A stretch of DNA of 41,966 nucleotides. It comes from Oscillatoriales cyanobacterium M59_W2019_021 (GTDB taxonomy: Bacteria > Cyanobacteriota > Cyanobacteriia > Cyanobacteriales > Geitlerinemataceae). The stretch's first letter is position 1. Every line of letters begins with the position of its first letter. The notes below the pieces were generated by a model that was not told the DNA's origin, made no database searches, and saw nothing but the letters and a program-made list of their open reading frames with translations. This document shows positions 1-41,966 of the stretch, one piece after another. Made by a program: the position numbers and the translations under genes. The stretch is taken from NCBI GenBank assembly GCA_015295945.1, contig DVED01000010.1, forward strand, positions 1 through 41,966, in the 5' to 3' direction.

Positions 1-176
1 TCCAACCTGGAAAGCACTCTTGTTTCAGCAATCAAAAAAGAAAAAGTCGGCACGGGGCATCGGCACGACTATAAATGTACGTCGAGACAGAGTAAGACGA
101 CCTCGGTTGCTTCCGTCAATGAAACGTAAAGAATCACCGATCCTTTAGGGCGGTGAGTATGTCAAAAGGAACAGTA
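1..176 (+). mobile_element. Probable 3' remnant of an IS200/IS605-like element (tnpB tail), cut by the window edge
   Basis: Frame 2 is open from the window edge to a TAG at 146-148 (48 residues, very basic, ending KRKESPIL). A short basic tail ending near ESP is what I recall for cyanobacterial TnpB-type proteins. Just after it, an imperfect hairpin (TCACCGATCC TTTA GGGCGGTGA, about 134-156) is followed by GTATGTCAAAAG, resembling the right ends of such elements. Frame 1 is also open, to about position 129, so the frame is not secure. No catalytic residues are inside the window. The assignment rests on the terminal hairpin and the edge position. Confidence 0.3.
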
Positions 177-269
177 AATCGTCTACGAAACGGCTCATGC
201 GATCGAGTTCGTCAATGGTCAACTCTAGGGTGTCGAGCCGATGTTACGATCGAGATGTCTCCCCAAAAC

Positions 270-890
270 TCAAAAGTTTCCAGGTTTCCGGGCGACCAAA
301 ACCACCCAAGACTGGGCGCAACACGGCAATCCGGGGGGACGGTAGTAGTGGTGGAGAATCTCGAAACCCGCCTCCTCCAAACACGGCGCCAGGGTTTCGT
401 ATTCCCAGAGAGACACGTAGCGATCGCCCGTGGGACGGGAACTGAAGCCTTCTCCGGTTCCCCGTGCCATGGACAGGACGATCGCCCCGCCGGGAACCAA
501 ACTGCGATCGAGATCGCTCAATACCCCAACCATGCGATCGCCGGGAACGTGAATCAGGGACGCATTGGCAAAAATGCCGTCAAAGGTGTCCGGCGGCAAA
601 TCCAAGCTGAGAAAAGTTTGCTGCCAAACTTCACAACCGGACACTTGGCGAGCGTATTCCACAAACGCCGGAGTGGCATCCAACCCCACCACCTCGTGTC
701 CCTCCTGGGAAAACGCCACCAAATCCCGTCCCGGACCGCAGCCGAGATCGAGAATTTTCCCCGGATTTCTAGGCATCGCCGCCACCAACGCCGATCGATT
801 TTGGGATACGTCGTGGTCCCACGTCCCCACCCGAAACGAATCGGCGGTGAGTTGATATTCAGCAACGGTAATGCGTTCTCGTTCTTCCAT
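270..890 (-). CDS. Class I SAM-dependent methyltransferase
   Basis: A 206-residue protein with a Rossmann-type methyltransferase core. The SAM-binding motif I is ILDLGCGPGRD at about residues 45-55, followed by an acidic strand end at VVGLDA (motif II) and a later FDGIFANASLIHV segment. It resembles small UbiE/COQ5-like or Methyltransf_11/25 proteins. The substrate cannot be read from the sequence. It contains neither membrane segments nor a signal peptide, so it should be cytosolic. It is transcribed in the same direction as the downstream ATPase-side genes but separated from the ATPase stop by a repeat island, so an operon is unlikely. The ATG at 890 is preceded directly by repeat sequence. 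The family is certain; the role is unknown. Confidence 0.85.
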   Translation of the reverse strand: MEERERITVAEYQLTADSFRVGTWDHDVSQNRSALVAAMPRNPGKILDLGCGPGRDLVAFSQEGHEVVGLDATPAFVEYARQVSGCEVWQQTFLSLDLPPDTFDGIFANASLIHVPGDRMVGVLSDLDRSLVPGGAIVLSMARGTGEGFSSRPTGDRYVSLWEYETLAPCLEEAGFEILHHYYRPPGLPCCAQSWVVLVARKPGNF

Positions 891-892
891 AA

Positions 893-992
893 TTTGGGGT
901 TGGGTGTTTGGGGTTTGGGGTTTGGGGTTGGTTATTGGTTAATTCCCATTACCGATTACCCATTCCCACTGATTACTGATTACTTATTACTC
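893..992. repeat. Heptanucleotide-type tandem repeat island
   Basis: Runs of GGTTTGGGGTTTGGGGTTGG pass into TTATTGGTTAATTCC and then into CATTACCGATTACCCATT-like units. This is the style of the short tandemly repeated (STRR) sequences known in cyanobacteria. The island fills the gap between the methyltransferase start and the ATPase stop, and it supplies the last codons of the ATPase gene. Confidence 0.7.
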
Positions 993-3742
993 ATCCGCCG
1001 TCGGCGAACCAGCCATTTCTGAATCTCCATCGCCCAAAATACTACCGTACTCAGGGCTAAGCTGACGGCGAGATCGATACCAGATAACGCGGTGGTTTTA
1101 AAGAGGGTTTGGAAGAAGGGTACGTAAATGACAGCGAGTTGCAAGCTAAAGGTCAGCAGTACCGCACCGAGTAGGGGTTTATTTCCCAAGGGGTTCAAGC
1201 TAAACAGCGAGTCGCGATCGCTCCTCATGGTTTGGGCGAGTCCCATGCGGGAGAAGGCGAGGGTAGAGAACACCATCGTCTGCCAGTATACGCCCTCGGG
1301 ATTTTTCGTAAAATAACCCCAGGCAACGCCCAGCAACACCATTCCCAACAAAAAGCCCACCCAAAGGATATCCCGACCGACCCCCCGACTAAAAACGCTT
1401 TCGTTGGGTTTGTACGGCGGGCGGTTCATGACGTTGCGTTCGGCGGGTTCGATCCCCAAGGCAACGGCCAGCAACCCGTCGGCGAGGAGGTTGATCCAGA
1501 GAATTTGCAGGGGCAACAAGGGTAACGGCATTCCCAACGCCGGGGCGAGGAGAATCACCCACAATTCGCCGCAGTTTCCGGTTAAGGTGTATTTGATAAA
1601 TTTGCGGATGTTATCGTAAATGACGCGCCCTTCTTTGATGGCGGCGACGATCGTGGCAAAGTTATCGTCGAGCAACACCATATCGGCAGCTTCTTTGGCA
1701 ACATCGGTTCCGGTAATCCCCATAGCGATGCCGATATCTGCCTTTTTCAATGCGGGAGCGTCGTTGATGCCGTCTCCGGTCATGGCGACAATGTGACCCT
1801 GCTGTTGCAGGGCCCGCACGATGTCGAGTTTGTGTTGGGGGGAGACGCGGGCGTAAACCGATACGGAGTCTACTCGATCGCCCAACTCCTCAGGGGAGAG
1901 CCGATCGAGTTCCCGTCCCGATAGTATAGAACCGTTAGTTGTCAGTTGCAGTTGTCGGGCGATGTATTGGGCGGTTAAGGGGTGATCTCCGGTAATCATA
2001 ATCGATCGAATTCCGGCGGTTTGGCAAGCGAGGGCGGCATCTCGAACTTGGGGGCGGGGCGGATCGATCGTGCCGATGATGCCGACGAAAATGGCGCCCT
2101 GTTCGAGCGTCTGGGCTTGGAGGTTTTCCGGTAATTCCGGCAGGGTTCTAAAAGCAACGCCAAGGACGCGCATCCCGTTTTGAGCGAGTTTGTCATGGGC
2201 GCGTTCGATCTTCGATCGCGCGATCTCGTTCAGAGGTTCGATGCGTCCGGATAACCACACCTCTGTGGTCATCTCCAGCAAGCTATCCACTGCCCCTTTG
2301 ATGAAGGCAACGTAGGGTGAGGGGGTTTGGGTTTGCTGCCAAAACGCATCCAGGACATCCGGCAGGGAATCGGGATCTCGGGGAACGGCATGAACCGTAG
2401 TCATCCGCTTGCGTTCTCCTTCAAACGGCACTTCTGCTACCCGAGGCAAGCATTTTTCCAAACGAGCTTTCCACAGTCCCAACCGGGCAGCACCCACCAC
2501 CAGCGCCCCTTCAGTGGGATCGCCGATGGCGTGGAATTGTTGGGGACGATGGCGATCTCGTTCCAGCATCGCATCGTTGCACAGCGCCGCCCCTGCCAGC
2601 AGCAGGGCGAAAGAGGGTTGCTTCTCCAAGGGTGGGGAGGGTTCGGTTTGCGGATTGAGGATGGGTTCGTCGTGTTGCAGGCGTTCGGTTAAATCCAGTT
2701 CCTCTCCGGCGACGGAAAGGTACACCACCGTCATCCGGTTTTCGGTGAGGGTTCCGGTTTTGTCAGAGCAGATGGTGGTGACGGAACCGAGGGTTTCCAC
2801 GGCGGGCAGCTTGCGGATTAGGGCGTTTTTCTTGAGCATTCGCACTGCGCCCAAGGCGAGGGAAATCGTGACGACGGCGGGCAAACCTTCGGGGACGGCG
2901 GCGACGCCCAAACTGACGGCAGTGAGGAACATCAGTTGCAGGTCTTCTCCCCGCAGCAATCCCAGAACGAAGATGGTGCCCACCAGGAGGAGAATTGCCA
3001 AAGCTAACATCCGCCCGAAGCGATCGAGGCGTTGTTGCAGTCGCGTCGGTTCGCTGCTTTCCGTTTGGATGGCAGCGGCAATGCGCCCGAGTTCGGCGTT
3101 CATCCCCGTGGCGGTGACCACGGCGACCCCCCGACCGTAGGCGATCGCCGTTCCCATATATGCCATATTCCGGCGATCGGCGAGGGGTAGATCGCCTCGG
3201 TCGATCGCGGCGACAAATTTGTCCACAGGTTCCGATTCGCCCGTCAGAGAGGCTTCCGAGACCCGCAAATTGACGCTTTCCAGCAGCCGACAATCGGCGG
3301 GGACGCGGTTTCCCGCTTCTAGCAGCACGATATCGCCGGGAACCAGTTCCCGCGCGGAAACTTCTTCCACCGTGCCGTGACGGCGCACCCGCACGTTGGG
3401 GACGGCGAGTTTTTTTAGGGCAGCCAGGGAGCGTTCGGCTTGATATTCTTGTTTGAAGCCCAAACAGGCATTGAAAATGACGATAGCGATAATGGCGATC
3501 GCCTCTTGGAAATCGCCCAAAAACCCGGAAATTGCCGCCGAGACAATTAAAATTAACACCATCGTGTCGGTGAACTGTTCCCACAACACTAACCAGGGAC
3601 TTTTGAGGTTTTGTTCGATCAGTTCGTTATAGCCGTATTCACTTTGCCGTTGTCGAATGTCATCCCCGTTCAACCCGCGATCGACATCGGTTCCCAATTT
3701 GTGGACGACATCGGCTGCGTCCACGACATACCATTGGCTCAT
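980..3742 (-). CDS. P-type Ca2+-transporting ATPase (PacL/SERCA-like, type IIA)
   Basis: A 920-residue P2-type ATPase that pumps cations, probably Ca2+, out of the cytoplasm. In order it has an N-terminal cation-ATPase domain, the actuator motif LTGES (about 168), the M4 motif PEGLP (about 285), the phosphorylation motif CSDKTGTLT (Asp about 327), the hinge MTGDGINDAPALKKADIG, and six C-terminal helices. Calcium-site residues are visible: Glu in PEGLP, Asn and Glu in M5 (TGNCGEL), and Asn and Asp in M6 (WINLLADG). The ATG at 3742 is preferred over a GTG at 3748 because GGGAGG lies 6 bases before it. The last residues (MSNK) and the stop are encoded by repeat sequence. Calcium is inferred from the conserved ligands; Mn2+ or another cation remains possible. 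Confidence 0.93.
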   Translation of the reverse strand: MSQWYVVDAADVVHKLGTDVDRGLNGDDIRQRQSEYGYNELIEQNLKSPWLVLWEQFTDTMVLILIVSAAISGFLGDFQEAIAIIAIVIFNACLGFKQEYQAERSLAALKKLAVPNVRVRRHGTVEEVSARELVPGDIVLLEAGNRVPADCRLLESVNLRVSEASLTGESEPVDKFVAAIDRGDLPLADRRNMAYMGTAIAYGRGVAVVTATGMNAELGRIAAAIQTESSEPTRLQQRLDRFGRMLALAILLLVGTIFVLGLLRGEDLQLMFLTAVSLGVAAVPEGLPAVVTISLALGAVRMLKKNALIRKLPAVETLGSVTTICSDKTGTLTENRMTVVYLSVAGEELDLTERLQHDEPILNPQTEPSPPLEKQPSFALLLAGAALCNDAMLERDRHRPQQFHAIGDPTEGALVVGAARLGLWKARLEKCLPRVAEVPFEGERKRMTTVHAVPRDPDSLPDVLDAFWQQTQTPSPYVAFIKGAVDSLLEMTTEVWLSGRIEPLNEIARSKIERAHDKLAQNGMRVLGVAFRTLPELPENLQAQTLEQGAIFVGIIGTIDPPRPQVRDAALACQTAGIRSIMITGDHPLTAQYIARQLQLTTNGSILSGRELDRLSPEELGDRVDSVSVYARVSPQHKLDIVRALQQQGHIVAMTGDGINDAPALKKADIGIAMGITGTDVAKEAADMVLLDDNFATIVAAIKEGRVIYDNIRKFIKYTLTGNCGELWVILLAPALGMPLPLLPLQILWINLLADGLLAVALGIEPAERNVMNRPPYKPNESVFSRGVGRDILWVGFLLGMVLLGVAWGYFTKNPEGVYWQTMVFSTLAFSRMGLAQTMRSDRDSLFSLNPLGNKPLLGAVLLTFSLQLAVIYVPFFQTLFKTTALSGIDLAVSLALSTVVFWAMEIQKWLVRRRRMSNK

Positions 3743-3846
3743 AAACACCCTCCCAGAGGCATTTGAGGATTGTTATTTGCCAAAACTCGCTATCCTCGCC
3801 TGCTTCGTCGCTGTTTGCAATATCCGATCGATCGATCTCTCCCTAA

Positions 3847-3867
3847 CCCTCTCCTCCAAGGAGAGGG
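3847..3867. repeat. Perfect 9-bp hairpin in an AACCCTCTCC-type intergenic repeat
   Basis: CCCTCTCCT, a three-base loop, then AGGAGAGGG. The hairpin sits in a longer stretch (about 3835-3965) starting CTCCCTAACC and ending CGGTTAGG. Related AACCCTCTCC/GGAGAGGG sequences are common dispersed repeats in cyanobacteria. No gene is visible between 3749 and 4145. Confidence 0.5.
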
Positions 3868-4145
3868 AACCCTGACGTCCTTCAGTCAGAGATCTCGCGA
3901 AAAAATGGGGTCTTTCAGTTCCTCTCCGCATCGGGGAGGGGTCTGGGTCAACGCTCGGTTAGGTTCGATCGGAATCGATGCGATGTATTAAAGCCACCAG
4001 CGCCTGGGTTCCCAACAGTCGATCGCTGATGGCTGAAGATAAAAAGCTTGGCTTTTCAACCCTCACAATCTAGATCTACTATACTCCGAGAGCGGGGCGG
4101 GGATCGCGCAATCACAGGGATTTTCGCAGTTTCTTCACGCTAGGG

Positions 4146-4181
4146 GCTATTAGCCCGGAGATTAATCTCCGAGCCAATAGC
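4146..4181. repeat. 36-bp palindromic repeat
   Basis: GCTATTAGC and GCCAATAGC form outer arms (one mismatch) around the 16-bp perfect palindrome CGGAGATTAATCTCCG. It lies exactly at the 5' edge of the recognisable caspase-like sequence and contributes the in-frame TAG at 4178-4180 that closes the upstream frame. It looks like a dispersed palindrome that either interrupted the gene or marks the break where its front was lost. Confidence 0.65.
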
Positions 4182-4535
4182 TTGGCTTCGATGCCATCTT
4201 TGACTTCACCGACGACTCCCAGCCATTCCGGCACCAGACGGTTCGCTGCAAAGCACCCAACCCACCTGCGCCAACCTGTATTCCTTCCTACACGACTTTT
4301 TCGAGGAAGCTCACCTGGAAGCCGGAGATAACTTTTGGTTTTTCTTTAGCGGACACGGGATGCGCCACGAGGGACGGGATTATTTGATGCCGAGTGATGG
4401 CAATCCCAGAAGTATCGAGCGTACGGCGATTTCGGTGGGATACGTGACCGAACGGCTGCGGCGTTGCGGTGCGGATAACGTGGTGCTGTTTCTGGATGCC
4501 TGTCGCAACAAGAACGATGCGGGGGATAAGTCATC
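4181..4535 (+). pseudogene. Broken caspase-family (peptidase C14-like) gene fragment
   Basis: Two frames join into one recognisable piece of a caspase-like p20 domain. The first (4181 to about 4258) reads LGFDAIFDFTDDSQPF and onwards. The second (from about 4267) reads CANLYSFLHDFF, then WFFFSGHG with the catalytic His, and VVLFLDACRN with the catalytic Cys. The frame change near 4255-4267 is a frameshift. The front of the domain is missing at a palindrome, and everything after the DACRN motif is replaced by heptanucleotide repeats, so no functional protease can be made. In cyanobacteria such domains usually front larger proteins with WD40, formylglycine-generating or effector-associated domains, and none of that remains. 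An ATG at 4360 opens a 79-residue frame, but this holds only the second half of the domain. Confidence 0.75.
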
Positions 4536-4606
4536 GGTCATTCGTCATTTGGGGTTGGGTGTTTGGGGTTTGGAGTTGGTCGAAACCACTAACCACTAAC
4601 CCATAA
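4535..4606. repeat. Heptanucleotide-type repeat island
   Basis: GTCATTCGTCATTTGGGGTTGGGTGTTTGGGG-like units followed by ACCACTAACCACTAACCC. It abuts the broken end of the caspase fragment and stops just before the 3' end of the cyclase-domain gene. Confidence 0.65.
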
Positions 4607-4611
4607 ATCCA

Positions 4612-5247
4612 TTACAGCGGATAAATCAAGCGAAAAGATCCTTCTGCTCCCGGAGGGACGTATTCTAGCTTTTCGAGGGATAGATCGTCAGACATTTCCG
4701 AAATGCGATCGGCAACGGATGGCGTCACCAAAATTTCCCAAGAATCTGCCGTATCTTCTCCCAATTTACTGGCAGCATTCACTTCCGCACCAAAAACATC
4801 GAAATCGCCCAAATTTAAAATTCTGCCGTACCCGATACCGACACATAATAAAATTTGTTCGTTCTCCGGTTTATCTTGATTGTAAACTTTGGCAGTTCGT
4901 TGCATCTCGATCGCGCAAGCTACGGCTTTAGTGGGTTGGCGAAAAATTACCAACATACTATCTCCCTCGATCTTGACTAAAATGCCATCGTGATTGTCGA
5001 TACAGGGGATAAAAATTCGCTGCGATTCGTAAATAATTTGCAGAAAATGGATGATGCCAAATTTTTTGACCGATCGGGAGAAACCTGACAAATCGGTAAA
5101 CATCACCGCCCAAGTTTCCCCAAACAAATCCCAAATTCGAGCGTCGATCGCTGCTTTGTCCGCTCCCGGCTGCAACCGTTCTCGCATGAGCTTTTCCAGG
5201 CGATCGAGATCAGCACTCGGGTAGATGTTCTTGATATTGTATTCCAT
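4612..5247 (-). CDS. Small class III adenylate/guanylate cyclase-domain protein
   Basis: A 211-residue protein that is almost entirely one class III nucleotidyl cyclase homology domain, without transmembrane or PAS/GAF segments. Metal-binding aspartates are present (Asp52 in FTDLSGFS, Asp96 in KIEGDSML), as are the base-contacting Lys92 and Asp150 (the ATP-type pair) and Asn157 in EVNAAS. The usual transition-state arginine of the VNxAsR motif is replaced by lysine (Lys161 in NAASKL). The catalytic ability is therefore uncertain: it may be slow, heterodimeric or a nucleotide sensor. It stands alone between repeat-filled spacers. The domain call is secure; the enzymatic activity is not. Confidence 0.82.
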   Translation of the reverse strand: MEYNIKNIYPSADLDRLEKLMRERLQPGADKAAIDARIWDLFGETWAVMFTDLSGFSRSVKKFGIIHFLQIIYESQRIFIPCIDNHDGILVKIEGDSMLVIFRQPTKAVACAIEMQRTAKVYNQDKPENEQILLCVGIGYGRILNLGDFDVFGAEVNAASKLGEDTADSWEILVTPSVADRISEMSDDLSLEKLEYVPPGAEGSFRLIYPL

Positions 5248-5249
5248 GA

Positions 5250-5294
5250 CAGGAGTTCAGAAGTAAGTGCTTCAACAGGAGTTCAGGAGTTCAG
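5250..5294. repeat. Triple CAGGAGTTCAG direct repeat
   Basis: The 11-mer occurs at 5250-5260, 5276-5286 and 5284-5294, the last two overlapping by three bases. It fills the leader of the cyclase-domain gene. No Shine-Dalgarno or clear promoter could be read there. Confidence 0.6.
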
Positions 5295-5372
5295 AATCAA
5301 GAGCAGGGGAGAGAAAAGGGTGAGGGGATGAGGAAGTGAGGAAGTTAACGAACAACTAATAACTATAACTAA

Positions 5373-5472
5373 TAGACATCTCCCCGACACGGAGAGAGGC
5401 TTCCTCACCCCCATTCCCTCGTAGGGAAGGGGGGAAGGGGGGTTAGGTATAAATCTTTTTCGGAGATGTCTA
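5373..5472. mobile_element. 100-bp MITE-like element with 11-bp terminal inverted repeats
   Basis: TAGACATCTCC at 5373-5383 is exactly inverted as GGAGATGTCTA at 5462-5472. The outermost TA on both sides would fit the TA target duplication of IS630/Tc1-mariner-type elements, leaving 9-bp inverted repeats GACATCTCC. The inside has no ORF and is rich in C/G runs (CCCCATTCCCTCGTAGGGAA and GGGGGGAAGG-type). It is non-autonomous, and no cognate transposase lies in the window. Confidence 0.6.
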
Positions 5473-5501
5473 ATAACCAAACTCAAACCCCAAACCCCAA
5501 G

Positions 5502-6965
5502 TTAAATCGAATTCGCCCAATCTTTGGCCCAGGCTAAATTTTCCCGAACGCGCTGCATCGTTGCCGCTTCCGAATAGAGACGCAAGACGGGTTCCGTCCC
5601 ACTGAAGCGAATTAAGATCCAACTCTCGTCGGCTAAGCGGAATTTGTAGCCATCGATCGTCAAGCAATCGGTCACGGATTGTCCGGCAATTTCTGTCGGC
5701 GGTGCGGTATCTAATTGTTCGACCAAGCGCGATCGTACGTCCATACTTGCCAGGGGTAAATCGATGCGATCGTACTCAGAAGTAAAGTTCGCTTTTTCCT
5801 GTAAATTTCGGTACAACTCTCCCAAATCTTGACCCGACTGTACCACTGCTTCCATCACGTACAACGCCGACAGCAGGGCATCGCGTTCGGGAATGTGGGT
5901 GCTGTAGCCAATTCCGCCGGATTCTTCGCCACCCAGTAGGGAATTTTCCGCCAACATTCGATCGGCAATATATTTATAACCGATCGCCGTTTCGTACAGC
6001 GGTAAATCGTACAATTTGGCAATTCGGGGAATCAAATCCGAGCCGCTAATCGTTTTGATAATTTCTCCCTTAAATCCCCGGCGTTGCGTCAAGTGTTCCA
6101 GCAAAATCGGAATCAAAACTTGGGAACTGAGGAAATTTCCCTGTCCGTCTGCCGCCGCAATCCGATCGCCATCGCCGTCGAATGCCAACCCCACCGCCAA
6201 TCCACCGCCGCTTTCTCCGTGAGTTTTCAGGCGGTTGCACAGCCCTTGGAGGTAGCGCGGCAAGGGTTCCGGCGCCCCCCCCTCGAACAGGGGATCGCGA
6301 TCGCTGTTGAGTTCGGTAATGGGCATCTGGAGAATTTTCTCCAAACCTCCCGCCGCCGCACCGTGCATCACATCGGCAAAGACGGTGAGTTTCCCAGATG
6401 CGATCGCTTCCCGAATACCGTCGATATCCACCTTCGATCGCAAATCCGCACAAAACTCCGTCCACGGATCGAAAGTTTCCAAAGTTCCAGTTTTCTCGAC
6501 AGTTGGCGTTTCCTCGTTTGCCAGTTCCGTCTCGATTTGCTGCGTCACTTCCGGCGACACCGAACCGCCAAACCCGCCTTTAACTTTCAATCCCAAATAC
6601 ACGCCGGGATTGTGACTTGCCGTCATCACAATTGCCCCCAATGCCTGGCGGTGGTGTGCTGCCCAACTAAACGCCGGAGTGGAAGCGTAACCGTCGGCAA
6701 GCAATACATCAAATCCAGCTTTTTGTAAGGTGTCGGCGGCAGTACGGGCGAAATGTTCTGCCATAAAACGGCGATCGTACCCGACGATAACTAAATTAGA
6801 ATGCTCCGCAGTATCGCCGTAAACTCGAGCCAGAACTCGGGCAGCGGCAACTGCCACTCGGGCAACGCGATCAAAGGTAAAATCAGCAGCAATGACCCCA
6901 CGCCAGCCATCGGTGCCAAACTTAATCGGGTTGGGGGTGGTGGGAAAGACGGAAGGTTGAGTCAC
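5502..6965 (-). CDS. Phosphoglucomutase/phosphomannomutase family enzyme
   Basis: A 487-residue alpha-D-phosphohexomutase, which moves phosphate between C1 and C6 of a hexose phosphate. All four family signatures are visible: the N-terminal KFGTDGWRG (15-23), the phosphoserine loop TASHNPG (Ser117), the metal-binding loop DGDGDR (263-268), and the sugar-binding loop GGEESGG (345-351). A C-terminal phosphate-binding SGTEPVLRLY follows. Length fits the two-substrate PGM/PMM group better than GlmM (about 450). Glucose-1-P or mannose-1-P supply for glycogen or exopolysaccharide is the likely role, but the sugar is not fixed by sequence alone. ATG at 6965; the gene appears to be transcribed alone. 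Confidence 0.92.
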   Translation of the reverse strand: MTQPSVFPTTPNPIKFGTDGWRGVIAADFTFDRVARVAVAAARVLARVYGDTAEHSNLVIVGYDRRFMAEHFARTAADTLQKAGFDVLLADGYASTPAFSWAAHHRQALGAIVMTASHNPGVYLGLKVKGGFGGSVSPEVTQQIETELANEETPTVEKTGTLETFDPWTEFCADLRSKVDIDGIREAIASGKLTVFADVMHGAAAGGLEKILQMPITELNSDRDPLFEGGAPEPLPRYLQGLCNRLKTHGESGGGLAVGLAFDGDGDRIAAADGQGNFLSSQVLIPILLEHLTQRRGFKGEIIKTISGSDLIPRIAKLYDLPLYETAIGYKYIADRMLAENSLLGGEESGGIGYSTHIPERDALLSALYVMEAVVQSGQDLGELYRNLQEKANFTSEYDRIDLPLASMDVRSRLVEQLDTAPPTEIAGQSVTDCLTIDGYKFRLADESWILIRFSGTEPVLRLYSEAATMQRVRENLAWAKDWANSI

Positions 6966-7253
6966 GATCGATTCTGCCTATTTTGTAATGATTACCGTAA
7001 TAGTCTCCAGTTTATCGAAGAAAGGCAGAGGGCAGAAAGCAGAAGAGATTGATGAATCTCTACCCCATGGCATCATCAATGCGGATTTTTAGGGAAAATG
7101 TCAAAATTTATGATAAAACTGTGTAGCGTTACGGTTGGCTCCCGAGCGATCGCTCCTCCTCAAATTCCTCGATTCGGAAACTTTGTTTTCCCCATTTCAG
7201 TCCGTTGTCCTATTTCTGATTTTCTCCACCCAGCTCGTTAAGAGGTTCGATCT

Positions 7254-9488
7254 ATGTCCGTCGTTTTAGATAATGGCAATAATTTATTTGTGGGTACGAT
7301 CACGGATGACACGGTTAGTGGCTTAGCCGGAAGCGATAGCTTGGTTGGATTCCAGGGCAATGACTCCCTCTATGGCAATCTCGACGACGATTTAATCTTT
7401 GGCGGACAGGGAATTGATATCCTTTTTGGCGGGCAAGGAAATGACTCGGTTTTCGGCGGTGTCGATCCGGATAATATTGCCGGAGAAGTCGGAGACGATA
7501 TCGTCAATGGCAATAAAGGTAATGATTTTATCTTTGGCGGAACGGGTTTAGATAGCCTATTTGGCGGTCAAGGCGACGATATCATTCAAGGGGAAGATGA
7601 TAGCGATCTCATTTTTGGAGATCTCGGCAACGATTCGATTTTTGGCGGTCTCGGAGACGATAGTTTATTTGGCAATAATGGTATCGATATCGTTTATGGT
7701 GGCAAGGGCAACGATGTCGTATTTGGCGGTGCCGATGCCGATGCCGTTTTTGGGGACGATGGTAACGATTCGGTTTTGGGAGATACGGGAAACGACCTCA
7801 TCGGTGGCGGACCGGGATCGGATAGTTTAGAAGGCGGCGACGGCGACGATTTTATTTCCGGCGGACAGGGAAACGATCGCCTGGTTGGCAATACCGGACA
7901 AGATACCCTCACCGGAGGTGCTGGCGGCGATGTCTTCGTCATGATTGACGATATGGGCAGTGCCGATCTGTTTACCGATTTTAAAGCCAATGAAGACTTT
8001 ATCCAACTCGGCGGCAGTTTGCTATTCTCCGATTTGCGCATCGAACAAGGCAACGGTTTCAACATCAACGATTCCGTCATCAGCAACAAAAATTCCGGTC
8101 AGTTAATCGCTGTCCTTTTAGGCGTTCCTGCCGAAACCCTGACCGAACAAACCTTCAACCCGCCGACGGATATTGGAGGCGGAAACGGCGGTGGAGACGG
8201 CGGTGGCGGCGGCGACGTCGGACTGACGGCTAACCCCAAAATCCAAGGGGCAGAATTGTTAGTTGCCAACCAAACGGGCGTTGTGGGTACGGTGGTTGCC
8301 AGCGGAGCCGAAACTTATACCATTACTACAGTCGAAAATAATTCGGGAACCGCCGTTGCCGATGCCGTCACCATCGATGCGACAACCGGGGAACTGACGC
8401 TGACGGAAGCGGGGGTCACTGCCTTAGCGGCTGAAGGAACGAATTTCTTGGCAGTCACCATCGAGACGCAAGCGGGAGATGCGGGAACGATTCGCATTTA
8501 CGACAGCATCGCGGCTGCCATTGCTGATGAGGAAATCGGCAATGATACCGATACCAGCGTTGGCGAGGCGCAAGATACCATCCTCGTAGCTGCTGGAACC
8601 TACGACGAAGAACTCAACATTCAAAAGTCGGTGAAATTGCTCGGACCCAATGCGGGAACGGCGGGAGATGGAGACCGGGAGGCGGAAGCCAACCTGACGG
8701 GAGCCATTACCCTGGTTTCTCCGGAAATTACGCTTGACGGCTTCCAGTTAACGGGTCCGCAAATTAACGCCACTGGTACGGGAGATTTACTCGTGGTCAG
8801 CAACAACCGCTTTGAAGCCAATGCCGGAGGCGGCATCGACGTGCAACTCACCGAAACCCGCACCAATATCACGATCGAAAATAATGTCTTCGAGGCAATG
8901 GTGGGAACGGCAATTCGCGCCCAACTTTGGGGAGAAAACTCGACGATTAACAATAATACGATCGAGATTACCCAAGCCGGAGCCGATATCGACGGCATCG
9001 AGGTAGACTCCCTGACGGGTATGGGCATCGCCATTGCCGACAATACCATTACCACCCCAGCCGCTGGTGGTTCCGGTATCGAAATCGGCAACTCGCAACC
9101 GGGCTCTGCCACCGATACCGATATCACCGTTTCTGGCAATACCGTGACCGGTGCCGACGGTGCGGGAACCGCCAACACCGACGGCGGCATCACCCTCCGC
9201 GACGGCAACTTTACCAGCCTCAGCATCACCGATAACACCGTTGGCGGATACAGTGCCGCCGCCACGACGGGATCGCTACTGGTGGCGACGGGAACGGCAA
9301 TTCCCTCCGCCGATGCCGTCTCGATTACCGGAAATATTTTAGCGGCTGCCTCTCCGGGATTCTCCATCTACGTGGCATCGACTGCCGTTCCCACGCTAAA
9401 CATCCCTGGCAATTTCTCTGCCGAAGGGACGGCACTGACTGCGGCTAATGTTGGCGATGCGGGCAGTACCGAATTTAACTTGAATTAA
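7254..9488 (+). CDS. RTX calcium-binding protein with a C-terminal beta-helix region
   Basis: A 744-residue, Gly/Asp/Asn-rich, probably secreted protein. Residues about 10-225 are tandem RTX nonapeptides (GGxGxDxLx-type, such as FGGQGNDSVFGG), which bind Ca2+ and form a beta-roll. A serralysin-C-like stretch follows (about 225-300), then a Gly-rich linker (about 305-325), a cadherin-like strand region (about 335-415), and a parallel beta-helix with NosD/pectate-lyase-like repeats (about 440-715). The order is unusual, since RTX blocks normally sit near the C-terminus. It contains no Sec signal peptide; type I export by a C-terminal signal is likely but unproven. AAGAGG lies 10 bases before the ATG. 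Standing alone, it has no HlyD or TolC gene nearby. It may be a surface or matrix protein. Confidence 0.85.
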   Translation: MSVVLDNGNNLFVGTITDDTVSGLAGSDSLVGFQGNDSLYGNLDDDLIFGGQGIDILFGGQGNDSVFGGVDPDNIAGEVGDDIVNGNKGNDFIFGGTGLDSLFGGQGDDIIQGEDDSDLIFGDLGNDSIFGGLGDDSLFGNNGIDIVYGGKGNDVVFGGADADAVFGDDGNDSVLGDTGNDLIGGGPGSDSLEGGDGDDFISGGQGNDRLVGNTGQDTLTGGAGGDVFVMIDDMGSADLFTDFKANEDFIQLGGSLLFSDLRIEQGNGFNINDSVISNKNSGQLIAVLLGVPAETLTEQTFNPPTDIGGGNGGGDGGGGGDVGLTANPKIQGAELLVANQTGVVGTVVASGAETYTITTVENNSGTAVADAVTIDATTGELTLTEAGVTALAAEGTNFLAVTIETQAGDAGTIRIYDSIAAAIADEEIGNDTDTSVGEAQDTILVAAGTYDEELNIQKSVKLLGPNAGTAGDGDREAEANLTGAITLVSPEITLDGFQLTGPQINATGTGDLLVVSNNRFEANAGGGIDVQLTETRTNITIENNVFEAMVGTAIRAQLWGENSTINNNTIEITQAGADIDGIEVDSLTGMGIAIADNTITTPAAGGSGIEIGNSQPGSATDTDITVSGNTVTGADGAGTANTDGGITLRDGNFTSLSITDNTVGGYSAAATTGSLLVATGTAIPSADAVSITGNILAAASPGFSIYVASTAVPTLNIPGNFSAEGTALTAANVGDAGSTEFNLN

Positions 9489-9533
9489 ATCCTTAAAGAT
9501 TGGCGACAAATCTAGGGCGCAAACTTTGCTCTC

Positions 9534-9552
9534 GGGCGCAAGGCTTGCGCCC
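9534..9552. repeat. GGGCGCAAG-G-CTTGCGCCC palindrome
   Basis: Perfect 9-bp arms around one base, followed by CCTACGAAGGG. This is a familiar dispersed cyanobacterial palindrome. It lies 45 bp after the RTX gene and could also help end transcription, although no T-run follows. Confidence 0.6.
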
Positions 9553-9831
9553 CTACGAAGGGTTCGACCGATCGCTCATGAAATTGAGCTCCAACTCAAA
9601 TGCAGCGTCGCTCTATCAATTTGTGACGAACTGAATTTAAAGAGTTTTAAAACTGACTGGGCGATCATTCTCAATTTTCCAATATTTAAATATTTACGTA
9701 TATACTGACAGTATTCTATATCGACTTTAGATTTTCTAAAATCGGGTAATTTCTCGCGATCTAAACAGCCGTTGGGCGTGAAGATCGTACCTGTGATTCA
9801 ATCATTCTTAAACTTTACCGATCTAGATATT

Positions 9832-9918
9832 ATGAACGTATCGCAGCGATGGATTTCAGTTGCGAGCGCGATCGCCGTGGGATTTGCCATGTCCCAACCG
9901 GTGAACGGCTCAATTTAG
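9832..9918 (+). pseudogene. 28-residue ORF resembling a signal peptide, possible remnant of a secreted protein gene
   Basis: The ORF starts at ATG 9832 and reads MNVSQRWISVASAIAVGFAM and then SQPVNGSI before TAG. A basic residue is followed by a short hydrophobic, Ala-rich stretch, like the front of a Sec signal peptide. The ORF ends at once and overlaps the stop of the opposing histidine kinase gene by four bases. It may be the stump of an exported protein whose body was lost, or a chance ORF. The remaining 9489-9831 spacer shows only the palindrome and A/T-rich sequence. Confidence 0.3.
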
Positions 9919-11840
9919 TTTTTCTCTGGAGCGGGATTCCGGTGAGGTTCTGGGAATGGGTTTGAAGCATTTTTATCGGAAACCGAAAAGATTGCCATCA
10001 AATTGTGCGAAATAGTCGATCGAGATTCTCCTGTGTCAATCTGCCGTTGGGGAATCCGAATTTCAAATTCCGTACCTCGTCCCAGGTCTGACGTACATTC
10101 TAATGTCCCGCCGTGACGATCGACGATAATTTGATAGCAAATGGACAGTCCCATACCCGTCCCTTTGCCGATCGGTTTTGTCGTAAACAAGGGATCGAAA
10201 ATACGCGATCGAACGTCTTCGGGTATCCCCACACCGTTATCGGCAATCTGAATTGAGACCCAGTTATTTTCTAAAAGTTGGGTACTAATCCGGATTTTTC
10301 CTGGGTAGGGTTTATCGAGTTTTCGATCGGTCTGGGACGTCCCCTTGTCGATCGTCTCTCCTCCCGTTTCATGCTGCAAATAGCGAGACTCGATCGCATC
10401 GATGGCATTACTCAGGAGATTCATAAACACCTGATTGAGTTGTCCGGCATAACACTCGATCGGCGGTAAATTTTCCAAGTGAACAATAATATCAATTTCC
10501 GGTCTATTACCGGTTGCTTTCAACCGATGTTGTAAAACCAGTAAGGTACTATCGATACCTTCCTTCAGATCGACCTTTTTCAAGGCTGCTTCATCCATCC
10601 GAGAAAAGTTGCGGAGCGAGAGAACGATATTTTTAATGCGATCGGCTCCCACTTGCATCGACTCGATGGTTTTCGGTAAATCTTCCCTCAAAAACTCCAG
10701 ATCGATCGCTTCGATTTCCGATCGAACATTGGGTACCGGATCGGGATAACTTTCCCGATACCGTTCGAGCAAGCCAAGTAAATCTTGGGTATAGTTGCGA
10801 ATGTGTACTAAATTGCCGTAAATAAAGCTAACTGGGTTATTGATTTCGTGAGCGACTCCGGCAACTAGCTGTCCCAAACTGGACATCTTTTCGCTTTGCA
10901 AAAGCTGAATTTGCATGCGTTTAAGTTGTCGGAGCGTCTGTTCTAAATCTTTCGTTTTTTGCGCTAATTGTGCTTCGGTTTGTTTGCGCTCTGTAATATC
11001 TTCGTAAGTTCCGAGAATGCCGATCACATTTCCCTCCTCATCCCGTAGGGGAACTTTACTGGTATCCAACCAAATTTGCCGACCGTTAGCTTGACGCTGA
11101 GTTTCGATGATGTGCAACTGAGGTTGGTTGGCATCCATTACCTGTCGATCGCATTCTCGATAAAAATCCGATTCTTCCTGCTTCCAAGGTAAATCGTAAT
11201 CCGTTTTTCCTATAATGTCCTGCGGCGAATTCAGTCCGGCATCGCGAGCCAAGTTCCGATTGCATCCCAAAAAAACCGAATTCCGATCTTTCCAAAAAAT
11301 AGATTGTGGCAAGCTATCAAGAATTTGCTGCAAGATCTGTTGGGACTGGCTCAGGCACGTTTCAACCCGGTGGCAACGATCGAGCGTTTGGATCGTCCCG
11401 ACGATAAACATTTGTCCGGTTTCATTTTCAATTCGGGTTCGTTGGGTAGAGATAGCGTGGATCTTGCCATCTGCATCGGTTATCGATTCCTCATTTAAAT
11501 TGGCAACTCCCGTTAAAAATACCCGTTCTTCTTGCGATCTCCATCTCTCAGTTTCAGTTTGGGAAAACATCTCTGTATCGGATTTGCCGAGAAATTCCGA
11601 TCGACGGCGACCGAGTAACTTGCAAAAGGCATCGTTACAGAAGACCCAGCAATGCTCCCGATCTTTAACAAAGATCGGAGCGGTAATCCCATTAAGGATG
11701 TGGGTTAAAAAGGCTGCGGAGAACTCTGCATTTCGATCGCTGCTTGAATCTAAACGAGTTTGTCTTGGCGAGGCTTTGGATGTAGAAGATCTAGAAGTCG
11801 AACGAGCGATCGGTGAGTCAAAATCTTGAAAATTAGGCAT
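9915..11840 (-). CDS. PAS-domain sensor histidine kinase
   Basis: A soluble kinase of about 641 residues. Two PAS domains are seen, the first around [18 protein letters not shown], the second around [20 protein letters not shown] and ending [11 protein letters not shown] coiled coil leads to the phosphoacceptor region [15 protein letters not shown] (His about 331), then an ATPase domain with the N box ([12 protein letters not shown]), the G1 box ([12 protein letters not shown]), the F box ([11 protein letters not shown]) and the G2 box (GTGMGLS). No receiver domain is present and no response regulator is adjacent, so the partner is unknown. It lacks transmembrane segments, so the signal is probably intracellular (redox, ligand or light). 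I chose the ATG at 11840; a TTG at 11909 would add 23 hydrophobic-rich residues. Neither has a clear ribosome-binding site. Confidence 0.9.
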
Positions 11841-12403
11841 TAATTTTAATAATGATAAATGTTCAAATAGATAGGAAGCAAGCTTTAATAAGCTTAGATT
11901 GATCGCCAATCTATTGGATTCGCTTTCCTGCTGTAGGAGTGGAGCGCAGGGGAGGAAATCCCGTTCATATAGATTTGAGACCGGCGATCAAAACCTACCA
12001 ACTCAAAAATTTGGAGATCGCGAGCGCAATCCCCCTGAAATCAATCGTCATTGTCATGACTCTAATTCTGTTCTAACCCAAACACTCAGATTCTGTCAGT
12101 GTACCCATCTAAACTTTTACGTCGCTTTTACATCGATCGAAAAACTCACCCGCTCCCTGAGAATCAGAGCCTGAAAGCGGTGTATCTCCCGGACGAGTTT
12201 CACGGGAGTTTCGACTCGCGAAAAATAACGACGTTCCGATCTAAACTCGCGATCGGGACTCATCTTGAGATCGAATCGAGCGGTTTTGCCATCGCAAAAT
12301 GGTAATTTTAGATGCGATCGCCGTCACCTAAACAGGCGATCGTACGTCTTCGATCGAGATTGGATAAAATAGGAATAGCCTCTCGTCAGAGTCCCCAAGC
12401 ATT
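11841..12403. other. 563-bp spacer between divergent kinase and thioredoxin genes
   Basis: Only short, unconvincing ORFs are present. A CTCCCG/CGGGAG inverted repeat lies near 12187-12210, and a TAAAAT-like -10 candidate lies at about 12365-12370 in front of thioredoxin. The spacer should hold the promoters of both divergent genes. I see no RNA gene. Confidence 0.35.
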
Positions 12404-12721
12404 ATGGCAGTCAAAAAACAGTTTGGCAGTTTTGAAGAAATGCTCGCTGCCTCAGAAGTTCCGATTCTCGTCGATTTTTACGCGCCGTGGTGCGGTCCGT
12501 GCCAAATGATGGCATCGATTTTAGAACAAGCCAACCCACACCTCAAACCCCAAGTTCGGGTGGTCAAAATCAATACTGACAACTACCCCAACCTGGCTAC
12601 GCAATATCGCATTACCGCACTGCCAACCCTGGTTCTCTTCAAACAGGGTCGAGAAGTCGATCGCATTGAAGGGGTAATGCAAGCCGACGCACTCATTCGC
12701 CACGTACAAAGTTTGCTCTAA
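12404..12721 (+). CDS. Thioredoxin
   Basis: A 105-residue single-domain thioredoxin, the normal family length. It has the redox-active WCGPC (residues 29-33) after FYAP and the cis-proline in ITALPTLVLF. It reduces protein disulfides and in cyanobacteria receives electrons from ferredoxin- or NADPH-thioredoxin reductase. It appears cytosolic, without a signal peptide or extra domains. No clear Shine-Dalgarno precedes the ATG, and a -10-like TAAAAT lies about 35 bases upstream. Its stop lies 15 bp from the stop of the convergent LD-carboxypeptidase gene. Which thioredoxin subtype (m, x, y or other) cannot be settled by eye. Confidence 0.95.
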   Translation: MAVKKQFGSFEEMLAASEVPILVDFYAPWCGPCQMMASILEQANPHLKPQVRVVKINTDNYPNLATQYRITALPTLVLFKQGREVDRIEGVMQADALIRHVQSLL

Positions 12722-12736
12722 CCCGATCTCAACGCT

Positions 12737-13642
12737 CTAGATAGCCGATAGCAAACCCCGATCGCCATCAAGTTCTACCTCAATCCCGACGGGTAACGCC
12801 GCATTTTCCCCCTCGTGACCGAAGGGTAAGTCGGAGACGATGGGAATGCCCAAATCCCCCAGACGATCGCGCAACACTTCCGCCGCTGTAAAACTGGGAA
12901 TGCGGGGATCGGCATCGCAACAGCTAAATCGACCCAGTGCGATCCCCGCAACCCCTACAAACGCACCCGCCATCCGCCATTGGGTCAGCATTCGATCGAG
13001 GCGGTACGGCGCTTCTCCCAGATCCTCCAACGCCAAAATCGTACCGCGCAGATCCGGCTGGACGGCAGTACCCAGCAACCCCGACGCCACGGTTAAATTC
13101 CCCGGCAGCAGGCGACCTCGAACGGTTCCACCTCCCCATCCCGTCCCCAACAATGGGGGCAAAGGGCGACCTTCCATTGCGTCAAATAGCCGCCGCAGCG
13201 ATCGTTCCGGTTCCGCTGCCAGCGAAGTTAACACCGCACCGTGAACGCTGACGATCCCTTCTCGGTAGAGACTCCACAGGATCGCCGTGATATCCGAAAA
13301 GCCAACGATCCACTTGGGATCGCCCCCTTGCCAGTGCCATTCTTCCAAGAGCCGACTGCACCCGTACCCCCCCCTGGCGCAGAGAATGCCCCGCACTTGG
13401 GGATCGAGCCAAGCATCCCGCAATTGTTGGCGTCTTTGGGTATCCGTCCCGGCGAGGTAACCCCATTGTGCTTCGCAGTCCGGGGCGATTTCTACGCGAT
13501 ACCCGCGCTGTTTCCAGATGGCGATGCCTTGGCGATAGGCGTCGAGTTCGGAGCGTCCGCTGGGGGTTGTCGATCGCAGGCAACCGCTCGGCGCGATAAC
13601 CCGCAACAAGTCGCCGGGTTTTAAAGGGGGGGGAGTTTGCAT
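12737..13642 (-). CDS. LD-carboxypeptidase (peptidase S66 family)
   Basis: A 301-residue S66 serine peptidase, the family that removes the terminal D-alanine from murein tetrapeptides during peptidoglycan recycling and also includes the MccF-type immunity enzymes. The nucleophile motif ARGGYGCSRLLE (Ser96), the acid in LALEDLGEAPYRLDRML (Glu206) and the histidine in LPFGHEGENAALPVG (His276) make the expected Ser-Glu-His triad. Length is typical. It has no signal peptide, so it is cytoplasmic, as expected for recycling. Convergent with thioredoxin and divergent from the zinc metallopeptidase. Murein recycling is the likelier role, since no microcin-like gene is near. Confidence 0.92.
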   Translation of the reverse strand: MQTPPPLKPGDLLRVIAPSGCLRSTTPSGRSELDAYRQGIAIWKQRGYRVEIAPDCEAQWGYLAGTDTQRRQQLRDAWLDPQVRGILCARGGYGCSRLLEEWHWQGGDPKWIVGFSDITAILWSLYREGIVSVHGAVLTSLAAEPERSLRRLFDAMEGRPLPPLLGTGWGGGTVRGRLLPGNLTVASGLLGTAVQPDLRGTILALEDLGEAPYRLDRMLTQWRMAGAFVGVAGIALGRFSCCDADPRIPSFTAAEVLRDRLGDLGIPIVSDLPFGHEGENAALPVGIEVELDGDRGLLSAI

Positions 13643-13820
13643 CGTTGAAATTTGGATGATATCAGGAGGGGATTTCCGATCCGGGGGCGATCGCCGATTT
13701 TAAAAATTCCCTTTTAAAATAGGAGTGAAATCCGCCAATTTTAGCGCGATCGGGACTGACGATCTCCGATCTCCCCATGATTTGAGTTTTAACCCGCTAA
13801 GTTTGGGAGCAATCGATACT

Positions 13821-14510
13821 ATGTTCTTCCATCCCTCCTATTTAATTCTCATTCCCGGAACGTTGTTGATGTTCTGGGCGCAAAGCCGCGTGACGGGAAC
13901 CTATCGCCGCTACGCTCAAATTCCCTCCAAAATGGGGATGACTGGCGCTCAGGTCGCGCGTACCATTTTGTCTCAAATGGGCATCGCGGATGTCAAAGTA
14001 GAGCAAGTGGCGGGCGAACTCACCGACCACTACGATCCGGGCGCCAAAACCGTTCGCCTTTCCCAAGGAATATACGGCTCGAGTTCGCTGGCGGCGGCTG
14101 CCGTTGCCGCTCACGAATGCGGTCACGTCTTGCAAGATAAAAAAGGCTATACCTTTATGAACGTACGGGCGGCATTGGTTCCGGCAGCCAATCTCGGCTC
14201 CCAAATCGGTCCGCTGCTGGTGATTGTTGGCATCTTTTTAAGTGCCATGGGAACGATTTCCAGTCTGTTTATTAACTTGGGAATTCTGTTATTTATCGGG
14301 GCGATCGCCTTTCATGTCGTCACGCTTCCCGTGGAATTTGATGCCTCCAATCGGGCGTTAAAGCTCATCGACGAATTGGGAATTTTACAAGGAGAAGAAC
14401 ATCGCGGTGCGAAAGCCGTGTTGCAAGCGGCAGCCTGGACTTACGTGGCTTCGGCATTGTATGCGGTGTTGCAACTCGTCCAGTTGTTGCTAATTTCCCG
14501 CAATCGGTAA
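13821..14510 (+). CDS. Membrane zinc metallopeptidase (YugP family)
   Basis: A 229-residue membrane protein with an N-terminal helix (FHPSYLILIPGTLLMFWAQ), the zinc motif AAHECGHVLQ (His98, Glu99, His102), a probable third ligand in the downstream segment VEFDASNRAL, and three further hydrophobic segments at about 120-145, 147-168 and 205-225. This matches the YugP/neutral zinc metallopeptidase family, whose substrates are unknown. I start it at ATG 13821, since the upstream in-frame extension from 13725 is polar and unlike the family. Transcribed alone, divergently from the LD-carboxypeptidase. The peptidase call is secure by motif; the role is not known. Confidence 0.88.
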   Translation: MFFHPSYLILIPGTLLMFWAQSRVTGTYRRYAQIPSKMGMTGAQVARTILSQMGIADVKVEQVAGELTDHYDPGAKTVRLSQGIYGSSSLAAAAVAAHECGHVLQDKKGYTFMNVRAALVPAANLGSQIGPLLVIVGIFLSAMGTISSLFINLGILLFIGAIAFHVVTLPVEFDASNRALKLIDELGILQGEEHRGAKAVLQAAAWTYVASALYAVLQLVQLLLISRNR

Positions 14511-14763
14511 TGGAGCGATACTCCCAAAGGGAGTCGCGCTTCGCCATCGCCATCGCCAAGAATGCCCATGGGGAACGTCTGATTTAAACGAAGAAAATTC
14601 GAGCGATCGTCGAAGTTCCCCAAATTCGCGATAAAGCAGTTAGCTTATCGATCAGGAGTTCCCATTTCATCAATCGAGATCTGAATGCGATACTGAATGA
14701 AGAACGCTGCGATCGATCTCTAACTGCTCGACAATCGATTCCCAAAATGGACAGTGGGAACGA

Positions 14764-15765
14764 TTACAGTCCCGGACGATTTAACTCGTCGGGAGAGAGC
14801 CAACCTCGCAGGAAGTAATACATCGTCGCCAGATATTCATCGGTAATCTGAGAACTGGTCGCCAGTCCTCGGAGACTGGGAATGAAATCATTCAGACTTA
14901 TTTGACTGAGGAGGTTCGTGTCGGGAAAGCGATAGCCAACGAAATTGGTGGGTCGGGGTACGACATCGATGCCTACATTTTTAAAGGTTTGCGTGGCTCG
15001 ATAAATTTGAGTGGAAGAGGAAACTAATACGACTCGATTCCCCAAACCCGTTTCGTCTAACGTTTTCTTAACGTTAATCGCACTGGTTCGCAGATTTAAT
15101 CCCTCCGGCTCGATGATGATATCAGCAGGCGAAACGCCTTGACCTTCTAACAAACTGCGAATGTCTTCAGCTTCGATTTGCTCTCCCGCCGCAGTGGGCA
15201 AACCCGTTCTGCGTCCGGCACTGACGATGACCGGAGGACCTCCGAGATTTCGGTATACTTCAGCCGTGTAGGGAATCAAATTACCCGCATCGGTAAGCTG
15301 GATTTGAGAGCGACCCCCAATTTGGGGTTCGGTGGTGCCTTGTCCCAACAGGACGATCGCGTTCGCTCCCGCAGCCGGTCGATCGACCAAAACTTGGACG
15401 TCGCGTTCGAGAAAGTTCTGGTAAATCAATCGCGGGACAATGGGCAAACTGCTAATCAATAAAATCCAAAAGGCAAGGGTAATCTGCGTTACAGAATTAT
15501 CGTTGAACTTGCCCTTTCGACCGAGAACGGGAATCGACAGCAAAATCAAAGCCAATCCGAGGGGTCTGAGGGGAAAGGAAATAATTTGCCACGCCGCATA
15601 GGCAATGCGATCGGTGGGATCGAATAAAAATAAGAAGAGAAGGATGACCAGCCCGAAAATGCCTAAGTAGGTATACCAGTTACCAGGAACGATTTTTTTA
15701 AAGAAATGCCAGAATGCCCACAAAATGAGCAGCCAGAGGATCAATCGAGTGATGAGTAGAAACAT
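14764..15765 (-). CDS. YdcF/SanA-like (DUF218) membrane protein
   Basis: A 333-residue protein with four hydrophobic segments in the first about 115 residues and a soluble DUF218 domain after it. The family core is visible as ANAIVLLGQGT near residue 135, then PPVIVSAGRRTG, an EAEDIRSLL helix, IIIEPEGLNLRTSAINV, and VVLVSSSTQIYRA. DUF218 proteins (SanA, YdcF, ElyC) are linked to envelope integrity and peptidoglycan precursor metabolism, and the exact reaction is not established. A membrane anchor with the domain exposed at the membrane face is inferred. It is a single gene between spacers of 253 and 517 bp. Confidence 0.85.
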   Translation of the reverse strand: MFLLITRLILWLLILWAFWHFFKKIVPGNWYTYLGIFGLVILLFLFLFDPTDRIAYAAWQIISFPLRPLGLALILLSIPVLGRKGKFNDNSVTQITLAFWILLISSLPIVPRLIYQNFLERDVQVLVDRPAAGANAIVLLGQGTTEPQIGGRSQIQLTDAGNLIPYTAEVYRNLGGPPVIVSAGRRTGLPTAAGEQIEAEDIRSLLEGQGVSPADIIIEPEGLNLRTSAINVKKTLDETGLGNRVVLVSSSTQIYRATQTFKNVGIDVVPRPTNFVGYRFPDTNLLSQISLNDFIPSLRGLATSSQITDEYLATMYYFLRGWLSPDELNRPGL

Positions 15766-16184
15766 AGTTGTACTCTAGATCGTGAAGCTATTGTTGGATC
15801 GAGATTGGGGCGAGCCACAGGCTCGGAAACTCCGTCAGAGAAAACAGAATTAGGGGACGCCGGGACGGTTGAATGAGATTCCACCCGCCCGAGACCGGAA
15901 ATATCCCCGGTTAGTTTAGCAATGAGATCGGCACATTTTTTGCTATCTTTGTCAAGATTTCCTGTTTCGCTAGACGAGTCAAGAAAGGGTTCTGCGATCG
16001 TGTGAAAGTTTTACCCTCTAAAGACTTTACACCGGATGCCCGACAGTTCGATCGCTGGGTTTGATTCTGTATTCTGTGAAGATTATACGCACCTGCGGGA
16101 CTCGTGTTAAGTCGCAATCTCGATCCGGACTCCGGTTCGCGAAATCTTCCCTGGCGACGCTCGATGGCGATCGAAGCCCCTAAA
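15766..16184. other. Spacer without a convincing gene
   Basis: A 92-codon reverse frame exists (15911-16189), but its protein is low-complexity basic, matches no family I know, and runs into the hairpin at 16185. The spacer probably holds the promoter of the YdcF-family gene. Confidence 0.3.
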
Positions 16185-16239
16185 GGCAATGCCTCCGTAC
16201 TAACCCTTCTTCAGAAAGGGTAGGCACGGAGGCATTACC
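16185..16239. terminator. Long two-part hairpin downstream of the RTX gene
   Basis: AATGCCTCCGT (16188-16198) pairs with ACGGAGGCATT (16226-16236). Inside it, ACCCTTCT pairs imperfectly with AGAAAGGGT (16203-16221). It lies about 45 bp past the RTX gene stop on the minus strand. There is no T-run, so it may be a dispersed palindrome that stabilises or ends the transcript rather than a classical terminator. Confidence 0.5.
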
Positions 16240-16282
16240 TCAGATGGTGACGATCGCTCTTGTCTTGAGAGGGACGAATTGC

Positions 16283-18487
16283 TTAGGCAACTAAGTCCGC
16301 TTCGGGAACTTGGACGATCGACTCTTGGACTTTCGTCGTATCCTCGACGTTGAGGACGTAGCCGAAGAAGGCTCCGTTTTCTAGCTTGATGCCCACATCG
16401 TTAACCCCGTCGCCGTTGAAGTCGCCCACTTCAAAACTGGCAACTAACTCGGCATCGAGGGCAATGCGATCGACCCCGATCTCGAAGTCGGCGATCATTG
16501 CCGAACTGAGCGACACTTGTAAGGTGACATCGAATTCGGCTCGCAAGACGAAGGTATCCGCACCGCCGCCACCCGTGAGTTCGTCGAAACCGAGGTCGCC
16601 GTAGATGGCATCGTTGCCCTCGCCGCCCATGACCCGATCGTTCCCTTTACCGCCGCGAACTACGTCGTCGCCGTCGCCACCCATGACGTTATCGTCGCCC
16701 TGGTTGCCGTTAACGATGTCAATTCCGGAGCCGCCTTCAACGCGATCGTTGCCGTCGTGGGCACAGAGGACATCGTTACCTTCGTCCCCTTCGACCACAT
16801 CATCTCCGCCACCCGCCGAGATGATATCGTTGTCTTCCGTACCATCGATCGTCTCGTTGCTGTCGGAACCGTTCACCGCATCCGTGCCCAGGGCATCGAG
16901 GTCGGCAGCCACCGTACCGTCGGGCAATTGAAACGCTTGACCGTTAACAAAAGCTAGGGTGGCAGAAGTGGAAATGCTCCAAACGACGCTGAGTTGGGCT
17001 TCGCTTTGCAAGATGACCGATCCGGCAACCGCTCCGTTGCTATTCTCGTCGCCACCCAGTAACACGCCGCCCGCTTCGGTAATGGCTTGGACGTCTTCGT
17101 CGGGTAACGGCTCGAAAGCTTCGATCGCCTCTGCGGGAATTTCTACGATTTTGCCGTACAAAGAGGCGATCGCGAAACTCTCTTCCGGGGAGTCGAACCC
17201 GCCTCGGGTAGTTTCGCCGCCATCGGTGGAAAATCCAGACAGTTCGATGGTGTAGGTTTTGCCATCGAAGGCGAAGGTTTGCGCGGACAAACCCCCGGTG
17301 GAAAACTGAAGGCGATCGCCATCTTCGACCGCATCGCCCGTGGTATTTGGCGTATTCAGAATATTGAAGAAGAAATCGAAGGATTCGGGATCGTTATCCG
17401 TTCCGTCGATATCCAAACTCAAACTGAAGCCAAAATCGCCGTTGAAGTTACGATTGGTCGTCCCATTTTGATAGAACAGTTGACCGAGTTTGAAGGTTTC
17501 GCCGATTTTCGCGCCGAAATCGCTGCCGTCAAACTGCACCACGTTGGTGAAACTGTCTTCAGCAGCTACTCCCCACTCGAAGCGGTTGTCCGTGCCGCCA
17601 TTCTCGCCGGACAGCTTCACCACCGCATCGGCATTTTCCTCAACCGGGCCGGTGAACTTCCCGAAGGATTTACCGATAAACAGATGGTCGGACATCATGT
17701 CGCCGTCCGTGGAATCCGAGGAGGAATCGTCCGTGCTGCCGTTGCTGGCTCCGGAAGAATCGTCTCCGGTGGAATCGACGGGATCGATCGCCGAATCGCC
17801 GTCTGCGTCGGGCATTTCCATCCCGCCGGGTGCCATGCCTTCCAGTTTGCCGTTCTGAGTCCGGACGCCAAATTTTTGCCCCGCAAAGTCTGCCAAGGTG
17901 AGCGAAGCCGAACTGTGGGAAATGACGAAGGTCGTCGTCACGATCTCGTCTTGGGCGGGACCCGACGTGCCGATTTCGATTCCGGCATCGAACGATCGCG
18001 GGGCGATGCTGGGATTCCCGCTCACTTGGTTGACGCTACCTGCCGGTCCGAATTTAAAATCGGTAACATCCGCACCCGTGACGACTAAACCGTCGAGTAA
18101 GGAATCGTCGGTGAGGTTGAAGAATAAGCCTCGCAGGTCGATGATGGGATTGGTGGCTTCCACCGTTACCCGAATGCCTTCGGCGGTTTCGGCTAAGGTG
18201 ATTTGGGCTTCAGCCGCACCCCCGACGAAGTTAGTGACTTTAAATGTTGAGGTATTGCCGCTGGTCGGTGCTGGGGTACTGGGCATTTCGGCTTCGGGAG
18301 TGGAAGTCGAATCGTCGGGAACTGCGGGTGTTCCTTCATCTTCTGGACTCTCGGAGGTCGGAGACTCGCTCTCGTTATCGTCCACCGCCGGAGTGTCCGG
18401 AGTTTCTGAAGTGGGAGATTCGACCGTATTTTCTTCCGTTTCCGGAGTTTCGGTTGTCGGGTTCTCCACCGTCGTATTGTCTTCCAT
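16283..18487 (-). CDS. Acidic RTX-type calcium-binding protein with a choice-of-anchor-like domain
   Basis: A 734-residue, very acidic protein. Residues 1 to about 80 are a Glu/Thr/Ser/Pro-rich tail with repeats of ESPTSETP. A beta-rich domain follows (about 80-230), then an Asp/Ser linker (about 230-265). A second beta-rich domain (about 270-450) resembles the choice-of-anchor K type (FEWGVA, LGQLFYQNG, FGFSLSLDI). RTX nonapeptides lie at about 555-650 (GGDGDDVVRGGKGND). The tail has an EF-hand-like DFNGDGVNDVG. It has no Sec signal peptide; type I secretion is inferred. I chose ATG 18487 because GAGGAAG sits just before it. No exporter genes are adjacent. Likely a cell-surface, sheath or adhesion protein. 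Confidence 0.85.
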   Translation of the reverse strand: MEDNTTVENPTTETPETEENTVESPTSETPDTPAVDDNESESPTSESPEDEGTPAVPDDSTSTPEAEMPSTPAPTSGNTSTFKVTNFVGGAAEAQITLAETAEGIRVTVEATNPIIDLRGLFFNLTDDSLLDGLVVTGADVTDFKFGPAGSVNQVSGNPSIAPRSFDAGIEIGTSGPAQDEIVTTTFVISHSSASLTLADFAGQKFGVRTQNGKLEGMAPGGMEMPDADGDSAIDPVDSTGDDSSGASNGSTDDSSSDSTDGDMMSDHLFIGKSFGKFTGPVEENADAVVKLSGENGGTDNRFEWGVAAEDSFTNVVQFDGSDFGAKIGETFKLGQLFYQNGTTNRNFNGDFGFSLSLDIDGTDNDPESFDFFFNILNTPNTTGDAVEDGDRLQFSTGGLSAQTFAFDGKTYTIELSGFSTDGGETTRGGFDSPEESFAIASLYGKIVEIPAEAIEAFEPLPDEDVQAITEAGGVLLGGDENSNGAVAGSVILQSEAQLSVVWSISTSATLAFVNGQAFQLPDGTVAADLDALGTDAVNGSDSNETIDGTEDNDIISAGGGDDVVEGDEGNDVLCAHDGNDRVEGGSGIDIVNGNQGDDNVMGGDGDDVVRGGKGNDRVMGGEGNDAIYGDLGFDELTGGGGADTFVLRAEFDVTLQVSLSSAMIADFEIGVDRIALDAELVASFEVGDFNGDGVNDVGIKLENGAFFGYVLNVEDTTKVQESIVQVPEADLVA

Positions 18488-18955
18488 ATCTTCCTCTCTT
18501 GGTTTGGCGATCGCCGATTGAGAACGCACCGTCGATCTGGACTAGCTCTTGGGGTTTAGGAGTGTGGCGAGATCGGAGTTTCAGCCGTCGAGCATCGATC
18601 GAGATAGAAGTTTTCGACCGATCGAATGACTTAAAACCTCTAGAACTCAACTTTCAAAAAATTATTATTTCGATCGAATATTTGACGGCAACTCTTAGCC
18701 GCTTCACCTCCTATTTCCCAGTATAGTTTTGGAATTTAAATTTGAGTTCGGTAATTTCTTTGAACTTCGATCGCGCTCGAATTTAAAGCTCTATCTAAGA
18801 AATCGGTAATTTTACCGAGCTAGATTTTGGCGATCGGGACGACTATTCGATCGACGCTCGAATTCGGTTTAATTTTGATAAAAAATCAGGCGTTCTTTTT
18901 GAAAAAACTGTAAACTCGATCTGGCTCGCGCTCGCTCGCTCGGTAACCGACCATC
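18488..18955. other. A/T-rich leader of the acidic RTX gene
   Basis: A spacer of about 470 bp without a gene. It contains ATTTAAATT-like runs and an inverted repeat CGGTAATTTTACCG (6-bp arms) near 18807-18822, and should include the RTX gene promoter. I cannot assign an operator or RNA gene. Confidence 0.3.
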
Positions 18956-18986
18956 AAAAAGCCCGATTTCTTCAAGAAACCGGGCT
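18956..18986 (-). terminator. Intrinsic terminator of the ferredoxin-domain gene
   Basis: On the minus strand the sequence reads AGCCCGGTTTCTT, a two-base loop, AAGAAATCGGGCT, then TTTT. The 13-bp stem has one mismatch. It starts about 40 bp past the stop at 19025. Confidence 0.8.
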
Positions 18987-19024
18987 AAGCTTAGAGGTAA
19001 GAGCGATCGCTCTCGAGGGTCGTT

Positions 19025-19600
19025 CTAGCGACTGCTGGCACTGCAAAAATGTCGATCGACCAAATTGGGCGCATCCTGGGGGCGAATTCGACGGTGACGG
19101 GTTTTGTCGGGCAACACGACGACGGCAGGACCGGCTTTGCACTCTTTGAGGCATCCGGTTTTCTGCACTCGAACGCGATCGCCCAAACCTCGATCGTTCA
19201 CGGTTTGCGCTAAGGCATCGTAGACTTGCTTGCCGCCACGCTTGCAGCAGTCAGACTTTTGACAGACGAGAATTTTGCCTTGGGGAAGGGCATCCGGCAT
19301 CGTTCGGCAACGGACAACCTCAGCATTGGCAGTCGTTTCTCGAGGAATCAGTTGCTCGACTTTTAACTTGCGCTTGCCTTTTTTGAAATCGAGGGTTTGC
19401 GTGCCAACAACCTTGACCCAATCTTTCATCCGCAGCGGCGGCAACTCCCGACGCAGGGTTTTGGCGAGTTTGAGGGTAAACTCCCCGCGATCGGTGGCGA
19501 GGCGAACTTGTTTGGGAGTGCGATCGTCTTTGAAAATCCAATCGATAATCTGTCCTTCTAGGACGAACTCGGAAACTTGTTTGTAGTTGGCGTAAGTCAT
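19025..19600 (-). CDS. (2Fe-2S) thioredoxin-like ferredoxin-domain protein
   Basis: A 191-residue protein. The C-terminal half is a thioredoxin-fold [2Fe-2S] ferredoxin domain like that in NuoE and shethna-type proteins, with cysteines in ILVCQKSDCCKRGG (Cys113, 118 and 119) and VQKTGCLKECKAGP (Cys150, 154). The N-terminal half (about 10-88) is a small beta-rich domain (FVLEGQIIDWIF to LKVEQLIPRE), perhaps OB-like, known from cyanobacterial homologues but without an assigned function. I start at ATG 19600; the upstream ATG at 19642 would add 14 poorly supported residues. The electron partner is unknown. A clear terminator follows the gene. Confidence 0.88.
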   Translation of the reverse strand: MTYANYKQVSEFVLEGQIIDWIFKDDRTPKQVRLATDRGEFTLKLAKTLRRELPPLRMKDWVKVVGTQTLDFKKGKRKLKVEQLIPRETTANAEVVRCRTMPDALPQGKILVCQKSDCCKRGGKQVYDALAQTVNDRGLGDRVRVQKTGCLKECKAGPAVVVLPDKTRHRRIRPQDAPNLVDRHFCSASSR

Positions 19601-20045
19601 GAAATTTCTGGGGAGATGGAACTCAAATGCGAACGATGGCACGCCGAAAGCGCAATGCTTCGGTAAAGGCTTGCCTAAGAATTAGTTAAGAAGATTTTTA
19701 ATTAATCGCGATTTAAACTCGCCGTTCCGTCGGGAAGTCGGCAGTGGATTGCCGATCGATCGACGAACCTAATAAGCTTTAAACCCTTATAAAATAGGTA
19801 TTCTGATAACTTTAGCGAGGCTAGACTCGCGAGACCTCCCTCGATCGACGTATTTCTGCGATCGAACTTTGCTGGATATCTGTTGATAATTATACGCAAT
19901 AAATGAGGAATTGCGATCAATCGCTCAAAAATTTTTGCTGATGGGGTTCCCCGTAGCAATCGTTACTGGGATCTTTCGGGCGTCCCCCTTAAACTAGAGA
20001 TGTGAAGATTTGTCAAGAACACCCGATCGTGCGAGGCTAAACCCC
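19601..20045. other. Divergent spacer between ferredoxin-domain and NADH dehydrogenase genes
   Basis: A 445-bp spacer. A reverse frame of 85 codons (19702-19959) is present, but it resembles no known family. The region should carry both divergent promoters. I see no RNA gene. Confidence 0.3.
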
Positions 20046-21377
20046 ATGACCATTCCGTCTGCTCCATCTCCTCATCGCGTTGTCATCGTTGGCGGCGGCT
20101 TTGGCGGACTCTACGCCGCCCAAAATCTCGGTCGCGCCCCCGTCCGGGTCACTTTAGTAGACAAGCGCAACTTCCACCTATTCCAACCCTTGCTGTACCA
20201 AGTGGCGACGGGTAGCCTTTCCCCAGCTGATATTTCCACGCCGTTGCGGTTGGTTCTCCGCAAGAATACCAATACGCAAGTGCTGATGGACGAGGCGATC
20301 GATCTCGATCCCATGAAGCAAACCCTCACCCTGCGCGAAGGGCGACAACTGGAGTACGACAGCTTAATTATCGCCACTGGAGTCAGCCATCACTACTTCG
20401 GCAACGACCAATGGCGAACTCGTGCCCCCGGTTTGAAAACGGTAGAAGACGCGATCGAAATTCGCCGCCAAATTTTTTATGCCTTTGAGGAAGCGGAAAA
20501 AGTCACCGATCCGGAGGTGCAGCAAGCGTGGCTGACCTTTGTTATCGTCGGCGGCGGTCCGACGGGGGTTGAATTAGCCGGAGCGATCGCCGAATTAGCC
20601 CATCACATTATTCCCGACGAGTTTCGCAACATCGACACCACCCGCACCCGCATCCTCTTAATCGAAGGGATGGATCGGGTGTTGCCACCCTATCCGCCGG
20701 AACTGTCCGCGAAAGCTGCCGATGCCCTCCAACGGCTGGGGGTAACGGTGAAAACCAGCCAGATGGTGACGGAAATGACCGATGAAGCTGTCACCGTACG
20801 CCAAGGCGAAACGGTAGAACGGATTGCCGCGAAAACTATCTTGTGGGCGGCGGGGGTCAAAGCCTCGAAAATGGGAGAAATTATTGCCGAAAAAACGGGA
20901 ACGCCGCTCGATCGCACCGGACGGGTTATCGTCGAACCGGATCTCAGTTTGCCCAAACATCCCAACATCTTTGTCATTGGCGATTTAGCTCATTACGCGC
21001 ATACGGGCGATCGACCCCTTCCCGGCGTTGCACCAGTTGCCATGCAGCAAGGAGAATACGTCGCCAAGCTGATCCGCAAAAAACTCCAAGGTCAACTTTT
21101 GCCCCCATTTAAGTATGTTGATGGCGGCAGTCTGGCTGTCATCGGTCAAAATGCGGCGGTGGTGGATTTGGGATTCGTCCGTTTTTCGGGATTTCTCGCG
21201 TGGCTGATTTGGGTATTCGCTCACATCTATTATTTAATCGAATTTGATAACAAACTCGTGGTCATGGTGCAGTGGGGTTGGAATTACCTGACGCGGGGAC
21301 GGGGTGCGCGTTTGATTACGGGAGAGGCGATGGATTTATCTGCAAAGTTGGAGAAGATGGAAAAAAATCGGGTTTGA
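20046..21377 (+). CDS. Type II NAD(P)H dehydrogenase (NDH-2 like, FAD)
   Basis: A 443-residue single-subunit FAD oxidoreductase that passes electrons from NAD(P)H to quinone without pumping protons. The FAD-binding fold is at the N-terminus (VVIVGGGFGGLYAA). The NAD(P)-binding Rossmann motif is FVIVGGGPTGVELAGAIAE at about residue 165. A second FAD-contact segment, IFVIGDLAH, lies near residue 315. The C-terminus has a hydrophobic stretch (FLAWLIWVFAHIYYLIEF) and a basic amphipathic tail suited to membrane docking. ATG 20046 is preferred to a TTG at 20010; GAGG lies 11 bases upstream. Thylakoid or plasma membrane location is inferred. Cyanobacteria carry several such enzymes, so the ndb letter is not assigned. 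Confidence 0.9.
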   Translation: MTIPSAPSPHRVVIVGGGFGGLYAAQNLGRAPVRVTLVDKRNFHLFQPLLYQVATGSLSPADISTPLRLVLRKNTNTQVLMDEAIDLDPMKQTLTLREGRQLEYDSLIIATGVSHHYFGNDQWRTRAPGLKTVEDAIEIRRQIFYAFEEAEKVTDPEVQQAWLTFVIVGGGPTGVELAGAIAELAHHIIPDEFRNIDTTRTRILLIEGMDRVLPPYPPELSAKAADALQRLGVTVKTSQMVTEMTDEAVTVRQGETVERIAAKTILWAAGVKASKMGEIIAEKTGTPLDRTGRVIVEPDLSLPKHPNIFVIGDLAHYAHTGDRPLPGVAPVAMQQGEYVAKLIRKKLQGQLLPPFKYVDGGSLAVIGQNAAVVDLGFVRFSGFLAWLIWVFAHIYYLIEFDNKLVVMVQWGWNYLTRGRGARLITGEAMDLSAKLEKMEKNRV

Positions 21378-21409
21378 AGGGCGATCGTCGCGTTTAAAGG
21401 CAAAACGGC

Positions 21410-21415
21410 TATACT
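21410..21415 (+). promoter_or_regulatory. Candidate -10 element upstream of the DNA methyltransferase
   Basis: TATACT inside GCTATACTATT, 89 bp before the methyltransferase ATG. The same 11-mer occurs in front of the ABC transporter gene (25459-25469). No convincing -35 box is visible at either place. Confidence 0.3.
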
Positions 21416-21503
21416 ATTAAATTCGATCGGTTAACGTCTCGATCGACCCGTTCCCACGCGGGATCGTCGGGACGCGATCTGTGCTGCCCTCCTGTTCGAG
21501 ACG

Positions 21504-22874
21504 ATGAACGTAGAAACGGAAAGCCAACAACTCGAACTTTTTCAAGGTTTTCAACCTAAATCTTCAATTTCTTGTCAATCTAAATTTACGTTTGTCGATC
21601 TATTTGCCGGAATCGGGGGATTCCGGATTCCTCTAGAACAGTTAGGTGGAATTTGTTTGGGATATTCGGAGATTGACAAAAAGGCGATCGCCGTTTACAA
21701 AAAAAACTTTATTCAAGGTAAAAATCACTCGGAAGTTGAGTTGGGAGATATTTCTCAGTTAGATAAACTTCCGTTCGAGATCGATGTAATTGTCGGTGGC
21801 GTGCCTTGCCAGCCTTGGTCGATTGCAGGGAAACTGAAGGGTTTAGACGATCCCAGAGGGCAACTTTGGCTGGATGTCATTCGCATCATTCGATCGAATC
21901 AACCGAAAGCCTTTATCCTGGAAAATGTAAAAGGCTTAGCCGAACCGAGAAATCGACAAAGCTTAAACTATATTTTCGGTCATTTACACGAAGCCGGCTA
22001 TGTCGTTCACGCTCGAGTTTTAAACTCGTATGACTTTGGGTTACCGCAAGATCGCGATCGCATTTTTATTGTCGGCATTCGGAAAGATTTAGAAAACAGT
22101 TGGGGTTTTGCTTTTCCACAACCTTTGAACGAAAAAACAAAACTCTATCGCGTCATCCCGGGAATTCAAGCGGGCGATCGCGTTAAAACCAAGTTTCCGG
22201 TAGAAATTTTATTTGACGGAAAAGTTCCAGCATCGAGAGGTCGCTTTCAAAAAATAGACGAACTCAATGACTTTTTTCTGTTCTCGGATATCCGAGATGG
22301 ACATACCACGATTCATTCTTGGGACTTAATCAACTGTAGCGATCGAGAACGACAAATTTGCCAAACGATTCTTAAAAATAGACGTAAGAAAATATATGGT
22401 GATAAAGATGGAAATCCCTTAAGTTTTGAGATATTAGAAAAACTAATACTCGATCTAAAGTCCGCAGAACTCGAAGCCTTAGTCGCTAAGAAGATATTAC
22501 GATCGATCGAAGGAAAAGGCTATGAATTCGTCAATTCTAAAATTTCCTCTGGTATTGATGGAATTTCTAAAATTTTCTTGCCTCACGCCGACGCGATCGC
22601 CACTTTAACGGCAACTGGAGCCCGAGATTTTGTAGCCACAATTTCAATCCCTTGTCAAGAACCCAAAGCTTATAAGCAAACCTTTATTCGAGAAATCTAC
22701 AGACCCAAAAATTTCAAGCCACTCTCCGCAAGAGATTATGCAAGGTTACAAGGATTTCCTGAAGACTTTCAACTGGCGGAAAATGAAACAACAGCAAAAC
22801 ACCAATTTGGAAATGCGGTATCGATTCCAGTTGTTTACCACTTGTGTAAAGCTCTTTTACCCATTATTTTTTAA
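21504..22874 (+). CDS. DNA (cytosine-5) methyltransferase of a type II restriction-modification system
   Basis: A 456-residue C5-cytosine methyltransferase. Ordered motifs: I (FVDLFAGIGGFRIPLEQLG, 30-48), IV with the catalytic Cys102 (GGVPCQPWSIAG), VI (ENVKGL, 140-145), VIII (LPQDRDRIFIVG, 180-191), a variable target-recognition region (about 200-370), and the C-terminal IX-X motifs (ARLQGFPEDF, HQFGNAVSIPVV). It protects host DNA against the endonuclease encoded 5 bp downstream. Four HIP1 octamers lie inside the gene, as in neighbouring resident genes. The paired endonuclease belongs to the TdeIII family, which suggests GGNCC as target, but the specificity is inferred. Confidence 0.93.
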   Translation: MNVETESQQLELFQGFQPKSSISCQSKFTFVDLFAGIGGFRIPLEQLGGICLGYSEIDKKAIAVYKKNFIQGKNHSEVELGDISQLDKLPFEIDVIVGGVPCQPWSIAGKLKGLDDPRGQLWLDVIRIIRSNQPKAFILENVKGLAEPRNRQSLNYIFGHLHEAGYVVHARVLNSYDFGLPQDRDRIFIVGIRKDLENSWGFAFPQPLNEKTKLYRVIPGIQAGDRVKTKFPVEILFDGKVPASRGRFQKIDELNDFFLFSDIRDGHTTIHSWDLINCSDRERQICQTILKNRRKKIYGDKDGNPLSFEILEKLILDLKSAELEALVAKKILRSIEGKGYEFVNSKISSGIDGISKIFLPHADAIATLTATGARDFVATISIPCQEPKAYKQTFIREIYRPKNFKPLSARDYARLQGFPEDFQLAENETTAKHQFGNAVSIPVVYHLCKALLPIIF

Positions 22875-22879
22875 AGGAT

Positions 22880-23704
22880 ATGGTTGCTATTAGCTCGAAT
22901 ACTCGTGCGAAAACAAAAGGATATTTAGAAGGTTTTATCAAAGGCTTAATTGATGAATATCAAGGGCGAACAGTTGTAGAACCTAGCAGTGGATCTGAGT
23001 ATCTAAAACGAACTTCTAAACAAGGAGAGTTAAAACCATTTCAAGCTGCAATTATTCCTCCTGAGTTGATTCGCATCAATCAATTCGAGAGAGGTTTAAG
23101 CACGAGATTGGGGAATTCTCTTGAAGAATGTGCTCGCTTGATAGCGTTACAACACCATCAAGATGCACGGAGGGGTTTTGATTTAGTCTCAGAAGTCAGT
23201 TTATCTGCATTTGCTGAAGCTGAAAGACAGAAAGAAAGATATGAATCTGCAACTAAGTCTCAAATAGGCAAGCCTTCTTTTGAAGAAATGATAGATTCAG
23301 TATTTAAAGCTGTCTCAACCAAAGATCTGGTTACCAAAAAAGTTCGTGCGGATTTATATATTTTAACTCAAAATGGAACGGAATTTTTATTTGAGATTAA
23401 ATCTCCTAAACCCAATAAAGGACAATGCTTAGAAGTTTTACAGCGTCTATTGAGATTGCATTTGCTTCGCGGATATAGCCGACCTCAACTTCAAGCATAC
23501 TACGCAATGCCTTACAATCCATATGGCTCTCAAAAAAAAGATTATAAGTGGTCGCATGCCTTAAATTACTTACCCTTTGAAGAAACCGTGATTATCGGTC
23601 AGGATTTTTGGAATTTAGTGGGTGGTGAAACGGCTTATGAAGAGTTACTGGAAATTTATCTAGAAGTGGGTCGGGAAAAAAGTAAGTCTATGCTAGATAG
23701 ATAG
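22880..23704 (+). CDS. TdeIII-family type II restriction endonuclease
   Basis: A 274-residue endonuclease encoded directly after the cytosine methyltransferase. A PD-(D/E)xK nuclease core is visible: Asp158 (VRADLYIL), then Glu172 and Lys174 in FLFEIKSPKPNKGQ, followed by QRLLRLHLLRG and AYYAMPYNPYG, segments I recall from TdeIII-type enzymes (prototype site GGNCC). The first about 130 residues are probably used for DNA recognition or dimerisation. The gene is visibly richer in A/T than its surroundings and contains no HIP1 octamer, unlike its methyltransferase. It ends one base short of the convergent cyclase gene. The nuclease family is well supported; site and cleavage position are not. 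Confidence 0.85.
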   Translation: MVAISSNTRAKTKGYLEGFIKGLIDEYQGRTVVEPSSGSEYLKRTSKQGELKPFQAAIIPPELIRINQFERGLSTRLGNSLEECARLIALQHHQDARRGFDLVSEVSLSAFAEAERQKERYESATKSQIGKPSFEEMIDSVFKAVSTKDLVTKKVRADLYILTQNGTEFLFEIKSPKPNKGQCLEVLQRLLRLHLLRGYSRPQLQAYYAMPYNPYGSQKKDYKWSHALNYLPFEETVIIGQDFWNLVGGETAYEELLEIYLEVGREKSKSMLDR

Positions 23705-23705
23705 T

Positions 23706-25184
23706 TTAGCCTTTGGATTTTAAACCAGTTTTCACGTCAGATTTTTTCCCCTTCAACCAATAGGTTTTCATCTCCCCTTTTCCTTTCACGTAAATTTCGC
23801 CGCGTTCTTCTAATTGATATCGATCTTGAAGCCGATCGCGAGTTGACTGACTCACCTGAATTTGTCCGGCAATTCCCGAAGATTCCATGCGCGATGCTAT
23901 GTTAACGGCATCTCCCCATAAATCGTAAATAAACTTTTTAATGCCGATTACGCCAGCAATCGCCGATCCGGTATTGATGCCGATGCGAATTTGCAAATCT
24001 TCACCCGTTGTTTGGCGAAACTCAGCGATCTCCGCTTGCATTTCCAACGCCATATCGGCGATCGCTTCGGCATGGTTTTCTTGAGGAACGGGTAAACCGC
24101 CAGCCACCATATAGGCATCTCCAATGGTTTTGATTTTCTCGACGCCGTGTTTATCGGCAAGGCGATCGAATTTAGAAAAAATTTGATTCAAAATTTTCAC
24201 TAATTCCAGCGGTTGTAACCGAGAGGCTAAAGGTGTGAACCCAACAATATCGGCAAATAAAATCGTCACGTCTTCAAAGTATTCGGCAATAGAACCTGGA
24301 TTTTGCTTGAGTTTAGTCGCAATACTTCGCGGTAAAATATTGAGAAGAAGTCCTTCAGATTTAGCTTTTTCTAAACGCAATTTTTTTTCCGTAAGCACGC
24401 GATCGCTCACATCGGATTGTACGCCAATAAAATGAGTGAGAATGTTATTTTCATCGTAAATGGGAGAGATCGTTAATTCATTCCAAAATGGCGTTTTATC
24501 TTTACGATAGTTGAGTAAAATAACCGTGCAGTGTTTGCCAGAGTCAATTGCTTGGCGGAGGATATCGACTTGAGTTCGATTCGTTTTTTTTCCCTGTAAA
24601 AAACGGCAGTTATATCCCAACACTTCGCTGGCTGAATATCCCGTAATTCGTTCAAAGGCGGGATTGACATAAATTAAAGGCATATCCGGTAATTTAGCAT
24701 CGGCAATGACGATGCCAACACTGCTAGCCGCTAAAGCACGATCGCGCAATTTCACCGCTTCTCGCACCCCAGTTCGATAACTCCCACTTCCTCGCCATGT
24801 ATTTTCCGTTACATCCTGAACGATGCCATAACTCACGCCATTTTCGTAAACCGAAACGCGCCAAGACAGCCAGCGATAACTGCCATTTTTACTGCGATAG
24901 CGGTTCTTATATTCGATAACCGTATCCGAATTAGAATCCGAACATAGCGCTTCCATTTCTTCGGTATAAGCCAAGTCATCGGGATGAACGAACTCAATCC
25001 AAGGACGAGATTTTAACTCCTCGATCGTCCAGCCGAGAGTACTCGTCCATCGATCGTTCAATTCTTGAAAATATCCGTCAGTATTCCGAAGGCACAATAA
25101 GTCTAAAGATAGTTTGAAAAATGCAGATTGAGACAAGTCTAATTGGGTTGAATGAGGTCGGTCGTCCTCATGCAAAAGTTTCAT
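23706..25184 (-). CDS. LOV-domain photoactivated adenylate cyclase (PAS-LOV-class III cyclase)
   Basis: A 492-residue soluble protein with three parts. Residues about 20-128 form a PAS domain (CLRNTDGYFQELNDRW, ending YGIVQDVTE). Residues about 148-262 are a LOV domain with GYNCRFLQG (photoactive Cys193), LLNYRKDKTPFWNELTISP and HFIGVQSDV, all the flavin-contacting motifs of blue-light LOV sensors. A short helix leads to the cyclase domain (about 300-480): FADIVGFT (Asp312), KTIGDAYM (Lys352, Asp356) and YDLWGDAVNIASRMES (Asp421, Asn428, Arg432). Lys352 with Asp421 predicts ATP as substrate, so cAMP made in blue light. This matches the mPAC enzyme known from a Microcoleus. It is convergent with the restriction endonuclease gene. 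Confidence 0.92.
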   Translation of the reverse strand: MKLLHEDDRPHSTQLDLSQSAFFKLSLDLLCLRNTDGYFQELNDRWTSTLGWTIEELKSRPWIEFVHPDDLAYTEEMEALCSDSNSDTVIEYKNRYRSKNGSYRWLSWRVSVYENGVSYGIVQDVTENTWRGSGSYRTGVREAVKLRDRALAASSVGIVIADAKLPDMPLIYVNPAFERITGYSASEVLGYNCRFLQGKKTNRTQVDILRQAIDSGKHCTVILLNYRKDKTPFWNELTISPIYDENNILTHFIGVQSDVSDRVLTEKKLRLEKAKSEGLLLNILPRSIATKLKQNPGSIAEYFEDVTILFADIVGFTPLASRLQPLELVKILNQIFSKFDRLADKHGVEKIKTIGDAYMVAGGLPVPQENHAEAIADMALEMQAEIAEFRQTTGEDLQIRIGINTGSAIAGVIGIKKFIYDLWGDAVNIASRMESSGIAGQIQVSQSTRDRLQDRYQLEERGEIYVKGKGEMKTYWLKGKKSDVKTGLKSKG

Positions 25185-25514
25185 TTTTTCGTTTTAGATA
25201 ATGGTTTAAATTTGTAGCACCCCAATTTACAATCGCTGGTTGTGACTGTTGAGAACTGAAGCTCGTACGTTGGATCGGCGAATCGATCGCCCTTTCGTCC
25301 TTGCAGTCCATACCTCTATTTTACTCGAACTAGATAGAGCAATCCGCACTAAACGATCAAAATCTATATAAAACGATGTCCGATAGGGCAATTCAGACGG
25401 TAAGAAATCGATTTTGGCGTTGCGGTTTTGATCGCACTCGCTTAAACCCTTGAAGAGCGCTATACTATTGTCCCGAGGTCGATCGCGATTGCCCTCCACC
25501 CCCCATCCTCGCTT
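25185..25514. other. Divergent promoter region between the LOV cyclase and the ABC transporter
   Basis: A 330-bp spacer. TATACT at 25461-25466 (within GCTATACTATT) is a -10 candidate for the ABC gene, 48 bases before its ATG. No -35 box, operator or RNA gene could be recognised. Confidence 0.3.
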
Positions 25515-27290
25515 ATGTCTACAAGTTCCGCCATTCACCCTTTTAAACGACTCTTTGACTACGGTCATCAATACCAAGGTCGAATTTGGCAAGCCACAGC
25601 CACTTCCATTCTCAATAAAATTTTCGACTTAGCCCCTCCGGCTTTAATTGGAGCGGCGGTGGATGTCGTCGTCCAGAAACAAGATTCGATTATCGCTCGG
25701 TTGGGCATTCAAGATATTACCGGACAGCTTTGGGTTTTAGCAATCTTGAGCTTCGTTATTTGGGGCTTAGAATCGCTCTTTGAATATGCCTACCAGCGGT
25801 TGTGGCGCAACCTCGCACAAACCATTCAACACGATTTGCGACTGGATGCCTACGGTCACTTACAAGATTTAGAACTCGCTTATTTTGAAGACCGCAGTAC
25901 GGGCAGTTTGATGTCGATTTTAAACGACGATATCAATCAGTTAGAACGGTTTCTCGACGGTGGTGCGAATGAGGTCATTCAGGTTATTACCACTGTCATT
26001 ATTATCGGGGGAACATTTTTTCTGTTAGCACCCAGTGTGGCTGGGATGGCAATGTTACCGATCCCCTTTATTTTATGGGGATCGATCGCTTTCCAGAAGT
26101 TGCTTGCTCCTCGCTATGCCGACGTTCGCGAAAAAGTTAGCTTGCTCAACGGACAATTATCCAACAATCTTTCCGGAATTACGACGATTAAAAGTTTTAC
26201 GGCAGAAGGCTATGAAATTAAACGAATTGAGGCTGAAAGTAATGCGTATCGTCAAAGCAATCAACGGGCGATCTCCCTGAGTGCGGCTTATACACCTTTA
26301 ATTAGAATTATTATTTTGCTAGGGTTTACATCAACTTTAGTTTATGGCGGAATTGGGGCGGTTAACGGCACGATTTCGGTGGGGACGTACAGCGTGTTAG
26401 TATTCCTTACCCAGCGCCTTTTATGGCCCCTCACGCGCTTGGGACAAACCTTAGATGAATACCAACGTGCTGCCGCTTCTACCCGTCGGGTGATGCGTTT
26501 GTTGGATACGCCGATCGCCATTCATCCTGGCAGCAGACCCTTACCTTTAAGCTCCGTTCGAGGTGAAATCATTCTCGAAAATGTCACCTTTGCCTATCGA
26601 GAACGCCAACCCATTATTGATCGCCTTTCTCTGCATATTCCCGCCGGACAAACTATTGCAATTGTGGGAGCAACGGGTTCGGGAAAAAGTACGATCGTCA
26701 AGCTATTATTACGACTTTACGAAATTCAATCGGGACGAATTACTCTCGATGACACGAATATCCAAGAGATACAACTTCAAGACTTGCGACGGGCGATCGG
26801 CTTAGTCAGTCAAGAGGTCTTTTTATTTCACGGAACCGTAGCAGAAAACATCTGTTACGGTAGTTTTAATGCAACTCGAGAAGAGGTTACAGAAGCGGCA
26901 AAAATTGCTGAAGCTCACGAATTTATCTTGCAATTACCCCAAGGTTACGATACCATTGTTGGCGAACGAGGACAAAAATTATCGGGAGGACAAAGGCAGC
27001 GATTGGCGATCGCTCGTGCCGTGTTAAAAAATCCGCCCATTCTCATCTTAGATGAAGCTACCTCCGCCGTCGATAACGAAACCGAAGCAGCCATTAGTCG
27101 ATCGCTCGAACGCATTACTCAAAATCGCACCACGATCGCGATCGCCCATCGCCTTTCCACCATTCGCCACGCCGATCGCATTTACGTGATGGATAAAGGC
27201 AAATTCGTCGAATCTGGAAAACACGAAGAACTTTTAGAAACATCGGGAATTTATGCCAGTTTGTGGCGCGTTCAGATGGGATTGAAGTAA
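25515..27290 (+). CDS. ABC exporter, fused permease and ATPase (ABC-B type)
   Basis: A 591-residue half-transporter that should dimerise. Six transmembrane helices occupy about 25-310, and the nucleotide-binding domain about 345-585, with Walker A GATGSGKST (385-393), Q loop around VSQEVFLF, signature LSGGQRQR (489-496), Walker B ILILDEATSAVD (509-520) and the H loop His545. The organisation is that of MsbA/lipid and multidrug exporters. It has no C39 peptidase or CLD domain, so it is not an obvious partner of the RTX proteins. It is transcribed alone and divergently from the LOV cyclase. The substrate cannot be deduced. Confidence 0.92.
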   Translation: MSTSSAIHPFKRLFDYGHQYQGRIWQATATSILNKIFDLAPPALIGAAVDVVVQKQDSIIARLGIQDITGQLWVLAILSFVIWGLESLFEYAYQRLWRNLAQTIQHDLRLDAYGHLQDLELAYFEDRSTGSLMSILNDDINQLERFLDGGANEVIQVITTVIIIGGTFFLLAPSVAGMAMLPIPFILWGSIAFQKLLAPRYADVREKVSLLNGQLSNNLSGITTIKSFTAEGYEIKRIEAESNAYRQSNQRAISLSAAYTPLIRIIILLGFTSTLVYGGIGAVNGTISVGTYSVLVFLTQRLLWPLTRLGQTLDEYQRAAASTRRVMRLLDTPIAIHPGSRPLPLSSVRGEIILENVTFAYRERQPIIDRLSLHIPAGQTIAIVGATGSGKSTIVKLLLRLYEIQSGRITLDDTNIQEIQLQDLRRAIGLVSQEVFLFHGTVAENICYGSFNATREEVTEAAKIAEAHEFILQLPQGYDTIVGERGQKLSGGQRQRLAIARAVLKNPPILILDEATSAVDNETEAAISRSLERITQNRTTIAIAHRLSTIRHADRIYVMDKGKFVESGKHEELLETSGIYASLWRVQMGLK

Positions 27291-27310
27291 TCTGAAATTG
27301 CCAAAAAAAT

Positions 27311-27610
27311 CTACCGATCGCTTGGGTTTTCTGGATCTCGATAAAATTCAACGTAGAACTCTACTTCCCCGAGGGGTTCGACTTGATGGGGAACTTGCGG
27401 TTCGACAATCCCCGGTGTTTCAACACTCAGAATTTGGTCTTCTGGCGGATCGGTTAAAATTCGATACCGAAGTTGTCCCGAAAGTACGCAAATTTTCGCC
27501 CAACTGCCTTCTTTGGTGGTGTGTTGGTTTCGCAACCCATCCGGGATGGTGTCTTGGGTAAATTTCGGTGTTTGTCGATAGGCGACAAGATGAGACGATA
27601 AACTTTTCAT
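27311..27610 (-). CDS. DUF1971 (TehB/YeaR-like) cupin-fold protein
   Basis: A 99-residue single-domain protein of the DUF1971 family, related to the N-terminal domain of some TehB tellurite-resistance proteins and to YeaR. Characteristic segments are IPDGLRNQHTTKEGSWAKI, VLSGQLRYRI, PGIVEPQVPHQVEPLG and the terminal FYVEFYRDP. It contains a conserved His in RNQHTTKEG and another in VPHQV that could bind a metal or oxyanion. No methyltransferase is fused or adjacent. It is convergent with the ABC transporter (20-bp gap). The family is fairly certain; the function is unknown. Confidence 0.8.
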   Translation of the reverse strand: MKSLSSHLVAYRQTPKFTQDTIPDGLRNQHTTKEGSWAKICVLSGQLRYRILTDPPEDQILSVETPGIVEPQVPHQVEPLGEVEFYVEFYRDPENPSDR

Positions 27611-27750
27611 CGGTAATCAATTATTGAGATAGCCAAGTGAGTTGTATTCCAATTGCCAATTTAATTTTATAAACACGCTCGCTTTACCAGCTAATGACGG
27701 GTTAATTTTGCCGATCTGCTATTAGCTTTCTGACAAAAATTTTAACAAAA

Positions 27751-28716
27751 CTAAAGTTGCGATCGCCGCTGTTTGGCTTGTTCGATTTCTCGTTGTAACT
27801 CTTCCACTTGCCGGCGAAGTGCGTCGGCTTCTTCTTGCTTGGCGTTAACATCAACTGCACCTTCAACCGGAGATTTCTGATAGTTTCCTGAACGAATTTG
27901 GCGATATTCTTCCGACTGCCACCACTCTTGTAAATAGGAAAGGCGATCGACAGGAAATGGATGAGAAAGCATCGCCCCTTGACCGCCATTGTAGAGTAAA
28001 AATTTATACACTTGATTGAGGCTATCGCGATCGAGATCTTGATACCGTTCCGACTGACGAATAAACTCATTCAAGCTAACTTCGTTAGCATATTTATGAC
28101 TGCCACCCGCCATTTTCATCATGGTAGACATCACCGGATGAATGTCATCGAGAACTAAAAGTGCGGCGCGATCGGCAGAAAGTTCGGCTTTTCTTCGCCA
28201 TTCGTAAAATGCATAAATCAATCCCGTGCCGATAAAGTTTCCCAACCCAAAGGTGAGTTCTCCAATATAAGTTGCAGTCGAAATGGCCCAAATTGCCATT
28301 TGAATTAAGATCGTATGACCGCATTTGATATGCCCTAATTCGTGGGCAATAACCGTTTGCAATTCGGCTTCATCCATCAAATCCAACAGTCCGGCATTCA
28401 GCGTAATCGACGGGCGATCTTGCCCTAGAGAATAGGCATTTGCCATCGGGGTTTGAGAAATAAATAAAGTTGGTTCTGGAGCAATGTCTAAATCTCGCAC
28501 GCATTCCCGAAAAATTTGGTAAACGGTCGAATATTGGCGCGGTCCGACTTCGATGCTACTGCCCATATGGTAGACAAATTGCGGGCGTTCGTAGACAAAT
28601 TCAACAAATTTGCGAGTTAAGAGGTCGAAACCGGGAAGATTGCGTAAGGTTTCTTCGGCTTCGCGATCGAGGGGGTGACGAAAGGCGTCGCTGGAAATTC
28701 CCGTATAAGTCGGCAT
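27751..28716 (-). CDS. M48-family metallopeptidase (HtpX/Ste24-like)
   Basis: A 321-residue protease with the zinc motif VIAHELGHIKCGH (His125, Glu126, His129) and a likely downstream ligand in the AELSADRAAL segment. A hydrophobic stretch (about 135-170) lies right after the active site. The C-terminus (about 288-321) is a charged Glu/Gln/Arg-rich helix, probably coiled coil. Bacterial M48 enzymes degrade damaged membrane proteins. The substrate here is unknown. It follows the channel gene on the same strand with a 44-bp gap, so the two may be cotranscribed, the channel gene first. Confidence 0.9.
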   Translation of the reverse strand: MPTYTGISSDAFRHPLDREAEETLRNLPGFDLLTRKFVEFVYERPQFVYHMGSSIEVGPRQYSTVYQIFRECVRDLDIAPEPTLFISQTPMANAYSLGQDRPSITLNAGLLDLMDEAELQTVIAHELGHIKCGHTILIQMAIWAISTATYIGELTFGLGNFIGTGLIYAFYEWRRKAELSADRAALLVLDDIHPVMSTMMKMAGGSHKYANEVSLNEFIRQSERYQDLDRDSLNQVYKFLLYNGGQGAMLSHPFPVDRLSYLQEWWQSEEYRQIRSGNYQKSPVEGAVDVNAKQEEADALRRQVEELQREIEQAKQRRSQL

Positions 28717-28760
28717 GAGAATTTTAGATTGTTAACGAATAGTTTTATATTCCAATGATA

Positions 28761-30236
28761 TCAAATTTCAAACAGGGTTTTCAGCCGATTCCGAATCCAG
28801 AAAAAGGGCGTTTCTCCAGAAGTTTCATCTGCCAGCAATCCTAACTCTCGTAAAGCTTGCTGCCGTTCGGACAATTTATGGGCAATTTCATCGGCTAAAC
28901 TCGGTTGTTCGGTTAGCAGTTTTTGCAGGTCGTGATGTTCGACAATAAACAGGACGGAATCCTCGATCGTGCGGACGGTTGCCGTTCGCGGCATTCCCAT
29001 TAACAATGACATTTCTCCGAAAAATTCTCCTTGATGCAAGGTGGCGATGTATTGTCCGGCACGTTCGGATATGACCTCAACTGCACCCGTGAGAATGATA
29101 TAAAAAGAGTCCCCCGGATCGGTTTCTTGACACACAACTTGTCCCTTGGGAAACACTTGTCGATATCCGTATTCGATGAGTTTTCGTAGTTCTAAATCCG
29201 TACATCCTTCAAAGTAAGAAATGCGTCGTAGAAGTTCTCTGAGCGTCCAGTTATTCGGAGATTTTACGACGGCAGATGAAGATTCAGAAGGTACAAAATA
29301 AGGTCGATCGTCGCCATCTAAATCTGGATCGATGGATTTTCCGTTACCATTGGTCGTCTCAGCAGAAACGGCGATCGAAGCTTTTAGATTTTCTAAAAGT
29401 GGCGAATCACTATTGCGAATCCAAAGATCTCGTTGGGGAAAGGGAATCACAATATCGTGTTTTCTGAATTCGTATTCGATCCGAAAATTTAAGCTACTTT
29501 CAATAATTTCTTTATCAGGAGGATGATCGATCCAGACTAAGAGTTCAAAGTTTAAGGAACTATCGCCAAACCCAGTAAACCAGACTTTAGGCGAGGGATT
29601 GCGGAGAATGCCTTTTTCTAAATGCGCGACGGCAATTAAAGCTTCGGTGACGATCGCGGGGTCGGTTCCGTAGGCAACGCCAACGGGAATGTGCAAGCGA
29701 CATCGCGGATCGCAATAGCTCCAGTTAATGACTTTTCGATCGACAAAGTGACTGTTAGGAATGATCGCGAAAACACCATCGAGCGATCGAATAACGGTAG
29801 ACCGAAATGAAATTTTTTCAACCGTCCCCAACAAGTTATCGATTTCAATAAAATCACCCACTTTCACCGGACGCTCGAATAATAAAGTCAGACCGCTAAT
29901 AAAATTACTCGATAGATTTTGCAGTCCGATCCCAACTCCCAAACCGACAACCCCGGCAACGACGGCTAGGGAACTCAGATCGATTCCCAAACCGTGTAAG
30001 ACGACGAGAGAACCAAAGGCGGCAATGGAATAACTGATCACAGAAGTAATGGCTTCTCGAGATCCGCGATCGAGTCCCATTTTCGTTAAAAACCAACGTC
30101 CGATCGCCCGACCGATAAGATTGGAAAGTAGAAAAACGCAAAAGGCAAAAAACACTAATTTAAAAACGATCGCAATGGAAATGGGTTGATCTCCGAGATA
30201 AACGATCGGCGTTCTAAAAAGTTGATAAAAATTCAT
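28761..30236 (-). CDS. MscS-type mechanosensitive channel with a cyclic-nucleotide-binding domain
   Basis: A 491-residue channel. Two transmembrane helices (about 20-48 and 65-90) precede the Gly/Ala-rich pore helix typical of MscS (LAVVAGVVGLGVGIGLQNLS, about 90-109), followed by FERPVKVGDFIEI and the cytosolic beta domain (to about 275). A low-complexity linker leads to a CNB domain at about 338-440. Its phosphate-binding cassette reads GEFFGEMSLLMGMPRTATV, including the phosphate-contacting Arg417 and a Thr next to it. This is the bCNG class: channels derived from MscS and gated or tuned by a cyclic nucleotide. A LOV adenylate cyclase is encoded 3.6 kb away on the same strand. An M48 protease gene follows closely. 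Ligand choice (cAMP or cGMP) is not certain. Confidence 0.92.
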   Translation of the reverse strand: MNFYQLFRTPIVYLGDQPISIAIVFKLVFFAFCVFLLSNLIGRAIGRWFLTKMGLDRGSREAITSVISYSIAAFGSLVVLHGLGIDLSSLAVVAGVVGLGVGIGLQNLSSNFISGLTLLFERPVKVGDFIEIDNLLGTVEKISFRSTVIRSLDGVFAIIPNSHFVDRKVINWSYCDPRCRLHIPVGVAYGTDPAIVTEALIAVAHLEKGILRNPSPKVWFTGFGDSSLNFELLVWIDHPPDKEIIESSLNFRIEYEFRKHDIVIPFPQRDLWIRNSDSPLLENLKASIAVSAETTNGNGKSIDPDLDGDDRPYFVPSESSSAVVKSPNNWTLRELLRRISYFEGCTDLELRKLIEYGYRQVFPKGQVVCQETDPGDSFYIILTGAVEVISERAGQYIATLHQGEFFGEMSLLMGMPRTATVRTIEDSVLFIVEHHDLQKLLTEQPSLADEIAHKLSERQQALRELGLLADETSGETPFFWIRNRLKTLFEI

Positions 30237-30438
30237 TTTGAATTCAATCTTAATGTGTTAAGGGACAAGTATAGAGTTTCTCAGATCAGCGAAAAATCCT
30301 CTAGGGGCGAGTTTATCCGAACTTGAAGTTAACTTGTCGTCAAACCGTTATCCCAACCCGCCTCTCAAACGTACTGCATTCAAACGAGAAATGCTATAAA
30401 ATTCTATCGATCGAAAGCTGCCAAAAATTTCGGGAGGC

Positions 30439-31212
30439 TTAACCTAACCCGATATCTAACAACATCATGACCACAAACCCCCCCATCACTCCCATGGTCG
30501 CTTCCAATTCTCGACCCTGACTGTGAGATTCGGGAATGATTTCTTCGCTGATGACAAATAACATTGCCCCTGCCGCAAATGCCATCGCCCACGGTAAAAT
30601 TGACTGGGCGATCGCGACCACACTCGCCCCTACCAAACCGCCGATGGGTTCGACTAATGCTGTCAAACACGAAACGCCCAGTGCATATCCAGAAGTGTAC
30701 TTTTGGGCGATTAAAGAAATGGCAACGACTAATCCTTCGGGGATATTTTGCAAGCCAATGCCAATGGCTAAAGGAATGCCGTCGATCGCATTTCCCGCGC
30801 CAAAATTGACGCCTACGGCTAATCCTTCGGGAAAGTTATGCAGCGTAATCGTAGCAATAAATAGCCAAATTCTGGAAATTTGTTTGGAAGTTCTCCCTTC
30901 AGGACCTTTGAAAAAATGTTCGTGCGGTAAGTATTTATGAACGATCACTAAAAAAACGCCGCCGAAAATCACGCCTAATGACATAATGCCCGCCGCCATC
31001 AATTGCGAATTTCCTGCCGCCACTGCCGCTTCCGTGCCGGGAATAATCAGCGAAAATGCCGTCGCTGCCAGCATGACGCCACCTCCCAACCCCAAGGCGA
31101 TCGCTTGGACTCGTTGGGTAATGCGAAACGGTAGCAAAATCGGTAAGGCGCCCACCACTGTTCCCAATCCAGCAAGCAAGCTGGCAGTCACACCCGCTAC
31201 CACAAGATTCAT
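30439..31212 (-). CDS. ZIP-family divalent metal transporter
   Basis: A 257-residue protein with about eight hydrophobic segments. The metal-binding ZIP signatures are present: ITLHNFPEGLAVGVNFG (helix IV) and IGLQNIPEGLVVAI (helix V). CLTALVEPIGGLVG and AGAMLFVISEEIIPESH come next. Length is typical of bacterial ZupT/GufA-type proteins, which import Zn2+, Fe2+ or Mn2+ across the inner membrane. The Glu-rich EEIIPESH segment near the C-terminus is also conserved in the family. No metal-responsive regulator or Zur box was recognised nearby, so metal and regulation are unassigned. Confidence 0.9.
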   Translation of the reverse strand: MNLVVAGVTASLLAGLGTVVGALPILLPFRITQRVQAIALGLGGGVMLAATAFSLIIPGTEAAVAAGNSQLMAAGIMSLGVIFGGVFLVIVHKYLPHEHFFKGPEGRTSKQISRIWLFIATITLHNFPEGLAVGVNFGAGNAIDGIPLAIGIGLQNIPEGLVVAISLIAQKYTSGYALGVSCLTALVEPIGGLVGASVVAIAQSILPWAMAFAAGAMLFVISEEIIPESHSQGRELEATMGVMGGFVVMMLLDIGLG

Positions 31213-31267
31213 CCCAATTCCCCAAACACGCGAGTTAAAGTTACAAAGTAACGTATATTCGCGATTT

Positions 31268-31381
31268 ATTGCAGAGGGGTTTGGGGTTTGGAGTTTGGGG
31301 TTTGTTAGTAGTTAGTGGTTAGTTGTTAGTGGTTAGTTGTTTCTCTCCCCCCGCCTCCCCTGCCTCCCCTATCTCCCCGGC
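31268..31381. repeat. Heptanucleotide-type repeat island
   Basis: GGGTTTGGGGTTTGGAGTTTGGGG passes into GTTAGTAGTTAGTGGTTAGTTG units and then CTCCCC/GCCTCCC runs. It fills the 169-bp gap between the ZIP gene start and the next stop. Confidence 0.65.
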
Positions 31382-31858
31382 TCAAGAAAGCTCTCCCCGC
31401 TCTTCTGCTGGAGGCAGCATAGCCCGATCGATCGTCGTTTCCGAAAACCCCAACTGCAACAACAACTCACGGGTTTGCGCTGCTGTCAGGGTTCGCGATG
31501 CTTGCGGTTGCAAACGCGCCGCCGCTTCAATTCGCGCTTGAATCTCCAACCAAGCGATCGCGTCTTCCTCGTCTTCCGGGTCGCTCGAGAGGGGTTGATG
31601 GGTCGCTACACCCGCCGCAAACGCCCCCAAAATCGTACCCACCCACAACCCGGTCACGCCACCCCGGAAAAATGCCCCCGGTGCGACCCAAGTCGAACAC
31701 AGTTGTTCGACGCCCCAAGGATGGGTTTGGCACACTTGCATCTGACCCGAGGTACTGAGAAATCCACCGATTCCCAACCCCAAGGCGCCAGATGCTAAAG
31801 CGGCGATCGTACAAACGAGCGATCGTTGATTCGTCCTTTGTCCTTTGTCCTTTGTCAT
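31382..31858 (-). CDS. Small membrane protein of unknown function
   Basis: A 158-residue protein I do not recognise. Two hydrophobic, Gly/Ala-rich segments (about 15-37 and 62-86) flank a loop with two Cys (VCQTHPWGVEQLC), which could form a disulfide on the outer side. The C-terminal part is soluble and helical, with an acidic patch (SSDPEDEEDA) and a LTAAQTRELLLQLGFSETTI segment. The start codon and first nine residues (MTKDKGQRT) are encoded by a tandem ACAAAGG repeat. The natural start may therefore have been captured by the repeat, yet no other ATG precedes the first membrane segment. Confidence 0.65.
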   Translation of the reverse strand: MTKDKGQRTNQRSLVCTIAALASGALGLGIGGFLSTSGQMQVCQTHPWGVEQLCSTWVAPGAFFRGGVTGLWVGTILGAFAAGVATHQPLSSDPEDEEDAIAWLEIQARIEAAARLQPQASRTLTAAQTRELLLQLGFSETTIDRAMLPPAEERGELS

Positions 31859-31957
31859 TTGGGGTTGGGGATTCGGAAGTAATAAGTAATAAGTAATAAG
31901 TGGTTTCTTCCCAATTACCCATTACCCATCACCCATTACCCACTACCATAATTTGCA
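31835..31957. repeat. Tandem repeat island at the start of the small membrane protein gene
   Basis: Three TTTGTCC units (31838-31858) are followed by TCATTTGGGGTTGGGG, AGTAATAAGTAATAAGTAATAAG and CCCATTACCCATCACCCATTACCC. The first part forms the start of the membrane protein ORF, and the last part lies against the PEP carboxylase stop. Confidence 0.75.
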
Positions 31958-34900
31958 TCAACCCGTATTCCGCATCCCGGCGGCGATGCCGTTGAGGGTC
32001 AGCAATGCCCCGCGCAGCAATTCGCCCTTGCTGTATCGGGAGTGGATAACGCCGGGAGTCGAAACGACGCCGTGTTGGCGCAACCGTTTGAGGAGGGAAA
32101 CTTGCAACAATCCCAAGGGGACGATCGTCGCATTCCGCAACTGCACCGATCGCTGCAAGGGCGGATCGCCATCGAGCAAGCGCTGGTGTCCGGCAATCGT
32201 CAGAATTAAATCCCGCGTCAGGTGGTATTCCTGGGAGATTTGGGCGAACAAATGCCCGAAACGCTCGCGATCCTGGGGTTCCGAGAGTTCCCGCACGTAA
32301 TGTTCGGCAATCCGCAAGTCTACCTTCGCCAGGGTCATTTCCACTTTGGAAACCACCATTTTGAAGAAGGGCCATTTGTAATAGAAATAGCGTAACAGCT
32401 TCAAATGCTCTTCCGGTTCGGCTTCCAAAAACTCTTGGAATGCCGTTCCCACGCCGTACCACGAGGGCAGCAAGAACCGACTTTGCGTCCAGCTAAACAC
32501 CCAGGGAATCGCCCGCAAGCTGCTGAGATCTTTCTTTTTGCCGCCGCTGCGCCGCGCCGGACGGGAAGAAATTTGCAGTTGACCGATTTCGGAGATGGGG
32601 GTGACTTGGTGGAAGAAGTCGATGAAATCGGGTTGTTCGTAAATCAGCGCCCGGTAGTGCTGTCGAGATCGCGCTGCCAGTTCGTCCATAATCTCGTTCC
32701 AGGGTTCGATATTGTCGAATCCCGATCGCAACAAACTCGACTGGATCGCCGCTGAGGTAATGGTTTCTAAGTGATACAACCCCAATTCCGGCAGGGAGTA
32801 TTTGGATGCGAGCACTTCCCCCTGTTCGGTAATTTTAATCCGACCGTTAATGGTGTTGCAGGGTTGGGCTAAAATCGCTTCGTAAGCCGGTCCTCCCCCG
32901 CGTCCCACGGAACCGCCCCGTCCGTGGAAGATCCGCAACTGGACGTTATAGGGAGCGGCGATCGCCTGTAACGCTTTCTGGGCTTGGTGAATTTCCCAGT
33001 TGCTGCTCAAGAACCCGGAATCTTTGTTGCTATCGGAATAGCCCAACATCACCTCTTGCAGGGAAGGCGGCGCGGGGGGTTGGATTTCCTTGCCGTAGCC
33101 TCCAGCGAGTAAGGCGCGATACAACGGCGATTCAAACAAGCGTTTCATCACCGCCGGAGCGTGTTTGAGGTCTTCCACCGTTTCAAATAAGGGAACGGGT
33201 TGCAAGGTTCCCACCCCCGTTGCCGGATCGTACAATCCCGCTTCCTTTGCCAACAGCAGCACTTCTAATAGGTCGCTCACCTGGTGGCTCATGCTGATGA
33301 TATAGGTTTGACAAACCTCCAGACCGAATTCTTGCTGCAACTGTCTGACGATCCGCAAGGTTTCGATCGTCTCTTTGGTTTTGTCGGAAAACGGCAGTTC
33401 CGACGGAATCAAAGGACGGCGAGTTTGCAGTTCCCCTTCCAACCAGGCGATCCGTTCGTCTTCCGACATATCGTCATAGGGTTTGGGCAGCACTTGCAGG
33501 TACTCGGCGATTTCGGCGATGGCGTCGGAGTGGCGGGTGGACTCTTGGCGGATATCCAAATGCGCCAAATTGAAGCCGTAGACTTCCACTTGAGCGATCA
33601 GGGTTTCCATTGCGGAGCAACTGAGTCCCGTTTCCACCAAGTTGCGTTGAATTAGGCGCAATTCGTCGAGAAATTCGGCGCCGGAGCGGTAAATGGCGGC
33701 GGTGCGGGGGTCGGGAATCTGTCGCTGCCAGTTTTCTTCTTGGTAGAGTCGCCAGTTGCGATCGCGGGTATTTTCCAGCCGCTTCTGGACGTAGGCGAGT
33801 TTCAGGCGGTAGGGTTCTTGGCGATAGCGGATCGCGAGGCGATCGTACACTTCCGGCATCTGCAAGCGATCTTGCTCTAACGATTCGAGCAATTCCGGCA
33901 AGACTTCGCTCCAGTGCAGGGACAAACTCAATAATTGGATCAGTTGTCCGATGGAATTAATATATTTCTCTAAGACTAAACTTCGTTGGTAGCAAGCCGT
34001 TTGCCAAGTCACTTGCGGCGTAACCGACGGGTTGCCATCGCGATCAGAACCGACCCAAGATCCGAATTTACAGAAGTTATACGGCGGTGTCTTTAAGTGC
34101 GGGAAGCTACTTTTTAAACTTCGTCGAATTCGCTGGTACAGTTGGGGCAGCGCGTCGAATAAGACTTCGTTAAAGTAATGCAGGGCGTACTCCACTTCAT
34201 CCAACACGCTGGGTTTGAACTGGTGCAGTTCGTCGGTGCGCCACCACAGGCGAATTTCCTCTGTCAGTTGCTCTTGCAACGCCTCTTTTTCTAGGGAGGA
34301 TGCTACCCCAAACGCGCCGAGTTTTTCTTCGATGCGATCCAATTGCCGCAAAATTCGGGCGATGCGCTGTTGTTTGGCGCGAATGGTTTGGCGGACAATT
34401 TCCGTTGGGTGCGCGGTAAATACCAGGCGAATGTCGAGAACGTCCAGCAGTCTTTGAATTTGTTGGGGGGGAACGTTGAGTTCCTTGAGCATGGGAAAGA
34501 GAGAGGCAAAGGTGCTGCCTCGTTTCAACCCACCGTTTTGCTGCGCGTCCGGGAGGGGAAATTCTTCTCCCGAACCCGTGGAAATGGTTTGCGAGTTGGT
34601 TTTCTTTTCCCAAGACGGATCTTGGCTGGCTGCTTGATATTGATCTCGCTGTTCGTAGTGCTGTTCGACGATGTTGATGAGTTGGAAGTAGAGGGCGAAA
34701 GCGCGAGCGGAGCGCATGGCATCGTTGAGATCCAGTTTTTCGATCGCCTCTAAGACTTCCGCATCCAAGAAGTTGATGGCTTGTCCCTCTGGCGAGGCGA
34801 TCGGGCGGAGTTGGTAAAGCAGATCCACCATTTGCTGACCGCACTCCTGACGCAGTACCGATTCCCACAGATCTTCAATGAGCTTCAATCGGTGGCGCAG

Positions 34901-34963
34901 TAATAAGTCTGAAGTTGACGGGATGGTGAGGTTGGATTCCGTTCTGGCGAGTGTTGAGTCCAT
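31958..34963 (-). CDS. ppc: Phosphoenolpyruvate carboxylase
   Basis: A 1001-residue enzyme, full length for the cyanobacterial form. It adds bicarbonate to phosphoenolpyruvate to give oxaloacetate, feeding aspartate and the partial TCA cycle. The catalytic histidine motif is [13 protein letters not shown] (His185). The second signature, [14 protein letters not shown], contains the active-site Lys. The flexible loop [14 protein letters not shown] carries the essential arginines. The C-terminus ends [11 protein letters not shown], as in nearly all PEPCs. It contains no N-terminal plant-type phosphorylation site. It starts at ATG 34963 and is transcribed alone, with repeat-filled spacers on both sides. 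Confidence 0.98.
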
Positions 34964-35159
34964 GTAATTTTGACGAGGTACAAACCCTATTCCTAGTTAA
35001 ATATGCTACCATTCTACGCCCGACTTGGAAGGTGAGATTGACCCCGCGTCGATCGAATCTGTATTTTCTCTTAAGAACCAGAAAAAACCTTATGTTTCGA
35101 CCAAAAGCAGTATCTAATAATACCATTTACCTAAAAATGAGTGGGTAAGTCTTGACGAT

Positions 35160-35360
35160 TTTAGCTGAATTTAGGGGTTTGGGGTTGGTCATTTGTCATT
35201 TGGGGTTTGGGGTTTGGGGTTGGTTATTGGTTATTGGTTATTGGTTATTGGTTAACTTCCTCACCTCTTCTACCTCCTCACAATCTTCTCCCCCTGCTCA
35301 AGACAGCTCAAGAAAGCTCCCCCTGCCGACCCTGCTTCCCCTGCTCCCCTGCTCGATATT
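35160..35360. repeat. Heptanucleotide-type repeat island upstream of PEP carboxylase
   Basis: GGGGTTTGGGGTTTGGGGTT, then four TTATTGG units (about 35222-35250), then CCTCACC/CTCCCC runs and a near-repeat of CTCAAGACAGCTCAAGAAAGC. It takes up most of the 459-bp gap between ppc and phoH. The rest (34964-35159) should include the ppc promoter and shows no gene. Confidence 0.7.
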
Positions 35361-35422
35361 GGTAGCAGCATTAAGTCAAAACCAGATTATCCCGGACTGA
35401 CGTTAACGTTTACTGATGTTGC

Positions 35423-36394
35423 TTAATTTTCGATCGAAATACGATCGAATTTTTCGTAAGCTTTGACAATTCGTTGTACTAAGGGATGGCGGACAACATC
35501 GGCTTGAGACAGAAAGCAAAAGGCAATGCCTTCCACATTTTTCAGAATCTTTTGGGCCACTGCCAATCCCGAAGTTTGACGATCGGGTAAATCGGTTTGG
35601 GTGACATCTCCGGTGACCACCATGCGCGATCGTTCTCCCAAACGGGTCAATACCATTTTCATTTGCGCTGGAGTGGTATTTTGGGCTTCGTCGAGAATGA
35701 TAAACGAGTTGTTGAGGGTGCGACCCCGCATATAGGCAATGGGGGCAACTTCGATCGCCCCCCGTTCCATTAAATCGGGAATTTTCTGCGGGTCGATGGT
35801 TTCGTAGAGCGCGTCGTACAGCGGACGCAAAAACGGGTTGACTTTCTGTTGCAAATCCCCCGGCAAAAAGCCCAACTTCTCCCCGGCTTCGACGGCGGGT
35901 CGCGTTAAAATCAACCGCTCGTATCGTTTATCCAATAAAGCTTGCACCGCCAGCATCGCTGCCAAATAGGTTTTCCCCGTTCCCGCCGGACCGATGCAAA
36001 AGGTGAGGTCGTGGGTGCGAACGGCTTTGACGTACTGCCGCTGGCGGAAGGTTTTGGCGCGGATTTCGTCGCCGCGACGGGTGCGGATGATGATATCTTC
36101 CCGCAGGTCTTGTAGTTCTTCGTGGCGGTTGGTGTTGAGAGCTTGAATGGCAGTTTGAATATCTACCGGAGCGATACTTTTGCCCGCTTGCCAAAAATGA
36201 GCGAGCGATCGCACCGCACGCTGGCAGCGCTCGACTTGTTTCTCCGTTCCCGAAAGAAGCAATTCTTGCCCGCGCAAGACCAACTTTGCCCCAGTTTGTT
36301 GGGACAAAATTTCGAGATTTTCTTCGCGATTGCCTGCCAGCGCGATCGCGCTTTCCAAGCTGGGCAACTCAATGGTTAAAACCGAATCTGTCAT
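35423..36394 (-). CDS. phoH: PhoH family P-loop ATPase
   Basis: A 323-residue PhoH-like protein. An N-terminal region (about 10-75, LEILSQQTGAKLVLRGQELL) looks like a small KH-type nucleic-acid-binding module. The P-loop ATPase follows with Walker A GPAGTGKTYLAAM (about 137-149), NNSFIILDEAQNTTPAQMKM (Walker B), and the sensor region VVTGDVTQTDLP. PhoH proteins are linked to RNA metabolism, and their genes often lie near rRNA-maturation genes. Here it follows rpsP and the KH-domain gene on the same strand, an order common in cyanobacteria. A 59-bp spacer with a repeat separates it from the KH gene. Confidence 0.92.
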   Translation of the reverse strand: MTDSVLTIELPSLESAIALAGNREENLEILSQQTGAKLVLRGQELLLSGTEKQVERCQRAVRSLAHFWQAGKSIAPVDIQTAIQALNTNRHEELQDLREDIIIRTRRGDEIRAKTFRQRQYVKAVRTHDLTFCIGPAGTGKTYLAAMLAVQALLDKRYERLILTRPAVEAGEKLGFLPGDLQQKVNPFLRPLYDALYETIDPQKIPDLMERGAIEVAPIAYMRGRTLNNSFIILDEAQNTTPAQMKMVLTRLGERSRMVVTGDVTQTDLPDRQTSGLAVAQKILKNVEGIAFCFLSQADVVRHPLVQRIVKAYEKFDRISIEN

Positions 36395-36404
36395 GCCAAT
36401 GTTT

Positions 36405-36453
36405 CAGTTATTCGTTATTAGCAATCTACAATTAACCAATAACCAATAACCGA
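36405..36453. repeat. Short AACCAAT repeat inside the rpsP-KH-phoH block
   Basis: TTATTCGTTATTAGC and AATTAACCAATAACCAATAACCGATC occupy the 59-bp gap between the KH and phoH genes. It is the reverse-complement form of the TTATTGG unit seen elsewhere. Confidence 0.6.
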
Positions 36454-36846
36454 TCAGTCCTGGAAATCGGACTTGGGACGAGGACGACGGGAGGGAAACT
36501 TCGGGTTTCTCCGAGGTGGAGGGGAACCTGTCGCCTCTCGACCCGAACCGAGACCGCCGTAAATATCCAGAAATACGGACTCTCCCGCGACTTTTGCCAG
36601 TGCGGCTAAGGTCGATCGCACGGCATGAAGGTTGCGCCCGCCGCGACCGAATACGCGACCTTTATCGGTGCTGTCAAATGCCACGCGCACCCACACCTTA
36701 GAGCTACTGCTCGATCGCTCGCAATCGACCTTGAGGGACTCGGGAGATTCTACGAAGGGAACGAGTAAAAATTTCACCAGTTCCTCGTAATGGGGTGAGG
36801 ACGCAGAATTAGGCGTTGGACTCGGATTTGAGTTGCTCGAAGACAT
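36454..36846 (-). CDS. khpA: KH-domain RNA-binding protein (KhpA-like)
   Basis: A 130-residue protein with one KH domain at about 20-105. The start of the domain is [20 protein letters not shown], and the RNA-contacting GxxG loop is [11 protein letters not shown]. The C-terminal about 25 residues are basic and proline-rich ([17 protein letters not shown]). Small KH proteins encoded after rpsP (KhpA/YlqC) bind small RNAs and mRNAs and affect ribosome biogenesis and cell shape. Its ATG lies 38 bp inside the end of rpsP in another frame, suggesting translational coupling. The first about 18 Ser/Asn/Pro-rich residues come from this overlap, and no other start codon fits the domain. Longer than the usual 75-90 residues. 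Confidence 0.88.
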
Positions 36847-37069
36847 TCGCTTTTTGGAGGATGTGACGCACGGTTTCTGTCGGTTGCGCGCCTTGTTTCA
36901 ACCGAGTGACGATCGCCGGAACATTGAGGCGAGTTTCATCGGTACGGGGGTTGTAGAATCCCAATTCTTCTAAAGTCCGACCGTCCCGCCGAGCGCTGCT
37001 TTTCATGGCGACGATGCGGTAACTGGCTTCTCTTTTTTTGCCGAGTCGCTTGAGTCTCAGTTTGATCAT
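36809..37069 (-). CDS. rpsP: 30S ribosomal protein S16
   Basis: An 86-residue S16 protein, normal length, beginning [20 protein letters not shown], followed by the family core [32 protein letters not shown] and a short tail. It is an assembly protein of the 30S subunit. The reading frame is intact. It is the first gene of the rpsP-KH-phoH block; ffh, which sometimes precedes it, is not found upstream here. The 3' 38 bp overlap the KH gene start. Confidence 0.98.
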
Positions 37070-37202
37070 GTTGGCAATTACAAGTCTTTAGTTCTAAGTC
37101 GATCTTCTAGTATGTCACCATTGAGCAAGCAACGCAAGCTCGACGGGTTGTCTTCGGTGGGTCGTTAGGGAAGCCGGGGAGCTAACATTTAGGTAATCGA
37201 AC

Positions 37203-37239
37203 GGGTCACGGGTCACTGTCTGCTGTAGGCATAGCCAGC
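37203..37239. repeat. GGGTCAC...TGTAGGC-GCCAGC repeat, copy 1
   Basis: This reads GGGTCACGGGTCACTGTCTG and then CTGTAGGCATAGCCAGC. A shorter variant is at 41818-41847. It lies between the rpsP leader and the end of the succinyl-CoA synthetase gene, and is followed by CGCGAGCGCGC. Confidence 0.6.
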
Positions 37240-37267
37240 GCGAGCGCGCTTACTCCGGTCTTCTTCG

Positions 37268-38401
37268 TCATCGACTCTTGGCTCGCGTCAGGGACAGATC
37301 GATCGCCTCTTCTAAGGTGGCGGCGGTAGAAACCCGTTCCGCATCGAAAGAGGCTTCTGGAGCCTCCCCGCCCACACCGTACAGCACCAGGTGAGGCTGA
37401 CGACCCGAGGGAGATTGCCGTTCCAGGTAGCGCTCGATCGCCTTTCGCAGGCAATCTGGAGCGGTGACACTGCCTAACAAATTCACCAACACCACCTTTA
37501 CCCTAGGATTTTCACTCACCCGCACCAACCCCGCTTCCAACCGTTCGGCAAAGGAGAGAGCCGTCGGACGCGCCGGGAAGTCGCGACCGAGATTGAGAAA
37601 ATTCGCCGGTTTGCCTCCGGCTTGGTAGAGTAAGTCGAGGGTGGCTAGGGTTAATCCTGCACCGTTACAGACGATCGCCAAATTCCCATCGGGTTCGGCA
37701 ATTTCGCGATCGAACGGCAGCGGCGTTGGCGGCGTTTTGTCTGGCGTACCGATCCACGACACCAGCGTCGCGTGGCGGTCTAAGGCATCGTCGTTGACCG
37801 CAACTTTGCCGTCGAGTGCCATCACCTCGCCATTGGAGCGAATGCCTAACGGATTGATTTCGATCGAATCCAAATCGTTTTGGAAAAATAATTGGTACAT
37901 TTTTTCGATGACGCTACTCACCGATTCGATCGCTTCTCCGGTGAGTCCCATTTTCTGAGTCAGTCGCCGCGCGTAGAAGGGAGAAAATTGGTCGCGGACG
38001 ACTACTTCCTGCATCTGCTCTCGCGTGACATTGACGTGAATGCCTCCTTGGGTCGATCCCAACAACATCGGTCGGCGTGCCGATCGATCGAGGACGATGG
38101 CTAAATAAAATTCGCGCTTGGCATTATATTTGGCTTCGGCTAGCACCACTTCCGGGTACTCTCCCCGAATCGGCAAGTGAAAGATGGCTTGAGCGGCAGC
38201 GACGGCGTCGATGGTATTGCCCGCAAATTTGATGCCTCCGGCTTTGGCTCGTCCCCCCACGCGCACCTGAGATTTAAGCACGATGGGATAGGGAATCTTC
38301 AGGGCTTTTAGCTCTTGAGGATAGTTGATTTTTTGGGAGGGCAAGACGGGAATCCCCACCTGCCGAAACAGTTCTTTGGCTTGATATTCCAGTAAGTCCA
38401 T
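37268..38401 (-). CDS. sucC: Succinyl-CoA synthetase beta-subunit-like protein (ATP-grasp)
   Basis: A 377-residue protein matching the beta subunit of succinate-CoA ligase. MDLLEYQAKELFRQVGIPV is the family N-terminus, then YPIVLKSQVRVGGRAKAGG (ATP-grasp), IEINPLG, and a C-terminal CoA-ligase domain (AIVCNGAGLTLATLDLL, AGGKPANFLNLG, VKVVLVNLLGS). I start at ATG 38401; upstream in-frame codons to 38482 are unlike the family. Compared with the classic enzyme the tail is slightly divergent (LYGVGGEAPEASFDAERV). The alpha subunit gene is not adjacent. Interconversion of succinate and succinyl-CoA is the expected role. Confidence 0.88.
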   Translation of the reverse strand: MDLLEYQAKELFRQVGIPVLPSQKINYPQELKALKIPYPIVLKSQVRVGGRAKAGGIKFAGNTIDAVAAAQAIFHLPIRGEYPEVVLAEAKYNAKREFYLAIVLDRSARRPMLLGSTQGGIHVNVTREQMQEVVVRDQFSPFYARRLTQKMGLTGEAIESVSSVIEKMYQLFFQNDLDSIEINPLGIRSNGEVMALDGKVAVNDDALDRHATLVSWIGTPDKTPPTPLPFDREIAEPDGNLAIVCNGAGLTLATLDLLYQAGGKPANFLNLGRDFPARPTALSFAERLEAGLVRVSENPRVKVVLVNLLGSVTAPDCLRKAIERYLERQSPSGRQPHLVLYGVGGEAPEASFDAERVSTAATLEEAIDLSLTRAKSR

Positions 38402-38575
38402 TTGAGTTGTGCTGAACGCCCAGTATCGATCGTTATAGCCCGATTTCCCAAAATTCGCAGCGATGAGGGCTACAATTTGCATCTCGCATCGGCTAGATCG
38501 TTAAGGGGAAAAGTTCGATCGCCCGCCCTCTTCGACTGTCGAACCCCTCTGCCACTCGCCTTCGAGGGCGACCCA

Positions 38576-39148
38576 TTAGGACGCATATCGATCGACAAAA
38601 GATTGCAGTCTGTCGCTATACCCGCAACCCAAAGCTTGGAAGACCCAGGCATCGGATTGTCGATAAAGTTTGCCAAATTCGATTGCCGTTTCTTGCGAAA
38701 ATTGTTCTTGTAAATTATATCTTAAGATTTCTATATTTGTCGAGATATCGTATATCCGAATAAAGGCATTTTGAATCCGTCCGAAATTTTGATTTCGCAC
38801 TTCGCTGTCATGAATAGTAACGACAAACAAGATTTCTTCAATGTCGGGCGATACCCGACTCAGGTCGATTTCGATACTTTCGTCGTCGCCGCTGCCTTCC
38901 CCCGTTCGGCTATCTCCAAAATGCTCGATCGCTCCATCCGGGGATTTTAAGTTATTGTAAAAAACGAAGAATAATTCGTTAGGAATTTGGCGATCGGCGC
39001 CCAGCATAAACACCGAAGCATCTAAATCGAAAGCCTCTTCCGCTCGATCGGGATTGAGATCCCAACCCAAGCCAATTCCAGCGTACCTCAAACCGGGAAA
39101 CTCTCGAGTGAGGTTGAGGATGCCTCCCCGATCCAGATCGATCGACAT
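38576..39148 (-). CDS. TerD-family stress/tellurium-resistance protein
   Basis: A 190-residue TerD domain protein. The family features are visible: MSIDLDRGGILNLTRE at the start, GLGWDLNP, FDLDASVFMLG, ELFFVFYNN, the acidic calcium-binding GEGSGDDESIEIDLSRV, VVTIHDSEVRNQNFG and IRIYDISTN. TerD proteins bind Ca2+ and act in poorly defined stress complexes. ATG 39148 is preferred because AAAGG lies 8 bases upstream and the protein then starts like other TerD proteins; an ATG at 39172 would add eight residues. No other ter genes are adjacent. It is divergent from the coiled-coil membrane protein gene, with 87 bp between starts. Confidence 0.92.
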   Translation of the reverse strand: MSIDLDRGGILNLTREFPGLRYAGIGLGWDLNPDRAEEAFDLDASVFMLGADRQIPNELFFVFYNNLKSPDGAIEHFGDSRTGEGSGDDESIEIDLSRVSPDIEEILFVVTIHDSEVRNQNFGRIQNAFIRIYDISTNIEILRYNLQEQFSQETAIEFGKLYRQSDAWVFQALGCGYSDRLQSFVDRYAS

Positions 39149-39235
39149 CGTTATCGCCTTTCGCAAATTCATCCGATCGAAATATAGCTGAAACTGCCAG
39201 TTTGGGGTAGACTATTGAACATCTCGTGGCTGCCG

Positions 39236-40282
39236 ATGGATGACACGGTGGCGGGAAAGATCGTTCCCCATTCACTCCCCGATCGGACGGTTGTGCCGAT
39301 CAATGCCAATCTCCAAATTGCCGCTATGCAGAAAGCGAAACCCTTATCCTCAGCCCAGACTGTGCGCTCGTCCCGCCGGCACTCCCACTGGCTTTCGACG
39401 GCGGAGTTCGCTGCGGCAATCGGTTCTGGCGTGGGGTTGGTGGTATCCGTGCTGACGGAACAAGCCATCGCGGCAGCGTTTCCCCTCACCCTTGCCGTTT
39501 CCCTCAATCTCGTCAATCGCCAGCGATTTCAACGCCAACTCCAGCACGAACATCGAGCGGCAATCGCTCAAGTCTACGAGATTATCAAGTCTTTGCCCGA
39601 TCCCAACAACGTTAACGCCCTCACTGATCGACTCTTCCGGATCGAACAGTCGAATCAGGCGATGACCGCCCAAATTGAAGCCCTGAAACAGCAGGTACGG
39701 GTGAAGTTCAAGCCGGAGCAACTCGACGTTCTCAAAGAAGCGATCGCCCTGTTGCGAGCCGATCTCACGGAAATTCAACAACAAGCTCTCCAGCGACACG
39801 AACTGGAGCGCCAATTACAACACCAACTCGAACAGTTATACGAGCGATCCCAAAGCGTCTCTCCCCTTCGCCAACCGGAAGACGCTCGCCGCATCGAACA
39901 GGCGATTGCCATCCTACATCGCGACTTAACGACCCTCAAAGCACAGGTTACGCCTTTGGGTTCGGCAGATTGGCAGAGCGTTCGCCAGCGGGTCGATCGC
40001 TTGCAAGCTCATCTCCAAGCGGTTGAAGGGGCGATCGTCCCTCTGCGCCGGAAGCAGAACGCGATGACGAATAAGCTGTTGCCGCGCATGGTGAAACTGA
40101 TTAACGATCTCCGGCAGCCTACCCATACCGCTCCCGTCCAAAAAACCATTATCCATCGACCCCCGCCGCCGCCACTCATTCATCACCATCAAGCCATGCG
40201 ACTGTCGGCGAGCGCGCCAACGAGATCGACGGGTGCCGCACAACCGTTTCCACAGCAACAAGTTCAACGTGATCGGCTTTAA
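39236..40282 (+). CDS. Membrane-anchored coiled-coil protein of unknown function
   Basis: A protein of about 348 residues I do not recognise. After a polar start, residues about 55-90 form one or two hydrophobic helices (EFAAAIGSGVGLVVSVL and IAAAFPLTLAVSLNLV). The next about 220 residues are Gln/Leu/Glu/Arg-rich and helical with heptad-like spacing (RIEQSNQAMTAQIEALKQQV, LERQLQHQLEQLYERS, VDRLQAHLQAVEGAIV), so probably a long coiled coil. The C-terminus has IIHRPPPPPLIHHHQ, a proline/histidine-rich stretch. ATG 39236 is preferred to a TTG at 39215. It might act as a scaffold or tether at a membrane. It is divergent from the TerD gene and may share its promoter region. Confidence 0.7.
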   Translation: MDDTVAGKIVPHSLPDRTVVPINANLQIAAMQKAKPLSSAQTVRSSRRHSHWLSTAEFAAAIGSGVGLVVSVLTEQAIAAAFPLTLAVSLNLVNRQRFQRQLQHEHRAAIAQVYEIIKSLPDPNNVNALTDRLFRIEQSNQAMTAQIEALKQQVRVKFKPEQLDVLKEAIALLRADLTEIQQQALQRHELERQLQHQLEQLYERSQSVSPLRQPEDARRIEQAIAILHRDLTTLKAQVTPLGSADWQSVRQRVDRLQAHLQAVEGAIVPLRRKQNAMTNKLLPRMVKLINDLRQPTHTAPVQKTIIHRPPPPPLIHHHQAMRLSASAPTRSTGAAQPFPQQQVQRDRL

Positions 40283-40337
40283 AACCGGAACGACCTAACA
40301 CCAATATCCGTACCGCTAGAGACAGCCACCTGCCTAT

Positions 40338-40643
40338 TTAGACGAGTATGGGTTGCGATGGGACGGCAGTCACCGCCGGGGCAGACGCCCTGACTGGGGT
40401 AGGAACGTCCTCGGCTCGATCCGGGGTTAGGCTTTCGTGGCGTTCTGCCGCTTCAGACTTTAACGACATCAGATCTTCAAAATGCTCCCAAGATGGGGCA
40501 AAGGGCGGGAAGGCAAGGGAGCAGGCTTTCCACGTACTTTCTACGGGGACTCCCAGCCTTTGGCATTGACCCCCACGCCTTCCTTGGTGGCTGTAATAAC
40601 GGCAAGAGCGACAGGCAGAAATTAAACAGTTAGAATTTTTCAT
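40338..40643 (-). CDS. Small Cys-rich conserved cyanobacterial protein
   Basis: A 101-residue protein. The N-terminal half has a conserved pattern SACRSCRYYSHQGRRGGQCQ and VESTWKACSLAFPPFAPSWE. Cys6, 11, 14, 27 and 41 could hold a metal or Fe-S cluster. I recall similar CRxCRYY..EGRRGGxCQxLGVPV proteins from many cyanobacteria, without a function. The C-terminal half is low-complexity, Ser/Ala/Pro/Glu-rich, and probably disordered. It sits alone, convergent with the coiled-coil protein gene. The basic GRR and the Cys spacing hint at nucleic-acid or regulatory binding, but this is a guess. Confidence 0.75.
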   Translation of the reverse strand: MKNSNCLISACRSCRYYSHQGRRGGQCQRLGVPVESTWKACSLAFPPFAPSWEHFEDLMSLKSEAAERHESLTPDRAEDVPTPVRASAPAVTAVPSQPILV

Positions 40644-41084
40644 AAAAAGGTTTTGAAAACTCCCGAGGTCTTATTAACTTCATTTTAGCGAATAAAAATT
40701 GGAGCGATCCCGAAGAAAATGTTAAGATTTTTTCGCCCGTTCGACTCGATACCCGTAATGTTAAAAAATGTTGCAGAAGAAATGAGGAAAACTCTCACAA
40801 ACCGTTTTAAATTATACAAAACTGGATGGGGATCGCGCAAAACGTTAAGCGAGACCAAAATCTATCTTTAGGAAGATGCGATCGAGAGGAATCAATCTGT
40901 ATTGGTAATTTATTCCGTTTCCCGGAGATCGAGCGCCTGGGAATTGGAAGGCGAGAGAGAGAAGAAGTTTGTATTTTGGAAGATTTGTTTTTCCCCATTA
41001 AGCCAAATACAGCTATGTAGTGATGAGTTCTACGTCTCCAAACCTTCAGGCATCCCAGAACCCGATCGACCGGGAGATCGAAGG
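40644..41084. other. Spacer without a convincing gene
   Basis: A 441-bp, partly A/T-rich stretch. Frames of 64 (40826, +) and 124 codons (40807-41181, -) exist, but they show no family resemblance and the second overlaps the DUF721 gene. The part near 40650-40700 should hold the promoter of the small Cys-rich gene. Confidence 0.3.
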
Positions 41085-41651
41085 TTAGCGCGAAGAATTG
41101 CGCCCCTCGACCGCGCACAGAGCGCAGACCGACCAGTATTGGAGTTCTCCGGGGGGCGTCGGACAGCGACACTGGGGACAAAGGGGCAACCCTCGCGAGC
41201 GCGCCCGGACTTTATCCGCCCACCGTTGAAAAGCCGCTTGAGGGGTGAGAGCGACGGGTGGCGAGGGCGACTCGTCTCGGGTTTCTGGAGGAGATCGGCG
41301 GCTGGGATGGTCGAACGAAGCCGAACTCAACGGTTCGGGCGCTAAAACGGGACGCTGATGCCACCGCGCCGGAGAGAAGCGGATCTCGCGCACGGGTTGG
41401 GTAAGGTGTTGATTCAACTTCGCTAAAATTCGCGGGCATTCAAACCGAAGCTGCTGCGCCCACACGGCATTGGAGGTCGCTACCTGTAAGACTCCTTGGC
41501 GAATTTCGATCGGGCGAGCGTGTTGGCTGACCGTAGCGCCGACGACCTCCGACCACAACTTCACGAGGAGATCGAACTCTTGCTGCTGCTGCTGCCATGC
41601 CGCTCCCCGATGCAAAACCTTCAAGATCGAGCCGATCGATTCGATGGTCAT
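41085..41651 (-). CDS. DUF721 (DciA-like) protein with a C-terminal zinc ribbon
   Basis: A 188-residue protein. Residues about 5-95 are a DUF721 domain (IGSILKVLHRGAAWQ, LLVKLWSEVVGATVSQHARP, LQVATSNAVWAQQL, LAKLNQ), the family of DciA, a loader of the replicative helicase in bacteria without DnaC or DnaI. A proline- and Ser-rich linker (about 95-135) leads to a short helix and a zinc-ribbon-like end with LCPQCRCPTPPGELQYWSVC (Cys158, 161, 163, 176) and Cys179. The combination is regular in cyanobacterial members, as far as I recall. The helicase-loading role is inferred from the family and not shown for this subgroup. Confidence 0.85.
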   Translation of the reverse strand: MTIESIGSILKVLHRGAAWQQQQQEFDLLVKLWSEVVGATVSQHARPIEIRQGVLQVATSNAVWAQQLRFECPRILAKLNQHLTQPVREIRFSPARWHQRPVLAPEPLSSASFDHPSRRSPPETRDESPSPPVALTPQAAFQRWADKVRARSRGLPLCPQCRCPTPPGELQYWSVCALCAVEGRNSSR

Positions 41652-41714
41652 GGTTGCCCCTCCTTTGCCTTCGATATCTATTTCTACTTTGGCATTTCTA
41701 ACAAGAAAACGTCT

Positions 41715-41765
41715 ATAACACGAATGGGTCGTTTGTCATTCGTCATGGGTCATTTGGGGAGTTGC
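41715..41765. repeat. GTCATTCGTCATGGGTCATTTGGGG repeat
   Basis: A repeat of GGGTCGTTTGTCATTCGTCA and then TGGGTCATTTGGGG, related to the GTCATTTGGGG units near 4540 and 35188, leading into GCGCTTTCGCGCTTTCGC. It lies upstream of the DUF721 gene. Confidence 0.55.
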
Positions 41766-41817
41766 GCTTTCGCGCTTTCGCATTCACTATCCCCGTGTCC
41801 CCCAGATCTCTCTGTAC

Positions 41818-41847
41818 GGGTCACTGGTCACTGTAGGCGCAGCCAGC
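41818..41847. repeat. GGGTCAC...TGTAGGC-GCCAGC repeat, copy 2
   Basis: GGGTCACTGGTCACTGTAGG and then CGCAGCCAGC. It is a shortened variant of the copy at 37203-37239, lacking TCTGCTG in the middle. Confidence 0.55.
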
Positions 41848-41869
41848 ACTTGACCGAAAATAAAGGATT

Positions 41870-41966
41870 TCAAGCCCCGTCCTTTAGCGCAGCGGAGGAC
41901 GGCTTTTTATTCTCAGATTCTATCAGATCGTCTATCAGTTGCCTAAGTTTATCCTGCCAGCCTGGA
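41870..41966 (-). mobile_element. Probable end of an IS200/IS605-like element, cut by the window edge
   Basis: A minus-strand frame enters from the edge and ends at 41870 (31 residues, PGWQDKLRQLIDDLIESENK then KPSSAALKDGA). The last 11 codons overlap a hairpin, AGCC(CC)GTCCT and AGGACGGCT (about 41873-41906), which on the plus strand is followed by TTTTT. Hairpins of the form CCCCGTCCTTTA...GGACGG are typical of the right ends of IS200/IS605-type elements in cyanobacteria. The hairpin could also end transcription on the plus strand. The protein itself is not identified. Confidence 0.3.

Follow-up and report, generated by a model that had tools for sequence, protein, structure and literature searches.

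Blue-light control of class III adenylyl cyclases is known from the BLUF photoactivated cyclases bPAC and OaPAC, whose sensor is a flavin-binding fold different from that of LOV domains and works without a cysteine adduct. The closest described system is mPAC, a fusion of LOV sensor and adenylyl cyclase (LOV-AC) from the cyanobacterium Microcoleus chthonoplastes PCC 7420, reportedly the work of Raffelberg et al. in 2013. mPAC is 483 amino acids (aa) long, a length that leaves about 140 residues, room enough for an N-terminal PAS domain (N-PAS), before its LOV domain. Blue light raises the activity of the enzyme about 30-fold (PMC9614035; PMC8522238), and it shows high dark activity (PMC8522238), from which it follows that the regulatory range of the LOV-AC family may be small.

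The window analysed here, a stretch of 41,966 nucleotides from Oscillatoriales cyanobacterium M59_W2019_021 (contig DVED01000010.1), carries a gene for a PAS-LOV-adenylyl cyclase (PAS-LOV-AC) at 23706..25184 (-), delimited by its open reading frame (ORF; start ATG, stop TAA, product of 492 aa) and by domain search. The product resembles mPAC in fusing a LOV sensor to an adenylyl cyclase, in its cyanobacterial origin and in length (492 against 483 aa). The same layout is found at another locus, L159, in an ORF of exactly 483 aa, whose likeness to mPAC is one of length and layout only. Sequence comparison points, with a probability that we put at about 0.88, to a soluble adenylyl cyclase of the mPAC type that blue light switches on. 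The observed part of this reading comprises the domains, the residues, the fixed linker length and the family-wide conservation.

Sensor and catalytic domains

The LOV domain (residues 146-262; 24399..24749 (-)) is identified both by Pfam, which places PAS_9 at residues 156-261, and by alignment with solved LOV domains. Its top matches among PDB sequences are the LOV domains of sensor histidine kinases and phototropin (best E value 1.6e-38), with the GxNCRFLQ and N-Y-R-K-D...FWN...Q motifs aligned. The domain holds GxNCRFLQ with the adduct cysteine and the Asn/Asn/Gln/Arg flavin contacts, the flavin-contact and adduct residues present being N192, C193, R194, Q197, R210, N225, N235 and Q256. 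GYNCRFLQG occupies residues 190-198 of the protein, LLNYRKDKTPFWN residues 223-235 and FIGVQSDV residues 252-259. Cys193, the predicted flavin-adduct cysteine, lies within the first of these and is encoded by a TGC codon read out at 24606..24608 (-); an earlier note on this DNA had named the loss of this cysteine as fatal to its proposal, and the cysteine is present.

The class IIIa adenylyl cyclase catalytic domain (AC; residues 301-480; 23745..24284 (-)) is assigned from Pfam, from its residues and from its relatives. It matches Guanylate_cyc (PF00211) at residues 301-479 with an E value of 3.2e-69, and resembles adenylyl cyclases 8, 9 and 5 as well as bacterial adenylate cyclases. The two metal Asp, the purine Lys/Asp, the transition-state Asn/Arg and the phosphate Lys expected of the class are all found (D312, K352, D356, D421, N428, R432 and K467), and the purine-binding pair is of the ATP type. 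Asp312, Lys352, Asp356, Asp421, Asn428 and Arg432 had been named, together with the LOV segments, as intact, and each indeed stands at the number given for it in the 492-aa translation.

Conservation was assessed over 27 proteins, the window's and 26 loci fetched from genomes of an order-wide sample that were positive for LOV-ACs. The seven catalytic residues are invariant throughout. In the alignment with other LOV cyclases that had been proposed as a check, 14 of the 15 flavin-contact and catalytic residues never vary, and the remaining one shows a single substitution, Asn235 to His. The LOV domain is the most constrained (47 of 117 positions invariant, compared with 56 of 180 in the AC domain and 19 of 109 in the N-PAS). 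PAS-LOV-AC homologues in other genomes are 59-69% identical across almost the entire protein, which places the observation far beyond chance; the related genes confirm that this gene is real and constrained. The proposal of a LOV-regulated adenylyl cyclase has good support from sequence, with the canonical LOV and ATP-type class IIIa residues complete here and conserved across the 27 proteins. The Asn235 to His change is carried by the second PAS-LOV-AC copy of genome G555 (L161:8937-10436 (-)), so that at least one copy there may be spectrally altered.

The N-PAS (residues 20-128; 24801..25127 (-)), supported by Pfam, PDB-sequence matches and conservation, has a PAS_3 fold without the LOV cysteine; Pfam places PAS_3, the second PAS of the protein, at residues 42-121. 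The earlier note had described it as an extra domain. Its presence at about residues 20-128 stands, but not its being special to this protein: other PAS-LOV-AC relatives carry it at the same place, 49-68% identical over residues 20-128, and as a family trait it was rejected as a novelty. Several Trp and Arg residues (W46, W52, W62, W105, W108, R104 and R109) are invariant in the family. Among PDB sequences the PAS domain of a diguanylate cyclase scores best (8px4, E 2.4e-9), the rest being mostly ARNT- or HIF-type PAS domains, and these matches give no specific support for a haem- or flavin-type domain. The N-PAS is standard in the PAS-LOV-AC family and most likely serves in structure or dimerisation, or else senses some ligand. 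In the nearest relative, from genome G553, the reading frame is interrupted within the N-PAS, shortly before an intact LOV-AC (L173:968-2500 (-)); this genome is a draft, 61% complete, and the break may be an assembly fault.

Linker register and the light response

The LOV domain lies directly N-terminal of the AC domain and is joined to it by a coiled-coil linker of 21 residues, or three heptads (D258-G278, DVSDRVLTEKKLRLEKAKSEG; 24351..24413 (-)), followed by the cyclase-transducer element LLLNILPRSIATKLKQN (residues 279-295; 24300..24350 (-)), recognised from its sequence. Measured from the D-x-S/T motif that ends the LOV domain to the LLLNILP transducer element, the linker is 21 residues long in 27 of 27 LOV-ACs, including L160 and L174, where this value is counted from the last D-x-S/T, the automatic search having started at a motif further upstream. 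Insertions of 9-10 residues in L178 and L179 are located after the transducer element. Cyanobacterial non-LOV PAS-adenylyl cyclases have an AC domain 45-70% identical and the same linker to the transducer element (21 residues in 29 of 31 distinct linkers, 28 in the other two), whereas their cyclase-adjoining PAS is devoid of the GxNCRFLQ motif. The pattern is that of a heptad rule, by which sensors would be exchanged on a fixed coiled coil.

By analogy with what is known of LOV domains and class III cyclases, the LOV domain would hold a flavin (FMN in mPAC) and blue light would drive formation of a Cys193-flavin adduct. The resulting strain would pass through the Gln256 strand to the C-terminal helix and on to the three-heptad parallel coiled coil, which would twist the cyclase-transducer element such that the two catalytic domains of a homodimer close on ATP and produce cAMP. 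The adduct would then decay thermally and the enzyme switch off. We infer flavin binding, dimerisation and ATP turnover, as well as the direction and magnitude of the light response and the function of the N-PAS. A single-sequence AlphaFold prediction of the 492-aa protein gave an unusable model (mean pLDDT 33).

Given that the same 21-residue linker also serves light-blind PAS-cyclases, the register alone does not reveal the sign of coupling, and a photoactive LOV domain might belong to a cyclase that light inhibits, or whose response is set mainly by the N-PAS and merely modulated by light. The family-wide retention of the N-PAS with its invariant Trp and Arg residues is in keeping with such an arrangement. 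We nevertheless consider it very unlikely, as mPAC, the characterised LOV-cyclase, is activated by light and the N-PAS is the least constrained of the domains, with 19 invariant positions in 109 against 47 in 117 for the LOV domain. Activation by blue light is thus the preferred reading. The LOV-AC set, with a three-heptad linker shared by light-blind homologues, offers a direct test of the rules of in-register coupling between LOV domains and effectors, and, because mPAC is leaky in the dark (PMC8522238), a source of alternative optogenetic cAMP tools.

Distribution and other LOV-cyclase layouts

Genome searches scored the best four candidates per genome in a class-wide sample of 390 genomes and an order-wide sample of 391, both drawn from larger groups. 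Four of the 390 class-wide genomes hold a LOV-cyclase, with matches at 1e-186 or better, the next match standing at 1e-102. Order-wide, 22 of the 391 genomes hold a LOV-cyclase at the cut-off of E <= 1e-120; 21 of these hold the PAS-LOV-AC form, and G598 has only a cyclase in which a receiver precedes the LOV domain (REC-LOV-AC). The spread is uneven: of the 14 genomes listed for the window's own family, just this one and G553 have LOV-ACs. The statement that natural LOV-cyclases are few therefore applies to characterised proteins, mPAC being the sole one in the literature found, but not to genomes, given 22 of 391 in the order. About two dozen natural LOV-adenylyl cyclases are added here to that single protein. 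The AC-domain tree is poorly resolved, and a single LOV-AC clade is not rejected (p-AU 0.208).

REC-LOV-ACs, with an intact receiver followed by intact LOV and AC domains, are found at L177:8970-10454 (-), L175:8951-10441 (-) and L176:1596-3101 (-), with PF00072 confirmed in L176 and L177 and the receiver Asp sitting in a LILLDVMMPG motif. Their closest scaffold relatives, judged by sequence, are REC-PAS-ACs of the same length class, about 55-60% identical, with an ordinary PAS in place of the LOV domain, and REC-LOV-ACs are apparently natural PAS-to-LOV swaps. Genomes G427 and G497, which hold a REC-LOV-AC, also hold a 59-60% relative. A tandem-LOV cyclase, PAS-LOV-LOV-AC, occurs at L174:8927-10705 (-), with two NCRFLQ motifs, one per LOV domain. 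To our knowledge, which is not exhaustive, no characterised protein has either layout; the window protein adds to the known mPAC kind, and these two layouts are the more novel. More generally, cyanobacteria might repeatedly build light-gated cyclases by in-register replacement of PAS by LOV on a ready coiled-coil-cyclase scaffold, REC-LOV-AC, in which one enzyme would read both phosphorylation and blue light, and PAS-LOV-LOV-AC included. The window protein would be one member, and its N-PAS would supply a true second input, a generalisation that we regard as tentative and rather doubtful.

Genomic surroundings

Downstream of the cyclase gene lie a DNA C5-methylase and a TdeIII-type restriction endonuclease (21504-23704 (+)), the second of which converges on the cyclase gene, so that one base separates the two stop codons. 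Upstream lies a divergent ABC transporter, the sole neighbour that recurs in place across the relatives' flanks, and then in G553 only (81% identical); a conserved operon was on this account rejected.

An MscS-type channel whose C terminus carries a cyclic-nucleotide-binding domain is encoded 3.6 kb from the cyclase gene and on the same strand (28761-30236 (-)). That its cyclic-nucleotide-binding domain scores highest of 15 in the genome might suggest a dedicated cAMP-gated target of the blue-light cyclase, an idea to which we give almost no weight: the ABC transporter gene intervenes on the opposite strand, the genome has 14 further cNMP-binding-domain matches, and no other LOV-AC locus has the channel in the fetched flanks, several of which are on short contigs. 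Of 382 genomes of the order, 114 have channel homologues (E <= 1e-100), and most of these do not figure among the genomes with a LOV-AC; with none seen near other LOV-ACs, the channel is not proposed as a dedicated partner. As the neighbours are mostly unconserved, its proximity is probably incidental. The cAMP made by the cyclase can be read all the same, since the genome has 15 cNMP-binding and 17 class III cyclase matches. Elsewhere in the window, a 211-aa protein (4612-5247 (-)) that matches the cyclase domain weakly (E 8.6e-12) lacks a YDLWG-like segment and keeps FTDLSGF and EGDSM, and is possibly a degenerate or divergent cyclase.
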